Positions 1 through 64,000 of a stretch of DNA of 64,000 nt are shown here, one piece after another. The stretch lies in contig NZ_LN681226.1 in the NCBI RefSeq assembly GCF_000953655.1, positions 62,001-126,000 of the forward strand. The letters run 5' to 3'. The DNA comes from Legionella hackeliae (GTDB taxonomy: Bacteria > Pseudomonadota > Gammaproteobacteria > Legionellales > Legionellaceae). Both the position numbers and the translations under genes were made by a program. A model generated the notes under the pieces. The model made no database searches, was not told the DNA's origin, and saw only the letters and a list, made by a program, of their open reading frames with translations. Every line of letters begins with the position of its first letter. The stretch's first letter is position 1.

Positions 1-114
1 TTCAATAATGGGTGTTTCAAGCCTTTGCCAAATTTGATCGTTTTCTTCTGTAGAAATCGCTACAGCTAATTTCTCAATAAGATGTTGTAAATAAGGTGAA
101 TCATATTTTGGCAT
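1..114 (-). CDS. N-terminus of an unidentified protein, cut by the window edge
   Basis: An open frame begins with ATG at 114 and runs 38 codons without a stop to the left edge. The visible N-terminus starts MPKYDSPYLQHLIEKL and is mostly helical and charged, with no recognisable motif. It is read on the same strand as the LuxR-tailed kinase that ends at 186, about 70 bases upstream of this start. Only the reading frame and its co-orientation support it, so no function is proposed. Confidence 0.45.
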   Translation of the reverse strand, partial: MPKYDSPYLQHLIEKLAVAISTEENDQIWQRLETPIIE

Positions 115-185
115 AGATACTCCATGAGAATTAGCATTACATCATCCTATCCATTTTAGAACATTTTAAAGAGATAGGGTTAGCT

Positions 186-956
186 TTATGGTTGTTCATG
201 GTATAAAGCAATTAATTCTTTACTCGAAGAGCATCCTAACGAATCCATCAATTTAGCAATAATTCCTTCGACTGTCCTATAAGAAACATGGGCTTCACGC
301 GCAATTTCCTTAGCCGTTTTTCCTTGAGCCAACAACTTAAGATATATGGCTTGTTGCTCAGATAAATCAACTCTCGTATGAGATACTTTATGGTATAACG
401 TGAAATCTTTTTTCTCCAAAATTGTTTTTTGGGGCAGCATTTTTTCATTTCCCAAAATAGCTTTCGCAATACAACGCGTATGCTCTTCTAATTTGCCATC
501 ATCTCCATGAACAGTCAGCGTGGCCACTTCTTTATATAGGCTATCGCGCTCGTCATGTAATTGGTCAAAAAAGTCTCTCCAACTGGGTACAGGCAATAAA
601 TTTGCTGAATTGCGTGCAGTGCGCTCGATCTGAACCGGAGTACTCACATCCAAAAATACAGTCATTTCATTTCGCAATAATTGACAGTTTTTTAAAGCTA
701 GAACAACACTAGAGTCGGTGGTTACAACAATGTGCTCTTGCGTGCATAGAGACTTTAATATGTCAAACTGACACTCATAAAAAGCTTCACTTCCGTGGCT
801 TCCGAGTATTTCATACAAATGACGTCCAACATGAGACTCTAATCCTAAATCTGCATCGACAAATTGCCATCCTAATAATTGGGCTACGGACTTTGCTAAT
901 AATCCTTTACCGGCACCATGATGACCAACAATAAAAATTCGTTGAGGTTGATTCAT
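186..956 (-). CDS. shikimate-kinase-like P-loop protein with a C-terminal LuxR-type HTH
   Basis: The first 170 residues look like a shikimate/gluconate-kinase-type P-loop fold: a Walker A (GHHGAGKG) sits at residues 11-18 and a VDADLGLE stretch follows where shikimate kinases carry their substrate-binding Asp. Residues about 195-254 are a GerE/LuxR helix-turn-helix (LSEQQAIYLKLLAQGKTAKEIA followed by VSYRTVEGIIAKL). A small-molecule kinase fold joined to a DNA-binding tail suggests a regulator that senses a nucleotide or metabolite rather than an aromatic-pathway enzyme; that is inference. It is divergent from the GNAT-APH fusion gene that begins near 1190. Confidence 0.75.
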   Translation of the reverse strand: MNQPQRIFIVGHHGAGKGLLAKSVAQLLGWQFVDADLGLESHVGRHLYEILGSHGSEAFYECQFDILKSLCTQEHIVVTTDSSVVLALKNCQLLRNEMTVFLDVSTPVQIERTARNSANLLPVPSWRDFFDQLHDERDSLYKEVATLTVHGDDGKLEEHTRCIAKAILGNEKMLPQKTILEKKDFTLYHKVSHTRVDLSEQQAIYLKLLAQGKTAKEIAREAHVSYRTVEGIIAKLMDSLGCSSSKELIALYHEQP

Positions 957-1019
957 TCTTACTATCTCCTAATCCAAATAATACAATAATTATACAAACA
1001 GACCATAAGATGCATCAAT

Positions 1020-1033
1020 ACGTAGAACTACGT
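1020..1033. promoter_or_regulatory. short inverted repeat in a divergent intergenic region
   Basis: ACGTAG and CTACGT are separated by two bases, between the divergent LuxR-tailed kinase and the GNAT-APH fusion. The symmetry fits a small operator, possibly for the neighbouring LuxR-type protein, but 6-bp arms can arise by chance. Confidence 0.25.
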
Positions 1034-1189
1034 GAGTATCAAGTACGGGATTATTATTTTAATCTAACAGAAGAATTAGTTTTGGGAAAAATAGCAATGT
1101 TTTTCTCTTACAAGCATTCACTTGAGAAGATACTCATTGCTAAAATAACAAACAAATCATTGATAACAATTTCTACGAGTAAGTATTCT

Positions 1190-2614
1190 ATGCCTAACTA
1201 TCTGCATCTCACCTTACAATCCGAACGCCTTCAGTTAATTCCTGTTTCACTAAAATATGCAGAAGATTTATGTAAAGAATTTACTGCTGAAATTACAGAG
1301 CACATGTGGCCAAGTGCCCCGAAAACACAAGAGGAAATTAATCAGCACATTTCTGAACAGCAAATTAAAATGCAAGCAGGCTCAGAAATCGCATTGGCCA
1401 TCATCAATAAAGAGAACCAGAATTTTTTAGGATATGCCTGCCTACACCAAGCAAATACGAAGACACCTGAATTAGGCATTTGGTTAAAGAAAAGTGCTCA
1501 TGGATTTCATTATGGTTTTGAAGCGATGAATTTATTAAAAACCTGGGCTGAAACTAATCTAGTTTATGATTATCTAAAATATCCTGTTGTAAGACAAAAT
1601 ATCTCTAGCCGGAAAATTGCTGAAAAAATGGGTGGCATTATTGAAGATGAATACATCAAAACAAGTGAGTCAGGCAAGTTGCTTGATGAAGTAGAATATC
1701 GATTTTATGGTGCAACAATGACGAATACACAATCCAAAATAAATATTACTGCAGCCTTAGTACGTGAGCTCATTACACAACAATTTCCACAGTGGGGTCA
1801 GCTACCTATTCAAGCTGTAAACAATAGCGGTTGGGACAATAAAACCTTTCATTTAGGTACAGAAATGCTCATTCGCATGCCCAGTAGCGCCGAATACGCA
1901 GGGCAAGTGGAAAAAGAACAAACATGGTTACCCAAATTAGCCCCACTTCTTCCTCTTCCAATACCCGCCCCACTTGCGATGGGAAAACCCAATGAACTGT
2001 ACCCTTGGAAGTGGTCCATTAATCGTTGGCTTCCTGGGGAAACGGCAGCAGCTACTCCCATTAATGATTTGTCTGAGTTTGCCTATGATTTGGCCTTATT
2101 TCTTAAGGCACTCCAAAGCATCAATTCAATGGGTGGACCTATTGCCGGTCCCCAGAGTTTTTATCGCGGCGGTGATTTAGCAGTCTATGATTCAGAGACA
2201 CGAAAAGCCATCGAAGATTTGAAAGACACTATAGATTTCCGTGCTGCAACAGAAATTTGGGAAAAAGCATTATCCACTTCTTGGCAGAATCCACCCCTTT
2301 GGGTACATGGTGATATCAGTGTTGGCAATTTGTTACTTTCTCAAGGAAAATTAAGTGCAGTTATCGATTTTGGCCAACTCGCCATCGGCGATCCTGCTTG
2401 CGATCTTGCTATTGCCTGGACATTATTTGAAGGAAAAAGTCGGAGAATTTTCTTAGAAACTCTGGAACTTGATCCAGACACTTGGGCACGAGGACGTACT
2501 TGGGCTTTATGGAAAGCAATGATGTATCTTGTTAACCAACAAACCGAGATGAATTTTGAAGCAAAAAGAGCATTGCGCACGATTCATGAGTTGGTCGAAG
2601 ATCATAGGCAATGA
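1190..2614 (+). CDS. GNAT acetyltransferase fused to an APH-family phosphotransferase
   Basis: Residues 1 to about 172 are a RimJ/RimL-type GNAT (start MPNYLHLTLQSERLQLIP). Residues about 177-474 are an aminoglycoside-phosphotransferase-fold kinase with the catalytic loop WVHGDISVGNLLL and the metal-binding VIDFG. The frame is open back to 1010, but those 60 residues do not resemble any GNAT, so the ATG at 1190 is preferred. An internal Met (1718) marks the join. The architecture recalls the bifunctional AAC(6')-APH(2'') resistance enzyme, but the GNAT half is of the ribosomal-protein-acetyltransferase type, so the substrate is unknown. The stop overlaps the next kinase gene by four bases, implying coupled translation. 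Confidence 0.85.
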   Translation: MPNYLHLTLQSERLQLIPVSLKYAEDLCKEFTAEITEHMWPSAPKTQEEINQHISEQQIKMQAGSEIALAIINKENQNFLGYACLHQANTKTPELGIWLKKSAHGFHYGFEAMNLLKTWAETNLVYDYLKYPVVRQNISSRKIAEKMGGIIEDEYIKTSESGKLLDEVEYRFYGATMTNTQSKINITAALVRELITQQFPQWGQLPIQAVNNSGWDNKTFHLGTEMLIRMPSSAEYAGQVEKEQTWLPKLAPLLPLPIPAPLAMGKPNELYPWKWSINRWLPGETAAATPINDLSEFAYDLALFLKALQSINSMGGPIAGPQSFYRGGDLAVYDSETRKAIEDLKDTIDFRAATEIWEKALSTSWQNPPLWVHGDISVGNLLLSQGKLSAVIDFGQLAIGDPACDLAIAWTLFEGKSRRIFLETLELDPDTWARGRTWALWKAMMYLVNQQTEMNFEAKRALRTIHELVEDHRQ

Positions 2615-3576
2615 TTATGAAGACTTCTTACATAGAATGGGCTCTTAGTGCCTTAAACGATTCAGGGTATCTACTTGAAACCACGAAACCAGAAATAATT
2701 CTCGCCACAGCTTGGTCAGAAGTGTGTCGTTTTCAAACAAATCTTGGGTTGGTCTATTTGAAGAAAGTGCCTCCTGCATTGTCATTAGAAGTCATTGTCA
2801 TTCAGCTATTGCAGAAACGATTCAATGCTCCTGTTCCGCAAATCATAGCTCATAATCAGGAACTTCACTGTTTTTTAATGCAAGATGCTGGCATTCCTTT
2901 GCATGAGGTCTTTAAACAGGAATTTAAACCCAATCTTTTAATTGATACGATGCATCATTACACCATGCTTCAAATAAATTCCGCAAATAAAATAAACCTG
3001 TTTCTTGATTTAGGCGTTCCCGATTGGCGTCTACCACAATTGCCCAGACTTTATCACCAATTAATGAATGAAGAGGAGTTATTGATGGGAGATGGATTAA
3101 CTAAAGAGGAAATAAAACAATTAAAAAATTTAGAGAGTACAGTACAAATCTTTTGTGACCAATTAGTCAGTTTTAAGGTGCCTGATACATTTGGTCATGC
3201 CGATTTTCACGATAAAAATATTTTAATAAATCCAAATACTCATCAAACCACGCTGATTGATTTAGGGGAAGTTGTCATTACTCATCCATTTTTCTCATTC
3301 GTTAATTGCTTGTATCGGGCCACAGAACATTTAAAACTACCAAGCAGTCAATATAGGAAATTACAGGAAGATTGTTTTAAAAACTGGCTCTCAATAGAGT
3401 CATCGGCACATTTGTTTGAGATCATTGCAATTATTGAACAATGTTGGGCTATTCATGCGGTGTTGGGCGAATATCGCTTAATTAAAAGCATCGACCCAAT
3501 CGCATCAATGAGGCTAGGTCGACAAGGTCGATTTGCTGGAAAATTAAGAGGTTGGATAGAGCAATTCCTTAATTGA
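2611..3576 (+). CDS. APH/choline-kinase-family phosphotransferase
   Basis: A 321-residue protein-kinase-like small-molecule kinase. The catalytic loop GHADFHDKNILI contains the HxDxxxxN signature and is followed by LIDLGE, in which Gly-Glu replaces the usual Asp-Phe-Gly tail while the metal-binding Asp is kept. The start overlaps the stop of the GNAT-APH gene (ATGA); a second ATG at 2617 is also possible. Two kinases of the same fold in one transcript suggest related substrates. Candidates are aminoglycosides, macrolides, choline or sugars; the sequence does not decide. Confidence 0.8.
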   Translation: MIMKTSYIEWALSALNDSGYLLETTKPEIILATAWSEVCRFQTNLGLVYLKKVPPALSLEVIVIQLLQKRFNAPVPQIIAHNQELHCFLMQDAGIPLHEVFKQEFKPNLLIDTMHHYTMLQINSANKINLFLDLGVPDWRLPQLPRLYHQLMNEEELLMGDGLTKEEIKQLKNLESTVQIFCDQLVSFKVPDTFGHADFHDKNILINPNTHQTTLIDLGEVVITHPFFSFVNCLYRATEHLKLPSSQYRKLQEDCFKNWLSIESSAHLFEIIAIIEQCWAIHAVLGEYRLIKSIDPIASMRLGRQGRFAGKLRGWIEQFLN

Positions 3577-3692
3577 GCATTTTTAGCTATCACGTGAGGG
3601 TCAATACTTAATTAGTAATAAAGAATAAAGGAATTTTTTTTTCATGTTAAAATGTGCGACTCAATAGTTATATTTACTACATAGCGGCTATT

Positions 3693-5105
3693 ATGAGCTC
3701 AAATTCTATTCAATTAAATCAAAATCATGGAGGACCGCTCCATTATCTCGGAAATAGGTACCTTACTCTTCCCGATTTAACAGGGCATATGTCCCCTGAC
3801 ACTAGCTGGTTGACTGAACATTTCTCTGTATTATTGGCAAATAGTAAGGGCCAAAAATACAAGAAAGCCATTGAGCCTTTTGCAGGTTCTGCTTCTTGGA
3901 GTCTGGCTGCAATGGAGATTGACCTTGCAGAAGAATATATTATCAATGACAGCAATAAAATTTTGATTAATACACTTCTTTTAATTAAAGATAACCCTGC
4001 TCTTGTCAAAACTTCTTATACTGCCTTAATAGAAAAATATGATGCCTCCCTATCGAAGAAAGATTTTTTCCTTGAAGTGATTGGGAATTACAACCAAACA
4101 ACTGATGAAGAAAAAGCGTTACTGCTCCCTTTCATCATTAATCATTCATGGGGCGGAATCCTTTTTTATGATAAGGAATTGAATATTATCTATCGCGAAG
4201 GTGAACTCTTTGAAGGAAAAAATGCTAATCGATTTCTTGAGCATGCGAATTTGTCCCTAGAAATGTTCTTGAGTGAGATTGACCGAGTATCTAACCTTCT
4301 TAATGCGAATCAAGTTTCATTCAGAAGTGGTGATTTTATGGACGTGATTTCGATTGCGACACCTGGTGATTTTGTGGCACTGAATCCTCCTTATCCAGAG
4401 AATGAACATTCGACGCTTGAAAAAGCTGGGATGTATATTGAACTTTATTCGCCTGAAAAACTGCACCAGAATTTGGTGCAAATCATTCAACATCTTGAAA
4501 GCCAAGGTATTCATTACTACATGACTTATGGATTTTATAATCCAAAATTCAGAAACTATGTCTTAGCTAATGAAAACCAGCGACCAATTAATTACTTTCG
4601 TGTCCTAGGCTATGAGCATTGTGCTTTTGGAATAGGTCTTGATCAGATGTATTTTACGTCCCAATTTTCAATTCCCAAAGGTATAAACATATTCAAAGCG
4701 GAGGGAGTTTTGGGTGCCCAGGATATAACGCCTGAAGAAGCACTCAAACAATTTAAGTTGCTTTCAAAAAAATGTTTTGCTGTTATTTACCGAGCTTTTA
4801 TTAAGCCTGAGCTTGAGATGGAGTATCAAAAGGCCTGGCATCAGGTCGCTTCCTATTTTGTGCAATATCGCGGCGCATTAGGTTCTTGCCTGCATAAAAC
4901 TAACGATGGTATGTGGCTTGCCTATTCTCGTTGGCCTGATAAAGCGACTCGAGATGCTTCTTGGCCAGGCGACAATGCCCCATCTGAGATGTTACCCAAT
5001 GAAATTAGAAAAGCGGTTATAACCATTCAAGAATGTATTGATCAAACGCAAAAACTACCCGAAATTACTATGGAAGTTGTCAATGATTTATTGTATTCAA
5101 ACTAA
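3693..5105 (+). CDS. D12-class DNA adenine methylase-like domain fused to an antibiotic-monooxygenase-like domain
   Basis: Residues 20-340 resemble Dam/D12 N6-adenine methyltransferases: HYLGNRY at the start, an SAM-binding EPFAGSASWSLAAME, and the catalytic tetrapeptide as NPPYP where Dam enzymes usually have DPPY. Residues about 365-450 (FAVIYRAFIKPELEMEYQKA, then a WLAYSRWPDKATRD segment) look like a ferredoxin-like antibiotic-biosynthesis-monooxygenase (ABM) domain. The frame is open from 3654, but ATG 3693 gives the better N-terminus. No restriction enzyme gene lies nearby. Whether the methylase half still acts on DNA is unclear. Confidence 0.75.
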   Translation: MSSNSIQLNQNHGGPLHYLGNRYLTLPDLTGHMSPDTSWLTEHFSVLLANSKGQKYKKAIEPFAGSASWSLAAMEIDLAEEYIINDSNKILINTLLLIKDNPALVKTSYTALIEKYDASLSKKDFFLEVIGNYNQTTDEEKALLLPFIINHSWGGILFYDKELNIIYREGELFEGKNANRFLEHANLSLEMFLSEIDRVSNLLNANQVSFRSGDFMDVISIATPGDFVALNPPYPENEHSTLEKAGMYIELYSPEKLHQNLVQIIQHLESQGIHYYMTYGFYNPKFRNYVLANENQRPINYFRVLGYEHCAFGIGLDQMYFTSQFSIPKGINIFKAEGVLGAQDITPEEALKQFKLLSKKCFAVIYRAFIKPELEMEYQKAWHQVASYFVQYRGALGSCLHKTNDGMWLAYSRWPDKATRDASWPGDNAPSEMLPNEIRKAVITIQECIDQTQKLPEITMEVVNDLLYSN

Positions 5106-5120
5106 TAGAAGATATAACTC

Positions 5121-5558
5121 ATGAATCAAGCGCAAATAAATTACCAACTAGAGCTTGTTATAGACGCTAAGCTACTAGAGCAGCAAGATAAAATTATTCG
5201 TGATGGGATAGTAAATTTTAATGCTCCTTTTACAGGAACCAAACCAGAGCGTTACTCAATCTATGTGAAAGATAACGAGGGTATTATTATTGGCGGAGCT
5301 ATTGTGTACGCTCATAAAAGCTCAATATATGTTGATGTCCTCTGGGTTAAGGAGGAATACCGTGGTCTTGGTATCGGTGCTGAACTATTGCACAGCGTTG
5401 AAGCCGAAGCAATTACACGAGGAATTCCAGCATCAACATTAGATACTTTTTCTTTTCAGGCAGAAAGATTTTATTTAAAACAAGGCTATCAGCATTTAGG
5501 CACAATTAAAAATTATTTAGAAGGGCATGATCGGATCTATTTTAGGAAGCAATTGTAG
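5121..5558 (+). CDS. GNAT family N-acetyltransferase
   Basis: A single-domain GNAT of 145 residues. The acetyl-CoA-binding motif A is clear: VDVLWVKEEYRGLGIGAELL, followed by AERFYLKQGYQ (motif B). It lies 15 bases after the methylase-fusion gene on the same strand and ends the rightward block of genes. Proteins of this short type often acetylate small amines or antibiotics; the substrate cannot be read from the sequence. Confidence 0.85.
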   Translation: MNQAQINYQLELVIDAKLLEQQDKIIRDGIVNFNAPFTGTKPERYSIYVKDNEGIIIGGAIVYAHKSSIYVDVLWVKEEYRGLGIGAELLHSVEAEAITRGIPASTLDTFSFQAERFYLKQGYQHLGTIKNYLEGHDRIYFRKQL

Positions 5559-5676
5559 AGTGGAAAGCATATCCCCCATAAGAAAATATGCCTTGAAAAA
5601 AGAACAGAACAAACGAAGCATCTATTCTCCAAAGTTAAACTTTTATTGGAAATGCTCGTAAAAGTTCATAAACAAA

Positions 5677-6474
5677 TTAGAAAGGAAAAGGAGGTAACTG
5701 ATTCCTATCTTTAAGCCAAAATGGATGATGCCACTCTTCATAGATGGAAACTGGCATATTGCTTTGCTTAAATTCATCAAAAGATAAGTCGCAAAGAAAC
5801 CATTTAAGGAATTCCGCGCAAGTCTCTGGACTTATTAATTGACCCGACTGATAGGCCTCATCAAACATTTTATGTAAATGAAATGAAGTTGTTTCTCTTA
5901 AAATTTTTTGAATTCTTGTATCCACTTCCCCTGGAATAATACAAGACACACCAATATTTTTCTCTGCTAGCTCTTTTCTCACAATAGCAGTTACTTCATC
6001 CAAACCCGCTTTGCTGGCACAGTATGTTGAACTTTCTTTAAGTTTCAGAGTAGCTGCTCTTGATGTAACAAATAAAATCCGAGACTTCTCAGGCATCTGC
6101 GCGGCAAGTAGTGCTGTAAGTTTCATTGGAGCTAATAAATTAACCTGAAAAACTTCGTCAATACTGTCACAATCGTATTCGGTCAACGGACGTGGAGGAC
6201 TTTTCATTCCTGCATTTTGAACTAAAAGATGAAGCGGTATTCCAGAATCATTAATAATTTTAGCAACCTGTTCGATATCACTATTGCGAGTAAAATCCGA
6301 TTGAATGGGAACAAAACGAGGATATAGCGCTTTAGTATCCTCCAAGCTGCTTACATCCCGCCCTGTTCCATAGACAACCCAGCCGTCACCTAAAAGAATT
6401 TTAGCAAGTTCAAGACCAATTCCATGGCTGGCTCCGGTCACTAATGCAGCTTTATTATTGTTGATGTTCGTCAT
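5677..6474 (-). CDS. short-chain dehydrogenase/reductase (SDR)
   Basis: Classical SDR of 265 residues with the nucleotide-binding TGASHGIG near residue 14, the NAG motif (LLVQNAGM), and the catalytic pair in YCASK. It should catalyse NAD(P)(H)-dependent oxidation or reduction of a carbonyl/alcohol. The frame extends upstream to 6522, but the conserved beta strand follows directly after ATG 6474, which is taken as the start. It is first in a short leftward run with the GNAT, cupin and peptidase genes to its right, all read the same way. Confidence 0.85.
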   Translation of the reverse strand: MTNINNNKAALVTGASHGIGLELAKILLGDGWVVYGTGRDVSSLEDTKALYPRFVPIQSDFTRNSDIEQVAKIINDSGIPLHLLVQNAGMKSPPRPLTEYDCDSIDEVFQVNLLAPMKLTALLAAQMPEKSRILFVTSRAATLKLKESSTYCASKAGLDEVTAIVRKELAEKNIGVSCIIPGEVDTRIQKILRETTSFHLHKMFDEAYQSGQLISPETCAEFLKWFLCDLSFDEFKQSNMPVSIYEEWHHPFWLKDRNQLPPFPF

Positions 6475-6534
6475 GAAGCATTCCTTGAAACTTAAGTTAC
6501 TTTCGTGCGGTATGGTAATCAAAGTTGGCGAAAG

Positions 6535-7263
6535 TTAAAAGGTTATTCCTAATTCATGTGTTACTAATTGAATTAATTCTGGAATACTTGCCTTAACTTG
6601 AATAATAGTAGGTAAAACCTGAAACACCTGCTCAATACCCGCAGGCATCGTTTCATAAATAACACTAAACTGACCATCATTTTTTAACCACCATCCATCA
6701 GAACCTTGTCCCCACTTAAAATAAGGCGCATTGTTTATTGAAACAACCTCTTCTCTAACCACAGATTCTGATACAGGCAGTTTTGGTTTTTGACTTAAGC
6801 TCGAGACTGAATCACCATTTAAGAGTCCGATTTCTCTTTTTGCCTGAAATTCTTTCCGCAAAAAATAGAATATAGAGTTTTTCTGAAACCCATGCCGTTC
6901 AAACTCAAGTTCAAATCCTAATTTTTTATAAAATCCTATTGCTTCCCAATCCATAGTATTAACTGTTGCAAAAGCACAACCTTTTTCATTGCCATACCTC
7001 AATGCCGCTTGCATGAGCTTCGTTCCCCATCCTTGATGTCTGATGGACTCACTCACCCAAAGATTATCAACATGAAGACCTCCATAGAGCGTTCCGCCAC
7101 TACAACCACCCACAATGCTATTGTCTGCATCACGAATAAAGCATGCAAAGAAATCTAAGGATTCGAAGCCTTTTTGTTGTTTGGCGTACGCCTTAATCCC
7201 ATTCGTTAATATTTGAACATCATCAGGGTTTGGATTTTCTAAAAACGATAATTTTAAAGTCAT
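6535..7263 (-). CDS. GNAT acetyltransferase with a C-terminal cupin-like remnant
   Basis: Residues 1-140 are a GNAT: LHVDNLWVSESIRHQGWGTK is the acetyl-CoA motif and AIGFYKKLGFELE the motif B. Residues about 168-205 (EEVVSINNAPYFKWGQGSDGW through YETMPAGIEQ) strongly resemble the first strands of small cupins, which normally continue into the metal-binding HxH region. Here the protein instead ends 35 residues later with an unrelated helical segment, so the cupin is incomplete. It may be a decayed fusion or a new C-terminal extension. It sits 6 bases downstream of an intact cupin gene. Confidence 0.75.
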   Translation of the reverse strand: MTLKLSFLENPNPDDVQILTNGIKAYAKQQKGFESLDFFACFIRDADNSIVGGCSGGTLYGGLHVDNLWVSESIRHQGWGTKLMQAALRYGNEKGCAFATVNTMDWEAIGFYKKLGFELEFERHGFQKNSIFYFLRKEFQAKREIGLLNGDSVSSLSQKPKLPVSESVVREEVVSINNAPYFKWGQGSDGWWLKNDGQFSVIYETMPAGIEQVFQVLPTIIQVKASIPELIQLVTHELGITF

Positions 7264-7268
7264 CTGAT

Positions 7269-7655
7269 TTATTCCACTGTTGGAAGCCAGGCACCTTGCT
7301 CCACATAACTTGCCTCATCACTACCTGACCAAGGTGGCATAGTAACGCAAATAAACACCAAATCTGCTGCATCACTTCGATATTGAAAATGTGTTCCTAA
7401 AGGAATATCGATGCTGACTCCAGGCGTTAAAGGGGTAATACTCTCTTCATCGTTCAACTTACGCCAAATAGCTCCTTCCCCAGAAAGGACATGCCAAAAT
7501 TCAGATACAGTTTTATGACGAACTGCTTTGGAAATTGTTCCTGCCTTCAAAGTACAGTGAGCCATTCCACCTAAATGATTATTCATCAGCAATCGAACTT
7601 CAGCACCTGCTGGAGAGATATGTTGATGCTCTTTGGGTATTTCTTGTGTATTCAT
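7269..7655 (-). CDS. small cupin-domain protein
   Basis: A 128-residue single cupin. The central SEFWHVLSGEGAIWRKL and the later LTPGVSIDIPLGTHFQYRS match the two conserved cupin motifs, with Glu, His and a second His (GTHFQY) available to bind a metal. Cupins of this size include isomerases, dioxygenases and sugar-binding proteins. Its neighbours are a GNAT (6 bases downstream) and a peptidase S66, suggesting a role in modifying a small compound, but no specific reaction can be assigned. Confidence 0.8.
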   Translation of the reverse strand: MNTQEIPKEHQHISPAGAEVRLLMNNHLGGMAHCTLKAGTISKAVRHKTVSEFWHVLSGEGAIWRKLNDEESITPLTPGVSIDIPLGTHFQYRSDAADLVFICVTMPPWSGSDEASYVEQGAWLPTVE

Positions 7656-7702
7656 TTATGCCTCTATTAAAACAATGTTCTCATCAGTAGTAGTTATTTT
7701 TT

Positions 7703-8596
7703 TTAAATTTGAATTGTAACGCAAGTATTATCTGCATCTAAAGTAACCACTTTGCCAATTGGAAGAATACAATTTTGCTTACCGTGCCCATAGGGAAACT
7801 CTTTAATGCAAGGTACTTTTATTTTTGCAGCCCATTCATTGATTACATCTTCTACCGTACCATCGTACGGATTCGATTTCTTACTTTTACAGTGTTCAAA
7901 TGTACCAAAAATAACGCCAGAAACTTCATCAAAAATTCCTGCTAAATCTAGTTGGGAGAGCATGCCATCAATATTATAGGGCTCGACACCAACGTCTTCT
8001 ACTAACAAAATACTTTCTTTAAAACTAGGTAGATAAGGTGTGCCCATTAAATTAGTCATCAGAGTTAAATTTCCACCAAGTAAAGGACCTCGACTAACAC
8101 CTGCATGAACCTTTATTCCTTTGGAAATCATGTACTCTTGGCCTAATAAAGAGGAAAGTAATGTTTTTTTAACCTGGTTACTTAAATGAATAGTCAAAGT
8201 AAATCCTGTATAACTTACTAAGCCACTGTTTTTAAATAGGCCTAATTGCAACGCGGTGGTATCACTAAACCCGTATAATTGTTTTGGATTTCTCTGAATT
8301 AATTCATAGTCCAAAAAAGGTAAAAGACGTTGTGAACCTTGTCCGCCTCGGGTTGCAATAATTGCTTTCACTTCAGAATCTTTAAAGAAATCCATCACAT
8401 CATTTGCACGATCACTGTCTTTTCCTGCTAAAAATCGTTCTGATGCAAGCATATGCTTTGCATACTTTACCTTAAATCCATGCGACTTTAATAAATGCAC
8501 TCCCGCTTCTATATCCTGTTCCATAATAGGGCTCGACGGTGAGATAAGCCCGACGATGTCTCCTTTTTGCAGTGGTGTTGGACATAGAATATTCAT
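7703..8596 (-). CDS. peptidase S66 (LD-carboxypeptidase / MccF-like)
   Basis: Members hydrolyse murein LD-tetrapeptides (LdcA) or cleave microcin C-type aminoacyl-adenylates (MccF). The Ser-Glu-His set is visible: GFSDTTALQ (nucleophile Ser), VEDVGVEPYNIDGML (Glu) and YGHGKQN (His). The N-terminus KGDIVGLISPSSPI is typical. ATG 8596 follows a GAGG ribosome binding site, so the upstream TTG at 8608 is rejected. Length is 297 residues, normal for the family. Surrounded by GNATs, a microcin-immunity-like role is as plausible as peptidoglycan recycling; the sequence alone does not separate them. Confidence 0.85.
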   Translation of the reverse strand: MNILCPTPLQKGDIVGLISPSSPIMEQDIEAGVHLLKSHGFKVKYAKHMLASERFLAGKDSDRANDVMDFFKDSEVKAIIATRGGQGSQRLLPFLDYELIQRNPKQLYGFSDTTALQLGLFKNSGLVSYTGFTLTIHLSNQVKKTLLSSLLGQEYMISKGIKVHAGVSRGPLLGGNLTLMTNLMGTPYLPSFKESILLVEDVGVEPYNIDGMLSQLDLAGIFDEVSGVIFGTFEHCKSKKSNPYDGTVEDVINEWAAKIKVPCIKEFPYGHGKQNCILPIGKVVTLDADNTCVTIQI

Positions 8597-8608
8597 TTTT
8601 ATCCTCAA

Positions 8609-9859
8609 TTATTTTCTACATTCAAAAACAATACTTTCGTCTTTTTCATCAGGTGATGAGTTTCGGTCAAATCCTTTAACCATCCGTACATTGCTGAAAC
8701 CAACCTCAGTAAGCAAATTGCGCAAGAAAGAAGGGTCTTGATAAATGCGAATTTTGTATTCCTCAACCTCTGTTTGCACTACACAGTTGTTATCAACCAA
8801 GTCATATTTGCCAATAGAGTAACAAACATCATTATCAAGCGTGGCTAATTGGCTTAAGACTATAAGTGTTCCATCTTCTTTAGGCCATCTTGAGCCTCTC
8901 CATATACCTAATTCTTTAGGCACGGCTTGACGTGTTTCTACTTCAAATACAAAGAGTCCTTTATCTTCCAGATGTTCAAAAATGATTTTTAAGGATTTTT
9001 GGATATCCGCCTTTTCTGTGATGAGGCCAAATGAACCACTGGGTATAAAAATTAAAGAATATTGATTGGATTGATTTAAATTTTCAATAAAACCATGCCA
9101 GACTTTTGGCTTAAGGTTTTTGCTAATAGCTTTTGCATGCAATCGTTCTAGCATTGGCTGACTTGCATCAAAGCCATGAACATCAAATCCTTCTTCAACC
9201 AAAGGTAATAAAAAACGACCTGTGCCGCACATAGGTTCTAAAATGGGGCCCTTAGCTTCTACAGCATAGCTTCGATAGAATGAGTACTCATTTTGTGGTG
9301 CATTAGGTTTACTTAAATCATATACTTCAGTACACAGGCTCTGATAGGTATCTAGTTTTTTCATGGGTTCCTCTTTAAAATCCAATACCATTAAATATTC
9401 ATCATAGAAGGTATCATTAATTTTAAGCGCTTTAGGTTCAGTGCCATAAATTCGAAACCCTTGCTTTTGATAAAAAGCGCGAGCCACAAAATTACTTACT
9501 ACACAGGTTAGGTGCAATTGAGTGACGCAGGTCCTTGCATGCTGTATCAGGGTTTGAATTAATGCTGTTGCAATACCTTTTCCTCTGTATTCAAGACGAG
9601 TATACATACCCCAAAGTACACCTCGGTGTTTGGTTTTAAGTGAATTAAACGTATAGAATCCAACACAAGACACCAATAAATCGTCAACAAAGACACCCAA
9701 TACAAATCCTTTACTTAATCCATTTTGAAAGTCAGCATCGGACATATGCACTTCCTCTTCATAAGAAGAGCCAAAATTTTCAGGTGAATTCTTTAGCGCT
9801 TCTAATCGAAATGATTTCCATAGTTCCCAGTCTTCTTGCATTACCCTTTTTATCTTCAT
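8609..9859 (-). CDS. GNAT acetyltransferase fused to an SAM-dependent methyltransferase
   Basis: Residues 1-160 are a GNAT (GVLWGMYTRLEYRGKGIATAL, then VARAFYQKQGFRIYG). Residues 166-416 are a class I methyltransferase beginning MKKLDTYQSLCTEVYDL with motif I ILEPMCGTGRFLLPL and the acidic end of strand 2, GFDASQPML. The join carries a Met at residue 166 that would be a natural start for the second domain, consistent with recent fusion of two genes. It overlaps the preceding GNAT gene by four bases (ATGA). Two group-transfer activities on one polypeptide suggest tailoring or detoxification of one substrate. Confidence 0.85.
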   Translation of the reverse strand: MKIKRVMQEDWELWKSFRLEALKNSPENFGSSYEEEVHMSDADFQNGLSKGFVLGVFVDDLLVSCVGFYTFNSLKTKHRGVLWGMYTRLEYRGKGIATALIQTLIQHARTCVTQLHLTCVVSNFVARAFYQKQGFRIYGTEPKALKINDTFYDEYLMVLDFKEEPMKKLDTYQSLCTEVYDLSKPNAPQNEYSFYRSYAVEAKGPILEPMCGTGRFLLPLVEEGFDVHGFDASQPMLERLHAKAISKNLKPKVWHGFIENLNQSNQYSLIFIPSGSFGLITEKADIQKSLKIIFEHLEDKGLFVFEVETRQAVPKELGIWRGSRWPKEDGTLIVLSQLATLDNDVCYSIGKYDLVDNNCVVQTEVEEYKIRIYQDPSFLRNLLTEVGFSNVRMVKGFDRNSSPDEKDESIVFECRK

Positions 9860-10323
9860 AAACTGATCTCCATCACCGTTACAGGATGAGATTTAAATTC
9901 ATCCATACCGATTTTTTTCCACCCAAGGCGCCTATAATACTCAGGTATGGTAGGATCAAGAGCAAACAAGTACAGTTTTTCAAAGCCAAGTTCTTTTGCT
10001 TTCTCGACTGCGGCATCAACTAATATTTTTCCGATCCCCTGTTTTTGATATTTTGGATCAACCACCAAATCACCAATCCACGGCCCTAAATCTGGTCGAA
10101 TATCTTCGTTTAATTGCAAAGTACAAGAACCTACAGGAATTTCATCGTATAGCGCAATGTAAGTAAAAGGCATATCTTGGTTCAGCTCTTCGTAATACAA
10201 AGATTCTATTTCTTCAATTCCAATCTCTGGCATCCAGATTTTACCTAAAACTTCATGCCAAATCTTAGCAAGCTTTGGAATACAGTCTGAATATTGTTTT
10301 AGGTAGGCTATTGTTATCATCAT
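9856..10323 (-). CDS. GNAT family N-acetyltransferase
   Basis: A 155-residue single-domain GNAT: IGDLVVDPKYQKQGIGKILVDAAVEKAKELGFEKLY holds the acetyl-CoA loop, and PEYYRRLGWKKIG the closing motif. Two adjacent ATG codons at the start are equivalent. Its stop overlaps the start of the GNAT-methyltransferase gene, so the two are probably translated together. Substrate unknown. Confidence 0.85.
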   Translation of the reverse strand: MMITIAYLKQYSDCIPKLAKIWHEVLGKIWMPEIGIEEIESLYYEELNQDMPFTYIALYDEIPVGSCTLQLNEDIRPDLGPWIGDLVVDPKYQKQGIGKILVDAAVEKAKELGFEKLYLFALDPTIPEYYRRLGWKKIGMDEFKSHPVTVMEISL

Positions 10324-10342
10324 AATACCTGTTTAAAATGGA

Positions 10343-10699
10343 TTATTCCTCGCACTCGTGGCAAGGCGTTCCTTGATGAAACACCATTTGCCAACGATTG
10401 TGTTTGTATTGCCAGAGCGAAGAACGTAAAGAACTTTTTGAGGCAACAGTAACCTTATAAGTTGCCAACATGACTTCAGGCGACACCTCTAAAACTGAAA
10501 AATCATTAACCATATAGCTTCGTTGCTCTTCTTCTGGAAGAGAATCAAGTAGGTCGTTCTTATTGTAAATTGAGCCAGAGGCCCCATACTCGATAAATTC
10601 ATCAGCAATCAATAGTTTCAGTTGCGCAATAGATTTTCTCGTTTCCGACCTTAATAGAGAAATTTCTAGCTCATAAATCAATTGGTGTTCTTGTTTCAT
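10343..10699 (-). CDS. DUF4440/SnoaL-like (NTF2-fold) protein
   Basis: A 118-residue protein with the pattern of DUF4440 proteins: an N-terminal helix (LIYELEISLLRSETRKS), an ADEFIEYGASGSIYNKNDLLDSL segment, and the ending SLWQYKHNRWQMVFHQGTP. The fold usually forms a small-molecule pocket. ATG 10699 overlaps the stop of the nucleotidyltransferase-GNAT gene (ATGA) and is preferred to the upstream start of the frame. Function unknown; the position implies co-expression with the fusion enzyme. Confidence 0.75.
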   Translation of the reverse strand: MKQEHQLIYELEISLLRSETRKSIAQLKLLIADEFIEYGASGSIYNKNDLLDSLPEEEQRSYMVNDFSVLEVSPEVMLATYKVTVASKSSLRSSLWQYKHNRWQMVFHQGTPCHECEE

Positions 10700-11871
10700 A
10701 GCGATTTTCTCATCAAATAAACGTTGAAATCCAAAAAACAATTATGCTCTGTCATGGATATGACAACATACCCAAGCTGTTCATAAAAAGATCTTGCCTG
10801 AAATTCGGCCGTCTCAATGGTAATCACTTGGCAATTCTTTTGTTTTGCAAAAATTTCCAGTTTTTCCATGAGATTTCGTCCTAATCCTTTTTGTCTAAAA
10901 TCCGGATGAACCCAAATGCAATCGACATAGCAATTGGCTCGAGTGACATCCCCATAACAACCTGCTAAAACGGTCTTGTCGATAGATTTTATATAGATGG
11001 TAAAGGGAGTATGATTGTAAGCACCAATCATTTCTTCATTGTAGATCTTTAAGCCGTCAGATAAAATGGCAGTGATTTCTTGGTTGGTTCGTTCTTCGAA
11101 ACAAATCTCATAGTCATTGTTCTTGGCTAAAATTATAAGCTCTGGTATTTTTGCATCTTCTGGTGCATCGGAATGATAACCGCTCCAAAGAATACCTCCA
11201 TAAGGTTGTAGTATTTTTTCAACCAACTTTTTTAAATGAGTTGAATCACCTTCCTTATAAACTCGATTAAAACTTTCAGAAAACTCCCTGGCTAAATCGG
11301 GATTTTCTTGATGCAAATAGCGAATGATTGATTTACCACTGGCGCACCATTTATTTTGAGCTCTAAAATAAAATTGAGACAATGCTTCAAAAAGCCATGA
11401 GGCTGAGGCAATTTGTTCTTCATAAGACTTAGGAGATAAAATATCTTCTAAGACATCCGTAATTAAAAAACGCTCTTTATCAATTTGATTTTTATCCCAA
11501 GAAAGAGGTCCGCGCTTTAAGTAAAGATAGGCCTCCTCTCTAATCCCGTTTGAAAAATCGCTAGCTGGCATCATATCTTTTCCCGACAAAATCATTTGAA
11601 TGGTTCCTGAAATACCGGAATTTATTCTCGATTCTTCAAAAAAATAACGAATGGATTCTCTGTCGTGTACAAAAGCATCAATAGGCCAACCTTCATAAAC
11701 AAAGGCTTCACGATAAGCTCTGATTAATTTTTCATAGACGATTACGAGATCTAAATCTGAGACTTGGGTTTCTTCCCCTTGAGAAACCGAACCGGCCCAA
11801 AAAACAGCACGTGCTTCTGAGTAACGTTCATGAATTAACTTTTGAATTGTTTCTTGAGGTGAGCAACGCAT
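10696..11871 (-). CDS. nucleotidyltransferase fused to a GNAT acetyltransferase
   Basis: Residues 20-50 carry the pol-beta-type nucleotidyltransferase signature: AGSVSQGEETQVSDLDLVIV, with Gly-Ser and the Asp-x-Asp metal ligands. A helical stretch follows (about 100-230). Residues about 270-391 are a GNAT (YVDCIWVHPDFRQKGLGRNLM, then ARSFYEQLGYVVI). Nucleotidyltransferases of this kind include aminoglycoside adenylyltransferases, so this is another two-activity enzyme that could modify one compound twice. The downstream DUF4440 gene is coupled by a four-base overlap. Confidence 0.8.
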   Translation of the reverse strand: MRCSPQETIQKLIHERYSEARAVFWAGSVSQGEETQVSDLDLVIVYEKLIRAYREAFVYEGWPIDAFVHDRESIRYFFEESRINSGISGTIQMILSGKDMMPASDFSNGIREEAYLYLKRGPLSWDKNQIDKERFLITDVLEDILSPKSYEEQIASASWLFEALSQFYFRAQNKWCASGKSIIRYLHQENPDLAREFSESFNRVYKEGDSTHLKKLVEKILQPYGGILWSGYHSDAPEDAKIPELIILAKNNDYEICFEERTNQEITAILSDGLKIYNEEMIGAYNHTPFTIYIKSIDKTVLAGCYGDVTRANCYVDCIWVHPDFRQKGLGRNLMEKLEIFAKQKNCQVITIETAEFQARSFYEQLGYVVISMTEHNCFLDFNVYLMRKSL

Positions 11872-11921
11872 TTAATCTGTTTCCTTTTTTTTCGCTAAAA
11901 TCACCTGATTTCCAGGTTGAT

Positions 11922-12194
11922 CTATTTTATTTGATCAGTCATTTCGACATTACCATCATTCGGTAAATCTTTTTCGCATTTTTTACTTTGTACTTTTTCT
12001 TCTTTTGCAACAACGACGTGACGGTGATTTGGCAGAAGTTGGGCATTCAATTCTTGCAATGCAGAACCAATAATCCCTTTTTGTGGCTTTTTATAACGAT
12101 AATACAACCATCCTTTCTGTTCTAACCATAAGCAGAACCGATTAAAAACATATGCGGTAAACAGAATCCCAATCAGATAAATAAATAATCTCAT
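11922..12194 (-). CDS. small membrane-anchored protein of unknown function
   Basis: A 90-residue protein with one N-terminal hydrophobic segment (MRLFIYLIGILFTAYVFNRF) followed by a basic stretch (KGWLYYRYKKPQKG) and a charged, Lys/Glu-rich tail. The ATG at 12194 follows a GAGA element; the longer frame from 12230 has no such support. It probably sits in the inner membrane with its tail in the cytoplasm. It lies between the nucleotidyltransferase-GNAT gene and the MerR regulator on the same strand. I recognise no family. Confidence 0.55.
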   Translation of the reverse strand: MRLFIYLIGILFTAYVFNRFCLWLEQKGWLYYRYKKPQKGIIGSALQELNAQLLPNHRHVVVAKEEKVQSKKCEKDLPNDGNVEMTDQIK

Positions 12195-12254
12195 AATTCT
12201 CACTATTTCATTAATTTTCGCCAAACTCAAAAAAGTCTGGCGAGTTAAAAACCA

Positions 12255-13298
12255 TTATTGATGTGTTTCTAGTGCTTTACTTATCCAAGCTGATGCTTCT
12301 GCATTGAACAGTAATTTAATATGCCATGGCTTTATCATCTCCTGAGGAGGCGGCATTGTTTTTAAGGCTTTTACTTCATGCTCTTGTCGCGAAATTTCTT
12401 GCCATAATAAAATACCGATTAAGTAATCTCTATTTCCTGCAGCTAAATAATTATCGATTAAGTCTTTCCATTCTTGAGCAAGCCTTTTCCCATGCTCTCC
12501 TTCAGGTGGAGAGTTCATGTTATCGATGATTTGGTTGTACAGATTATTCCAACGCTTCAACGAATAGGCCATCATCGCACGCGACAACCAATAAGCACCT
12601 TCCGGGGTGATTTCCAATTGGGTTAGTCTCCCAGATTGTATGCTTTCCAAAAGACTGGCTCCCAATTTGACTTGCTCAGTAAAAAATTTCTTCATTTTTT
12701 TTGATAAATCTTCCATAACAGCAGCAATTCGCTCACCATCTGGTCCTTCAGGATCACCTACCTTTTGTTGGTTAATTTCCTCAATAATAGAATCTCTAAG
12801 TGCAAATTCTTCAGGAAATTGCTCGTAAAGAAACAAGTAGTCTTCAAATTGAGAAACAGTTAATTGTTTTCCAGCCCACGTTTTTTTCAATTTATCTCGT
12901 AGATTTTCTGTCATTTTATACCCCTCTATGAGTAACAACAAATCTTGCCAATTAGGAAACATTGATGCAGAACGGCTTTTTAGAATTTCTTCAAGCACTT
13001 GATTCACTTTCAGTAAATCTTCACTTTGCTTTCTGATTACTTGGTGTTGTGCTTGCAGGTGAGCATAAACATTGGAATGTTTTTGCAGAATATCCTTTAT
13101 TTTGCTTAATGAAAAACCAAAATACTTCAAAGCAATAATCTGCTGTAACTTTGCCAAATCCGGCTCGGTGTAACAGCGGTAACCATTGGGCTCACGATAA
13201 GAGGGTTGTAACAAACCTATTTTGTCATAATGCCGCAACATGCGAACCGATGTCTGAGTTAACTCACTAATTTCTTTTATATGCCATTTTGTCATCAT
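12255..13298 (-). CDS. MerR-family regulator with a TipA-like ligand-binding region
   Basis: Residues 1-75 are a MerR winged helix (WHIKEISELTQTSVRMLRHYDKIGLL, then REPNGYRCYTEPDLAKLQQI), followed by a coiled-coil dimerisation helix. The remaining 230 residues are helical and rich in Trp and aromatic residues, as in TipA-like drug-sensing domains, although the total of 347 residues is longer than TipA. A strong GGAGGAG lies five bases before ATG 13298. MerR/TipA regulators sense antibiotics and activate resistance genes, which suits the surrounding cargo. The target promoter is not identified. Confidence 0.8.
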   Translation of the reverse strand: MMTKWHIKEISELTQTSVRMLRHYDKIGLLQPSYREPNGYRCYTEPDLAKLQQIIALKYFGFSLSKIKDILQKHSNVYAHLQAQHQVIRKQSEDLLKVNQVLEEILKSRSASMFPNWQDLLLLIEGYKMTENLRDKLKKTWAGKQLTVSQFEDYLFLYEQFPEEFALRDSIIEEINQQKVGDPEGPDGERIAAVMEDLSKKMKKFFTEQVKLGASLLESIQSGRLTQLEITPEGAYWLSRAMMAYSLKRWNNLYNQIIDNMNSPPEGEHGKRLAQEWKDLIDNYLAAGNRDYLIGILLWQEISRQEHEVKALKTMPPPQEMIKPWHIKLLFNAEASAWISKALETHQ

Positions 13299-13365
13299 GT
13301 CTCCTCCCAAGATTGAGAATAGGGCATGACACTATGTTAGGGTCAATAGTCAAATTCAAAACCTG

Positions 13366-13470
13366 TTATCCAATGAGTTTTTTACCAAATAATGGTGTAA
13401 GCACCATTTGCATCATTCCATGATGCCACTCATCGAGTGGCTTTACTCCTGATGCTGTTTCCGGAATCTG
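13366..13470 (-). pseudogene. C-terminal remnant of an APH-type kinase gene
   Basis: Read leftward, this stretch encodes ETASGVKPLDEWHHGMMQM and then VLTPLF before a stop. The intact kinase at 17068-18021 ends ETAPGGKPRNEWLHDLKTM and then ALTPLF. The match extends over about 28 codons and is preceded by an in-frame stop, with no kinase core upstream. It therefore appears to be the 3' end of a paralogue whose body was deleted. It fills part of the 250-base gap between the MerR gene and the kinase at 13551. Confidence 0.7.
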
Positions 13471-13550
13471 TCAATAAAAATGAATTATTCCGTCTTGTCT
13501 AGGCGTGCCTTCTTAAGCACTCATTTATCGAATAATTAAATATTCTTTTA

Positions 13551-14798
13551 TTATTCTTGTTCAAATGCAGTATAAAATTTCAGAAAAGATGTTTCAGGCC
13601 AACAACGTTTTAATTCAGCTAACATGGCTTGAGCCATCGCTCGTAAGTAGGGTAAATGTTGATAAGCATTGCTACTATCTATAAATGCTTGCAACCTCGA
13701 TAAAACCCTAGGTCTAACCCAGTTATCTTCTTCATTCCATAAAGAATCCTTCGGTACAGGACCTGAAGGTCCGATCCTATCTTTTTCCCAAGTTGAATTA
13801 ATAAAAGGTATCGTTTGTTGTAAAAGCCAAAAACCGCAGGCATAGGTATAAGCTTGATTGTATTGTTTATCATCAGTTGCTTCTGAAATCGTTTGTTTGA
13901 GTTCCTCCCTATAGATTTGTTCCATATGCTCAATAACATCCGTAGGAATGGCTTTAGCACACCAGCACGTTGGCATACTCATTCGCAAATAAGTCCCATC
14001 TAACAAAGCATTACGCACAACACACCATTCAAAATCAATAAGCTGCAAATCTTTAGTTTCTGCATGATCAAATACATTATCAGGACAAATGTCCCCATGA
14101 GTCAGAACAGTAAAAGATCCGGGCTTTATTACATATTCAATTAAAGATTTCGCTTCTTCAATGCATTCATGAGTTAAAGTTAAGCCTAAATTTTTATTTG
14201 CCAATCCCAGTTTCGGTAATAAATCATTCAATGCGAAATTAAGCTCATCATCAACCGTTTCCGCCTCAGGATGAATCATTTGCAAAATTTGTTCATAAAG
14301 CCCGGTATTTCCAAAACTTGCTGCATGAAAACTTCCCAAGGCTTTCATAAAACGGGTTAATGCAGCAATAGCTTTTTTGCGATCAGCTACAGTAAGTGAA
14401 TCGACTAAACTAACATGCTGAACTCCTAAATCTTCAATCAGAATAAATCGATACTCTTTACTTCCACCAAAAAACTTTGGGACATTATGCTTGTTTTGCT
14501 TAATCTCAGAGGCAAATTCAAGACCTGCCCAATCCCTTGCAAATCGTGCATAAGCTTCCTCATCATTAGCATCGGTGTCTTCTCGTAAAGATTGTTTTAA
14601 AATAATACTTTCAGGGATTTCTTTCGTTTGGCTTGATAAAAAGAGTCTTACTACGCAATTTCTCCGTTCAGGCTCACTTAAAAACTGAGTGGAAATTATC
14701 TTAACCTCTGCATCAAATCTCTTATTTAATATATAGATGATTTTATCAAGAAGATTAGAATCAAGAATTCTGTGTTCATTTATGGAGCTTGCTTTCAT
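13551..14798 (-). CDS. APH/ecdysteroid-kinase-like phosphotransferase
   Basis: A 415-residue kinase of the APH superfamily, closest in appearance to the EcKinase/DUF1679-like group: RFILIEDLGVQHVSLVDSL in the N-lobe, the catalytic loop LTHGDICPDNVFD, and LIDFEWCVVRN in place of the usual DFG. It is the last gene of the leftward operon that starts with the DUF2000 gene. Its start lies 23 bases inside the AlaX-like gene, so translation is probably coupled. A hydroxylated small molecule is the likely substrate, but which one is unknown. Confidence 0.8.
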   Translation of the reverse strand: MKASSINEHRILDSNLLDKIIYILNKRFDAEVKIISTQFLSEPERRNCVVRLFLSSQTKEIPESIILKQSLREDTDANDEEAYARFARDWAGLEFASEIKQNKHNVPKFFGGSKEYRFILIEDLGVQHVSLVDSLTVADRKKAIAALTRFMKALGSFHAASFGNTGLYEQILQMIHPEAETVDDELNFALNDLLPKLGLANKNLGLTLTHECIEEAKSLIEYVIKPGSFTVLTHGDICPDNVFDHAETKDLQLIDFEWCVVRNALLDGTYLRMSMPTCWCAKAIPTDVIEHMEQIYREELKQTISEATDDKQYNQAYTYACGFWLLQQTIPFINSTWEKDRIGPSGPVPKDSLWNEEDNWVRPRVLSRLQAFIDSSNAYQHLPYLRAMAQAMLAELKRCWPETSFLKFYTAFEQE

Positions 14799-15450
14799 CT
14801 TTTAAACCTAAGTTGGGATCAAGGAGCTTTATTTCTATGCGTTCTTTTCCGCTGCCAATATTAACCCTTTTTAGGGTAATGAATCCAACTTCCACGGTTG
14901 ATTGTACATGTGTTCCACCACAAGAAACATTAGAAAATCCTTCAATCTCCCAATAACGTCTTTGACTCTTCTCATCAGAAAACCCAGTGCGAATAAGCAT
15001 ATCTTTTGCAATAATTTGATTGTATTCAAACAAAAGAGAGTCAAAAATATCCGAGATATTGTGCTGATAGCTAAAGTCGATTCTAGCCTTATGTTCAGCA
15101 ATATGCGCACCTATTTTTTCAATGGGAAGCATTCTTTGGACAAGTTCCAAGATTAATTCAGCAGCAAAATGAAGACGCATCAATTTGTAGCGACGAACAA
15201 AGTCGATTTCCATAAGGACAACATCGCCCTCAGAAAGCCCATGCTCCGAAGGTAATGTATAATAAATCAAGTCATCTTCTATTTCAGAATGAGTGACCAT
15301 CAGGCCATTCACGCGAACTGTATCACTTTCTTGACCACCGGAAAACGAAAAACCAATAGTCTCTGCAAAAAGTAGTCGGTTCTCATTTACCGACACCACT
15401 TTAGTCATTAATTGGCGTTGATAGGGATTATCCCAAAATAGTTTATGCAT
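14776..15450 (-). CDS. AlaX-like alanyl-tRNA editing domain protein with an altered metal site
   Basis: AlaX proteins hydrolyse Ser or Gly wrongly attached to tRNA-Ala. The core is visible: AETIGFSFSGGQESDTVRVNG, and near the C-terminus CGGTHVQSTVEVG, the Cys-x3-His half of the zinc site. The other half, normally His-x3-His, reads HFAAE here (residues about 94-98), so the second His is Glu. The zinc may still be held, or the activity changed. At 224 residues it is the short, stand-alone AlaX size. It sits four bases after the YbaK-type gene in a tight operon. Confidence 0.8.
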   Translation of the reverse strand: MHKLFWDNPYQRQLMTKVVSVNENRLLFAETIGFSFSGGQESDTVRVNGLMVTHSEIEDDLIYYTLPSEHGLSEGDVVLMEIDFVRRYKLMRLHFAAELILELVQRMLPIEKIGAHIAEHKARIDFSYQHNISDIFDSLLFEYNQIIAKDMLIRTGFSDEKSQRRYWEIEGFSNVSCGGTHVQSTVEVGFITLKRVNIGSGKERIEIKLLDPNLGLKDESKLHK

Positions 15451-15453
15451 GAT

Positions 15454-15957
15454 TTATTCTCTAATCTTAACCACTATCCCATTCGTTATATATTTCAGTT
15501 CATCAGGAGAGAGTGAAAACACTGCATTGGGCGTTCCAGCAGCTGCCCATAGAACTTCATAGCACAACAAATCTTCATCAATAAGAACCGTATTAATAAC
15601 GTGTTTATGGCCAACTGGAGGAACTCCACCAATCGCAAAGCCAGTTATTTCTCGTGTAAAATCTGCATCAGCTTTCCCAATATCTTCATTGATAAGGTGC
15701 CCAATAAGGACCTCTTTCACACGATTAACACCACTTGCTAATACCAATATCGGCTTGTTGGTTTTTTCAGTGCGAAATAGTAGTGACTTCACAATTTGAG
15801 CAACATTACACCCCAAAGTATCAGCGGCATCTTTTGCAGTACGTGTACTCGAATCAAGTTCCTTGACGTCACACGATATTCCCTTCTGAGATAAAAAATC
15901 CTGTATGATCTGAGCGCTTTTACTTAAGTTTTTATCTTTATTCATCATGATTACCAT
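15454..15957 (-). CDS. YbaK/EbsC-family aminoacyl-tRNA deacylase
   Basis: The family (YbaK, ProX) removes mischarged amino acids from tRNA in trans. Visible hallmarks are TLGCNVAQIVKSLLF with the conserved Lys, the FAIGGVPPVGHKHV loop, and the ending GTPNAVFSLSPDELKYIT. The length of 167 residues is usual. Clustered Met codons at 15957, 15948 and 15945 leave the exact start open. It is the second gene of the four-gene operon and lies next to an AlaX-like gene, so two different tRNA-editing folds are made together. Confidence 0.85.
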   Translation of the reverse strand: MVIMMNKDKNLSKSAQIIQDFLSQKGISCDVKELDSSTRTAKDAADTLGCNVAQIVKSLLFRTEKTNKPILVLASGVNRVKEVLIGHLINEDIGKADADFTREITGFAIGGVPPVGHKHVINTVLIDEDLLCYEVLWAAAGTPNAVFSLSPDELKYITNGIVVKIRE

Positions 15958-15961
15958 CCCA

Positions 15962-16384
15962 TCATCGCCACAAAGAACACTTCCTAGTGAGTTCTGTCAC
16001 TACGTCCCAATCCCCAAATAAAACAATGCCATAGTAAATCAGATCGTTCTCTTTAACCTGTGCCGTTCTTTCAATTTGCTCTTGATAGGTACCCACAGTC
16101 ATCGTATCGGTAAAATCATTAAAAAGAACATTTTTTGCTAAAGCATTCTGGCGTAATGATCTAATTTTGTTGGAGTTCTCGCAAAGAATGATAAAGGGTA
16201 TTTCTGAAATATAAGGGTGAGCTCCTCCATCTGCATCTCGATAATCGGTTAAACGCAGTTCTTCATTACCAATCACAGCACCTAAACCAATACACATATG
16301 AGCAAGTGCGTTCATCACTTTGCCAGGCTCAATATGCTTATTAAGTACCGCAACCAGTTTGTTTTTAAAAGGGTGTTCAACCAT
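15962..16384 (-). CDS. DUF2000 family protein (peptidyl-tRNA-hydrolase-2-like fold)
   Basis: A 140-residue protein matching DUF2000: KNKLVAVLNKHIEPGKVMNALAHMCIGLGA, then the SEIPFIILCENSNKIRSLRQ segment. From memory, the family is placed with the PTH2 fold, which would make this a third tRNA-linked protein in the operon; that placement should be verified. ATG 16384 is preceded by GGAGG at good spacing, so the GTG at 16396 is rejected. It is the first gene of the leftward operon and faces the XRE-cupin regulator across two inverted repeats. Confidence 0.75.
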   Translation of the reverse strand: MVEHPFKNKLVAVLNKHIEPGKVMNALAHMCIGLGAVIGNEELRLTDYRDADGGAHPYISEIPFIILCENSNKIRSLRQNALAKNVLFNDFTDTMTVGTYQEQIERTAQVKENDLIYYGIVLFGDWDVVTELTRKCSLWR

Positions 16385-16413
16385 ACAGTCCTCCACAATT
16401 TACTTCACAATTC

Positions 16414-16465
16414 GTGCGTTATAACGCATAATAGACCAGTATATACCTGTGCGCTAAAACGCACA
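16414..16465. promoter_or_regulatory. two matching inverted-repeat operators between divergent genes
   Basis: Copy 1 is TGCGTTATAACGCA at 16415-16428, a perfect palindrome. Copy 2 is TGTGCGCTAAAACGCACA at 16448-16465, with 6-bp arms. Both share GTGCG, six AT-rich bases, then CGCA, and begin 35 bp apart. They fill the short gap between the DUF2000 operon and the XRE-cupin gene, exactly where an autoregulating XRE protein would bind to control both directions. The binding itself is inference. Confidence 0.75.
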
Positions 16466-16487
16466 AGCTTTTTTATTAAGAGATATC

Positions 16488-17063
16488 ATGCAAGAAATTT
16501 CAAAACGTATTGCAAAAACATTAAAATCATTAAGACAAGAACGAGGTTGGAGTTTAGACAAAACAGCGCTTGAAACCGGCGTTTCTAAAGCGATGCTCGG
16601 GCAAATTGAACGAGAAGAATCAAGTCCAACGATTTCTACCTTATGGAAAATTGCGAGCGGCTTTCAAGCCTCCTTTTCTTCGTTTATTGAAGACAGTCTG
16701 GATAATTCAACCAATCCTGTTTATAGGGCGGGACATGCTGAAACCTTGCATCCAGATGATGAAAAAATACGAGTACTGCCTCTATTTCCTTTTGATGAGC
16801 AGTTACATTTTGAATTGTTTGTTATTGAGTTATTGCCCGAATGTGAACATCTTTCACCTCCCCATAAACATGGAGTCATTGAGCATGTCATTGTTGTGGA
16901 TGGAACCATTGAGCTTTTGTTAGGCGGGAGCTGGAAAAAACTTTCTAAAGGAGAAGGGCTTCGTTTTAATGCCAATCAACCGCATGGCTACCGGAATCCA
17001 ACCAATGAACTATCGCGCATCCATGATATTATTCATTACCCACCCCAATATAAATCGCCTTAA
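16488..17063 (+). CDS. XRE-family regulator with a C-terminal cupin sensor
   Basis: Residues 1-62 are a Cro/CI-type HTH (RIAKTLKSLRQERGWSLDKTA, GVSKAMLGQIEREESSPTISTL). Residues 100-185 are a cupin (PPHKHGVIEHVIVVDGTIELLLGG, then GEGLRFNANQPHGYRN) with His residues for a metal or ligand. This two-domain type usually senses a small metabolite and represses neighbouring genes. It is divergent from the DUF2000-YbaK-AlaX-kinase operon and separated from it by the two operators at 16414-16465, which it probably binds. Confidence 0.85.
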   Translation: MQEISKRIAKTLKSLRQERGWSLDKTALETGVSKAMLGQIEREESSPTISTLWKIASGFQASFSSFIEDSLDNSTNPVYRAGHAETLHPDDEKIRVLPLFPFDEQLHFELFVIELLPECEHLSPPHKHGVIEHVIVVDGTIELLLGGSWKKLSKGEGLRFNANQPHGYRNPTNELSRIHDIIHYPPQYKSP

Positions 17064-17067
17064 TCGA

Positions 17068-18021
17068 TTATGGTACATAAAACAAAGGCGTTAATGCCAT
17101 AGTTTTTAAGTCATGAAGCCACTCATTGCGTGGCTTTCCTCCTGGCGCTGTTTCTTCAAACCAGTTGTATTTACACCAAAGGTAGATATCCAAGCTTTTC
17201 ATTTGCGAAAAATGATTCATTTCTTTTAATTCGTCTGAACTCAATGGCCGGATTTGCCTATACCCTTCTATAAACCATTCAAACAGGGGTTTCCAGAGAG
17301 GCCATGGCTTATTGCATAAGTCCAAAAAAGGTTTAGCGATATCGGCAAGATACCAATGATAAACTGGCTCATCAAAATCAATCAGATGAACGCTCTCACC
17401 ATCATAAAGCACATTCCCAGGACGATGGTCCCCATGGGTTAGGCCAAAATGTGCTGAGTTGATTGAAAAAGTTTTGAAGCGTGTCGTGATGGTTTGGTAT
17501 AAATCCTGGATCAGAGCCTCTTCTTGACGCGCATAATCCCAAGTTTCACGCCACAAATCTTCCCAAGTTAAAAAATGATGTTCCGATGCAACATAACTTT
17601 GCGAGGCTTGATGCAATAGACCTAGGGCGCGGCCCCATGTGAGATAAGCTTTTTTATCTGGATAATCAAAATTCATGATTTGCCCTGGCACCTCACGGCA
17701 AACATGAACAAAAAATTCCAAATCATCTTGGTGTACCGTTTCGACATCATTTCCTTCTTGGGATACAACCGGTTCACAAATAGGCGTACCACACAAAAAT
17801 AAATGCTTCTGAAAATCAATGGCACTCAAAAGTTCGTGAGCTTTTCGTATTTTTTCATGCGTCATGCGAAGGTAAAAGCCTTGGTTCTTAGATTCAAATC
17901 GATAAACACAGTTAATTTGATTATTGATAAGCTTAAGATGGGTAGGTTTTTTTACCCACTTATTAGCAGCACGATTTGCCGTTTCATCCGTAATTTTTTT
18001 TAATGTGGTCTCCCAAATCAT
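17068..18021 (-). CDS. APH-family / RdoA-like phosphotransferase
   Basis: A 317-residue kinase of the APH/YihE group: catalytic loop FGLTHGDHRPGNVLY and the metal-binding LIDFDEPVYHWYLADIAK, a sequence typical of homoserine-kinase/RdoA-type proteins. It lies downstream of the GNAT at 18018-18584, with a four-base overlap. Its last 28 codons match the remnant at 13366-13470, showing that a second copy once stood on the other side of the tRNA-editing operon. It converges on the XRE-cupin gene, leaving only four bases between the stops. Confidence 0.8.
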   Translation of the reverse strand: MIWETTLKKITDETANRAANKWVKKPTHLKLINNQINCVYRFESKNQGFYLRMTHEKIRKAHELLSAIDFQKHLFLCGTPICEPVVSQEGNDVETVHQDDLEFFVHVCREVPGQIMNFDYPDKKAYLTWGRALGLLHQASQSYVASEHHFLTWEDLWRETWDYARQEEALIQDLYQTITTRFKTFSINSAHFGLTHGDHRPGNVLYDGESVHLIDFDEPVYHWYLADIAKPFLDLCNKPWPLWKPLFEWFIEGYRQIRPLSSDELKEMNHFSQMKSLDIYLWCKYNWFEETAPGGKPRNEWLHDLKTMALTPLFYVP

Positions 18022-18584
18022 TCTTGAATACTCTTGTTTTTCAAATAATCAGCCCTAGATAATCGATAAAGCACATGCCGTCTCAAGGGACTGTTTTGCT
18101 CCAATTTGGGATGGTCAAAATCATCCTTTGGGTTATGTTGTAAACCAATTTTTTCCATAACACGTCTTGAAGCTAGATTATTCACTGCTGTAAATGAAAC
18201 TACTTTGGGAAGATTTAAAGAGGTAAATGCATAATGCAAAACCGCTTTTGCTCCCTCCGTAGCATAACCCTGATTCCAATGCATTGAGGAAAGTCTCCAG
18301 CCAATTTCAACAGCAGGGGTAAAGTGCGCTTCAAAAGAAGGGGTCATTAACCCTAAAAATCCTATCATTTCTCCAGTATTTTTTAGTTCAACAGCATACA
18401 AAGAAAATCCCTTCTCTTTATAATGTGCAATCATCCGCTCAATGCCTGCTTTTGTAGCACTCCTGTTCCCTATTCCTGGTAAAAATTGGCATACCTTTTT
18501 ATCTTGATCAATAAGTGACATAGGATCAAGATCAGCTTCTCTCCAAGTACGTAAAATCAGACGGGAAGTTTCAAGAATATTCAT
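18018..18584 (-). CDS. RimJ/RimL-type GNAT acetyltransferase
   Basis: A 188-residue acetyltransferase starting TSRLILRTWREADLDPM, the hallmark N-terminus of the RimJ/L group, with HWNQGYATEGAKAVLHYAF as the acetyl-CoA loop and NLASRRVMEKIGL as the closing motif. It overlaps the upstream P-loop-GNAT gene by 14 bases and the downstream kinase by four, so the three form one transcription unit. Substrates in the family range from ribosomal proteins to antibiotics. Confidence 0.85.
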   Translation of the reverse strand: MNILETSRLILRTWREADLDPMSLIDQDKKVCQFLPGIGNRSATKAGIERMIAHYKEKGFSLYAVELKNTGEMIGFLGLMTPSFEAHFTPAVEIGWRLSSMHWNQGYATEGAKAVLHYAFTSLNLPKVVSFTAVNNLASRRVMEKIGLQHNPKDDFDHPKLEQNSPLRRHVLYRLSRADYLKNKSIQE

Positions 18585-19707
18585 AGGAGCCTCTATAAGA
18601 AAGCATGTTTATCATGAGTAGGTAATTAGCGTCTTCACTGTATTGCGTGGGAAGAAAACCAGCCTTTTGATAGCACGGAATGGCTTGCTCATTTCCAATT
18701 TGTGGATCAACCACAACGGCTTTAAATTTGTAGAGTTGTTCGGCAATAAAACGCCTTATAATTTGTCTGCCCAACCCTACTCCACGAAACGATGGCTCTG
18801 CAATAAAAAGGTCGATACCAGCCAATTGTTCAGGTGTTGCCTCGTCAAACAAGGAAGCATTATGTCCTGAAATTCCTTCGGGTAAATGGTCGGAAAGACA
18901 GTAATATTGAATAAAACCAATTGGTTTTTGATTTAAATAAATAATAAAACTGGGGATAGACTCAATGCCTTCAATTCGGGGTGAGTACTTTGCACTAATA
19001 TCTTCCAAAGAAAACTGTTGATTTCGTGCGTACCCTTGTTTTACCGTAGGCTCTGCAAACCATTGGGTCATTAAGTTCAAATCTCTTTGACCCAATGGTT
19101 TAAATTCAAGATTCTGATTTTTACTCCCATAAACTAAGGAAGTCCAATCCAAAATACGACGCGCTGACTCCTCTGCTGAAAGACAGCTAACATCTAGAGT
19201 CATTTCATACGGCTCTTTGCTAAAATAAACGTCTTCTTCAAACAGTCTTTTTGTAATGAGTGCCTCATCCTGTGTTTTAAAATAGCCTTTTCGATCTGAA
19301 TATTTTAAGCGTTTAACAAGCTCTGCACCATTACAAATCAATCGGATAGGAACAAACATAGCTTCCCGTTTTTGAGCAACGGCTTGTACTTGATTAAAAA
19401 ACTCCTGATGCCAAGAATTATTCGCTAAGAGCTCATAGGTAATAACAAAGCTCGTTTCTTTAGAACAAACCTCAGTCATCGTATCAAAAATCACATCTCG
19501 GGCCTTGTTAAGCGCTGCCCATCCTTTATCATCAAGAGACCAAAATACTTGAGCATCGTTACCTAGAAGTTTTAGAACCGGATCGATCCAAGCATGGTGA
19601 TGCGCTAATCGAAACTGAGAAGCCAGTGTTGTAATTGCCTCGCCTATGGTTTTTTTACCGGTACCTGCAATACCCATCAAGAGTATCATCATATTCGTCG
19701 GCATCAT
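18571..19707 (-). CDS. P-loop kinase domain fused to an AAC(6')-like GNAT
   Basis: Residues 1-195 are a P-loop kinase: Walker A GIAGTGKKT at residues 12-20, with no close family recognised. Residues about 205-370 resemble aminoglycoside 6'-N-acetyltransferases: FKPLGQRDLNLMTQWFAEP, PIGFIQYYCL, GIDLFIAEPSFRGVGLGRQII, then AIPCYQKAGFLP. Kinase plus AAC(6')-type acetyltransferase on one chain is a possible two-step antibiotic-modifying enzyme, though the kinase half looks more like a nucleotide or sugar kinase. It starts just after the FlaR-like kinase gene and before the RimJ-type GNAT. Confidence 0.8.
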   Translation of the reverse strand: MMPTNMMILLMGIAGTGKKTIGEAITTLASQFRLAHHHAWIDPVLKLLGNDAQVFWSLDDKGWAALNKARDVIFDTMTEVCSKETSFVITYELLANNSWHQEFFNQVQAVAQKREAMFVPIRLICNGAELVKRLKYSDRKGYFKTQDEALITKRLFEEDVYFSKEPYEMTLDVSCLSAEESARRILDWTSLVYGSKNQNLEFKPLGQRDLNLMTQWFAEPTVKQGYARNQQFSLEDISAKYSPRIEGIESIPSFIIYLNQKPIGFIQYYCLSDHLPEGISGHNASLFDEATPEQLAGIDLFIAEPSFRGVGLGRQIIRRFIAEQLYKFKAVVVDPQIGNEQAIPCYQKAGFLPTQYSEDANYLLMINMLSYRGSYEYS

Positions 19708-19710
19708 TTA

Positions 19711-20253
19711 TTAAAATCCTGTCACAATACTGTACTCTTCTTTATGTGTAAGCACACGCATCAAGTGCGCCACATCATATGGACTACGCAGCTCAATGAA
19801 TTTCACTTTTGGATATTGGTTCTTTAAAGCATTTAATAAAGGGTTAATCCGTTGTTCATAGTTCCACATATAACTTAATAGCGACCATCGTACCGTTTCA
19901 TTGCAACCAGCGGCTCTATCATCGATTTCTGAAGCCTTATAAAACAAGCGCTTAAATACCCGCCAATAACATAGCCATTTGGGTAAATTAAAGTACAAGC
20001 ACATATCGGATTCACGATAACGTATCTCGAATGATTTACTGGAATTACCATCAATAATCCAGCAAGGCTTAGCAACTAATTCTTTTTGGAGTGACAAAAA
20101 ATTCTCATATTCTCGTGGCACCCAATCGGCAATAAAAAAATATTTATCTAAATGGAACAAAGGAATATTTAAACTCTTTTGCAACATAACAGAAAAAGTG
20201 GACTTGCCACTTCCTGGTCTACCAATAATCATGATGCGTTGTAAGTTTATCAT
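19711..20253 (-). CDS. adenylate-kinase-like P-loop protein (FlaR/topology-modulation type)
   Basis: A 180-residue kinase with IMIIGRPGSGKSTFS as Walker A, IPLFHLDKYFF, and WIIDGN, the pattern of proteins often labelled 'DNA topology modulation protein FlaR'. That label rests on old genetic data and says little about biochemistry; the fold is that of a small-molecule or nucleotide kinase. It is the first gene of a leftward unit that continues into the P-loop-GNAT fusion with only three bases between them. Confidence 0.75.
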   Translation of the reverse strand: MINLQRIMIIGRPGSGKSTFSVMLQKSLNIPLFHLDKYFFIADWVPREYENFLSLQKELVAKPCWIIDGNSSKSFEIRYRESDMCLYFNLPKWLCYWRVFKRLFYKASEIDDRAAGCNETVRWSLLSYMWNYEQRINPLLNALKNQYPKVKFIELRSPYDVAHLMRVLTHKEEYSIVTGF

Positions 20254-20335
20254 TTCATTCAGAGTTTAATTTACAGTTTTCTTTTCTTATAGATGCAAAT
20301 GATTGTTGTATTCATCCGCTACACTATCTAAAACT

Positions 20336-20794
20336 TTAAGTAGTCTGTTCTTCACTTAACTGTTTAAGTACGGTTTTTATCGTAGCATGGGAAAAACCTC
20401 GGCCACTTAAGAAACGAGCCAATTTTGTATTTATCGCCTCATCTGTATCATTTTTAAATCCACGCATTTTTTTCCGAGCTTCATCTAGGGCGCGAACTTC
20501 TTCCAGTTCAATATGTTCTAAGATTTGCTCAATCACCTCTTCTTTAACGCCCTTTTGTTTTAATATTTGTTGAATAAAACGGTTTCCTTTATGGATATAA
20601 CGGGCACTTAATGATTCAGCCAAACGATTATCATTAATTAAATGTAATTCCCGAAGGCGAACTATGGTTGCATGAATCTGAGCATCTAACTCGGGCACAT
20701 GCGAAAAATCCCTCTCTAATTGCCTTATGAGCTCTTTTTCACTGCAATAATGATTGGAAAGATATTTTATTGCTGCATCGATGAGTGTATTCAT
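20336..20794 (-). CDS. recX: RecX-family RecA modulator
   Basis: RecX binds RecA filaments and inhibits strand exchange. The 152-residue protein shows the three helical repeats: AIKYLSNHYCSEKELIRQL, RLRELHLINDNRLAESLSARYI, and a C-terminal KLARFLSGRGFSHATIKTVL. RecX normally sits beside recA in the chromosome, and no recA is present here, so this is an element-borne copy that could moderate recombination after transfer. It is divergent from the tyrosine recombinase gene. Confidence 0.75.
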   Translation of the reverse strand: MNTLIDAAIKYLSNHYCSEKELIRQLERDFSHVPELDAQIHATIVRLRELHLINDNRLAESLSARYIHKGNRFIQQILKQKGVKEEVIEQILEHIELEEVRALDEARKKMRGFKNDTDEAINTKLARFLSGRGFSHATIKTVLKQLSEEQTT

Positions 20795-20893
20795 ACTAAA
20801 GTTCTACTATAAACCACAGTTTTATTTTTGCTTTTGCCAAGACAGCCTAATTTATTTAGAATACCATTAAAACAGGAAAATATTGAGTCTTTT

Positions 20894-21478
20894 ATGCCAA
20901 AAGAAGGAAAAGCCAGGGTCTTAAGTGAGACAGAGTTTAAGCGCCTGCTTATTGTTGCCAAAGATGGGCAATTCGCTATAAGAAATAGTGCCCTTGTATA
21001 TTGTTCTTTTGGACTTGGATTGCGAGTGAAAGAAATCGCCTCTCTCACTATTGCAGATGTAGCCGATTACAACTATCAATTACTCGAAGAGATTTGTTTG
21101 AAGCGCTCAATGACCAAAGGTGAAAAACAACGTTACGCTTATCTTGCCAATGAAAAAATCCGCAAAGCACTCCAAGCTCATCTCGATACCCTAAAACATG
21201 TTGCACGAGACAAACCCTTATTTCAGACCCAACGTAAAAGTCGCTTTACGCCTAATAGTTTGCAAAAATGGTTCAAGTCACTCTATGATAAGGCAGGAAT
21301 CATTGGGGCAAGCTCCCATTCTGGTCGACGTACTTTCATTACCCGCTTAATTGAACAAGGCGCGGATATTAAAGCTGTCTCTCGTCTTGCGGGTCATGCT
21401 AACATTGTCACCACCGCAATTTATGTTGAAGACAACCCTGATCGCCTAAAGCGCATTGCTAATTTGGCTATTTTCTAA
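20894..21478 (+). CDS. short tyrosine recombinase (catalytic domain only)
   Basis: The catalytic residues are all visible: Arg in GLGLRVKEIASLT, Lys in MTKGEKQRY, HSGRR for His-x2-Arg, His in LAGHANI, and the nucleophile Tyr in TAIYVED. At 194 residues from ATG 20894 it lacks the N-terminal SAM-like DNA-binding domain of full integrases. Short enzymes of this type occur on plasmids, so it may be complete, for instance a multimer resolvase, or it may be a truncated integrase. No att repeat was found next to it. Confidence 0.8.
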   Translation: MPKEGKARVLSETEFKRLLIVAKDGQFAIRNSALVYCSFGLGLRVKEIASLTIADVADYNYQLLEEICLKRSMTKGEKQRYAYLANEKIRKALQAHLDTLKHVARDKPLFQTQRKSRFTPNSLQKWFKSLYDKAGIIGASSHSGRRTFITRLIEQGADIKAVSRLAGHANIVTTAIYVEDNPDRLKRIANLAIF

Positions 21479-21811
21479 ATGACGCCATGGCTTACCGTTT
21501 TGCCTTAGCTGATTTTCTCTTTTAATATCGAATCCATCTATGTTTAATGATTATTTAATATATAGAGTTATCATAAACGTGTTTTAATAGCGCTTAATGA
21601 AACGACGTTTTTTATGTAACCAAAACCATTGGTTGTAGTCAAAACAACGCTTAAAACTAAAATATGGAAGTTGATTTTTTTACTTAAACGCATAAAAATT
21701 GCCCTTCGGTGATATTTTGCTAAACAGCGCTCCCTTATACAGAAATCATTCAAACAAAGTCACTTTAATAATTGCTTTTATCTCTTTCTCTTTTCTAACA
21801 CCGGCTTAATC
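21479..21811. other. 333-base stretch without a supported gene
   Basis: The region lies between the converging recombinase and frameshifted ATPase genes. It is AT-rich and contains AACCA and TGGTT arms around 21619-21636, but no T-tailed hairpin or clear att-like repeat. A leftward 60-codon frame (21571-21753) has no ribosome binding site or family resemblance and is not called. Confidence 0.5.
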
Positions 21812-23315
21812 CTATTTTTTATTTTTAGATAAATCTTCTAATAAAATTTTTCCCTTTTTGGACAAGCGATATTTTTGCAATCTACTTTTAGGCTTATCTG
21901 GGATAGTACGCTCGATTAACTCATCCCTGAGCAATTGATCAAGATAATTACGTTGAAAAGTTTCACGATGCCTGATCCCAGCAATCTCTTGCAGTTCTAT
22001 ACTTTTCAGCTCTCCTTTTAATTCGCATGCTCTGAGTACCCGCTCAATCCATGGATCGACTTGTCCGGTAACTTGTCCGGTAACTTGTCCGGTCATCGAT
22101 GATGATTTACGCCAAATGGTTGTCTTGAATCCATCGGAGATAGAAAATTCAGGCTCAGGCAGTCCAACCTCACGGCAACTACGAATCATATCGCCTGTAC
22201 CAGTTCCCATGCGCTCAATGTATTTCGTCAAATACAAGGGTTCAGCAAGTAAAGGGTTCCTTGGAACAGAACCATGTGGATGACGTAATTTTTCTAAGGT
22301 TAATGATGGAGGGAGTCCTCCTGGATTCCAAATTTCCAATCGATCTGCAAACAGCATAACCTGCACACTTCCATTACTATCATAGTCACGGTGAGCAACC
22401 GCATTCACAATCGCTTCTGCGACAACTTCCTGAGGAATTTCATAGGCAACAGGCACTTCCGCCCCGCCCTCTCTGGTTCCCACCCAAAGATTAATTTTGG
22501 ACATTACGAAATCAATCGCCTGATCGACCAGTGAAAATAACGTGCCTTTATATACTTGATATGAAGGAATGGGTTTGGCTACTTCTGTCCCGTGAAAATG
22601 AGCACATTTTACCTCGGATGACATAACAAACCGTTGTGGTTGTTTTCCAAAGAGTAACATTGCTGCATGTGTAGGCTTATCCTCCTCTAGCAAATTCAAA
22701 TGGGACAGTAATTCAAAAGAGGTCGCATCGATAGGCAGTGGAAATCCACGTCCTCGTTTTGCTCGACGTAAAAAAGCCGTCATCCCCTCTTCATCTAAAT
22801 CTAAATAATGTTGCTCCTCGACAAGGAGCAGCATCAAAAGGGCTATTTCTGATTAATTTTCGTTCTTCTAAATCATGTATTAAAGCCGCATAAACACTGG
22901 AAATAAGCTCGGAAATAGATTGATAACGCCTTCTGATTAATTCAGTTCCAACACGAGTAATAAGATTTTTCATTTTAGGGTGACGTTTACTTTCTTCATT
23001 TCCCTTTATAAAAATTAATCGGGTCTTATGTTCCTCGGAGGCTAGATTGTATTCTTCCTCAGTAGGGGAAACACCTTTTGCATTCTCAAAGCCATAATCA
23101 TAGCCAAAAAGACCAATATAGATATCACAAGCACGTACTTGTTCTAGATAAACTTGATCTGCCCTCCTATCATGAGCAGGCAATTCTTCGAATAAAAATG
23201 GATCAAAAAAACGACGCATTAAGGGATCATTTTTCAACCAATGGCATATCTCTAGACGATCTTCTTTAAATTCTTGTTGTACGCTACTGATAAAAATACG
23301 CAATGGTCTCATCAT
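21812..23315 (-). pseudogene. DUF4062 - AlbA/HATPase_c_4-type protein split by a frameshift
   Basis: The first frame (from 23315) encodes a DUF4062 domain (RPLRIFISSVQQEFKEDRL, ACDIYIGLFGYDYGF) and runs into PFDAAPCRGATLF before stopping near 22791. The second frame continues LDLDEEGMTAFLRRAKRGRGFPLP and holds a RecG-like/HATPase_c_4 region (EAIVNAVAHRDYDSNGSVQ, YIERMGTGTGDMI) and a winged-helix tail. Removing one base near 22803 restores ATLFDLDEEGM, the sequence expected across the junction. Intact relatives are single polypeptides, so this is a frameshifted gene, or possibly an error or a recoding site. Confidence 0.7.
22059..22094. repeat. three tandem 12-bp units encoding TGQV
   Basis: The unit ACTTGTCCGGTA occurs three times in a row and, read leftward, gives TGQV-TGQV-TGQV in the linker after the ATPase-like core. 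Such TGQV linker repeats are common in this protein family and may vary in number by slippage. Confidence 0.75.
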
Positions 23316-23379
23316 TAATCCAAAAATTAAACACGCTCTTCTTTCTCATTAACAGGCTTAATTACGTTATAACCCACGA

Positions 23380-23415
23380 TTATCACACAACGTTATCAAC
23401 AGATTTTGTGGATAA
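23380..23415. promoter_or_regulatory. DnaA-box-like pair next to the orphan parB
   Basis: TGTGGATAA at 23407-23415 is a perfect inverted DnaA box. TTATCAACA at 23393-23401 matches eight of nine, and TTATCACAC at 23380 is weaker. They face each other five bases apart, just past the ParB stop, in an AT-rich gap. This could be a host-DnaA entry point for replication or a regulatory site for the DUF4062 gene. Confidence 0.4.
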
Positions 23416-24291
23416 CTATCCTCTTTCGCTCATTAGTTTGATCAACCAATCAACCTCACTAGCAGAATTCACCTCGATAATCACTTTTCCCTTACCTTCA
23501 GCATTTACTTTTACAGAAACATTTGTTGTAAATTGTTGAGATAGATAGGTACTCCACTCCTCACACTTGTCATGCCGTGTAGCAAAAGAAAAAGTCTTGT
23601 CACGTTCATTATTCCCTGATAACTTCAATCGGTTTGCTAATACCTCCGTGTCCCGCACATTGAGCTGTTTCTCAATGACGGTGCATGCAACCTGATATTG
23701 ATGTTCTGGCGAAAGTTTCAAAAGCGATCGGGCATGTCCCATATCAATTTTACCCTCGTTTAGCATCTCTATTACTCTAGAATCCAAAGATAGTAAGCGA
23801 AGCGTATTAGTAACCGAGACTCTAGATCGCCCTATCATTTGTGCTATGTCCTCATGAGTCATTTCAAACTCTTCGCGAAAACGGTTTAATGCTAACGCTT
23901 CTTCAATCGGGTTAAGATTTTCACGTTGAATATTTTCAATCAGTGAAAATGCAAGAGCAACATTATCATCAATATTTCTAATAATAACTGGCACATAAGT
24001 TAATCCTGCTTTTTTTGCTGCTCGCCAACGTCTCTCACCAGCAATAATTTCATAACGTTCTTCTGTAATCTTTCTAACAATAAGTGGCTGAATAATCCCT
24101 TGGACTTTGATGGAGTTTGCAAGCTCGTCTAAAATAGATTCATTAAATTGTTGTCTAGGCTGATATTTGCCAGAATTTAATAACTCAACAGCTAAATGAG
24201 TTATCGATTCGCTGGGTATAGATTCTCCATCCTGGAATGAATTGTCTAAGGCTCGAAGCAACTTCAATCCCTTCAATTCTATATTTGACAC
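23416..24291 (-). CDS. ParB/Spo0J-family protein (orphan)
   Basis: A 291-residue ParB with a normal order of parts: the ParB/RepB/Srx-like NTPase region (QPLIVRKITEERYEIIAGERRWRAAKKAGL), the LIENIQRENLNPIEEALAL linker, and an HTH (THEDIAQMIGRSRVSVTNTLRLL). It starts with GTG at 24291 and points away from the parA-parB pair, with six iterons in the gap between them. Having no ParA of its own, it may be a second centromere-binding or nucleoid protein, or may regulate the shared region. Confidence 0.8.
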   Translation of the reverse strand: MSNIELKGLKLLRALDNSFQDGESIPSESITHLAVELLNSGKYQPRQQFNESILDELANSIKVQGIIQPLIVRKITEERYEIIAGERRWRAAKKAGLTYVPVIIRNIDDNVALAFSLIENIQRENLNPIEEALALNRFREEFEMTHEDIAQMIGRSRVSVTNTLRLLSLDSRVIEMLNEGKIDMGHARSLLKLSPEHQYQVACTVIEKQLNVRDTEVLANRLKLSGNNERDKTFSFATRHDKCEEWSTYLSQQFTTNVSVKVNAEGKGKVIIEVNSASEVDWLIKLMSERG

Positions 24292-24311
24292 AAGTGTCTC
24301 TCCTCAATTAT

Positions 24312-24455
24312 CCCTGCAAACGTCCCACCTTACCTGTAAACGTCGCATCATCAGTTATTTTTCTTATTTTTGCTTCCCGAAAACGTCTCACCCTATCCTG
24401 TAAATGCCGCAACCATCCCTGTAAACGTCCCTGACAATTCCCGTAAGTGTCCCCA
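24312..24455 (+). repeat. six iteron-like repeats with about 21-bp spacing
   Basis: The consensus is CCCTGTAAACGTCCCA. Copies begin at 24312, 24332, 24376, 24396, 24417 and 24439. Their shared GTAA/GAAA positions are 20, 43, 21, 21 and 22 bp apart, that is two helical turns, with one position skipped. Helically phased iterons are the binding sites of Rep_3-family initiators, and a Rep_3-type gene lies 2.5 kb downstream. The stretch from 24292 to 24646 holds no gene and is probably the origin, the promoter for parA, or both. Confidence 0.75.
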
Positions 24456-24531
24456 AGATTCTTTTAAAACCCTTAAGAACATTGACTCATCCAACTTCTA
24501 AACAACTAATAAAATGATCTTAAAAAAATTA

Positions 24532-24546
24532 AAACACGTTGTGTTT
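24532..24546. promoter_or_regulatory. inverted repeat upstream of parA
   Basis: AAACAC and GTGTTT are separated by GTT, about 100 bases before the parA start. In type Ia partition systems ParA has an N-terminal HTH and represses its own promoter through such a site. A weak promoter (TTGCAT at 24576, 17 bases, TAAATT at 24599) lies just downstream. Confidence 0.4.
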
Positions 24547-24646
24547 CTATAGTAAATAGAAATTTTAATTTTCTGTTGCATTTTCAATAAATCACAGATA
24601 AATTATAAAAAATGTGAAAATTAATTATTTTAATAAAAGGGAAATC

Positions 24647-25855
24647 ATGCTTGATCCTCAAATCATTACGTATGGTACAGATCATCCAGAACAATTAATG
24701 GATAAGTTCTATCAAGCGGGTAACGAAATGTTACTGACATTAAGAAATTTTGTAATTAATCCCGAAAAAAGAAAAAAACCAAGAACTTGGGGAGCAATTG
24801 AAGCCGCAAAAATGGTTAAGGTTTCTGACCCTACATTCAGAAAATTATTAGAATCCTCAGATGATATACCAGGAGTAGTAATCGAAGACTCTGAAAATGG
24901 TAGAAAAGTAAAAAAATATACATTAGCTGCCATCAATGCGCTTAGAGATAAAGCAGAAACTCGATACAAAAGACCAAAAGGTTCGAAATGCTTAACCATA
25001 GCTGTTTCTAACTTAAAAGGCGGAGTTGGGAAAACTGAAACTACAGTTGATTTAGGAAAGAAAATTGCCATCGAAGGTTTAAAGGTTCTCCTGTTAGACT
25101 TCGATGCACAAGGAACAGCAACTTTAATTAGTTCAGGGTTAATCCCCGATTTGGAACTACGTTATGAAGACACAATAACCAATGTGTTAATCTCAAATCC
25201 TAACAACATCAAAAATGTAATACTAAAAACGCATTTTGATGGTTTAGATATCATCCCTGCTAACTTAGCCATACAAGATTGTGATCTTATATTACCTAAC
25301 GAAAAAGAAAACAACCATGAGCGTTTAGGTTCTCCTTTTATTCGCTTATCTGAGTCATTAAAGATTATTAAAAATCAATATGATGTTATTTTGATCGACT
25401 GTGGCCCAAATCTTGGCTTGTTAACGCTCAACGCAATCATTGCCTGTGATGGAATCATTATCCCTATTCCTCCCAGTATGAACGACTATTCAAGCTTTAT
25501 TATGTATACGGCTACCTTACGAAATATGTTCAAGGAATTACCTTCAAAAAAATTGGAGTATTTGCGAATCCTCATTTCCAAGCACAGCGGAAGTAACGAA
25601 GCATTACAGATGGAGAATATGATGCGAGAACAGTTTGGTAGATATATTCTCACAAATCATATGTGTGAAACCGTTGAAGTTGCAAAAGCAGCTAATGAGA
25701 TTGGAACCATTTATGATGTTTCAAAACCGCGTGGTAGCCGCGAAGCTTATCGCAGAGCTTTGCAACATTTGGATGATGTAAATCTTGAAATTATTAATAA
25801 CTTTAAAGAAATCTGGGAAAAGCAATCTAAAGCATCCTTTGTAAGTGGAGAGTAA
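24647..25855 (+). CDS. parA: ParA-type partition ATPase with an N-terminal HTH
   Basis: Type Ia ParA of 402 residues. The N-terminal 110 residues hold an HTH (GAIEAAKMVKVSDPTFRKLL) that in P1-type systems binds the par promoter. The deviant Walker A is KGGVGKTET and Walker B-like motifs are DFDAQGTAT and VILIDCGP. It forms ATP-dependent gradients on the nucleoid and moves the ParB-bound plasmid. ATG 24647 follows AAAAGGGA at proper spacing and is chosen over 24614. parB starts two bases after the stop. Confidence 0.9.
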   Translation: MLDPQIITYGTDHPEQLMDKFYQAGNEMLLTLRNFVINPEKRKKPRTWGAIEAAKMVKVSDPTFRKLLESSDDIPGVVIEDSENGRKVKKYTLAAINALRDKAETRYKRPKGSKCLTIAVSNLKGGVGKTETTVDLGKKIAIEGLKVLLLDFDAQGTATLISSGLIPDLELRYEDTITNVLISNPNNIKNVILKTHFDGLDIIPANLAIQDCDLILPNEKENNHERLGSPFIRLSESLKIIKNQYDVILIDCGPNLGLLTLNAIIACDGIIIPIPPSMNDYSSFIMYTATLRNMFKELPSKKLEYLRILISKHSGSNEALQMENMMREQFGRYILTNHMCETVEVAKAANEIGTIYDVSKPRGSREAYRRALQHLDDVNLEIINNFKEIWEKQSKASFVSGE

Positions 25856-25856
25856 C

Positions 25857-26864
25857 ATGGATAATAGCAAACGTAACGTTCATAATTCTGGCCCCTTAGG
25901 TATGCTAATGAAAAGTGGTCAAGTAAAGAAAATAGAGACCGCTGAGGAAGAAGTTGTTTTAAAACAAGCTGCTCCTAAGGCGCCATCTTATTTTAAAACC
26001 CAATCTGGGATTGAATTTGCTGAACAGGAATTAATTTACGTTAACCCAGAAGAGTGCGAGCCATGGAAATATGCTAACCGCCAAGAAGGTGAGTTGGGTG
26101 ATATTGATGGTCTAATTGATTCTATTAAATCAAATAAGCAGTTACAGCCAGCTTTAGTAAGAAACCACCCTAATCCTCATGGGAAAATAAAGTATGAGGT
26201 TATTTTCGGCCGAAGAAGACACATCGCCTGTATGCGATTAGGAATTCCTTTTCTTGTAATTAGAAAAGATATTCCCAACGTACAAGACGCGATTGCATCG
26301 CAAGATGCAGAAAATAAGCTAAGGAATGATGTTAGTAATTATTCTAATGCGATGCTTTATAAACGATTGTTATCAGATAATGTATTTAAAACAGAAAAGG
26401 AACTTTCTGAAAAATTACGTATTTCCTATTCAACATTTAATGAATTGATGGCTTATTCTAAAATTCCAGAAGATATAGTGGACGCTATCCCTGATGTACA
26501 TACCCTTTCTAAACAGCTTGCTGTAACGATTGTTCAATTACTTAATAAGTCTAAAAGCAACTACGATAAAATGCTCTCTATTGCGAATCAGTTAGGTAAG
26601 ACAATCACCTCACAGGCTAAATTAGAAAAAATATTTGAAGAGAAGACATTACTACAAAAAAATGAAACTAAAACCACGAGTAATGCTAAGTCTTATATTT
26701 CTATAAATGGAAAAAAATTATTTACTTTTAAGTCAGATTATCGAGGACTTCCATCTATTGTTCTTAATAAAGAGATTGCTAGTTTTGTTAATGTAGAAGA
26801 TATGTGTAAACACGTTTCAAATTATTTAGAGCAAATTGTAGCAGAATCCGAGTACTCGGATTGA
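25857..26864 (+). CDS. parB: ParB-type centromere-binding protein
   Basis: A 335-residue plasmid ParB: a basic N-terminus that usually contacts ParA, the VIFGRRRHIACMRLGI box of the ParB/Srx fold, ASQDAENKLRNDVSNYSNAMLY, and an HTH (LSEKLRISYSTFNELMAYSKIP). ATG 25857 comes after GGAGAG. The last codons of the gene encode ESEYSD, because the 18-bp palindrome lies partly in the coding sequence. It should bind its parS site and recruit ParA; the twin palindromes at its 3' end are the best candidate. Confidence 0.85.
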   Translation: MDNSKRNVHNSGPLGMLMKSGQVKKIETAEEEVVLKQAAPKAPSYFKTQSGIEFAEQELIYVNPEECEPWKYANRQEGELGDIDGLIDSIKSNKQLQPALVRNHPNPHGKIKYEVIFGRRRHIACMRLGIPFLVIRKDIPNVQDAIASQDAENKLRNDVSNYSNAMLYKRLLSDNVFKTEKELSEKLRISYSTFNELMAYSKIPEDIVDAIPDVHTLSKQLAVTIVQLLNKSKSNYDKMLSIANQLGKTITSQAKLEKIFEEKTLLQKNETKTTSNAKSYISINGKKLFTFKSDYRGLPSIVLNKEIASFVNVEDMCKHVSNYLEQIVAESEYSD

Positions 26865-26887
26865 AAGCTAATCCGAGTACTCGGATT
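26845..26887. promoter_or_regulatory. two identical 18-bp perfect palindromes (candidate parS or rep operator)
   Basis: AATCCGAGTACTCGGATT occurs at 26845-26862 and again at 26870-26887, 25 bp apart, both perfect. The first overlaps the end of parB and the second ends 26 bases before the rep start. In P1-like plasmids the centromere lies just after parB, so parS is a good reading; a dimeric Rep operator is the alternative. Perfect duplication at this length argues for strong selection. Confidence 0.7.
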
Positions 26888-26913
26888 ACGTGTTTAGTAG
26901 CATGGAGAAACGT

Positions 26914-28191
26914 ATGGGAAGCGTAGCAATAAATAATAAGAGTCTCGAACTCAAAAAACATGTTAACGCAATACATTGTTCTAATAACCTGTCATTAGTT
27001 CAGCGAAAGCTGTTTAATGCCCTGCTATTTAATGCATATCCAGATCTTCCTTACAAACAGCAATTCGAAATCAGAGGAAAGGATCTATATCAACTGATTG
27101 GTTACAATAGCAAAGATACTGCAAAGTTAAAGGAAGCTCTCATTGGATTAATAACAATAGCTATCGAGTGGAACGTTATTGATTGTTCAACAGGACAAGA
27201 AAAAAAGTGGAAGGCAAGCTCAATATTGGCTTCTGCGGAACTTTCAAATGGGATTTGTATTTATGAATATAGTCAGGTAATGAAAGATCTCATGTATCAA
27301 CCTGAGATTTATGGTCAAATCAATATCGATCTAATTTCAAAGTTTAAATCAGGTTATGGTTTGGCGCTTTATGAGAACTGTATTCGATATAAAGGACTTG
27401 CGCAGACACCATGGTTTCCTATAGAGATTTTTAGAAAGTTAATGGGCGTATTTGATGGAAAATATCAAGTATTTAAGGATTTTAAGAAAAGAGTACTTGA
27501 TGTTGGGGTAAATGAAGTAAATACCGTATCACCTATCCGTATTGTTCCTGAAATAGAACGAGTTAATCAGAAAGTTACTAGAGTTCGATTCAAACTAGAA
27601 AAACAGGTTGATGAATCTCCAATTCAGCTAAATAACTTATCAATTGATGAGGAGTTAAAACAAATATTGATTAATACTTTTGGATTTTCGACTCAAATGA
27701 TTGATGAGACATATGCAAAATATGATAGTGAGTATATTCGAGAGAAAGTAGAAATTATTACTCAATCAGAAAGTTTTGTTGCTGGAAAAATTAGAGGATT
27801 AGCTGGCTATTTGATTGAAGCATTGAAAAAAGATTATAAGCTAAGCAGATCGAGCAAAGCTGTAATTAATGAGCGTCGCAAGATCTTAGAGGCTAAAGAA
27901 AAAGAAAAGAAAGAAAAATTGGAAGAACAGTCAGAGCGTTACAAGCAGTATGTAAATAAAAAGATAAACACTTATCTAGATAAATTAACAGAACATCAAA
28001 AAAGCGATTTAAACAATGATTTTGAGGAGTTCATAAAAGAGCAAAGTAGTATTCTTAAAAATTGGTATAAAAAGCATGGCCTAGATCACCCTGCAACCAA
28101 AGCCTCTTTTCATAGCTTCATTAAAGAAAATAAACATAATGAAATAGGTACTATCATATCAATGGAAGATTATATTGAGTTGGTTCAATAG
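26914..28191 (+). CDS. Rep_3-type plasmid replication initiator
   Basis: A 425-residue initiator. The N-terminal winged-helix region (LVQRKLFNALLFNAYPDLPYKQQFEI, then RGKDLYQLIGYNSKDTAKLKEAL) and the second region (YGLALYENCIRYKG, FDGKYQVFKDFKKRVLD) follow the Rep_3 (RepB/Pi-like) pattern. The C-terminal third is a highly charged coiled coil of Lys and Glu. ATG 26914 has GGAG six bases upstream. It should bind the iterons at 24312-24455 and 28209-28258. It follows parB by 49 bases, so partition and replication genes are likely co-expressed. Confidence 0.8.
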   Translation: MGSVAINNKSLELKKHVNAIHCSNNLSLVQRKLFNALLFNAYPDLPYKQQFEIRGKDLYQLIGYNSKDTAKLKEALIGLITIAIEWNVIDCSTGQEKKWKASSILASAELSNGICIYEYSQVMKDLMYQPEIYGQINIDLISKFKSGYGLALYENCIRYKGLAQTPWFPIEIFRKLMGVFDGKYQVFKDFKKRVLDVGVNEVNTVSPIRIVPEIERVNQKVTRVRFKLEKQVDESPIQLNNLSIDEELKQILINTFGFSTQMIDETYAKYDSEYIREKVEIITQSESFVAGKIRGLAGYLIEALKKDYKLSRSSKAVINERRKILEAKEKEKKEKLEEQSERYKQYVNKKINTYLDKLTEHQKSDLNNDFEEFIKEQSSILKNWYKKHGLDHPATKASFHSFIKENKHNEIGTIISMEDYIELVQ

Positions 28192-28208
28192 AAATTAAAC
28201 CTTAAAGA

Positions 28209-28258
28209 TGGGACATTTACGGGGATTGGTATTATTTTATGGTGGGACGTTTGCAGGG
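28209..28258 (-). repeat. two iterons in inverted orientation downstream of rep
   Basis: TGGGACATTTACGGGG (28209-28224) and TGGGACGTTTGCAGGG (28243-28258) are reverse complements of the iteron consensus. The second is the exact complement of the iteron at 24312. They lie just after the rep stop. Iterons on both sides of par-rep in opposite orientation could mediate handcuffing or mark a second origin. Confidence 0.7.
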
Positions 28259-28341
28259 AGTGTTCGTTCCATAATTTCTATTCCTATTTCATACCAAGCG
28301 CTGTTTGTATGATACAAAGTAAGTAATAAAGGGAATGTGTA

Positions 28342-28908
28342 ATGAAAACAATTTGTGTATACCTTGGCGCTAGCTCTGGAAGTAATCCGGCATTTCAAAA
28401 AGCTGTTATTAAACTTGCTCATGAAATAGTGGCTCATAGACTTTCCCTAGTTTATGGTGGGTCAAGTCTGGGTATGATGGGTTTATTAGCAAAAACTGTA
28501 AAAGAGCTAGGCGGTAAAGTAGTCGGGGTTATAACCACACATCTTTTAGACAAGGAAAAACCGTTAGACATTCTAGATGAACTTCATATAGTTTCTTCCA
28601 TGCAAGAAAGGAAAAGAATGCTTCAACAACTGGCAGACGCATTTGTCGTTATGCCAGGTGGTTTGGGAACATTAGAGGAAGCGATTGAAACATGGAATGC
28701 CATAAAAGTTGGAGAGCTAGACAAAAAGATAGGATTTCTTAACGTTGATAATTATTTTATAAAGCTATTTAGTTTTATTGAGCATTGTAATAAAAGTGGA
28801 TTTATATTGGCCGAACAAACAGCTATTCCATCAATGCAAATTGAACCTAAAAAATTGTTGCGGGATTTAATCCTACTAAAATATGAAGAAATTGATTGTG
28901 TGATGTAA
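28342..28908 (+). CDS. LOG-family protein (TIGR00730)
   Basis: LOG proteins are nucleoside 5'-monophosphate phosphoribohydrolases, best known for releasing cytokinins. The fold is evident: ICVYLGASSGSNPAF at the N-terminus, LVYGGSSLGMMGLLA, and the active-site motif VMPGGLGTLEEAIETWNAIKVG. The length of 188 residues is normal. It is followed 32 bases later by a peptide transporter on the same strand. Its product could be a free nucleobase used by the host or in a biosynthetic step; the sequence does not say. Confidence 0.85.
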   Translation: MKTICVYLGASSGSNPAFQKAVIKLAHEIVAHRLSLVYGGSSLGMMGLLAKTVKELGGKVVGVITTHLLDKEKPLDILDELHIVSSMQERKRMLQQLADAFVVMPGGLGTLEEAIETWNAIKVGELDKKIGFLNVDNYFIKLFSFIEHCNKSGFILAEQTAIPSMQIEPKKLLRDLILLKYEEIDCVM

Positions 28909-28940
28909 CAGTAAAGAATTTTTTTTAATAAGGATATGAA

Positions 28941-30395
28941 ATGCATGCTGTAAGAGGTGAGAAAAAAGGAATAGTGTATTTACATTGGTTAAACGCAGTA
29001 ACTACATTTAGTTTTGCTATTTTATTTTCATCATTATCCCTTTATTTGACAAAGAACATTGGCTTAACTCAAATGCAATCCAATGGGGTCGTTGGATTTT
29101 TTCTTGCATCAAATTTCATTTTGCATTTTGTAGCTGGTTACATTGGGGACAGATTTTTAAGTAATCGATTGCTATTTGCCATTTCAACACTAATACAAAC
29201 TTTAGGCCTAATAGTCCTTAATTTTTCTGAGTCATTTGTATATCTAGGGTTAAGTTTGTTTCTTATCGGTTGCGGATTAGGATCTACATGTATTAATTGC
29301 CTTATTACCCAACAATTTACTAGTAACGAAAATGAATTAAGAGAAAAAGCATTTTTTTATAATTACAGCGCGATGAATATAGGGTTTCTCTCTGGTTATG
29401 TCATGAGTGGGTTTATTGATATTAACGATAGATACGATCGTTTATTTGAAGTAAGTAATTTGATTAATTTAATTACGGTGTTTTTCATAATTAAATCGTG
29501 GAGATATTTTGCAAAAGATAACGTAAATATCAGAGAGGAGATAAAGAGGGGGCAGCTAGGACTGGTATTAATCATACTAATTATACCTATCCTTCTAGTA
29601 GGGTTTTATTATTCCTGGTTAGCAAATAGCCTCATACTTTTTATTGGTGCTGCGGCATTATTATATATTACATTACTTGGACGTAGTTTAAGTCCGCATA
29701 ATGCACGGAAAAAAATTTATTCTTTTGTATTTTTAACTGGAAGTTCAATTGTATTTTGGATGCTTTATTTTGTAGGACCGATGGGTATTTCTCAATTTTT
29801 GAAGTACAACGTGAATATTTACATGGGTTCTTATTATATTCCTCCACAATGGTTAATGAATTTAAACTCAATTTTTGTAATTATTGGCTCACCTATAGCT
29901 GTCAAACTATTTGATAAATTAAGGAAGAAACAAATCACCATTTCCATATCAAAACAATTTATGAGTTCCTTACTGTTTATTGCTTTGTCGTTTTTGGCAT
30001 TGACTGTTGGCATAGAGAATTGTGGTACTGATGGATTAACTAGCATGAGTTGGATTATTGTGCATTATCTTCTTCAAGCAATAGGGGAGTTGCTTATTGC
30101 TCCTGTTGGTTACGCGATGATAGGAAGTCTTGCACCAGAAAAATTACAAGGGCTCATGATGGGTATATGGATGATGGCTTCAGGAATAGCAGCCACAATA
30201 TCCAATTATTTTTCTAATTTAATGACTCAATCTGAATCATTAAATCCTCTTATTAGTAATGAACACTATTTGGGCGCTTTTACCCAGCTAGGTTTTTATG
30301 CAATTTTGGGTGCACTTATTCTATGGTTTTGTTCTAAAACGATTGAGAATAGTATACAAAAAAACTCGACCGAAGCTATCAAGGGAATGGCATAA
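28941..30395 (+). CDS. POT-family (PTR2) proton-coupled peptide transporter
   Basis: A 484-residue membrane protein with about 12-14 hydrophobic segments. The N-terminus (FSFAILFSSLSLYLTKNIGLT) and the second-half motif AFFYNYSAMNIGFLSGYVM correspond to the PTR2 signatures of di/tripeptide:H+ symporters. A late APEKLQGLMMGIWMMASGIAATI stretch supports it. POT proteins carry di- and tripeptides and small peptide-like drugs. Its position before the ATP-grasp/YcaO operon makes it a candidate importer or exporter for that product. It ends one base before a converging gene. Confidence 0.8.
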   Translation: MHAVRGEKKGIVYLHWLNAVTTFSFAILFSSLSLYLTKNIGLTQMQSNGVVGFFLASNFILHFVAGYIGDRFLSNRLLFAISTLIQTLGLIVLNFSESFVYLGLSLFLIGCGLGSTCINCLITQQFTSNENELREKAFFYNYSAMNIGFLSGYVMSGFIDINDRYDRLFEVSNLINLITVFFIIKSWRYFAKDNVNIREEIKRGQLGLVLIILIIPILLVGFYYSWLANSLILFIGAAALLYITLLGRSLSPHNARKKIYSFVFLTGSSIVFWMLYFVGPMGISQFLKYNVNIYMGSYYIPPQWLMNLNSIFVIIGSPIAVKLFDKLRKKQITISISKQFMSSLLFIALSFLALTVGIENCGTDGLTSMSWIIVHYLLQAIGELLIAPVGYAMIGSLAPEKLQGLMMGIWMMASGIAATISNYFSNLMTQSESLNPLISNEHYLGAFTQLGFYAILGALILWFCSKTIENSIQKNSTEAIKGMA

Positions 30396-30396
30396 T

Positions 30397-31419
30397 CTAT
30401 TGTAACGATAATTCGGCCTGTAACTTAGATAATTTTGTTTCTTCTTGAGCTAATATTTTAAGAAAATTATCCAATATATTACGGTTTTTTATTGTTTTAA
30501 TATCTTTTTTAATACCATTAATAAGGCTTTGTTGAATTTGAAGGGATTTTTGCAATTCCTTGTTAGTACTTGGATGATGAGCCAATTCATAACCATTGCA
30601 TAAACGGTTATTCGTAGCTATCTCATCTAATCCAGAATAAGTACACTCTTCTTTCTTCAATTGCAGGCGGGCCGCCTTTTCTTGATCTTGCTTTTCTTGG
30701 TAATGTTTCCCTTCAGGAGAGTATTTATTAAATCCTTTGGGTGTTCTCCAGCGATTAGTGCGAAGAAGTTGAGAAATTATATTAATTTTGTGTTGAAAAG
30801 TGCCAATTTTTTGAAATTGCTCTTGGTTATTTAATGAAAATACCACCTCATCGAAGACTTTTTGTGGTGAGGATAGTTTTACTCCGTGTTGCTTTTGAAC
30901 ATTCAACAACATCCCTTTAACGATATTGAGCTCAGTAAATGGTAGTTTATTGTCTGAATTAGGAAAAGTAATATTATTAATTACTCTATTTTTTTCTTTA
31001 TTAATGGTATCTGTTGAAACAAGATAATCCATTCTCTCGTTTATATCCGGTTCAGGGGTAATCTCCTTTTCTTTTATCTCTATAATGGTTTCTGGTTCTT
31101 TGTAGATCAGTTGTAATTTGTTTTGAAGTGTTTCTGTAATAGCTATAAACGATCGAGGTACGCCGTAATATTTAAATCGTTTTCGAATAATTAGGCCTTC
31201 TTCTTCTAAGCTTTTTAGGTAGATGTATATTCTACTTTCACTAAACCCAAGTTCTGCAGCAAGATCAGGGATTTTCCTTGTAAACCATAATCTATTGTCA
31301 CGCTTTAAAAGAGTGCCTTGATGATGAAAAATTATTTTATCTAAGAGAAGTGCTTCTTTAGAGCATTTGGTTAATGAAAGAAGCTTGTTAAAGCCTAAAT
31401 AATAAATCGAATTATTCAT
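30397..31419 (-). CDS. winged-helix DNA-binding protein, plasmid-type
   Basis: A 340-residue protein whose first 95 residues form a winged helix: KIIFHHQGTLLKRDNRLWFTRKI, then DLAAELGFSESRIYIYLKSLEEEGLI. The middle is polar and the C-terminal third is a long Lys/Glu/Gln coiled coil. Such proteins are common in plasmid replication or regulatory regions, often annotated as replication or helix-turn-helix proteins. It is transcribed after the small HTH gene and converges on the transporter gene. A role in replication control or as a repressor is inference. Confidence 0.65.
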   Translation of the reverse strand: MNNSIYYLGFNKLLSLTKCSKEALLLDKIIFHHQGTLLKRDNRLWFTRKIPDLAAELGFSESRIYIYLKSLEEEGLIIRKRFKYYGVPRSFIAITETLQNKLQLIYKEPETIIEIKEKEITPEPDINERMDYLVSTDTINKEKNRVINNITFPNSDNKLPFTELNIVKGMLLNVQKQHGVKLSSPQKVFDEVVFSLNNQEQFQKIGTFQHKINIISQLLRTNRWRTPKGFNKYSPEGKHYQEKQDQEKAARLQLKKEECTYSGLDEIATNNRLCNGYELAHHPSTNKELQKSLQIQQSLINGIKKDIKTIKNRNILDNFLKILAQEETKLSKLQAELSLQ

Positions 31420-31440
31420 AATACATCCATGTAAAAAATA

Positions 31441-31635
31441 TTACTTAATTAACCCTGATGTAGTCAGCATATAAATTAACTGAGGCGTGGTTTTACAATT
31501 AAAGCTTGTTTTTAAGTCACTGAGTCGATAAAGAATGTATCTTTTTGACTTTTTTGTATCTTCTGCAATGTCATTCACATGACAGCCGCTGACTATCATT
31601 TTTATGATTTGATTATCCACATGATCGATTGTCAT
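31441..31635 (-). CDS. small stand-alone LuxR/GerE-like HTH protein
   Basis: Only 64 residues, entirely a GerE-type four-helix DNA-binding domain: IVSGCHVNDIAEDTKKSKRYI and LYRLSDLKTSFNCKTTPQLI. There is no receiver or sensor domain. GGAG stands six bases before the ATG at 31635. It is divergent from the 420-aa protein that opens the YcaO operon and sits next to a 12-bp palindrome, so it may regulate that operon. The next gene downstream is the 340-aa winged-helix protein, 22 bases away. Confidence 0.65.
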   Translation of the reverse strand: MTIDHVDNQIIKMIVSGCHVNDIAEDTKKSKRYILYRLSDLKTSFNCKTTPQLIYMLTTSGLIK

Positions 31636-31692
31636 TTAAAACTCCGTTTTTATATAAAACGCATTCCATGTGACATAATTTATAACTTGAAA

Positions 31693-31704
31693 TGCATTAA
31701 TGCA
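31693..31704. promoter_or_regulatory. 12-bp perfect palindrome between divergent genes
   Basis: TGCATTAATGCA lies in the roughly 180-base gap between the mini-HTH gene (leftward) and the thioamide-type operon (rightward). It is the best candidate operator for the mini-HTH protein. AT-rich surroundings raise the chance of coincidental symmetry. Confidence 0.4.
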
Positions 31705-31818
31705 ATAAAAATTATTATTTTTACCGATAAATTTTATTACATGAAATACAACTTGATTGAATACCCTCATCTTCTCTTGTATGATTCAGTTATTAATAGG
31801 ATTTTATATTGATGCCAT

Positions 31819-33081
31819 ATGAGTGAATTATCGTGGGGTAAGGTAAAAACGGACATAGCTCGGGTTAACAAACGCCTCTATGAAGTATTGGAAACTATAG
31901 ACGGTATTCAAAATATGCTTTTTACTGTTCTTGAATATCAGTATGGGCAGATCATTGCAGATGAACACCATTTCTATTTACCAAATACGGGTGGCAGACT
32001 GTCTTCAGTTCCTTTTTCAATGGTTTTAGAAAAAAATCTTGAAATGTTTATTGAATTTAAAGGGAAGTCGAGTACACACCAGGTCTATAGAGAAGGAGAT
32101 TTTTTAAGCGTTAGTTCACTTTATAATGCTTCAAATACTCATCATCCTACTGATATATTACAAATATCCTCGGGCGCAAGGAATACATTCTTACTCTGTC
32201 CTGTGGCAGATGCAAGGCCTCATGCGAGTTTAGAAAAGTATTTTAAGGCAGATATTCCAGTCCCAGATGATCTTGGAAAACATTATTTAACCTTCAAAAG
32301 CTTATGTGATGCGGCTAATTGTAACTGGCGTTCAAGATTATTGGTATTTCCTTCTGAAATTGTAACCTTAATAAAAGAGAATAAATTACCTACTCTTTTG
32401 AGTTTAGTGATGGAGTTTGATTCTAATCAGACAGGATATTATGCAAATCTACCTTTTTATAATTATCTAATGGCTTATGTTCGGGCAAATAACCCCGAAA
32501 TATCTCAAAATGAATTCACTAATAATGCGATTAGCCAATTAATTACCATAGGAACGGGACAAGTTCCTGGCTACGGATTGGCTGTCGGTGATGATTTATT
32601 GCCCTTAGACTTTATTGTTGACTTATATCGCGATATATATAAATCCAAATACACTCCCTTTGTTATGGAGCCTGTGCATTTTGATAAAAATAAAAATGAT
32701 CCTGTTTTTTATTCAATACTCAAAGAAGAGATGGCTTTCAAACCAACATCATTTTCAAATAAACCACAGCGTTGTGAATTAATATTCGATACTTATTTAC
32801 AATATGCAGAACATATAAATAAATTAGGTCATTTCAAGAGTACGCCTTTTTTTGAAAGCGCAACGAATCTGGAGCTAACCCTTTTTCATGAAAAGAACAA
32901 CCAAGTGACTAATAACCTATTTAAGCTGCCTAGAGAGACAATTTTTTCTTACGATCCTCGTTTTTTAGAAGTAACTGATAAGCTTGGTTATTCAGTTGAG
33001 CAGTTTCCTTCGAAAACAACATTTTTAGTAGGATGTTTTGGTATTAAATATAATGAAAATAAAGAAACTGTTATGCATTGA
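31819..33081 (+). CDS. unrecognised 420-aa protein opening the YcaO operon
   Basis: I do not recognise the family. The protein is soluble, with no signal peptide or membrane segment. It begins SELSWGKVKTDIARVNKRLY and contains His-rich and acidic spots (HHFYLPNTGG, NTHHPTDILQIS, CPVADARPHASLEKYF) and a later segment LAVGDDLLPLDFIVDLYRD. These could bind metal or form an active site. The ATP-grasp gene starts 29 bases inside its 3' end, so it belongs to the same operon and is likely an enzyme or carrier-binding partner of that pathway. The ribosome binding site is weak. Confidence 0.7.
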   Translation: MSELSWGKVKTDIARVNKRLYEVLETIDGIQNMLFTVLEYQYGQIIADEHHFYLPNTGGRLSSVPFSMVLEKNLEMFIEFKGKSSTHQVYREGDFLSVSSLYNASNTHHPTDILQISSGARNTFLLCPVADARPHASLEKYFKADIPVPDDLGKHYLTFKSLCDAANCNWRSRLLVFPSEIVTLIKENKLPTLLSLVMEFDSNQTGYYANLPFYNYLMAYVRANNPEISQNEFTNNAISQLITIGTGQVPGYGLAVGDDLLPLDFIVDLYRDIYKSKYTPFVMEPVHFDKNKNDPVFYSILKEEMAFKPTSFSNKPQRCELIFDTYLQYAEHINKLGHFKSTPFFESATNLELTLFHEKNNQVTNNLFKLPRETIFSYDPRFLEVTDKLGYSVEQFPSKTTFLVGCFGIKYNENKETVMH

Positions 33082-34216
33082 TCCCCTTCAGGATTATGAA
33101 CTAATTGATTGTGATCTACTCATTCAATTAGGGATTTCTCCCATTTTTTTGATTAAAGATGTATCTAAATTTGTTAAGGACAGAGAAAATGTATTAGTAA
33201 GCTCATTTTCATTTGAAGATCTACTAGCTATTTGTGATTCGATTCGCCCTGATTATATAGTCTGTTTTTCGGAAGATATGTTTGTTGATATAGCAAAAGT
33301 CAGGGAAAATCTAAATATTGCAGGTATGAGCTTGAATACATCGATGCTATTAAGTCATAAAGATCTTATGTATCAAAAATTGGATGGTTTATTTTCATAT
33401 CCTAAAACAACTACATTGATTGAATCTTCAAACCTAAAATCAATCAAAGAAAAGATAGGTGTACAAGAGATATTTATTAAACCTATTAATTCCTCTGGTT
33501 CTTATGAGACATATCATATTAAAACCGAAGAGGAGTTTTGTAATTTTTTGCTCAATAAGAAAGAGAATGAGGAAAAATATATCGTTCAAGCTTATGTGGC
33601 AGATGATTTATACCATTCAGAATTGGCAGTATTTGATGGGAATATATTATTTGTAGAAGCCAGAAAATATACTCATCCAAATCATTTAATGGTCAGTAAA
33701 AATTTGCCTATATTTAGTCTGAATATTTTAGATGCACACCAGCGACAATTAATTTTGGATGCTTCGATTAAGGTGTGCCAGTTATTAGAATTCAATAACG
33801 GGGTACTTCACACTGAGTTTTTTATGAGTAAGGATGGTTATATTCAATTTATTGAAACCAATCCTAGACCTCCAGGTATTGGTCTAAATAAGCTATACCA
33901 GAAGAAATACTCCATAAGTCTTGAAACAATTTTATGTTGTATTGTTTGTGGGATTGAACCTCCTCGCTTGGTAAAGAATAAAAGCTATTACGTTTGTGGT
34001 TATTTTCCTACAAAGAACGGTGTTATAAAAAGAATTAATAAGCCTGAGCTTTCTGTACAAAATGAGTGGACACTTTTTGTTAGGCCAGATGATACCAGTG
34101 AGCAAATGGCGCATATGTCTAAGTCAGCGCTGGTAATTTGTTGGGATGATTCTATTACTGAAATAAATCAAACAGGAAACTTTCTTGCAGAGCAAGATAT
34201 TGTAGAAATATATTAA
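33053..34216 (+). CDS. ATP-grasp ligase (carboxylate-amine ligase type)
   Basis: A 387-residue ATP-grasp protein. After an N-terminal Rossmann-like part, the ATP-grasp region shows EIFIKPINSSGSYETYHI (nucleotide-binding Lys and Gly-rich loop), the YIVQAYVADDLYHSE strand, and the metal-binding GYIQFIETNPRPPGIGL. This pattern is shared with L-amino-acid ligases such as BacD-like enzymes, which join two amino acids through an acylphosphate. It starts 29 bases before the end of the preceding gene. Its presence with YcaO and TfuA suggests it builds or extends the substrate that is later thioamidated. Confidence 0.8.
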   Translation: MKIKKLLCIDPLQDYELIDCDLLIQLGISPIFLIKDVSKFVKDRENVLVSSFSFEDLLAICDSIRPDYIVCFSEDMFVDIAKVRENLNIAGMSLNTSMLLSHKDLMYQKLDGLFSYPKTTTLIESSNLKSIKEKIGVQEIFIKPINSSGSYETYHIKTEEEFCNFLLNKKENEEKYIVQAYVADDLYHSELAVFDGNILFVEARKYTHPNHLMVSKNLPIFSLNILDAHQRQLILDASIKVCQLLEFNNGVLHTEFFMSKDGYIQFIETNPRPPGIGLNKLYQKKYSISLETILCCIVCGIEPPRLVKNKSYYVCGYFPTKNGVIKRINKPELSVQNEWTLFVRPDDTSEQMAHMSKSALVICWDDSITEINQTGNFLAEQDIVEIY

Positions 34217-34365
34217 TTCTAAAAATCGATTATAGCCTCATTTTGGCTGCTGATGAGTTTTTAGTAAGGTCTTTAAACAGTTGTTCGTTCATATTTTCGT
34301 CACAATTGTTAAAAATATAAGTAAATTATATATGTCGTTTATACAAAAATCTACGGGTTATAGGA

Positions 34366-34617
34366 ATGCATAAATATCAATTAATAGAGTTTAATTCAGA
34401 TAGAAAACAAATCCAATTGGTTTCCAATAAATCAAATTTGCAACAAGTATTAGCAGAATTTTATAAAGAAAATTTTGAAAAGATGTTTGACGACAGTGGT
34501 TGTTCAAAGGGATATATTTCCGTATTTGTTAACTCAGAACAGATATCATCCATTAAAGACATTACTCTTAAACCTAATGATGAGGTGTGTATTGTAACTT
34601 CAATTTCAGGAGGGTAG
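34366..34617 (+). CDS. ThiS/MoaD-like sulfur-carrier protein ending in Gly-Gly
   Basis: An 83-residue ubiquitin-fold carrier. The diagnostic end is SISGG followed by the stop: the exposed C-terminal Gly-Gly is adenylated by an E1 and converted to a thiocarboxylate. EVCIVTSISGG follows the usual last strand of ThiS/MoaD. The E1/rhodanese gene starts five bases later, so the carrier and its activating enzyme are made together. It is not the thiamine or molybdenum-cofactor protein by context, as no thi or moa genes are present. Confidence 0.8.
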   Translation: MHKYQLIEFNSDRKQIQLVSNKSNLQQVLAEFYKENFEKMFDDSGCSKGYISVFVNSEQISSIKDITLKPNDEVCIVTSISGG

Positions 34618-34621
34618 TGGA

Positions 34622-35644
34622 GTGGATAGATACAAACGCCAAATTTCTGTTATTGGAGAACAAGGTCAAAAACTAATAAATAACGCAACAATTATGATCG
34701 TTGGACTCGGCGGGATAGGCAGTCCAGTAGCTCAATATCTTGCCGCAGCTGGTGTTGGAAAGTTAATTCTTGTCGACGATGATAAAGTAGATCTTTCTAA
34801 TTTGCATAGACAGATCTTATTTAATGAATCCGATATAGGGTTCTATAAGGCAGAAAAGGCGAGAGATGTTTTAAGTAAAGTTAATAAAAATGTGGTTATA
34901 GAGGCGCACACTAAAAGATTTGATGTGGATTTTGGCTATTCCTTAGTATCCGATATCGACTTGATCATCGACGGAACAGATAATTTTGAAACAAGATATC
35001 TTATTAACGATATTTGTGTTTTAAAGAATAAAGTATTTATCAGCTGTAGTATTTTGGTCAATATCATTCAGCTTGCTTTATTTGGTACAAAGCACCTTTG
35101 TTATCGTTGTCTATACCCTAATCCACCACCTATAGGTGTAATACCTAATTGTTCTGAAGCGGGTGTGTTAGGCACTGTGACAGGAATAGCAGGAACCATG
35201 GCTGCTAATCTGGCGTTAAATTACTTACTCAAGATAGAGAATGAGAAAGTACCACAGATACGAATAATAGATACAAAAAACTTCAACATCTCTTCGATGC
35301 CCATAAAGCAAAATAATAACTGTTTTGCATGTAAACAAAGAAAAATCAGCTTAAGGTATCTGCAAAATCAAAACGCTGATTATGGAATTTCCTTGGAGCA
35401 ACTTGATAGAACCAAACATTTTCTGGTTGATATAAGGCAAAAAGAAGAACGAGAGATTGCTAAGTTAGATGATGATCTATTTTTTCCTATAAAAGAGAAT
35501 ACTGATTATTCGTTTTTCTTATCGTATAAAGATAAAAAGTTGGTATTCTATTGTGCATCAGGATATCGAAGTAAATTGTTTGTATCAGAACTTAGAACCT
35601 TAGGCATTGATGCCTATTATCTTAATGAAAGGCTTTCTAAATGA
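34622..35644 (+). CDS. ThiF/MoeB-type E1 enzyme with a C-terminal rhodanese domain
   Basis: Residues 1-245 are an E1-like adenylyltransferase: RYKRQISVIGEQGQ, the nucleotide loop IVGLGGIGSPVAQYLAAAG, zinc-binding CYRC and CFAC, and the NCSEAGVLGTVTG segment containing the conserved Cys. Residues about 262-340 are a compact rhodanese domain with the active-site Cys in VFYCASGYRSK. Such MoeZ/MOCS3-like fusions adenylate a Gly-Gly carrier and load it with persulfide sulfur. Translation starts at GTG 34622 after AGGAGGG. YcaO overlaps its stop by four bases. Confidence 0.85.
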   Translation: MDRYKRQISVIGEQGQKLINNATIMIVGLGGIGSPVAQYLAAAGVGKLILVDDDKVDLSNLHRQILFNESDIGFYKAEKARDVLSKVNKNVVIEAHTKRFDVDFGYSLVSDIDLIIDGTDNFETRYLINDICVLKNKVFISCSILVNIIQLALFGTKHLCYRCLYPNPPPIGVIPNCSEAGVLGTVTGIAGTMAANLALNYLLKIENEKVPQIRIIDTKNFNISSMPIKQNNNCFACKQRKISLRYLQNQNADYGISLEQLDRTKHFLVDIRQKEEREIAKLDDDLFFPIKENTDYSFFLSYKDKKLVFYCASGYRSKLFVSELRTLGIDAYYLNERLSK

Positions 35645-36702
35645 TTTTTGAGCATACAGAAACGTCTTTAAGAGCTCGCAATTACGGCGAAACACTAAGC
35701 GTATTATCTCATTTCAAAAAACTGGCAGGAATTACACGATTAGCTGATTTAACCCATTTAGATTACACAGCATTACCTGTCTACACTGCAATAAGGCCTA
35801 GAGCAAAATCGTTAACTACGAGTCAAGGAAAAGGATTTACAAAAGAAGCGGCTCAGTGCTCGGCATTGATGGAGTCTATTGAAGTATATTTTGCTGAAGA
35901 ATTAGCTCCACAATTAACTAATAAGTCAGAGCTGGAGTTAGTTCAAGATAAAGCTGTTTTTTTACCAATAAATCATCTTTCAAAGTCTGTACATTTTAGT
36001 GATTCATCAAGACCAATGAATTGGGTACAAGCTGAATTAGTATTTGCAGAAAAAACCATTTTTGTACCTTTTTCTGAGTACTCACTAAATTCTTATTTGC
36101 CGGAAGTGTTGATTTACTCTCCTGATACAACCGGACTTGTGGGGGGAAATAATTATAAAGAGGCCCTTTTACACGGAATTCTAGAGGTGATAGAACGACA
36201 AAATGCGCAACAGATCTCTGAGATCGCTTTTGTTAATGGCAAAATGGTCAAAAATATAACAAAAAAATTTGATTGTCATATTTACTTTCATGAAAATATT
36301 TATGAAATTCCTTCGTTTGAGGTATTGATTAAATCAAAGAATCCTTTTGAAAATCAAATCCTATTTAAAGGAGGTGGATGTCATCTCAATAAACAAATAG
36401 CTTTAAATCGTGCACTGACGGAGGCCATTCAATCGCGAGTAACCACAATAGCAGGCTCCCGCGATGATTTGATTCATACTAAGTATGATTTTAAAACTAG
36501 TGAGTTTCCTGTTGTTACAGATAAAAAGGGTTTTGCTGAGCTGCCCAATTATTCGGTAGAGACGATAGACGATGCTCTTTCGGTTCTATTTGAAAAGATT
36601 AAGGGGAAGAATCAGGATATTTTAGTTTATAAATACTATGACAAAGAAATATGCATTTTAAAAGTAAAACTAGTTTCTATGGATTTGATAAGTCATGCAT
36701 GA
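35641..36702 (+). CDS. YcaO-family ATP-dependent enzyme
   Basis: YcaO proteins phosphorylate an amide backbone oxygen and let a nucleophile replace it, giving azolines, amidines or, with TfuA, thioamides. The conserved blocks are present: SLTTSQGKGFTKEAAQCSALMESIE (ATP-binding Glu residues), GLVGGNNYKEALLHGILEVIER, and HLNKQIALNRALTEAIQSR. Length 353. It overlaps the E1 gene by four bases and the TfuA gene by eight. The lack of a cyclodehydratase partner (E1-like C protein) and the presence of TfuA point to thioamide rather than azole formation. Confidence 0.88.
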   Translation: MIFEHTETSLRARNYGETLSVLSHFKKLAGITRLADLTHLDYTALPVYTAIRPRAKSLTTSQGKGFTKEAAQCSALMESIEVYFAEELAPQLTNKSELELVQDKAVFLPINHLSKSVHFSDSSRPMNWVQAELVFAEKTIFVPFSEYSLNSYLPEVLIYSPDTTGLVGGNNYKEALLHGILEVIERQNAQQISEIAFVNGKMVKNITKKFDCHIYFHENIYEIPSFEVLIKSKNPFENQILFKGGGCHLNKQIALNRALTEAIQSRVTTIAGSRDDLIHTKYDFKTSEFPVVTDKKGFAELPNYSVETIDDALSVLFEKIKGKNQDILVYKYYDKEICILKVKLVSMDLISHA

Positions 36703-37729
36703 AACCGTCGTTTTTTTAGAAACTTCCTTAACCTATCAAGAGGCGATACATCTACTTCCCCATGCGATGTATTTACCTTCAATCAAAAAGGGAGATGTGC
36801 TTAAAGCAATAAAAGCAGGATATAAACGGATAGTTATCATCGATGGAAATTTTTCCTGGGTTCCTTCTGTGTGGCATAAAGAAATATTAACAGCATTAGA
36901 CTACGGTATTGAGGTTTGGGGTGCGGCTTCAATGGGTGCTTTAAGAGCAGCGGAGCTGGATTCTTTTGGAATGAGGGGGCATGGACGTATATATGAGATG
37001 TATAAGAATGAAGAAGTAGATGGTGACGATGAAGTGGCAATTGCTTATTCTAAATTCAATAACGTACAAACTATTCCTTTAATCAATATCCGCCTAACGC
37101 TTGAACGACTAAATAGTATTAATAATGAAACTGTTTTAAATTCAATACGATCCATTTTTTATGCTGAAAGAACTTGGGTGAAAATTGCTCGACACGTGTC
37201 AGAAGATCTTTATCATTTGATTAAATCTAATTATATAGACGCAAAAAAAGAGGATGCAAAGTCGTTATTGCTTTCTTTAAACCAACAACACATTCTTTCT
37301 ACGGTTTCTGATTTAAATAGAAAAAAAAGAGAGTTTACTCTTTTTGAAAAAAAATTAATTGAGTCTACTTTGTCTTCTGTTTGGTTGCGTGCTCCTATGC
37401 ATGAGCAGACAGAATGTTCAGCTTCTCAACAGAGGGCGGAAAATATTCTTAAATTACTATCAATTCCTGAAACAAAAAAGAATAGGATCCATTATCAATA
37501 CTTACTGTCTCTTCTTGATCAACAAACGTACGCAATTACAGAATACGAGCTTATATATCAAGTCGAACAATTTAGAGAGGAGCATAATTTGTTAAAAGGA
37601 GAGGATTTTTTTAACTGGTTAAAGGACATGGGATTGCATGAGTCTAACCTAGAACAACTCTTTACCGATTATGTAAAACTTATGAAACATTTGATAATTA
37701 CCTACGATTTCAATAGTTATTTTAATTAG
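36695..37729 (+). CDS. TfuA-like protein
   Basis: TfuA proteins work with YcaO enzymes; in the archaeal methyl-coenzyme M reductase system and in thioamide peptides they supply or channel sulfur. The signature is clear: VWGAASMGALRAAELDSFGMRGHGRIYEMY at residues about 68-98. The rest is a helical C-terminal half of unknown role, making it longer (344 residues) than the minimal TfuA domain. Eight-base overlap with YcaO indicates tight coupling. It closes the operon. Confidence 0.85.
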   Translation: MHETVVFLETSLTYQEAIHLLPHAMYLPSIKKGDVLKAIKAGYKRIVIIDGNFSWVPSVWHKEILTALDYGIEVWGAASMGALRAAELDSFGMRGHGRIYEMYKNEEVDGDDEVAIAYSKFNNVQTIPLINIRLTLERLNSINNETVLNSIRSIFYAERTWVKIARHVSEDLYHLIKSNYIDAKKEDAKSLLLSLNQQHILSTVSDLNRKKREFTLFEKKLIESTLSSVWLRAPMHEQTECSASQQRAENILKLLSIPETKKNRIHYQYLLSLLDQQTYAITEYELIYQVEQFREEHNLLKGEDFFNWLKDMGLHESNLEQLFTDYVKLMKHLIITYDFNSYFN

Positions 37730-37772
37730 CCTATTCATCCTAAAAAATATTTTCACTTTTTTCTTATCCTTG

Positions 37773-37790
37773 CACCTAGGTGAATGCACC
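37773..37790. promoter_or_regulatory. nested inverted repeats before the CsrA-like operon
   Basis: CACCTAGGTG (37773-37782, perfect) is followed by GGTGAATGCACC (37779-37790), so CACC, GGTG and CACC half-sites alternate. They lie about 55 bases before the small gene that precedes the csrA paralogue. A repressor site controlling entry into the transfer region is plausible. Confidence 0.4.
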
Positions 37791-37841
37791 TTCATTTAAA
37801 TAATGGTTCAATAATCTTATCGCTTATCAAAATAATCCATT

Positions 37842-38027
37842 ATGACTGTAGAACAAGAAGTATTTGATATTTTAGAGAGTTGTATTTCCTGTTTGCAACA
37901 GGCGGCCCTAAACATAGGTGGCTTTGATTTTGATAAACATGCACAAGCAGCGATATATGCTTATTCATTATTAAGGAGGCAGCAGTTGTTTTTAATGTAT
38001 CCGATCGAGAATGAAACAGTGCATTAA
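37842..38027 (+). CDS. small protein upstream of the CsrA paralogue
   Basis: A 61-residue protein (MTVEQEVFDILESCISCLQQ at the start, then a helical AAIYAYSLLRRQQLFL segment). No domain is recognised. It is cotranscribed with the CsrA-like gene 34 bases downstream. In Legionella mobile elements the CsrA paralogue (called LvrC or CsrT) is preceded by small lvr-type genes, so this may be an equivalent; that identity is by position only. Confidence 0.55.
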   Translation: MTVEQEVFDILESCISCLQQAALNIGGFDFDKHAQAAIYAYSLLRRQQLFLMYPIENETVH

Positions 38028-38061
38028 CCGATAAAAATAAGCCAATAGAAGAGGAACAAAT

Positions 38062-38322
38062 ATGTTGATTTTAACACGTAGGGTAGGAGATACCGTAGTT
38101 ATCGGAAATGAAGTATTTTGTACTGTCTTAGAGCAACAACACGATGGCCAAATAAAGCTGGCATTTGATGCGCCAAAGTCTATTCCTATTCATCGCTTTG
38201 AGATTCAAAAGCAAATTATGCAAAAGATTATAGAGGGGACCTATACGAATGATGTGGCATGGAATGAAACAGTGATTGAGCGTTTAACGAGTCAGTTTAA
38301 TAGGGTATCTCACTGGAATTAA
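38062..38322 (+). CDS. CsrA paralogue (CsrT/LvrC type)
   Basis: CsrA proteins bind GGA motifs in mRNA leaders. The start MLILTRRVGDTVVIGNEVF and the segment IKLAFDAPKSIPIHRFEI are unmistakable, including the Arg/Glu positions of the RNA-binding face. At 86 residues it is longer than housekeeping CsrA (about 61-65) by a C-terminal tail. Paralogues at the head of transfer regions in Legionella elements control conjugation and can alter host traits such as motility. It lies directly upstream of traT and the tra operon. Confidence 0.85.
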   Translation: MLILTRRVGDTVVIGNEVFCTVLEQQHDGQIKLAFDAPKSIPIHRFEIQKQIMQKIIEGTYTNDVAWNETVIERLTSQFNRVSHWN

Positions 38323-38346
38323 CTGCTTATAAATAAGGATAATGCA

Positions 38347-39093
38347 ATGAACGCATACATTAAATCAGGATTGACACAATCATTGCTCGTTGGAGCGATG
38401 ATCGTACTTACAGGCTGTGCGGCAACTCACACTGTCCTAGAACACGGTTCGTTGCAAGTGAGTACAGGACAAAGCGACACCATCTTTTTACACCCCGTAT
38501 CCAGCGCTCAAAAAACGGTTTATGTTTCTGTGCGAAATACTTCTGATGAAGAGGTTACTATCCAGCCTCAGCTAAAAACCGCATTAATGAATCATGGGTA
38601 TAAAGTACTCAATAATCCAGATGCTGCACATTATATCTTGCAAGCAAATATCTTAAAAATTGGGAAAATGAGTGCTTCAGCGAGCCAATCAGCATTACTT
38701 GGTGGTTATGAGTCAGCTATCGCAGGAGCTGTGGTGGGTACGGCTGCAGGAAGTTTCACTAACTCCACGGCCGGAATGGTCGCTGGTGGTTTGGGTGGTG
38801 GATTAATTGGTATGGCTGCGGATTCGTTAGTTAAAGATATTAATTACACGATGATTACTGACATTCAAATCAGCGAAAAAGTGGGGAAAGGAATTAAGGT
38901 GAAAGAACAAGTGCAATCGAATCTAAAAAATGGCAGTAGCACAATGATCTCTCAAAAGTATTCCCGCGACAGCAAGTATCAAAGCTATAAAACGCGCGTA
39001 GTGTCGAACGCAAATAAAATGAATCTAAAGTTTGTGGATGCACGTCCCGCATTAGAACAGGGTTTGGTAAAAACAATTGCGGGTATCTTTTGA
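38347..39093 (+). CDS. traT: TraT surface-exclusion lipoprotein
   Basis: A 248-residue outer-membrane lipoprotein with lipobox MIVLTGCAA. The TraT pattern follows: VYVSVRNTSDEEVTIQPQLKTALMNHGYKV, then the Gly/Ala-rich hydrophobic stretch (AIAGAVVGTAAGSFTN, GMVAGGLGGGLIGMAADSLV) and DINYTMITDIQISEK. TraT blocks redundant mating and gives serum resistance. In F it lies after traG/traS, whereas here it leads the operon, just after the CsrA-like gene. Confidence 0.88.
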   Translation: MNAYIKSGLTQSLLVGAMIVLTGCAATHTVLEHGSLQVSTGQSDTIFLHPVSSAQKTVYVSVRNTSDEEVTIQPQLKTALMNHGYKVLNNPDAAHYILQANILKIGKMSASASQSALLGGYESAIAGAVVGTAAGSFTNSTAGMVAGGLGGGLIGMAADSLVKDINYTMITDIQISEKVGKGIKVKEQVQSNLKNGSSTMISQKYSRDSKYQSYKTRVVSNANKMNLKFVDARPALEQGLVKTIAGIF

Positions 39094-39186
39094 TTAAGCT
39101 TGAGTAGAGCTCTATTCCAGATACAGATCAGACATCGGATTAATTTTAAAGGGTTATGTTCACAACAAAGAAAAAAGGAGTACTTA

Positions 39187-39531
39187 ATGAGTGCAATTAA
39201 AATACTCATGCTGTCGATGACATTCTTGGTTGGAAGTGGAGTGGCTTATGCTGAGCCAGAGACAGGGCTTGAAAACAACGTAAAACTAAATCAGGTACTT
39301 ACAGCCAATATTCCAATGAATGAGGAACAGGATGTCGAATATTTCAAGCACATATTTACTAATGGAGGCCTTTATGAGTTTCTGTTGGCTCTGAATACCG
39401 AGGTGCCAGAACTATCTAAAACAGCCGAGTATGTGGCTTTGTACAAAAAACTGGATTTAACAAACCAGGTGTTGTCACAAATTTTAGTGGAACTAAAAAA
39501 AAACAATCAATTATTAAGTCAAAAGGAGTGA
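39187..39531 (+). CDS. small exported protein in the transfer operon
   Basis: A 114-residue protein with a Sec signal peptide (ILMLSMTFLVGSGVAYA, cleavage expected after AYA). The mature part is polar with a C-terminal amphipathic helix (LTNQVLSQILVELKKNNQLLSQ) that could form a coiled coil. ATG 39187 follows AAAAAAGGAG, so the longer frame from 39100 is rejected. No family recognised; the periplasmic location and position before the pilin gene suggest a role in pilus assembly or signalling. Confidence 0.6.
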   Translation: MSAIKILMLSMTFLVGSGVAYAEPETGLENNVKLNQVLTANIPMNEEQDVEYFKHIFTNGGLYEFLLALNTEVPELSKTAEYVALYKKLDLTNQVLSQILVELKKNNQLLSQKE

Positions 39532-39650
39532 CCATGGATGGATAAGCGCTCTTTTTAAAACCGCGATTCATTAAATAAAAAAGAATAAAAAATGAGCACA
39601 AGTTGGGGCTCAGGGGATTTCTTTACCCAAAAAACGGAGATTTATTAAAA

Positions 39651-40049
39651 ATGAAACAAATGAAGCTTAAAAAATCATCAGTATTCCTAAGCACCTTGCT
39701 TTTATCGGGAGCCGTGTTTTCGGCCTCTCTGGATAAAGAGGAGTTGGCTTCAGAGTGCCAATTTTTGGGAGCTAGTTTGAGCCAATTGGCAAAAGCCAAC
39801 CTCAAAGAGTATTGCACAATCGATGTAGGTTATTCAGGAAGCATGATGGAGCAGTCTGCCTCCTTAATTCGAGGCGAACGCATGGAACTTGCACGGGATA
39901 ATCTCGATTTTGCGAATAGAACATTCGCACGCGTTGCATCTAATTATAACGATTGTCCTTATTTCTCATCAATGACACGACCTTTTACACAAAAAATAAA
40001 TCATTTAATTCACGAATTAGATTCACTCAATCAGCGTTCATCAAACTAA
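39651..40049 (+). CDS. small exported protein before the pilin gene
   Basis: A 132-residue protein with a signal peptide (KKSSVFLSTLLLSGAVFSAS). The mature part holds four or so polar helices and three Cys (ECQFLG, EYCTID, YNDCPYF), which could form disulfides in the periplasm. ATG 39651 is used; the frame from 39603 has no support. It is followed 11 bases later by the TraA-like gene. Function not recognised. Confidence 0.6.
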   Translation: MKQMKLKKSSVFLSTLLLSGAVFSASLDKEELASECQFLGASLSQLAKANLKEYCTIDVGYSGSMMEQSASLIRGERMELARDNLDFANRTFARVASNYNDCPYFSSMTRPFTQKINHLIHELDSLNQRSSN

Positions 40050-40060
40050 AGGAGAGCATT

Positions 40061-40384
40061 ATGAATGTAAGTGCAGTAATCAGAAAGAGCAGTATCAAGC
40101 TCTATGAATTTATGAGGTGGTCTCTGCCCTTGCTGGTATTAAGTTGGCTTATTGTTTTATGCCTTACCAATATAGGTTATGCAGAAGGTCAAAATTATTT
40201 GAGTGGGGTCAAAAGCGACGTCAGTGCAACCTTCGGTAAGAATTCGGATTTGCCTGGGTATTTGTATGCAGGAGAAACGCTGGTGGCGGGCGTTACCTGG
40301 ATGAAAACCAAAAGTCCTTGGGTGTTTGTGGGGTTGCCTTTACTCATGATCTTCACGCATTGGGGTTTAAGTTATGTCGCATAA
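40061..40384 (+). CDS. traA: TraA-like F-type prepilin
   Basis: A 107-residue prepilin. A long leader (LPLLVLSWLIVLCLTNIGYA) ends at a likely signal-peptidase site before EGQNYLSG. The mature part resembles F pilin: VKSDVSATFGKNSDLPGYL (F pilin has VKATFGKDS), then two hydrophobic segments around a basic MKTKSPW turn. GGAG precedes ATG 40061 by six bases. The next gene (traL) starts inside its last codons, typical of the F order. Confidence 0.8.
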   Translation: MNVSAVIRKSSIKLYEFMRWSLPLLVLSWLIVLCLTNIGYAEGQNYLSGVKSDVSATFGKNSDLPGYLYAGETLVAGVTWMKTKSPWVFVGLPLLMIFTHWGLSYVA

Positions 40385-40664
40385 CTATTCCACATTTATG
40401 TTGTCAGAGGAGCCACGTATAGCAGGGATTCCTTTGACCACTGGATTACCCGTGTATTTGCTCACGGGTATTGGATTACTAATCGGTTATGCACCGCAGC
40501 TTTTTGTGATTGGGGCCGTTTTAAGTTTAATCATGCATGTTCAGTTTGGTGGGCTGCCTTTACGGGTTTTATTAGGAATTATTTATTGGTCCTTACCGCA
40601 TGCCATAACGACGCTTATTTTTAGGTCATTCCCTAATTCCGCGCATCGAATCTACGTGGGGTGA
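40374..40664 (+). CDS. traL: TraL pilus-assembly membrane protein
   Basis: A 96-residue protein with two hydrophobic segments (LPVYLLTGIGLLIGYAPQLF and VIGAVLSLIMHVQFGGLPL) and the typical end ALPHAITTLIF-like SLPHAITTLIFRSFPNS, close to TraL of F. It sits in the inner membrane and is needed for pilus tip assembly. It overlaps traA by 11 bases and is followed by traE four bases later. Confidence 0.8.
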   Translation: MSHNYSTFMLSEEPRIAGIPLTTGLPVYLLTGIGLLIGYAPQLFVIGAVLSLIMHVQFGGLPLRVLLGIIYWSLPHAITTLIFRSFPNSAHRIYVG

Positions 40665-40668
40665 GTTT

Positions 40669-41226
40669 ATGAACAGTGTATTTCGTGACAATGTGCTTTC
40701 AAAAAATAAAGTGTTGCTTCATCTGACACTGGCTTGGGCAGTCACATCCACCATTGCGGTGTTCATTTTGGGTGGGCTTTGTGTTCATGTTGTTAATAAT
40801 AAAGAAACGCATTGGTTGCCCATCTGTACTGAGGACGGTTACTTCTTGAGTAACTCCTTTTTTTCACCTTCTTATATTAAAGACATGACTAAAAAGGTTA
40901 TTCAATTACGATTAACCTACAATCCAGACACGGTAGCAGCTCGATTTGCTTCATTAGTTCATTTAATTCCTGCGTCTCATCAAGAGGCATTCAAAACCAT
41001 TCTGGACTCAGAGTCTTCAGTGGTGAAAGAAAAAAACATCAGCTCTGTGTTTTATGAAAAAGACATTGAAATAGACGAATCCACGCTGCAAGCCAAGGTA
41101 AAAGGTATCTTAAATCGAACCAGTCATGGTCTGGAAGTCAAGCCACAAAGCAAAGTTTATTTAGTCCAGTTTGCTCACTTGAACGGGATGATGTGGCCTA
41201 AGGCTATTAAGGAGGTTCATCAATGA
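40669..41226 (+). CDS. traE: TraE pilus-assembly protein
   Basis: A 185-residue VirB5/TraE-type protein with an N-terminal membrane anchor (LAWAVTSTIAVFILGGLCVHVV) and a periplasmic domain (WLPICTEDGYFLSNSFFSPSYIKDMTKKV). F TraE is about 188 residues. It contributes to the periplasmic part of the channel. The stop overlaps the traK start by four bases. Confidence 0.8.
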   Translation: MNSVFRDNVLSKNKVLLHLTLAWAVTSTIAVFILGGLCVHVVNNKETHWLPICTEDGYFLSNSFFSPSYIKDMTKKVIQLRLTYNPDTVAARFASLVHLIPASHQEAFKTILDSESSVVKEKNISSVFYEKDIEIDESTLQAKVKGILNRTSHGLEVKPQSKVYLVQFAHLNGMMWPKAIKEVHQ

Positions 41227-41942
41227 AATCACTTCAAATCCTCATGTTAAGTAGCGTGCTTTCTACCTCACTGCATGCAGGCAATACAGCAGCCACGCTT
41301 AAGTTTGAAGAAGGGGAGCGATTTGCGCTGTCTTTGTCTTCTCTTAACTTTAATCGTATTGATGTAGAAGGCGAGCGAATTGTTAAAGTCAGCTTCCCTG
41401 AACATTCCTTTATTGTAGAACAAAGTAAAGAAACAGAGGATGATTTGGATGGTGCTGTGGTTTTAAAGCCATTAGCGCATATTCCGTTAACCGTCTATTT
41501 CACAACCAATCTGAATCATCATTTCTCAGCCACCATATCTCCGATTGAAGATTTGGGTAAAACCATTAAATTGGTATCCAAAAAATTAAAAGGGTTTGAT
41601 TACGCTAAGGTGCAAGAACAGAGCCAATACCAACAAAGTGACTTAATGACTGCTCTTATGGAGGGGACCCAGCCTTCCGGTTTTCAAGAAGTGGGCATTA
41701 AACCCACGACCTTTCGTTTGCATAAACAGTTAAAAGTAACGCTGGTGAAACAATACCGAGGCAAAGAGTCTTCGGGCTATGTGTATCGCATCGAAAATCA
41801 ATCCAACAAACCCATGGAATTAACACCAACATTATTCGAACACCCCAAACTGGTTACGATGGAGCTGTCAGAAAAAATGTTGCAACCCAGTCAAACCGCC
41901 TATTTTTATGGCATTTACCGTGAACAATCCAACATGGGGTAA
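41223..41942 (+). CDS. traK: TraK secretin-like periplasmic protein
   Basis: A 239-residue exported protein (signal peptide LQILMLSSVLSTSLHAG) of VirB9/secretin type. Visible are FEEGERFALSLSSLNFNRIDVEGERIVKV and a C-terminal beta-rich half ending QPSQTAYFYGIYRE. In F, TraK, TraV and TraB form the outer-membrane core of the channel. It lies between traE and traB as in F. Confidence 0.8.
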   Translation: MKSLQILMLSSVLSTSLHAGNTAATLKFEEGERFALSLSSLNFNRIDVEGERIVKVSFPEHSFIVEQSKETEDDLDGAVVLKPLAHIPLTVYFTTNLNHHFSATISPIEDLGKTIKLVSKKLKGFDYAKVQEQSQYQQSDLMTALMEGTQPSGFQEVGIKPTTFRLHKQLKVTLVKQYRGKESSGYVYRIENQSNKPMELTPTLFEHPKLVTMELSEKMLQPSQTAYFYGIYREQSNMG

Positions 41943-41956
41943 TAAGGAAGCGTGTC

Positions 41957-43411
41957 ATGATGAAATCGTTTAAAAAGTTAATAAAGAAAAGTAAAAAAGC
42001 TAATCTTAATCAAAGTGCCAAAATGGAGCAGCTCCGTAATGGCTTGGCTTTTCTGCTGCTTGGTGGTTTGTGTTATGGATTTTATCTGTATTCGTCAAAG
42101 CCACAATCTACGCTTCCTACAAATAAAAAACCTGTATTTGATGGGGTATTAGACAGCGCCTTTAGCAAATTAAGTGATGAGGCAGTGCTTGAAAAACAAC
42201 AACGCCAAATTGATGCACTCAAAGCCTTGGTAGAAAAAAATAAAAAGAACACACCAAACAAATCAGACGACCTCGTTTCCGAAAATCAAGCCTTATTAAG
42301 CGCCATGCAAAAACAATTAGAGCAGCTTGCGCTTGAAAATAAAGAAATCAACGGCAAACTACAGGTGGCGTTGCTTAAAAATTCACAAACCAGTTTAGCT
42401 GCTGTGGCTCCAAGACCGCCTACACGTGAAGAAATAGAGGCTCGTCATAAACAACGGATTTTGGATGAAAAAGCCTATTATGGCAAAGCAGGTCTTGAAA
42501 CGGTTCATTTTAATTACCGTCGTCAACAAAAAGAAGAGCGTACACCGGATAATTATGTATGGGCAGGAACCCATGCTGAGGGCATTTTACTGAGCGGGGC
42601 CAAAGGGGATGCTGGGATTAATGGTGCTAAAAATATGGGAACGGCACTGATTCGACTGGATTCTAATGGAATTATGCCCAACAATCGCCATTCACGCCTT
42701 AATGGCTGCCTTGCTATTGTCTCTACGTATGGTGATTTGTCCGATGATGCAGTAGTGATGCACCTTGAAACCCTTTCGTGTGCGAAACCTAATTTAAGTT
42801 TTGAACAAAAGGTGTATGGCGCAGTGTATGACTTGGATGCGATGCAAGACTTACGCGGTACATCCATTTTAAAAACCAAACCTCTTTTAGAATACAGTGC
42901 GGCTGCAGGGATTTTAGCAGGCTTTGGGGATGGGCTTAAAAACCTCAATACAGCTCAGACCATTAATCCAGGCGCAGGCACCATTACGACTTATGGTCAG
43001 GCCTCTACGCTGATGCAATCAGCAGCAGGAGGGGCGGTGAGTAATCCGGCCAATAAAATCTCCGACTACATCATGAAAATCGCCGATATTTATCACCCTC
43101 TGGTGGTGGCACGTGCAGGACGGCGTGTATCCATCATGTTCACCAAAGGCTTTTGGATTGATAGGGCGCACCAATCGTTTGAATCGGGTAAATCCATTGA
43201 TAATCAATCGGCTCAAAATGAGGCCGCGATTACAACAACCATTAGCCGAGCAGGCGGTGAAGGTGGGGAGAGTAGCAGTGGAGAGTCAACTGCTCCGCAA
43301 TCCACGTTCCAATCCGATACGCAAACGGCACAGCAATTTTTAAATCAGAACGGGATGCCCAATCAACCACTCTTTTCAACAGTTAATCCTACAGGAGACG
43401 TACATGGTTAA
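41957..43411 (+). CDS. traB: TraB (VirB10-like) channel protein
   Basis: A 484-residue VirB10-type protein: one N-terminal membrane segment (NGLAFLLLGGLCYGFYLY), a coiled-coil region (EKQQRQIDALKALVEKNKKN), a Pro-containing linker, and the C-terminal beta-barrel with ALIRLDSNGIMPNNRHSRLNGC. It spans the envelope and links inner-membrane ATPases to the outer pore. It overlaps the short traV-like gene by eight bases. Confidence 0.85.
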   Translation: MMKSFKKLIKKSKKANLNQSAKMEQLRNGLAFLLLGGLCYGFYLYSSKPQSTLPTNKKPVFDGVLDSAFSKLSDEAVLEKQQRQIDALKALVEKNKKNTPNKSDDLVSENQALLSAMQKQLEQLALENKEINGKLQVALLKNSQTSLAAVAPRPPTREEIEARHKQRILDEKAYYGKAGLETVHFNYRRQQKEERTPDNYVWAGTHAEGILLSGAKGDAGINGAKNMGTALIRLDSNGIMPNNRHSRLNGCLAIVSTYGDLSDDAVVMHLETLSCAKPNLSFEQKVYGAVYDLDAMQDLRGTSILKTKPLLEYSAAAGILAGFGDGLKNLNTAQTINPGAGTITTYGQASTLMQSAAGGAVSNPANKISDYIMKIADIYHPLVVARAGRRVSIMFTKGFWIDRAHQSFESGKSIDNQSAQNEAAITTTISRAGGEGGESSSGESTAPQSTFQSDTQTAQQFLNQNGMPNQPLFSTVNPTGDVHG

Positions 43412-43631
43412 AGCTTGGTTTGTTTTGTTCTGTTGTTGTTCGGCAGTGACGCTTACGGGGTGTTCACGCTCCATTTTTGATCATCAAGATGTTCGCTGTC
43501 CTTTTGTCGAGCGTGGTGGGTGCCAAAGCATGGAGCAGGTGAATCGTATGGTGGATGCACGGCGATTTACACCGGATGGGCAATACGTGCAACAAGAGCA
43601 ATGTGTAGGCTGCAGCGCCTATTCAAAATAA
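43404..43631 (+). CDS. traV: short TraV-like lipoprotein
   Basis: Only 75 residues with a lipobox (VTLTGCSRS). Cys residues repeat later (DVRCPF, RGGCQSM, EQCVGCSAY). F TraV is about 170 residues, so this is a reduced version, but its place between traB and traC and its lipobox fit the outer-membrane anchor role. A missing domain could be supplied by TraK. Confidence 0.65.
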   Translation: MVKAWFVLFCCCSAVTLTGCSRSIFDHQDVRCPFVERGGCQSMEQVNRMVDARRFTPDGQYVQQEQCVGCSAYSK

Positions 43632-43660
43632 ATGAAACGGAAACTTTTTTAGGATTAACT

Positions 43661-46237
43661 ATGTTCGCAACACTAAAAAAATACGTCCAGGGTTTTAGGA
43701 ATTCAATTGATGATTATTTGGTGGATGGGGAAGAATCGTCTTCCCAAAATACCTTAAATGTTGGCGATCACCAATACCCTCTTTTTTGCAAGGAACTTCC
43801 TTATCAGTATTATGACGAGGAATCGCATTTATTTATTAATCGCTGGAACACAGGCTTATTGTATCGCATCACCCCGTTAACCGGTGCGAATGAAAAAATT
43901 GCAGAGCAGTTGGACTCGATTTTAAGAACCAAGGTTTCTGATGAATTTACCTTACAGCTCATCTTAGTCAAACACAATCAAGTGGGGCATGAGCTGGATG
44001 CTTTTTCAAACCAGTTCATGACTCCAGATTTTGAACAGTTAAGTGTGATGGGCAAAAGCCTTCGTTCGTTTTATGGTGAGGCCGCAGTTCATGGATTTAA
44101 AACCAATACCAATGTTAATCCTCGAATTACACAAACTGAATGTTATGTCGTTGTCGATAAAATCAAGGGAAAAAATGAGGAAGAGGTTAAAGCCTGCTTT
44201 GCTCAATTTCGTATTGCCTTTGAAGCCTCGTTGATGTCGGCCAAAATTGGCTTTAGAACCTGTAATGCTGAAGATTTATTACGCTTACTTCATTTTTACC
44301 TGGCTCATGAACCCGATAATATTTACCCCAAATCCTCCTCTTATGATCCAACGCAACTCATTAAGCATCAGGTGGTTGGCCGTGATTTTGATGTAGAGGT
44401 AGCCAAAGAAGGCCTGCTTTTTAGTGGGGTTAATAATCAAGGAAAGGCTTTTGAAACTGTGGGTTCCGTGATGACCATCGATGGTTTACCGAGTGAGTAC
44501 CATCTTTGGGACAACATTAATAACAGTGCCAATATTTTTCATCCAGAACAAAGCATCCCCTGTAATCACATTATTTCTGTTACTTATCTGGTTGACGAAC
44601 AAAATAAAGCGCAGGGACGTGCGAATCGCAAGACCAGTGATTTGGATAAAAAAGCGAAAGGCGATTATGCGCTGCATGTTGCCGGTACAGAAAAAAAAGC
44701 GCGTGAATGGCGTCATTTTCGTGATGATTTGGCTTCAGGAAAGACGCGTTCTTGTAAGATGCTGTATAACGTCGTGCTATTTTCCAGACGTTCCGAATAT
44801 GCCCGCGATGTGGAAGCAGCTCGTACCTGTTTTTCTTATAACGGTATTAAGCTCGCGCTAAGCCGTAGGATGCAATCTCCCTATTTTCTAGCAACATTGC
44901 CTTTTTTATTTACGAATCATCTCCAAAAAGGATTTCAGCTACCCACGATGATGTGGCCTATTTCCTCATGGAATGCGACTCAATACATGCCTATTCTTTC
45001 GGATTGGTCGGGTACGGGATCGGGCATTTTATTGCCGACACTACGCAACCAATTTTCTTGTATTGATCCATTCTCAGGTAAGTTGGGCACGAATTACAAC
45101 ATTTCTGTGACCGGCACATCAGGCGGGGGAAAGAGTTTTTTTATTCAAATGCTGATGCTCAACGTGCTGTTCAACGGCGGGGATCTCTTTATTGTCGATG
45201 TCGGGGGAAGTTATAAGAAGTTATGCCACACCTTAGGCGGTGTGTATCTGGAATACTCCAATTTGGCAATGAATCCCTTTACTCATGTCACGAATATTGG
45301 CAAAGAAATACAGCATATTCTTTCTTTGTTTCAATTATTAGCGTGCGCTAAGGATGGAGCCAGTGATGATGACCGAGGAACGTTACGAGAGGCAATATTG
45401 CAGGCGTTTTTTGAACATCAGCAAGCCACATTAATTGATCATGTGCAGGCTAAGCTTCTGGAGTTGCATCAGAACGACCGAGAAAAATACCCTACAGGGA
45501 AAATTCTGGCGAAAAATCTTGATCCCTATTGCACTCATTCAGAGCATGGTACGGTCTTTAATGCGCCTTCTAAGTTAGCGCCTGATGCACGCATTATTGT
45601 CGTGGATTTAAAAGAAATTGAGGACGATGAACACATTCGTGCACCGGTTTTACTGTCTATTTTGTCTCAGTTTCAAGGCCGTATGTTTAATTCCGATCGT
45701 AGCCGTCAAAAAATGTGCATCATTGATGAAGCCTGGTCCTTATTCTCTGGCGATCAAATTGCAGTGAATTTCATTAACCGAGGGTTTCGTACAGGGCGGC
45801 GGCATAATGCTTCTTTTGTGACGATCACGCAAGGTATCGATGATTATTACGCCTTCCCTGAAGCACGTGCTGCTTGGGAAAATTCTGCTATCAAACTCAT
45901 TTTTCTTCAAGATGGAGATTCCCTTGTCAAGCACCAACAAGAGCATAACACGTTTTCTGATTTTGAATTTAAATTACTTTCTTCTTTTCCTAAAGCGAAG
46001 GACGCTGGATTTTCACAAGTTCTGATTCGTGCAGACGGTATTTCCTCGTTTCATCGGCTCTTTGTTGATCCGTTTACACGGGTCCTATTGTCTTCTGATG
46101 GACGCGATTATCAAGCGGTAATGAATTACATCGCGCAGGGGCGATCGTACATTCATGCCGCCATGCTGGTAGCCAACAAACACTATGGCCTATCCAAAAA
46201 CGTGTTAGTGGAAGGAGGGCTTGCTGATGCTGCGTAA
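43661..46237 (+). CDS. traC: TraC (VirB4-like) pilus-assembly ATPase
   Basis: An 858-residue ATPase. ATG 43661 gives MFATLKKYVQGFRNSIDDYL; the frame open upstream to 43520 overlaps traV and is rejected. Walker A GTSGGGKSFF is at about residues 485-494, FIVDVGGSYKKL follows, and Walker B-like RQKMCIIDEAWSLFSG lies near 690. It powers pilus assembly at the inner membrane. It overlaps the trbI-like gene by 11 bases. Confidence 0.88.
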   Translation: MFATLKKYVQGFRNSIDDYLVDGEESSSQNTLNVGDHQYPLFCKELPYQYYDEESHLFINRWNTGLLYRITPLTGANEKIAEQLDSILRTKVSDEFTLQLILVKHNQVGHELDAFSNQFMTPDFEQLSVMGKSLRSFYGEAAVHGFKTNTNVNPRITQTECYVVVDKIKGKNEEEVKACFAQFRIAFEASLMSAKIGFRTCNAEDLLRLLHFYLAHEPDNIYPKSSSYDPTQLIKHQVVGRDFDVEVAKEGLLFSGVNNQGKAFETVGSVMTIDGLPSEYHLWDNINNSANIFHPEQSIPCNHIISVTYLVDEQNKAQGRANRKTSDLDKKAKGDYALHVAGTEKKAREWRHFRDDLASGKTRSCKMLYNVVLFSRRSEYARDVEAARTCFSYNGIKLALSRRMQSPYFLATLPFLFTNHLQKGFQLPTMMWPISSWNATQYMPILSDWSGTGSGILLPTLRNQFSCIDPFSGKLGTNYNISVTGTSGGGKSFFIQMLMLNVLFNGGDLFIVDVGGSYKKLCHTLGGVYLEYSNLAMNPFTHVTNIGKEIQHILSLFQLLACAKDGASDDDRGTLREAILQAFFEHQQATLIDHVQAKLLELHQNDREKYPTGKILAKNLDPYCTHSEHGTVFNAPSKLAPDARIIVVDLKEIEDDEHIRAPVLLSILSQFQGRMFNSDRSRQKMCIIDEAWSLFSGDQIAVNFINRGFRTGRRHNASFVTITQGIDDYYAFPEARAAWENSAIKLIFLQDGDSLVKHQQEHNTFSDFEFKLLSSFPKAKDAGFSQVLIRADGISSFHRLFVDPFTRVLLSSDGRDYQAVMNYIAQGRSYIHAAMLVANKHYGLSKNVLVEGGLADAA

Positions 46238-46562
46238 TTATAAAACCCAACTCTTGATTCTAGCGGGTTTAGTCTTGTCTGGAATGGTGTTATGGAGCAT
46301 GCACAAGCCCGCACCCCTGGCTGTGGTGGATATGCAGCGGTTACTGAATCAGCCGGCGGTTTTATTGAGCCAAAGTAATTTATCAGAACAAGAGCAAAAA
46401 AAGGTGTTAAAGCAGTATTCATCGTTGTTGCCTCAGACCTTGTCTCAGTATGGGGCTTCTCATCATGTGACCCTAATCACCGCAACAGTGATTTCCAGTG
46501 GACGTTTCGATGTGACGGATGAGGTGATTGCAGCAACCTTGGAACAGTTGGGTGCACTATGA
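46227..46562 (+). CDS. trbI: TrbI-like protein (F-type)
   Basis: A 111-residue protein with one N-terminal membrane segment (LLILAGLVLSGMVLWSMHK) and a periplasmic part containing VVDMQRLLNQPAVLLSQSNLS. In F the trbI gene lies between traC and traW, and the product affects pilus outgrowth and retraction. GGAGG stands before ATG 46227, though TTG 46221 is also in frame. traW overlaps its stop by four bases. Confidence 0.7.
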   Translation: MLRNYKTQLLILAGLVLSGMVLWSMHKPAPLAVVDMQRLLNQPAVLLSQSNLSEQEQKKVLKQYSSLLPQTLSQYGASHHVTLITATVISSGRFDVTDEVIAATLEQLGAL

Positions 46563-47185
46563 AAAAAGTGGCGAGCTTGATTGCAGCACTCTTAATGAAC
46601 GTTGCTCCGATATATGCCAAAAACTTAGGCAATTACGGCCAGCTTTTTCCTGTTGTCGAGCAAGACATCCGTCAGGTCATCATGGCGAAGCTGCATCGCT
46701 TAGAGCAATCAGGTGCCTTGAAACAACATCAACAACAAATAGTGGCGCGAGTGGAGGAGCATGTGAGAAGACCAAAACCACTTCATTTACCTACGACGAA
46801 CACTCCTAAAACGCATGAATTAGATCCAAGTATCGTCGTGAATCAAACGCTTTACACCCAGGATGGGACGATTATTGCGAAGAAAGGGGTGCACCTTAAT
46901 CCTTTTGAACGCGTATCTTTTTCTAAAACACTGTTTTTTTTCGATGCCGATGATCCGAAGCAACTCGCCTGGGCCAAAGCGCATTATAAGCATTTTGACC
47001 AGGTGAAATTTATTTTAACCGGAGGGGATGTTAAGGAGGCCTCCGAGGTTTTGGGTTCGGTTTATTTTGATTTAGAAGGGCGCTTGAGTCGTTATTTTCA
47101 CTTAAAGCATGTGCCTTCCGTAGCCAGCCAAAAAGGATTGGTTTGGCGTATTCAAGAAATTGGTCAATACGAGTTACGCAAATAG
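46559..47185 (+). CDS. traW: TraW pilus-assembly protein
   Basis: A 208-residue exported protein (signal peptide VASLIAALLMNVAPIYA). The TraW features are KNLGNYGQLFPVVEQDIRQVI, GVHLNPFERVSFSKTLFFFD and VKFILTGGDVKEASEVLG. It acts in the periplasm with TrbC and TraU. It overlaps trbI by four bases. Confidence 0.85.
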   Translation: MKKVASLIAALLMNVAPIYAKNLGNYGQLFPVVEQDIRQVIMAKLHRLEQSGALKQHQQQIVARVEEHVRRPKPLHLPTTNTPKTHELDPSIVVNQTLYTQDGTIIAKKGVHLNPFERVSFSKTLFFFDADDPKQLAWAKAHYKHFDQVKFILTGGDVKEASEVLGSVYFDLEGRLSRYFHLKHVPSVASQKGLVWRIQEIGQYELRK

Positions 47186-47196
47186 GAGTAGGTACT

Positions 47197-48192
47197 ATGA
47201 ATAAAAAAACGTTGATTACCCGATTCATGGTGCTGTTTTTATTGAGTTCGCTGAACTTCATCTATGCGTCTCAGTGCAAAGGACACTTCGTCAATCCAAT
47301 TACCGATGTCTGCTGGAATTGTTTGTTTCCACTTACTATTGGCAGTAGTGAAGTGGTTAAAAGCAGTTATCCTGATACAAAAAATCCAGGTAATCCTTTG
47401 TGTTTATGCCCTACACCCATTGGCGAGCGTTTAGGCGTCACTATTGGTTATTGGGAACCAGCGGCCTTGGTTGATGTGACGCCTAAACCCTGGTGTATGG
47501 TCAATTTAGGCGTGCAACTGAATGTCACTAAAAAAGGGTTAGGTGGCTCACAGATGCCGGAGACCGATGGACGCGGTGCGTTTTATTACGTTCATTGGTA
47601 CAAATACCCTCTGGTTTATTGGCTGCAAGTATTAACGTCCTTAGGGTGTATGGAAACTGAAGATTTTGACATCTTATATCCGTCGGAGTTAGACCCCACT
47701 TGGAATGATTCAGAACTGGCCTTTGTTCTAAATCCTGAAGCCGTTTTATTTACCTCCTCGTCTGCAAGAGCTTCTTGTGCCTTTGATGCGACCAAAGCAC
47801 TTGCAGGCACTGCCGTGAACAGTCTTTTTTGGTGCCAGGGTGCGCAAGGTTCTACGTATCCATTAACGGGGTTTGTGGCACATCAAGCAAGTCCTATAAG
47901 TACCGCAGCCTTACTTGCAGAACGCGTTGATTTTAAGTTGCATCGACCACCGACACCTGCGATTCGCGATTCGATAGGCCAAGATTGGCCTGCTGTATGT
48001 CATACCTATGCATCGAGCATTATGCCCAAAGACCGTTATCGCTATCAGTTGGTGAATACCTTGCCTGAAGCGCATCGTTGCCATCCGTTTGGACAATCCG
48101 TCATTGGATGGGAAGCAGGACACACCTATCCAGGTGATGGCGACAATTTTGGGTTTTTAATTTGGAAGAAAAGGAACTGTTGTTTTCTTTAA
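47197..48192 (+). CDS. traU: TraU mating-pair formation protein
   Basis: A 331-residue exported Cys-rich protein, matching TraU: CKGHFVNPITDVCWNCLFPLTI just after the signal peptide, then LCLCPTPIGERLGVTIGYWEP and later YHWYKYPLVYW-like YVHWYKYPLVYWLQVL. ATG 47197 with AGGAGTA is used rather than the frame start at 47143. TraU functions in DNA transfer, and its Cys count fits a substrate for the thioredoxin-like proteins TrbB and TraF. Confidence 0.88.
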   Translation: MNKKTLITRFMVLFLLSSLNFIYASQCKGHFVNPITDVCWNCLFPLTIGSSEVVKSSYPDTKNPGNPLCLCPTPIGERLGVTIGYWEPAALVDVTPKPWCMVNLGVQLNVTKKGLGGSQMPETDGRGAFYYVHWYKYPLVYWLQVLTSLGCMETEDFDILYPSELDPTWNDSELAFVLNPEAVLFTSSSARASCAFDATKALAGTAVNSLFWCQGAQGSTYPLTGFVAHQASPISTAALLAERVDFKLHRPPTPAIRDSIGQDWPAVCHTYASSIMPKDRYRYQLVNTLPEAHRCHPFGQSVIGWEAGHTYPGDGDNFGFLIWKKRNCCFL

Positions 48193-48208
48193 ATGATGGG
48201 GATGAATT

Positions 48209-48871
48209 ATGAATGCATTCGGAATTTTTTTAAGTAGCCTGTTTTTAGCCACCGCAAGTCATGCCAATGTGAATGATTTTCTTAATGAGGCATCGGCAAC
48301 GGGTAAGGCGGCGCACGATTCAGTAAGCCAGGACACGTTGGCTCATTGGAATGCGACATCCAATCAATCCTATGCACAAAATAAGACCTTGATTGATCAG
48401 ATTATTGAACAGTCACGGCAAGGAGCCCCTATTGCCCAAAAAGGCCAAACCGTTGATGGAGCCGTATTATTTGTGTCTTTTTCCATGCCAGAACCCTTGT
48501 TGTTTTCACTGAGCGATGAGGCAGCTGCTTATAAAATTCCGGTTGTGATTAATGGTCTGATTGAGGGGGATTTTAAAAAAACCATAACGGTGTTTTCCAA
48601 GCTTCATGCTAAGGCCAAAGAGTCCAAATGGGCGTTTAATGGAGTATCGATTGATCCTCTATGGTTTGAACAATTTCATATCACTGCGGTGCCTGCACTT
48701 GTTGTGAGCAAAAGGCCGAGCTCCTGTGGACAGCAACTTATTTGTCCCGAACAGACTTATGATGTGGTGTATGGCAATGCATCTATAAAAAACAGTTTAC
48801 AACTCATTGCACAGAAAGGGGATAGTGCAAACGAGGTGGCGCAAGCTCTTTTGGAGAACACTCATGTCTAA
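48209..48871 (+). CDS. trbC: TrbC-like periplasmic protein (F-type)
   Basis: A 220-residue protein with a signal peptide (GIFLSSLFLATASHA). The C-terminal half is thioredoxin-like: AVLFVSFSMPEPLLFSLSDE, then WFEQFHITAVPALVVS. F-type TrbC lies between traU and traN and joins TraW in pilus assembly. It overlaps the traN start by eight bases. Confidence 0.8.
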   Translation: MNAFGIFLSSLFLATASHANVNDFLNEASATGKAAHDSVSQDTLAHWNATSNQSYAQNKTLIDQIIEQSRQGAPIAQKGQTVDGAVLFVSFSMPEPLLFSLSDEAAAYKIPVVINGLIEGDFKKTITVFSKLHAKAKESKWAFNGVSIDPLWFEQFHITAVPALVVSKRPSSCGQQLICPEQTYDVVYGNASIKNSLQLIAQKGDSANEVAQALLENTHV

Positions 48872-50663
48872 GTGGGTTGTTTTAATGGCGTTACTTTCTA
48901 TGGGATGTTTTGCGAATCAAACAGGAACCGATTTTAACGCCTTTAAAAATTATGCTAAATCGTTAAACGCCCAACCTAAAGATGCCATGCACGGATTTGA
49001 TCCCCATGCGCTTTTTGATCAGTACTCAGAGCACCCTGCGCAAGAAGGATACTATCAAGGGATTCAAAAGGAGCAAACAGATTTATCAAGCCAGGCCAAT
49101 GCGGCGATTAAAAATGATCCTGGTGCCAAAACGGTCATTGATCATTTTGGAACAAACAAATTTGAACTCAATCAAGCAAATTCCGTATTGGCTCAATCTC
49201 AATTGATTCAGGATGAAAGTTATGCGATTACGCACGGACAATCCAATGATCGTGTTCAATGCTCGAATCAAAAGCCTACCTGCACGATTAAGACACATGA
49301 AGAACAATGCTTCAGCTCTCGTTTATTGCCCGATCAAACCTGCACCAAGTACCTTAAGGTCCTGGTGGACTCCGAAAAAGTGGTGCAACGCGCTGATTTT
49401 TCGTTTTATGTTGCTAAAAAATGGACCGGAGTGATTACTGTAAATTTGGTGACTGGCGCAATCACTAATGCTGTGGGTGGCTCTGTTCCTTATCCCATTC
49501 GGATGAAACATTCGTGTGATGGAATGAGTGCCACCATTCATTCGATACGAAATAATGGGGCGAATGCGTATTGGGTTCAGGTGATTGGTACTCCAACATG
49601 CGCTAATAATGGGTTGTTGACCTTTTATATTAATAAAGGATGGGGACGAATTTATCCCATTCAAGTTGCTTTGACGGTCACAGCACACTCCAAACCCTAC
49701 ATCAGCCAAGAATATTGGGACAATCATTGCATGAGCTTTGAAAATAAGGGGTCGCTGTGTCGAATCAAAAAAGAACAATGCACGGATACTCAGTCACCTA
49801 AAGTAATTGATGGTCTTCCTGTATCCCGTGCGTGTTGGGCAAAAGAGCTGACGTATTCTTGTTCTAGCGCGGCTGCTGATGAATGCATCACACAGAAAAA
49901 TAAAGGGTGTTTTCAAACGGCCTCTGAGTGTGCGCGTTTTGATAAGCAGACTTGTGCCCTGTATAAGCAAACGTACAGTTGTCAAGAAAATGTGTGTGAA
50001 GCACCTATCGAATGTATTAAAGACTTATTTTGTGCCGATGGTGACTGTACAGAGCATTCCCAAACCCAAAATACTGATTTTGGGCAAAGTGTTTCTTCTT
50101 TAGCGGTTGTGGGGGAAGCGGGGCATGAATTAAGTCAACAACCCAATGCGTCTCTTTTTGGTGGTAAAGCAGTGCAATGCAAAATATGGCCCTTGGATCT
50201 TATTGATTGTTGTCATGATAAAGGATGGGGAAAAGACATTGATTTGCTTCATTGTCGTGATGAAGACAAAGCGCTGGGTCGCGCCAAATTAAATTATGTA
50301 GCTCATTATCTGGGCGAGTATTGTAGTGAAGAAGTGGCTGGGGTTTGTTTAGAACACAAACGCTCTTACTGCGTATTTCCAAGCAAAATGGCCCGAATTA
50401 TCCAGGAGGCTCGTCTTACACAAGTTAATGGTCATGGTTTAGGTGATGCAGAGCATCCAACCTGTGCAGGAATGAGTGTTGCGGAACTGCAGAAGATGGA
50501 TTTGGGGCGGGTTGATTTTGTGACCCCAATCTATCCTTTTGGTTACGGGACACCCAATAAAGCGGCAGGGATTGCAGGTGATCTAAAGATCAAGTCTCAA
50601 GATCCTAAAAAGTCCATTGATGAAGTCACACGAAGAATGCAAAAAAAGGCAGGTGAGTTATGA
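48864..50663 (+). CDS. traN: TraN mating-pair stabilisation adhesin
   Basis: A 599-residue exported protein very rich in Cys, mostly in the middle (CSNQKPTCTIKTHEEQCFSS, CITQKNKGCFQTASECARF and similar). TraN is the outer-membrane adhesin that contacts the recipient. Near the end the WPLDLIDCCHDKGWGKDIDLLHC and YCVFPSKMARIIQEA segments are characteristic. ATG 48864 is chosen. It overlaps traF by four bases. Confidence 0.88.
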   Translation: MSKWVVLMALLSMGCFANQTGTDFNAFKNYAKSLNAQPKDAMHGFDPHALFDQYSEHPAQEGYYQGIQKEQTDLSSQANAAIKNDPGAKTVIDHFGTNKFELNQANSVLAQSQLIQDESYAITHGQSNDRVQCSNQKPTCTIKTHEEQCFSSRLLPDQTCTKYLKVLVDSEKVVQRADFSFYVAKKWTGVITVNLVTGAITNAVGGSVPYPIRMKHSCDGMSATIHSIRNNGANAYWVQVIGTPTCANNGLLTFYINKGWGRIYPIQVALTVTAHSKPYISQEYWDNHCMSFENKGSLCRIKKEQCTDTQSPKVIDGLPVSRACWAKELTYSCSSAAADECITQKNKGCFQTASECARFDKQTCALYKQTYSCQENVCEAPIECIKDLFCADGDCTEHSQTQNTDFGQSVSSLAVVGEAGHELSQQPNASLFGGKAVQCKIWPLDLIDCCHDKGWGKDIDLLHCRDEDKALGRAKLNYVAHYLGEYCSEEVAGVCLEHKRSYCVFPSKMARIIQEARLTQVNGHGLGDAEHPTCAGMSVAELQKMDLGRVDFVTPIYPFGYGTPNKAAGIAGDLKIKSQDPKKSIDEVTRRMQKKAGEL

Positions 50664-51448
50664 GTCGCCTGTTGATGCTGATGGTATGGGGACTGTTCGT
50701 GACATCGCTTCATGCGGACATTGTGCAGGAGCATGCAAAAGGCTTTCATTGGTATAGCGTTGAAGAGGCTCCCAAACCGATTAAAAAAACACTGCAGCCA
50801 CGACCTGCTCCGGTGGTGAAATCTCCTTATGAGCGCTTAATGGATAAGCGTAAGGAAACTCTGAATAAACTGGCAGAGGCTTTGATTGCGCCATCTTTTA
50901 ATGCAACGCACGAGTATATGAAAGCGCAAATGGATTATTCAAAAAATAATCAGCAATTTGTGCGCTATTGGCAACAAGTTTTATTGGTCCATCCTGAATT
51001 GGATAGCACACTTAATTTTCCAACCGATAACTCAGCGATTGCAGTACGCAATGATGCACAAAAAGTATTAATCAACAAAGTCATTCAAGAAAGCAGTGTG
51101 CGTTATGGCTTTATCTTATTTTATCGTGGCACGAGCTCCATTTCACAAAAAATGGTCATGCATTTGCTTCCCTTTATTAAAGAATATGGTTTTTCCATGA
51201 TCTCAGTCAGTACGGATGGCCAACTCATTGATGGGCTTCCTAATCCTAAATCAATTCCTCTGGAAACGGTTCAAAAACAAGTAGCACTTGAGGCGAAGTA
51301 CATGCCCGCTCTTTATTTTGTGGATTTAAAGAGCAACAAGATGTCGCCAGTGTCTTACGGGTTTTTATCTTTAGAAGAGCTGAAGCAGCGCATTTTTGAT
51401 GTGATGACGCAGTTTAAACGGTTTAGTTATGAAGGAGTGAATGAATGA
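50660..51448 (+). CDS. traF: TraF thioredoxin-like assembly protein
   Basis: A 262-residue exported protein. The TraF-type ending is VRYGFILFYRGTSSISQKM, where thioredoxins have CxxC; the Cys are missing as in F TraF. The last part is thioredoxin-like (KYMPALYFVDLKSNKMSPVSYG). It helps fold or assemble the pilus machinery in the periplasm. It is linked by four-base overlaps to traN and trbB. Confidence 0.85.
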   Translation: MSRLLMLMVWGLFVTSLHADIVQEHAKGFHWYSVEEAPKPIKKTLQPRPAPVVKSPYERLMDKRKETLNKLAEALIAPSFNATHEYMKAQMDYSKNNQQFVRYWQQVLLVHPELDSTLNFPTDNSAIAVRNDAQKVLINKVIQESSVRYGFILFYRGTSSISQKMVMHLLPFIKEYGFSMISVSTDGQLIDGLPNPKSIPLETVQKQVALEAKYMPALYFVDLKSNKMSPVSYGFLSLEELKQRIFDVMTQFKRFSYEGVNE

Positions 51449-51942
51449 AAAAAAGGTTCTTTTTAATCGTACTATTCCTTCTCAGCACGCAGTCGTTTGC
51501 GAATGTAGCTTTGGATGAGTTAACCCAGCTCTTAGATAAAAAACAAGAGCAACAGGTATTGGCGCGCACCAAAAACAAAAGAATCAATGCGCTTTCGGAA
51601 CAACATTACTTTATTTTTATATACCGTTCTACATGCCCTCATTGTCATCAATTTGCGCCCATACTTCGTGATTTTGCATCCAGTTTTCATATCCCTGTAG
51701 AGGCGTACAGTTTGGATGGGGAGTCTTTAGATGGATTTGATTCAGCCAATTTAACGCCTGAGTTGTTTCAAACCTTATATGTGTCTGGCGAATACAAGCC
51801 TGTAGTGCCTGCCCTGTATCTTGTGAATCGTCCTACGAATCAAGCTTATGCCGTGTTGTTTGGTGAGGCAGAGCCTGCACAACTTGCAAACCGCGTGGAT
51901 GAACTCATGACGCATTTGGAGGAAAAATTTCATGATGAATAG
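51445..51942 (+). CDS. trbB: TrbB disulfide-isomerase-like protein
   Basis: A 165-residue exported thioredoxin-fold protein with an active-site CPHC (FIYRSTCPHCHQFAPIL). It should shuffle disulfides in Cys-rich partners such as TraN and TraU. This complements TraF, which lacks Cys. Signal peptide LIVLFLLSTQSFA. It follows traF with a four-base overlap, as in F-like operons. Confidence 0.85.
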   Translation: MKKRFFLIVLFLLSTQSFANVALDELTQLLDKKQEQQVLARTKNKRINALSEQHYFIFIYRSTCPHCHQFAPILRDFASSFHIPVEAYSLDGESLDGFDSANLTPELFQTLYVSGEYKPVVPALYLVNRPTNQAYAVLFGEAEPAQLANRVDELMTHLEEKFHDE

Positions 51943-51965
51943 ATTCACAACTTTGCGAGATGACT

Positions 51966-53336
51966 ATGTTTAAAAAAACCGTTGCAGCCTTATTGTTATT
52001 AGGGACCAGTCAGCTCTTTGCAAATGCAGAATCCGATTTATCCCATTTTTTTAATAATTTGGGGTTTGATGCCAATGTGACGGGATCGCATGCTTATCAA
52101 ACACAAGCGGCAGGTTATGCAGCCCTTGGTTCGGTGTATGCCCGTAATCAAGTACGTACCATCCGCCTTGCGCATGTGGATGTACCTGGAATGCGCTCTG
52201 GTTGTGGTGGCATTGATCTCTTCGCAGGCGGTTTTTCCTTCATCAAGTCGGATCAGATTGTGAAGTTTATGCACAATATTTTATCAGGAGGAGCAGGCTA
52301 CGCATTAAACCTGGCTTTAGAAACAGAATTGCCTGAAATTGCACATGCGATGCAGTTTATGCAGAAACTGGCGAATGAAATTAATGGCACCAATTTTAAT
52401 TCCTGTGAAATGGGTGAAAATTTAAGTGCTGCTGTGTGGCCGCGAAATAGGGCGGCACAACAGCGTCTTTGCGAAGATTTGGGTCGTCACAAAGGAACCT
52501 TTACGGATTGGGCCATGGCACGTCAGAAATGTTCCACAGGCGGTGAAGCGGATTCCATATTGGCTGAGGCTAAAAATAATCCTGAATACAAAGACAGGGT
52601 GCTAATCAATACCAATATTGTTTGGGATTCCTTACAAATTAATCAGTTTATTGCACAAGATTCCAAATTAGCAGAAGTATACATGTCCATTTCAGGAACC
52701 ATTGTCTTTAACGCGAAAGGGGCGTTAATGACTTACCCTTCGCTTGCAACCAATCAAGATTTTATTAAAGCCTTGTTGTATGGAGGAAAGTTACCCAGTT
52801 ATCACTGTACTGATACAGGGCCACAGTCGCATTGCTTATCTATTGATACCACAAGCACGCAAGAAATCAGTGCCAAAAAAGCCTTAGTGGCTCAAGTCCA
52901 GGAATTACTGCAGGGGATTTATGACAACATTAAAATGGGCAAAGAGTTATCTGATAAGCAAAAAGGGCTGATTGAGTTAACACAACCCGCAGTTTTTAAT
53001 CTTATTTCCGCCAATGCGCAACAAAACACCGGGATTCAAGGCAGTTATGAGCTGGCTCAAAGTGTGGCAACTGATTTATTGGCACAATACCTTTCCAATT
53101 CCCTCGATATTATTCGCGCTTCGCTCTCAGGGAGTGAACTAGGCGCTCACAATGAAGAGCGTTTATACAAAAATCTGCAACTAGCACAACAGTTTGTGGC
53201 GCGGTTTAGCACGGAGAGCCGTGAGCGGTTTAATGCGGCTTTACAGACGAATGAATTAATCCGCAACAACGTCAAACAAGCATTAAGTGCTTTAACACCC
53301 ACCTTAAGAACAGCCTATTATGGAGACGCGCAATGA
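51966..53336 (+). CDS. traH: TraH pilus-assembly protein
   Basis: A 456-residue exported protein, signal peptide (TVAALLLLGTSQLFANA). TraH hallmarks are YARNQVRTIRLAHVDVPGMRSGCGGIDLFAGGFSFI, then NGTNFNSCEMGENLSAAVWP. It supports pilus assembly and mating-pair stabilisation with TraG and TraN. ATG at 51960 is also in frame. traG overlaps the stop by four bases. Confidence 0.9.
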   Translation: MFKKTVAALLLLGTSQLFANAESDLSHFFNNLGFDANVTGSHAYQTQAAGYAALGSVYARNQVRTIRLAHVDVPGMRSGCGGIDLFAGGFSFIKSDQIVKFMHNILSGGAGYALNLALETELPEIAHAMQFMQKLANEINGTNFNSCEMGENLSAAVWPRNRAAQQRLCEDLGRHKGTFTDWAMARQKCSTGGEADSILAEAKNNPEYKDRVLINTNIVWDSLQINQFIAQDSKLAEVYMSISGTIVFNAKGALMTYPSLATNQDFIKALLYGGKLPSYHCTDTGPQSHCLSIDTTSTQEISAKKALVAQVQELLQGIYDNIKMGKELSDKQKGLIELTQPAVFNLISANAQQNTGIQGSYELAQSVATDLLAQYLSNSLDIIRASLSGSELGAHNEERLYKNLQLAQQFVARFSTESRERFNAALQTNELIRNNVKQALSALTPTLRTAYYGDAQ

Positions 53337-56092
53337 GTCTTTTAACCATTTATACGCCACAAAATGGAGAGTATCTAAAAACAGTACTGGATGCTATGGT
53401 GACGCTGCTTAGCACATCAACCTACCAATCGGCTCAAGACATCGTGAGTATTCTTGCTGTAGGAGTGGTCGGATTTCAATATGTCAGTGGTAAACGGATT
53501 CAAGCCATTAGTCGTTATGTTTTGTGTACGTTTGTTTTCTTGTTTTGTATTTTAGGCATCAAAACCCCAGTTGCCATTATTGACATGCAAACGGCAGATT
53601 CAGCAGGGCCTGCACTAACCGTAGATAATGTTCCTTTAGGCGTTGGGCTGCCTGCGGCACTGATTAGTGGCATTGGATATGGGATTACTCAAGTATTTAG
53701 TGACGTGTTTCATATGCCGAATGATTTAGATTACACCAGAACCGGCATGTTGTTTGGCTCACGTACCTTCTTAGCGTCCACCAGTTCTAACTTGTCTTTG
53801 TCACCTGAACTCTCTCGTGATTTGTCCACTTACATCAGGCAATGCATTTTTTCAGCCAAACTTTTGGGGAGTCAGCAAATTTCACCCAATGAAATGAAGC
53901 ACAGCTCGGATTTAATTCGCCTGTATTTTGAGCATCCCTCTCCTATTTATCGTGTCTTATTTCATGATGGCACTAATTTGAGCTGCATTGAGGCTGCAGC
54001 ACGTTTAAAACCAGAATTGAATACGGGAATAGAAAAACAACTTGTTCATTTATCGAATATTATGACCAAGGGTGATAAAGAGAAGTTTAGTGATGGTTTG
54101 GCGGCTGCTCATTCCTATTTTATGAACGTGTCCAAAGATGCGGCCAATGTGCTTACGCAAAATATTTTAATTAATGCCACCCGTGAATCAGCCCTTGATG
54201 CCTTTGCTTTTGCTGGCGCGGATGCGGAGCTGATGAATTATACCAACAGTTCCAGTCTGCAAAAAATGCACGTGGCTGAAGCGAACAGCTTTTGGCTTGC
54301 AGGTTATCGGCTTCCTTATTATATGACTGTCTTTTGGATGTTGACTCTGTGTATTTTTCCTTTAGTGATGTTGTTAGCGCTGGTGCCTGGCATGCATGGG
54401 GTATACATGATCTACATGCAAACCCAAGTGTTTTTATGGTCTTGGCCTCCGATGTTTATCATTATTCATTTTTTTGTGTCGTTAGCGTCCTCTACCACAC
54501 TGACTTTATTTGGTTCTAAAAATGGCGGGGTTACTTTTTCAACAATTGATTCCATCGCCAGTATTCAAAGTAGCTTTGCGTATACGGCAGGGGGCTTGGC
54601 CATTAGTGTTCCAGTGATTGCCCTTTTTATTGCCAAAGGCTTACCTAATTTATTAAGTGCTGCGTCTCAACATCTAGGAGGAATGGCGCAATCTTTATCC
54701 ACAGGAGAGGCTCAATCGGCCACGCAAGGAAATATTTCCATGGCGTCTTACAGTGGTTGGAACATGAACTACAACAACACGCATGCGAATAAATGGGATA
54801 CTAATTATCAGCATATGGAAGGACGAGCTACTGTTCAAGCGGATAATGGTGCGTTGCTCTCGCAAGGATTGGATGGGTCACGCGTGATTAACGCACAGTC
54901 TGCAATGAGTCAGATGGCAACGCGATTACACGCATCCGATCGTATCAGCGCTTCATTGCAAGACAGTGCCAGCCAATCCTTCCAGAATGCACAATCGCAC
55001 CGAACCAGTGCGGATTCTCATTATCAACAAGCCTTGAGTGGGCTCTCTCAATTTAATGAAAGCGATGCAAGTGAGGTACGCGAAGGAACGGGTATTAATA
55101 GAACGCTCAGTAATGCGCTGAATCAGGATATTCGTCAAATGCAAGATGCGGTTAACCAATACAATCAGCATCATGACAAATCAGGACAAGTGTCGTGGGA
55201 TGCGGCGGTTTCGGCGAGGGTTGATACACGCAAAGGAATATTTGGAGGTTTTGTACACGCAGCGACAGGGGTTTCCGTAGAGGGTAGTGTGAGTGGAAAA
55301 ACAGGACAATCTTGGTCTAACTCGGTTCAGGCCTTCTTTAACTCCAGTGAAGGGCAGTCTTTCTCTAGCGCATTAAGCCACATGGAGTCTACAGCCAAGA
55401 CGCATCACTTGGATGCCAACGATTCGTTTAACTTGTCGAAATCGGAACAAATCGCAGCCAACCTATCTCAAGGACATGCTTTATCTGATATGGCCTTAGC
55501 AGAATACAGTAAGGGCGAACATTATCAGCACATGGCTAACCGTGTGAAAGAGCACTCAGACGGTATGGATAGAGTATTGGATCAAGCGTTTCACGATTGG
55601 GTGGTGCAGCATCATGGGGTGCAGGCAGAAAAGGCACTGATGGGGACCGATGCTTCGAGCTTGAGTGCACAACAACAATTGGCCGATCAGTTTATGAGTT
55701 CTTCCCAAGGACAATCGGCAGTAAAAGAGCAAGTAAGCCGCATGATCCACTCATCATCCGATAAGGCTAAGAGCCAATTTGAGGCGCAACGTGCTTCGAT
55801 GACAGCACATCAAAAAGCACTAATCAACCAAGCCCATCAGGATGGTTCTGGAGACGTTTTAAATAAATCGCAAGAGCGACATTTAAGCCAGGTGCAAGAC
55901 AACACCATCCAGCAAGCTCACGATCTGCGTATGGAGAATCGAGAAGATTTATCGAAAGCCTATCAACACCAAGAGGGCAGTACACAAAAGGAGATTAAAG
56001 CATCTGAAGCGGATTTAGCGAATCGGCAAGCAAAACAAAAACACGATTATGTGGACAATGAGCGTTGGTACAAGGAAGGGCGTTATGAATAA
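53333..56092 (+). CDS. traG: TraG mating-pair stabilisation / entry-exclusion target protein
   Basis: A 919-residue inner-membrane protein. The first about 470 residues hold several membrane segments (SRYVLCTFVFLFCILGI, MTVFWMLTLCIFPLVMLLALV, VFLWSWPPMFIIIHFFVSL). The last 450 residues are a polar, Gln/Ser/Ala-rich periplasmic or cytoplasmic domain. F TraG is 938 residues. No traS-like gene follows, so entry exclusion rests on TraT or another gene. Confidence 0.88.
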   Translation: MSLLTIYTPQNGEYLKTVLDAMVTLLSTSTYQSAQDIVSILAVGVVGFQYVSGKRIQAISRYVLCTFVFLFCILGIKTPVAIIDMQTADSAGPALTVDNVPLGVGLPAALISGIGYGITQVFSDVFHMPNDLDYTRTGMLFGSRTFLASTSSNLSLSPELSRDLSTYIRQCIFSAKLLGSQQISPNEMKHSSDLIRLYFEHPSPIYRVLFHDGTNLSCIEAAARLKPELNTGIEKQLVHLSNIMTKGDKEKFSDGLAAAHSYFMNVSKDAANVLTQNILINATRESALDAFAFAGADAELMNYTNSSSLQKMHVAEANSFWLAGYRLPYYMTVFWMLTLCIFPLVMLLALVPGMHGVYMIYMQTQVFLWSWPPMFIIIHFFVSLASSTTLTLFGSKNGGVTFSTIDSIASIQSSFAYTAGGLAISVPVIALFIAKGLPNLLSAASQHLGGMAQSLSTGEAQSATQGNISMASYSGWNMNYNNTHANKWDTNYQHMEGRATVQADNGALLSQGLDGSRVINAQSAMSQMATRLHASDRISASLQDSASQSFQNAQSHRTSADSHYQQALSGLSQFNESDASEVREGTGINRTLSNALNQDIRQMQDAVNQYNQHHDKSGQVSWDAAVSARVDTRKGIFGGFVHAATGVSVEGSVSGKTGQSWSNSVQAFFNSSEGQSFSSALSHMESTAKTHHLDANDSFNLSKSEQIAANLSQGHALSDMALAEYSKGEHYQHMANRVKEHSDGMDRVLDQAFHDWVVQHHGVQAEKALMGTDASSLSAQQQLADQFMSSSQGQSAVKEQVSRMIHSSSDKAKSQFEAQRASMTAHQKALINQAHQDGSGDVLNKSQERHLSQVQDNTIQQAHDLRMENREDLSKAYQHQEGSTQKEIKASEADLANRQAKQKHDYVDNERWYKEGRYE

Positions 56093-56174
56093 GCAAACAT
56101 TCGCGCTTACGCGTCCGCCTAGTGCATTGGTTTCTTCAAGAAGAGCGGTCAAATCGATGGATTTAAAATCATGA
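56085..56174 (+). CDS. possible 29-codon peptide coupled to traG and traD
   Basis: ATG at 56085 overlaps the end of traG (ATGAATAA) and its stop overlaps the traD start (ATGA). The peptide MNKQTFALTRPPSALVSSRR is basic. Its only support is the precise coupling at both ends, which would let ribosomes pass from traG to traD. It could be a translational bridge rather than a functional protein. Confidence 0.35.
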   Translation: MNKQTFALTRPPSALVSSRRAVKSMDLKS

Positions 56175-58174
56175 AACAAAGTTCTTTGCAAAATATGTGG
56201 CAATTTATGAGTGGCGGTCAGATTTTTGACTATAAAACCAAAATGATGATTCAGGTAAGTCAACGTATTTTTCACTGGGCTGTCTTAGGTTTTGTCGTAC
56301 TTTTTTCGCTGATTATGGCATTTTATGCCTCCTCTGAATTAAAGCTGGTGGTGCTTAACCACATTTCAAGGTTCCTGGTTAAATTCCATTACGGGGAGTA
56401 TGTATTATGGACCAATCTGAATGGGAGTAAAATTACAGCGCTTTTTTATCAAAAAAGTCCCCTTATTCAAGCATCCGTGCAGCAGGCTTTGGATGCTCTT
56501 TGGAGAAAAGCGCAAGTTTCTTTATTTTTTGGTGGAGCGGTGTATTTGTTGATTACGCTGTTGTTTTCCCGTTTCTTTATTAAGTTAGGTGAAAAATACA
56601 CCAAAGATCAATTTGTTTCCGGTACGCGCTTAGCGTCTTCGCCTAAAGAAACCATCAAATCGGTCAACGAATCACAACGTGGCGCTTCAGAAATTAAACT
56701 TTTGAATCGCCTTCCTATGCCTAAGTATTCTGAAAAACAAGGGATGTTGTTTCATGGCACAACAGGTGCAGGAAAAACGCAAGCCATGATGATGCTGTTG
56801 GAGCAAATTAGGGCGCTGGGCGAGCCGGCAATCATTTATGATAAAGAATGTACCATCAAACCTTATTTCTTTGATGAGCGCATTGATGTGGAGCTCAATC
56901 CCATTTCAGAATTATGTGCCAATTGGAAAATGTGGCGAGAATGTGCCAATCCGTTGGAGTTTGGCTCCTTTGCCACTTATTTAATTCCTAAATCAGTTCA
57001 AGGCAGCGATCCATTTTGGGTTGACTCAGCAAGAACAATTTTCACCTCGATGGCGTGGAAAATCAGGGATTATGCAGAAAAAGATCCAGTGTTTCTTCTG
57101 CAGTTATTACTCACCACCTCATTGGAGGAAATCAGGAACATTCTCAAAGGTACGGAATCTGAAAATCTGGTGAGTAAGGAAATTGAAAAAACGGCCATTT
57201 CCATTAAATCCGTGTTGGCAACCTATACCAAGGCGCTGCGCTTTCTTGAAGGGCTTGATAAATCGGGTAAAGAAGACTTTTCGATTAAAGAATGGATTGA
57301 AAATACAACCAATCCTAAAAAATACAATAAAGGGTGGTTATTTATTACCTCACGCTCCAAATACCATAAAGAGATAAAGCCTTTAATTTCTCTGTGGTTA
57401 GGACTCGCTATGCAAGGGGTGCAATCCTTGGTGGCTAATAATAAGGGGCGTATATGGCTTGTCATGGATGAATTAGCAAGCCTGCATCGTTTAGAAACCA
57501 TTTCAGACACTCTAGCTGATATCCGTAAATTTGGAGGGTGTGTTGCCATTGGCATTCAATCCATTGCGCAATTAGATTTTATCTATGGAACTCATGAGGC
57601 CGGAGCCATTGCGGATCTACTCAATACATCCATTTATTTTAGGAGCCCAAAATCGAAAGTGGCTAAGTGGGTTTCCGAGGATTTAGGCTCACAAGTGATT
57701 AATGAGATGAAAGAAAGTCAGTCTTATGGTCCTGATTCGGTTCGTGATGGTAATACGGTGGGCTCGCAACGTACTAAAAGAAATACGGTTGAAGAGGGCG
57801 ATATTATGACTCTTGATGATATGGAGTGTTATGTCCGTTTGGTAGGAAATCATCCCATCACTCGTTTGAAAAACAAATACATTGAGCGTAAAGAAATTTG
57901 CGTACCACTTGTTGAGCGATCCATCAATTTTGATGCGTTGGAAAAAGTAAATCACCGCGCGTTAATGGTTCAAAATAATCCTCAAAGAAATGACGACGTT
58001 AAAAAAATCCATCAATTTGAAACATTGGCGCATGAGGTATCGGATAAGGATTTAGTACCTCCACAATCACCTTATGCGGAACCGGAACCCAAAGATCACG
58101 TTACAGCCAACAAAAACGACACTGATGCTATTGAGTTGCGTGAGGCCTCCATTGTTATAAAAGAAATTTTTTAA
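56171..58174 (+). CDS. traD: TraD type IV coupling protein
   Basis: A 667-residue VirD4-type ATPase: two N-terminal membrane segments (WAVLGFVVLFSLIMAFYAS, VSLFFGGAVYLLITLLFSRFF), Walker A FHGTTGAGKTQAMM at about residue 195, and IWLVMDELASLHRLE as Walker B. It delivers the relaxase-DNA complex to the channel. The charged C-terminal tail probably recognises the relaxosome. TraI begins 19 bases later. Confidence 0.9.
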   Translation: MKQSSLQNMWQFMSGGQIFDYKTKMMIQVSQRIFHWAVLGFVVLFSLIMAFYASSELKLVVLNHISRFLVKFHYGEYVLWTNLNGSKITALFYQKSPLIQASVQQALDALWRKAQVSLFFGGAVYLLITLLFSRFFIKLGEKYTKDQFVSGTRLASSPKETIKSVNESQRGASEIKLLNRLPMPKYSEKQGMLFHGTTGAGKTQAMMMLLEQIRALGEPAIIYDKECTIKPYFFDERIDVELNPISELCANWKMWRECANPLEFGSFATYLIPKSVQGSDPFWVDSARTIFTSMAWKIRDYAEKDPVFLLQLLLTTSLEEIRNILKGTESENLVSKEIEKTAISIKSVLATYTKALRFLEGLDKSGKEDFSIKEWIENTTNPKKYNKGWLFITSRSKYHKEIKPLISLWLGLAMQGVQSLVANNKGRIWLVMDELASLHRLETISDTLADIRKFGGCVAIGIQSIAQLDFIYGTHEAGAIADLLNTSIYFRSPKSKVAKWVSEDLGSQVINEMKESQSYGPDSVRDGNTVGSQRTKRNTVEEGDIMTLDDMECYVRLVGNHPITRLKNKYIERKEICVPLVERSINFDALEKVNHRALMVQNNPQRNDDVKKIHQFETLAHEVSDKDLVPPQSPYAEPEPKDHVTANKNDTDAIELREASIVIKEIF

Positions 58175-58192
58175 GTCATCCAGGGAGGTATT

Positions 58193-61100
58193 ATGTTGAC
58201 CTTAAATAAAATAAGTGCGGCTAAAGACGCGCTGCATTATTACACCAATCAAGATAATTATTATTTAAGCGATCGAGATTCGCTTAACAGTCTGTCCCGA
58301 TGGATCGGGCGCGGTGCGCAAAAGTTACAATTGTCCGGTGAAATTGAGCCTTCGCAATTTTTGCAATTATTGGATGGACAATTACCCAGCGGGCAACTGC
58401 TGGGTATTATCGATAAGGGAGTACGTCAACATCGTCCTGGAACCGATGTGACTTTATCAGCGCCTAAGTCCGTATCCATTTTAGCCCTGGTGGGTCAGGA
58501 TGAGCGCTTGCTTCAAGCCCATCAAGAAGCCGTGAACATTACCTTTGGTCGGATTGAGCAGCTGGCAGCAGAAGCACGCATTACATTTAATGGCGAAACC
58601 ACCTTTGAAAAAACCCGTAATTTAGTAGCAGCCATGTTTGTCCATACAACCTCTCGTGAATTAGATCCTGATTTGCACACGCATGTACCCATACTCAACA
58701 TGACCGAACGTTCGGATGGATTATGGCGTTCTTTATCGTCAAGAGCAAAAAATGATAAAGAGCATCTGGATCATGGTTTTCGTGAATTAATTTATTCTAA
58801 TCAGCATTATTTGGGATTGGTGTACATGTCCTCTTTAGCTAAAAAAGTTAAGGAGCTGGGCTACGATATTCGCATTAAAGACAGGTACGGTAATTTTGAG
58901 ATTGTAGGTATTAGTGATGAGGCTATTACTGCTACATCCAAAAGGCGCGTGCAGATTCTTGATGATATGAAGGAACGCGGTACAAGCAGTGCGAAGGCTG
59001 CCGAGAAATCTAATTTATCGACGCGCAACCCAAAAACTGAAATAGACAGTCAAGCGCTGCATCAACAGTGGGTAGACGAAATTAAGGATCTTGGTATTGA
59101 TTTAGGCACGATTATTCAGGATTCCAAATTAAATAGCGGACGAGGAGCGGTTAAAAGCACTCACACCACACCTTTAAGCACTGATGCGCAAAAAGCAGTG
59201 GGCGATGCACTGGCTCATTTGTCCGAATATTCTACTCAAATTCAGCATGGGGCTTTGGTGCGCCAGGCTATGATTTTTTCAGCAGGTCTTGTGGGGCATG
59301 AGGACATTGAGCGGGAAATTGAATCGCTTTTGGCGGCAAGGGCACTCCAGGGAAAACCCTTGGAATATTATACAACGGCGCATCTTCTTGCACGCGAGAA
59401 GGACTTTATTGCAAAAACTACCAACGAGTTAAAAGTAAGCTTTTCGATTTCAGTACCAAATCACGGGCTCACATCTACGGTATTTAAAAATAACGAGCGC
59501 ATTCAAATCATTGATATAGAGGGTTTTCGGTGCGAGAAAGAGCTGATTCAAGACATGGTGCATCTTGCAGAAGCACATCAACTCAATTCTTATGTACTTC
59601 ATCCTGGTAGCCTAAAAACGCAGCAACTTCGAGCAGACATCAAACATTTGGATACAGGATTTATTTCCAGGATTAAAAATTTGTTTAAAGACGATATTGT
59701 GCATACGGTGTCTGGATTTCAATATCATTATGGGAAACACATCAAATCATCACCGTTTTTGAGAAAAAAGCAAGATTTAGTGATTGTTCATGATGCACAA
59801 AAACTTTCTTTTGATGATTTATCCGCGTTAAGCGACATTACTCAAGCACACAGAAGCAAACTCATTTTATTGAATAACTCGGCAGGAACATTGGGTTTTA
59901 GTGCAGGAAATCCGATTAAGCTATTAAAAGAGCAGGGCATTCATTCGTATAAATCGTTAACAGCCCCTATCAAAGGAGCGCTTAAGCTCTCGATTGGGAA
60001 ACAAGCAAATGAATCCATGAGTTCTGCTTGGCTTCAATTAACGCCAGAACAACAGCAAAAAAGTGCACTGGTTGCCTTGAATAACAAACAAAAGGAGACT
60101 TTGACGAGCCAGATACGAGAAGGTCTGGTGCAGAAGGGGCAATTATCCAGGCAAATGAAAAAGGTAGCTGTTTTGACGACAGTTTCCTTGACTCAAACGG
60201 AAAAAGGATATGCTCATTCTTATAAAGTAGGCGATAAAATCACGTTTTATAACGAAGGACGAATACCGAAGCACTATAAGGTATGTGAAGTCGGTGTCAA
60301 TGGGCTGCATTTAGAAAATGCCCAGGGCAAGACAAGTTTGTTTGCTTATGATGCCAAAGAAGACTTTCATGTATCACGAGAAAAAATACTGGAAGTCGCT
60401 GTTGGTGAACGGTTAATCAATGAACAGTCCTTATATCATCAACGAGTCAAATATGCGCCTAAGAGTTCGTTTGTTGTGTCAAAAATTACTGAAGAAGGCA
60501 TCTATGTACGCCATGAGTCCAACACCTTATTTTTGACTAATAAAGCGTTGTCTGAATACCATTTTGATTATGATTATTGTAAAAAACCGCATGAGATAAA
60601 ACCAGACACCACACAAGTGTTTATGGCGGCAAGACCGTACCAGCTCAATCGTAATCTCATCGGAGAAATTGGTGAAAACGCGCAGCAGGTGCTTTTATTT
60701 ACGGATGATGAACAAAAAGCACAGCGCTTTTTAGAGAGTGTGCAATTGAAATGGACTGCCTATGATGTGCAACAAAAAAAGCCCGATTTAGTTTATCGTG
60801 ACATGGCCTATGCCAATAAGGCACTGGAACGAGAAATCAACTCGTTAATTCATCATCTGAGTCTGAAATCAGAAGATAAAGAGGGCATTGCAGCCACAGC
60901 ACTTACGTATGCGCTTGCTAAATGCACGGAACGCAATGCGGCTTTTAAACACAGTGATTTAATGACCCATGCTTTAATGCATGCATTAGGAGAGGCAGAT
61001 TTTGAAGACATTGCCCCTTTACTGAAAGGACGAATGGCCGATTCTTTGGTGTATTTGGATACTTATTGGACGACCAAAGAGGCATTACACCTTGAAGAGG

Positions 61101-64000
61101 CGATACTTAAGGTTAATTACAAAGAGCAAAATACGGTGCAACCCATTGAGCCTTCGGCGCAAAAGCTTTTGTCTTTACCTGAAACCTTAACGCAAGGGCA
61201 AAAAGATGCCATCACGTTGGTGGTGAGCACATCAGACCGGTTTGTATCCATTCAAGGACTTGCGGGTGTTGGTAAGACCACGATGATGCGGCATGTGAAG
61301 GATATTGCTGAGAGCAATCAGTTTCAAGTGCTTGGATTAGCACCGACGCATAAAGCCGTAGAGGAACTCAATGCAAATGGCATCCAGGCGCAGACCATTG
61401 ATAGTTTTTTACGCAATAACGGTGGGTTGGGTGCTAATCACTTAGTCATTGTGGATGAAAGCTCCATGATTGATAATGAGAAGTACCATGCCTTACAACA
61501 AAAGTGCATTGACTCCCAATCGCGAATGGTGTTTACAGGGGATATTACTCAGTTGCAATCGCTGGCTTCAGGGATTCCTCATGAGCTTACCATCAAAAGC
61601 CAATCGCAAAAAACAGCATTTATGACGGAGATTGTGCGCCAAAATCCGAATCCTGAATTAAAAAAAGCAGCGGAGTTTGCATCACGTAGAGAAATTGGGA
61701 AGGCTTTTGAACTCATAAAAAACATTAATCCAGAAGAGTACGTGCAGCGAAAGACACCGGTACAGGGGTTGAATCATTCATCACTGATTGAAATTAATTG
61801 TACTGATGAGGAAGGAAAAAAGGACTACACATCCATTTATCGTGCCATTGTTGACGATTTTCTCAGCCGAACCCATGAGTGTCAAAAAAATACGCTAATA
61901 GTTGCTCATGCTCATGAGGACAGAACACCCATTGAAGTGTTAATACGTGAAGGGTTGCATAAACAACATCAACTACACGGTCAAGATATACTTTGTAAGC
62001 GCTTATTCCCAGTCAGCATGGATCAAGCTGACCAAGTACAGGCACATTCTTTTGAACCAGGTGATGTCATTCGGTTTGGTAAAAACTATTCAGTGGCTAA
62101 AAAGGACGACTATTTCACCGTCAAATCCATTGATCGTGAAGCAAACAAATTGTTCTGTGTTGATGAGTCACAGGTTGCGTTTACAATCAGCGCTTCTATT
62201 TTACCCAAAACAATGCCTTCTTTTTACAAATTGCACGAACGGCCTTTAGCCTCAGGGGATCGGATTCGGTTAAAACGAAATGATGATGCCCGTGGCATTA
62301 TTGCCAACGAAGAATATACGGTCACACAGGTTTTTGGTGAAACAGTAGGCTTAAGCAACAGTAAAAATCAGGTCACGCTAAATTTAAAAAAACAATTAGA
62401 TCTTCATTGGGATTATTCCTATACGAATACGGCTTATTCCAGTCAGGGTGCTACATCCAAGTTCATGATTGCCTTGGAATTGGAGGACCGTCTTGTTGTA
62501 ACCACCCACCGATCTCATGAAATTGATGCAACTCGTGCCAGTCATCAATCAACCTTTTATACTGATAATTTTGAAGGATTGGTTAAAAGACTCGAAGATC
62601 CCCTGAAACAACGCGATGCGGATAAAACCTCTGCTGTATTTACCGAAGAGGATTATCGTTTTAAACAACAGAAACAGCAAAGAATCAGTACGCAGTTAAT
62701 GAATCGAGCTCAGGAGCACATTCTGGAAGAACCTAAGGAACAGGTAAAAGATTCTCCACTCATAAAAAAATATGAGTCTGCTCAAAAGCCGTCCATTAAT
62801 GCGGAAGAACTGTATAATGGATTATTGAACGTATCTGATTCTTTAGTTAAAAGCCTTTTAGGAGAGCCGAATTATCGATTATCAACCCAATCCGAATATC
62901 GATATGGAGCCAAAGGAAGCTTGAAAATTGATCTTGATTCAGGTCTTTGGCACCATTTTGAGACAGGGGAGTCGGGTAATTTATTTCATCTTATTGAACG
63001 TGAGAAGGGTTTATCCGGTTTTAAAGAAACTCTGGAGCATGCAGCGCAATATATCCATTACATTCCTGAGTACGAGCGTAAAGCACCGCAAAAATTGAAT
63101 GAGAAAAAAGAGAGGGAAGTCAAAGAAGGGAAACGTCAACTGGCCCAAAAGTTATTTCAACAATCACAGCCTATTCAAGGCACCATCGCTGAAAAATACT
63201 TAATCATTCATCGTGGGTTAGCGCATTATGATCATGCTGATCTTCGCTTTTGTCGTTCGGTATACACCAAGACCCAAGATGAGCAAAAGCATGTTCCTGC
63301 ACTATTGGCTTTTAGTAAAGATGAACAGGGCAACATACACCATGTTCAGATCACTAAATTAGAACCTCATTCTGCTAATAAGGATAAGTCTTGTGAATCT
63401 GTGAAACAAACGTTTGGCTCAATCAGTAATTATTTTGTCAATTTAAATCACCATGGTAAAGGCGATATTGCTTATTTTACCGAAGGGGTTGAGACAGGAT
63501 TAAGTATACTTCAAGCCAATGAACATGCGCGTGTGTATGCAGTTTTGGGGAAAGCAAATTTTTCAAATATTGATCCAAAAGATATACCGAAACAAGTGGT
63601 TATTTGTCTGGATAATGATGGAAAAGACACCTATAAATACGCAAAGAACGAACAATCCAACACGATTATAAAAGTAGCTCAGAGATTACATGATTCTGGT
63701 ATCCTCGTATCCATTATGATTCCTAAAAAAGAAAATACCGATTTAAATGATGTTCTTATTAAAGAAGGAAAGGACGAGCTAAAAAAACAATTAAATCGGT
63801 GTATGAGCTTAGAGGAATTTAAAAAACAATGCGCCTTAGAAAATAAGGAATCGGAGCTAAAAAAAATAAATCAGGATAAACAAATTCAGTCTTTGATAAA
63901 GCAAGATCGTAAATTTAATGCACAAAGTGACAATGAGTTTATACGGCTCAATCAAGGATTAATTAACGGAAATAAAGAACGTGTGTATAACAAAGAGTTT
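58193..64000 (+). CDS. traI: TraI relaxase-helicase with a C-terminal TOPRIM/primase-like region (cut by the window)
   Basis: The frame is open for 1936 codons and runs off the edge. Residues 1-300 are a TrwC/TraI relaxase: YYTNQDNYYLSDRDSL with candidate catalytic Tyr pairs, and DLHTHVPILNM (metal-binding His about 162 and 164). SF1 helicase motifs are GLAGVGKTTMM near residue 1023 and HLVIVDESSMID near 1083. Beyond 1550 comes an extra part: LGEPNYRLSTQSEYRYGAKG followed by a TOPRIM-like YFTEGVETGLSILQ (about 1760) and VVICLDNDGKD (about 1800). F TraI ends at 1756 residues without this. AGGGAGG precedes the ATG. Confidence 0.88.
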   Translation, partial: MLTLNKISAAKDALHYYTNQDNYYLSDRDSLNSLSRWIGRGAQKLQLSGEIEPSQFLQLLDGQLPSGQLLGIIDKGVRQHRPGTDVTLSAPKSVSILALVGQDERLLQAHQEAVNITFGRIEQLAAEARITFNGETTFEKTRNLVAAMFVHTTSRELDPDLHTHVPILNMTERSDGLWRSLSSRAKNDKEHLDHGFRELIYSNQHYLGLVYMSSLAKKVKELGYDIRIKDRYGNFEIVGISDEAITATSKRRVQILDDMKERGTSSAKAAEKSNLSTRNPKTEIDSQALHQQWVDEIKDLGIDLGTIIQDSKLNSGRGAVKSTHTTPLSTDAQKAVGDALAHLSEYSTQIQHGALVRQAMIFSAGLVGHEDIEREIESLLAARALQGKPLEYYTTAHLLAREKDFIAKTTNELKVSFSISVPNHGLTSTVFKNNERIQIIDIEGFRCEKELIQDMVHLAEAHQLNSYVLHPGSLKTQQLRADIKHLDTGFISRIKNLFKDDIVHTVSGFQYHYGKHIKSSPFLRKKQDLVIVHDAQKLSFDDLSALSDITQAHRSKLILLNNSAGTLGFSAGNPIKLLKEQGIHSYKSLTAPIKGALKLSIGKQANESMSSAWLQLTPEQQQKSALVALNNKQKETLTSQIREGLVQKGQLSRQMKKVAVLTTVSLTQTEKGYAHSYKVGDKITFYNEGRIPKHYKVCEVGVNGLHLENAQGKTSLFAYDAKEDFHVSREKILEVAVGERLINEQSLYHQRVKYAPKSSFVVSKITEEGIYVRHESNTLFLTNKALSEYHFDYDYCKKPHEIKPDTTQVFMAARPYQLNRNLIGEIGENAQQVLLFTDDEQKAQRFLESVQLKWTAYDVQQKKPDLVYRDMAYANKALEREINSLIHHLSLKSEDKEGIAATALTYALAKCTERNAAFKHSDLMTHALMHALGEADFEDIAPLLKGRMADSLVYLDTYWTTKEALHLEEAILKVNYKEQNTVQPIEPSAQKLLSLPETLTQGQKDAITLVVSTSDRFVSIQGLAGVGKTTMMRHVKDIAESNQFQVLGLAPTHKAVEELNANGIQAQTIDSFLRNNGGLGANHLVIVDESSMIDNEKYHALQQKCIDSQSRMVFTGDITQLQSLASGIPHELTIKSQSQKTAFMTEIVRQNPNPELKKAAEFASRREIGKAFELIKNINPEEYVQRKTPVQGLNHSSLIEINCTDEEGKKDYTSIYRAIVDDFLSRTHECQKNTLIVAHAHEDRTPIEVLIREGLHKQHQLHGQDILCKRLFPVSMDQADQVQAHSFEPGDVIRFGKNYSVAKKDDYFTVKSIDREANKLFCVDESQVAFTISASILPKTMPSFYKLHERPLASGDRIRLKRNDDARGIIANEEYTVTQVFGETVGLSNSKNQVTLNLKKQLDLHWDYSYTNTAYSSQGATSKFMIALELEDRLVVTTHRSHEIDATRASHQSTFYTDNFEGLVKRLEDPLKQRDADKTSAVFTEEDYRFKQQKQQRISTQLMNRAQEHILEEPKEQVKDSPLIKKYESAQKPSINAEELYNGLLNVSDSLVKSLLGEPNYRLSTQSEYRYGAKGSLKIDLDSGLWHHFETGESGNLFHLIEREKGLSGFKETLEHAAQYIHYIPEYERKAPQKLNEKKEREVKEGKRQLAQKLFQQSQPIQGTIAEKYLIIHRGLAHYDHADLRFCRSVYTKTQDEQKHVPALLAFSKDEQGNIHHVQITKLEPHSANKDKSCESVKQTFGSISNYFVNLNHHGKGDIAYFTEGVETGLSILQANEHARVYAVLGKANFSNIDPKDIPKQVVICLDNDGKDTYKYAKNEQSNTIIKVAQRLHDSGILVSIMIPKKENTDLNDVLIKEGKDELKKQLNRCMSLEEFKKQCALENKESELKKINQDKQIQSLIKQDRKFNAQSDNEFIRLNQGLINGNKERVYNKEF

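What the first reader, a model, noticed from the sequence alone, without database searches (positions are those of the whole stretch)
31819..37729. Complete thioamide-type biosynthetic operon on a conjugative element
Six tightly packed, mostly overlapping genes: an unrecognised 420-aa protein, an ATP-grasp ligase, a Gly-Gly sulfur carrier, an E1-rhodanese, a YcaO and a TfuA. Established knowledge: YcaO with TfuA makes thioamides, and E1/carrier/rhodanese sets deliver protein thiocarboxylate sulfur. Having sulfur delivery, amide activation and an ATP-grasp ligase in one operon on a transfer element is, to my knowledge, not a described system.
Basis: partly seen in the sequence, partly recalled or inferred. 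Interest (0 to 1): 0.88.

Follow-up and report, generated by a model that had tools for sequence, protein, structure and literature searches.

The report
Plasmid peptide-thioamide gene cluster in Legionella
A Legionella plasmid carries a conserved gene set that most likely replaces an oxygen by sulfur in the backbone of a small peptide, built around a protein family of unknown function whose relatives sit beside other peptide-modifying enzymes.

Summary
All six genes are real and placed as stated. They lie on a 129,882-bp contig with plasmid and F-type transfer genes and recur on six Legionella plasmids typed conjugative. All six are under purifying selection. Three rearranged relatives at 22-43% protein identity keep the same set. 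YcaO and TfuA resemble the archaeal McrA-thioamidation pair; the operon's E1 is the host genome's only ThiF-family protein.

The unrecognised 420-aa protein (ORF1) belongs to an undescribed family: 54 of 143 genomes searched in the order, 22 of 369 drawn from the class. Its relatives lie beside transporters, YcaO-TfuA, or a borosin-type peptide N-methyltransferase, which in 17 of 21 loci directly follows a small precursor-like ORF. The ATP-grasp/carrier gap hides a conserved antisense 20-codon ORF.

Best reading: a ribosomal-peptide (RiPP) pathway making a short thioamidated peptide. The YcaO-TfuA chemistry is known; this architecture and the ORF1 family look undescribed. Product, precursor and ORF1 function are unproven.

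The parts
28941..30395 (+). POT-family oligopeptide:H+ symporter, probable product transporter
   Evidence: Pfam PTR2 E 4e-29, NCBIfam TIGR00924 over cut-off. Annotated beside the operon on 5 of 5 plasmids opened (the sixth was not opened); also in L011/L034 and L035, and in rearranged L096 (43% identity). dN/dS 0.11.
31819..33081 (+). ORF1, 420 aa, orphan family; proposed common precursor-handling or maturation protein
   Evidence: No Pfam, NCBIfam, PHROG or PDB family. Lowest dN/dS of the six, 0.036. Family distribution and neighbours.
33053..34216 (+). ATP-grasp ligase, L-amino-acid-ligase-like
   Evidence: Pfam ATP-grasp_4 E 1e-7; nearest PDB sequence 4wd3 L-amino acid ligase E 4e-16, then BacD E 3e-5.
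34230..34292 (-). Antisense 20-codon ORF MNEQLFKDLTKNSSAAKMRL, candidate precursor peptide
   Evidence: Intact in 9 of 9 representative haplotypes; 0 of 20,000 column shuffles as coding-like. Against: no sigma-70-like promoter found, ribosome-binding energy near zero in the window's own copy.
34366..34617 (+). ThiS/MoaD-type sulfur carrier ending in Gly-Gly
   Evidence: Pfam ThiS E 3e-6; C-terminal SISGG invariant except the Ser in 6 aligned copies plus L035 SITGG.
34622..35644 (+). E1 adenylyltransferase with C-terminal rhodanese-like domain
   Evidence: Pfam ThiF E 3e-67; nearest PDB sequence E. coli ThiF E 6e-40; invariant CASG.RS loop and zinc-type cysteines in 6 copies (their role is recalled).
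35641..36702 (+). YcaO
   Evidence: Pfam E 1.5e-35; NCBIfam TIGR00702 over cut-off, McrA-thioamidation model below cut-off; nearest PDB MJ1094 E 1e-20. Only YcaO in the genome.
36695..37729 (+). TfuA
   Evidence: Pfam E 1.8e-35; NCBIfam NF033432 170.6 bits, under its cut-off of 235.2; PDB 6xp8 E 9e-37.
37771..37788 (.). Conserved 18-nt element TGCACCTAGGTGAATGCA, 41 nt after the TfuA stop, function unknown
   Evidence: In the 17 loci aligned and in 36 of 126 loci held (some overlap one another), none of them L096-L098; once in the whole genome at up to 3 mismatches.
37842..38027 (+). 61-aa ORF downstream of TfuA, rival candidate for a small partner
   Evidence: In 6 PLSDB records, the same 6 that carry the operon; in L035, not in L034; dN/dS 0.06; no Pfam or PHROG family.

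Best explanation
A mobile RiPP-type (ribosomal peptide) pathway. A short gene-encoded peptide is translated; the best candidate in this operon is the antisense 20-mer. E1-rhodanese adenylates the Gly-Gly carrier and turns it into a thiocarboxylate; TfuA passes that sulfur to YcaO, which uses ATP to convert a backbone amide of the peptide into a thioamide. The ATP-grasp enzyme joins an amino acid to the peptide or forms another amide. ORF1 carries out or scaffolds a step common to several peptide chemistries (recognition, release or closure of the peptide). The POT protein moves the small product across the membrane. Shown: gene identities, intact families, conservation of the set, coding signature of the 20-mer, and ORF1 relatives beside peptide-backbone enzymes and transporters. 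Inferred: every reaction, the substrate, ORF1's role and the direction of transport.
For: The same seven-gene set is kept in rearranged relatives at 22-43% identity: L096 with POT; L097 and L098 with a 470-aa protein that has no Pfam match in its place. YcaO and TfuA match thioamidation-type structures. Of 19 genomes, 8 have no ThiF-family protein outside these clusters (G447 by position only), G000 among them; the relative without E1/carrier at the locus has an E1-type protein elsewhere. ORF1 relatives occur within 3 genes of a transporter in 22 of 40 non-edge non-redundant cases vs 4 of 40 control genes, and of a borosin-type N-methyltransferase in 12 of 54 (enzyme identity E 4e-51). In 17 of 21 such loci a small ORF lies directly upstream of that enzyme. 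ORF1's link to YcaO needs at least 3 changes on the tree. The ATP-grasp/ThiS gap holds a small ORF in L096-L098 too, with a shared C-terminus SLN(S/T)I..I. 20-mer: close haplotypes show 19 synonymous vs 8 nonsynonymous changed codons, the best sense frame 10 vs 17.
Against: No product, expression or substrate evidence. The 20-mer is antisense, without a recognised promoter, and 4 of 9 haplotypes, the window's included, show no ribosome-binding signal. It is unlike the sense ORFs of L096-L098, whereas the unstarted sense frame of the same block reads SLNSCSFI, like their tails. No protease was found among the cluster genes identified. 25 of 57 ORF1 relatives have no YcaO, N-methyltransferase or SAM-methyltransferase nearby, and no family of precursor-like small ORFs was recognised around the non-Legionellaceae ORF1 loci searched.
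Confidence: 0.5

Rival explanations
1. Non-ribosomal small thioamide: the ATP-grasp ligase joins free amino acids into a dipeptide, YcaO-TfuA thioamidates it, POT moves it; ORF1 supplies or modifies a building block.
For: ATP-grasp is nearest to L-amino acid ligases RizA-type 4wd3 and BacD; POT proteins are di/tripeptide transporters; L053 has ORF1 with two ATP-grasps, an alanine-dehydrogenase-like protein and a POT.
Against: ATP-grasp is absent beside YcaO-TfuA and ORF1 in L057 and L012, and precursor-like ORFs exist in N-methyltransferase relatives.
Confidence: 0.2
2. Same RiPP pathway but the precursor is another ORF: the 61-aa ORF at 37842-38027, or an unrecognised one elsewhere on the plasmid.
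For: The 61-aa ORF is on 6 of 6 operon plasmids and on no other PLSDB record at E<=0.01, with dN/dS 0.06.
Against: Absent after TfuA in L034; separated from TfuA by 112 nt with the 18-nt element.
Confidence: 0.13
3. ORF1 itself is the thioamidated protein, as McrA is in methanogens.
For: ORF1 is the most conserved product (dN/dS 0.036); nearest characterised YcaO/TfuA models are the McrA pair.
Against: ORF1 relatives pair with transporters and with unrelated peptide enzymes; in N-methyltransferase loci a separate small ORF fits the substrate role.
Confidence: 0.07
4. The sulfur ends in another group: an azoline, or a thiocarboxylate as in PDTC and thioquinolobactin (recalled), not a thioamide.
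For: E1/carrier/rhodanese sets feed thiocarboxylate pathways (recalled); YcaO proteins also make azolines.
Against: TfuA is present; YcaO scores 148 bits for the general model but far below the azole-type SagD cut-off (62 vs 219).
Confidence: 0.1

Closest known systems
Thioamidated RiPPs made by YcaO-TfuA (thioamitides, thiovarsolins; PMC8120280, passages seen)
   Same: Adjacent ycaO-tfuA; short peptide substrate proposed; transporter nearby.
   Different: Own carrier and E1-rhodanese, L-amino-acid-ligase-like ATP-grasp, ORF1, antisense mini-ORF. That paper's passages mention ThiF with archaeal clusters; ATP-grasp and Legionella have 0 occurrences in its main text.
McrA glycine thioamidation, archaeal YcaO+TfuA (PMC5589413, listing only)
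   Same: Nearest curated models and nearest PDB sequences.
   Different: Scores under the equivalog cut-offs; bacterial plasmid; substrate differs.
Split borosins (PMC11395268, passages seen)
   Same: ORF1 relatives lie beside borosin-type N-methyltransferases that follow small precursor-like ORFs.
   Different: The window operon has no N-methyltransferase; ORF1 is not part of borosins as far as those passages and the searches showed.
MoaD/ThiS carrier with MoeB/ThiF-type E1-rhodanese sulfur delivery
   Same: Domains and Gly-Gly terminus.
   Different: Placed inside a YcaO-TfuA operon on a plasmid.
L-amino acid ligases RizA and BacD
   Same: Nearest solved relatives of the ATP-grasp.
   Different: Partner genes; only distant similarity.

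Membership tests
YcaO-TfuA thioamidation cluster | YcaO and TfuA encoded side by side | tested here: met
YcaO-TfuA thioamidation cluster | Ribosomal precursor peptide in the cluster | tested here: inconclusive
   Antisense 20-mer with coding signature, role unknown.
YcaO-TfuA thioamidation cluster | Backbone thioamide in the product | not testable with these tools
   No chemistry available.
McrA glycine thioamidation | Curated equivalog cut-offs of the YcaO and TfuA models | tested here: not met
   132.9 vs 365 and 170.6 vs 235.2 bits.
Azole-forming TOMM (SagD) cluster | SagD-family YcaO score over cut-off | tested here: not met
   62.2 vs 219.25 bits.
Protein-thiocarboxylate sulfur delivery | Carrier ending Gly-Gly plus E1 with rhodanese domain | tested here: met
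   the rhodanese Pfam match is 0.5 bit under its cut-off.
Borosin RiPP | Peptide alpha-N-methyltransferase in the cluster | tested here: not met
   None among the genes annotated; present only near ORF1 relatives.

The most novel reading that the evidence does not exclude
ORF1 defines a new RiPP superfamily of Legionellaceae and some other gammaproteobacterial lineages: one unknown 420-470-aa protein handles short ribosomal peptides whose backbone is either thioamidated by YcaO-TfuA or N-methylated by a borosin-type enzyme, and the plasmid version carries its own sulfur supply and an antisense 20-codon precursor gene.
Probability: 0.35. Interest if true: 0.86.

Novelty: new variant of a known kind. 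Interest (0 to 1): 0.7.

Why it matters
If right, a widespread protein family with no annotation marks a previously unseen group of peptide pathways in intracellular bacteria and links two rare backbone chemistries, thioamidation and N-methylation, through one shared protein. It would also be a conjugative thioamide pathway that brings its own E1 to hosts, some of which have no other ThiF-family protein, and a case of a RiPP precursor hidden antisense in an intergenic gap.

Tried and rejected
ORF1 as RiPP precursor: rejected as less likely because ORF1 is the most conserved protein, its conserved core runs almost to the end, and N-methyltransferase relatives have a separate small ORF.

Profile search of PDB sequences gave nothing better than E 0.55. 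Pfam and NCBIfam scans of 40 members gave only scattered single hits, best Bystin in one member at E 0.0025, and nothing shared by more than 2. Conserved polar residues: E75 and D379 in all 57 non-redundant members, H357 and C406 in 93%. A Ser-His-Asp or His-Asp-Cys site was considered and dropped because L034 and L035 have Asn at 357.

A sense 13-codon ORF just before ThiS (MSFIQKSTGYRNA in the window) was dropped: absent in L020 and L035. The sense reading of the 20-mer block was considered because its SLNSCSFI resembles the L096-L098 tails; it has no ATG/GTG/TTG start in L020 or L034 and a worse codon signature. It stays unexplained.

Search of viral contigs with ORF1 found no relative. Precursor search around the non-Legionellaceae ORF1 loci found mainly CsrA-like genes. 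L052's 25-aa upstream ORF was set aside; L089, L094 and L101 gave none.
Full report
WHAT IS THERE. The six ORFs are present as described with the stated families, except that ORF1 matches nothing. Three of five junctions overlap; a 149-nt gap separates ATP-grasp and ThiS. The window is bases 62001-126000 of a 129,882-bp contig of a two-contig, 3.57-Mb genome. ParA, ParB and Rep3 genes lie upstream, TraT and TrbI/TraB-type genes downstream.

WHERE ELSE. In PLSDB the 7-kb stretch matches six Legionella plasmids at 80.8-92.7% nucleotide identity (L. longbeachae x4, L. sainthelensi, L. fallonii); a seventh record, a Vibrio one, matches over 2% only. The six are typed conjugative. Of 11 Legionella records with TraC at 60% identity or more, six carry the operon, five of them at TraC 96-97%. 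In one (NZ_CP020895) TraC is only 66% identical while the operon stays at 92.7%, so operon and transfer genes are not strictly linked. In GTDB contigs ORF1 led to 11 loci, all Legionella or Legionellaceae. Ten keep the six-gene order; L034 has ORF1, ATP-grasp, YcaO and TfuA without ThiS and E1.

SELECTION. Against L. fallonii dN/dS is 0.036 (ORF1), 0.086 (ATP-grasp), 0.143 (ThiS), 0.102 (E1), 0.129 (YcaO), 0.194 (TfuA), 0.111 (POT) and 0.061 (61-aa ORF).

A SET THAT SURVIVES REARRANGEMENT. Loci L096, L097 and L098 have ORF1, ATP-grasp, ThiS, E1, YcaO and TfuA at 22-40% identity to the window, with ORF1 and E1 on the strand opposite the rest. L096 also has the POT (43%); L097 and L098 have at that place a 470-aa protein, which in L097 has no Pfam match. 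More distant relatives: L057 has POT-ORF1-E1-YcaO-TfuA, L012 has ORF1-MFS-YcaO-TfuA, and L078 has E1-YcaO-TfuA about 3.7 kb from an ORF1.

SULFUR SUPPLY. A ThiF-family search of 19 genomes found one protein in the window's genome, the operon's E1. Counting by position, 8 of 19 have none outside these clusters (G000, G447, G462, G467, G470, G482, G496, G497; for G447 the second match is 5.2 kb from an ORF1 relative and that locus was not fetched). Ten have a further one. G041, the genome of L034, which lacks E1 at the locus, has one elsewhere. So the operon can be self-sufficient for the E1 step. Cysteine desulfurase supply was not examined.

THE ORF1 FAMILY. A profile of seven ORF1 copies matched 22 of 369 genomes drawn from the class. 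A 40-member profile matched 54 of 143 genomes of the order and, in a draw of 398 from the phylum, only the window's own. Both hit counts include the window's genome. The phylum draw says the family is rare, not absent. Genomes hold up to five copies. Of 96 genes, 54 remained at 70% non-redundancy. Within three genes I found a transporter in 26, a borosin-type N-methyltransferase in 12, a SAM-methyltransferase in 8, YcaO/TfuA in 5 and ATP-grasp in 4. Away from contig edges a transporter was near in 22 of 40, against 4 of 40 control genes from the same loci (transporters called by a crude hydrophobicity rule). On a tree of 57, the YcaO label needs three changes, and well-supported branches force three. 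25 of the 57 carry none of the labels YcaO, N-methyltransferase or SAM-methyltransferase within six genes.

THE N-METHYLTRANSFERASE LINK. One such neighbour matches dbOphM at E 4e-51 and SonM at E 2e-48 among PDB sequences. In 17 of 21 loci an ATG ORF of 50-77 aa ends within 30 nt of its start or overlaps it by up to 5 nt, for example MSLIYMLEKMAYEPLSD...FACETHVVSVN (L092) and MSLMDKLEYAVGNEYL...DSNKIVSI (L090). Several of the 21 are close relatives, so these are not 17 independent cases. This makes ORF1 a partner of peptide-backbone enzymes rather than a precursor.

THE HIDDEN 20-MER. On the minus strand of the ATP-grasp/ThiS gap lies MNEQLFKDLTKNSSAAKMRL (34292 to 34230). All 8 haplotypes from 32 loci (many near-identical or duplicate records) are intact, and so is L034. 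Of 20,000 column shuffles 412 had no stop and none was as coding-like. Against the window, close haplotypes show 19 synonymous and 8 nonsynonymous changed codons; with the two distant ones 25 and 28; the best sense frame 10/17 and 18/37. Mean ribosome-binding energy is -2.8 against -0.93 for shuffles (none of 500 as low), but 4 of 9, including the window, are at or above zero. No sigma-70-like promoter was found. In the same slot L096 and L097 have ATG-started and L098 a GTG-started sense ORF ending SLNTIELI, SLNSISLI and SLNSIDFI. The unstarted sense frame of the window's block reads SLNSCSFI, which I cannot explain.

MECHANISM. From recalled knowledge of the families: rhodanese persulfide, adenylated carrier, carrier thiocarboxylate, TfuA hand-over, YcaO O-phosphorylation of a backbone amide and replacement of oxygen by sulfur. 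The ATP-grasp, nearest to L-amino acid ligases, would add an amino acid. ORF1's step and the direction of transport are guesses.

LITERATURE. Searches for YcaO+TfuA+ThiF, Legionella+YcaO, borosin+Legionella (0 papers), borosin/YcaO combinations, YcaO+ATP-grasp+thioamide, Legionella+thioamide and Legionella+gene clusters showed no description of this operon in the listings. PMC10434180 (section 5 and passages read) reports that 34% of Legionellales plasmids carry predicted clusters, so tools may already have flagged it. PMC5126622 (passages) surveys Legionella clusters; YcaO has 0 occurrences in its main text. Supplements were not available, and most subscription papers are not held.

Noticed in passing
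L086-L095, L099, L101, L102, L104, L105, L118, L124: Legionellaceae loci that pair ORF1 relatives with borosin-type N-methyltransferases, mostly with a small precursor-like ORF upstream and an MFS or POT transporter near; ordinary split-borosin-like clusters not named in the Legionella papers listed.
   Followed up: partly
window 37771-37788: 18-nt conserved element after TfuA, present in all 17 type-1 loci aligned, once in the genome; function unknown.
   Followed up: partly
window 31441-31635 (-): 64-aa ORF with HTH-like look (recalled), conserved in L020, L034 and L035, no Pfam match.
   Followed up: no
window 30397-31419 (-): 340-aa protein between POT and ORF1, conserved in 32 loci; weak match to phage replication initiation proteins, so perhaps plasmid upkeep rather than pathway.
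   Followed up: partly
window 38062-38322: CsrA-like gene; CsrA-like small genes also lie near ORF1 relatives in L053, L056, L070, L077 and L081.
   Followed up: no
L013-L016: Other Legionellaceae YcaO-TfuA-E1 clusters without an ORF1 relative in the stretch held, some with two YcaO genes.
   Followed up: no
L122, and G496:C2:77619-78869 (L119): ORF1-family copies reported with stop codons inside the matched stretch, possible decay; not restored.
   Followed up: no
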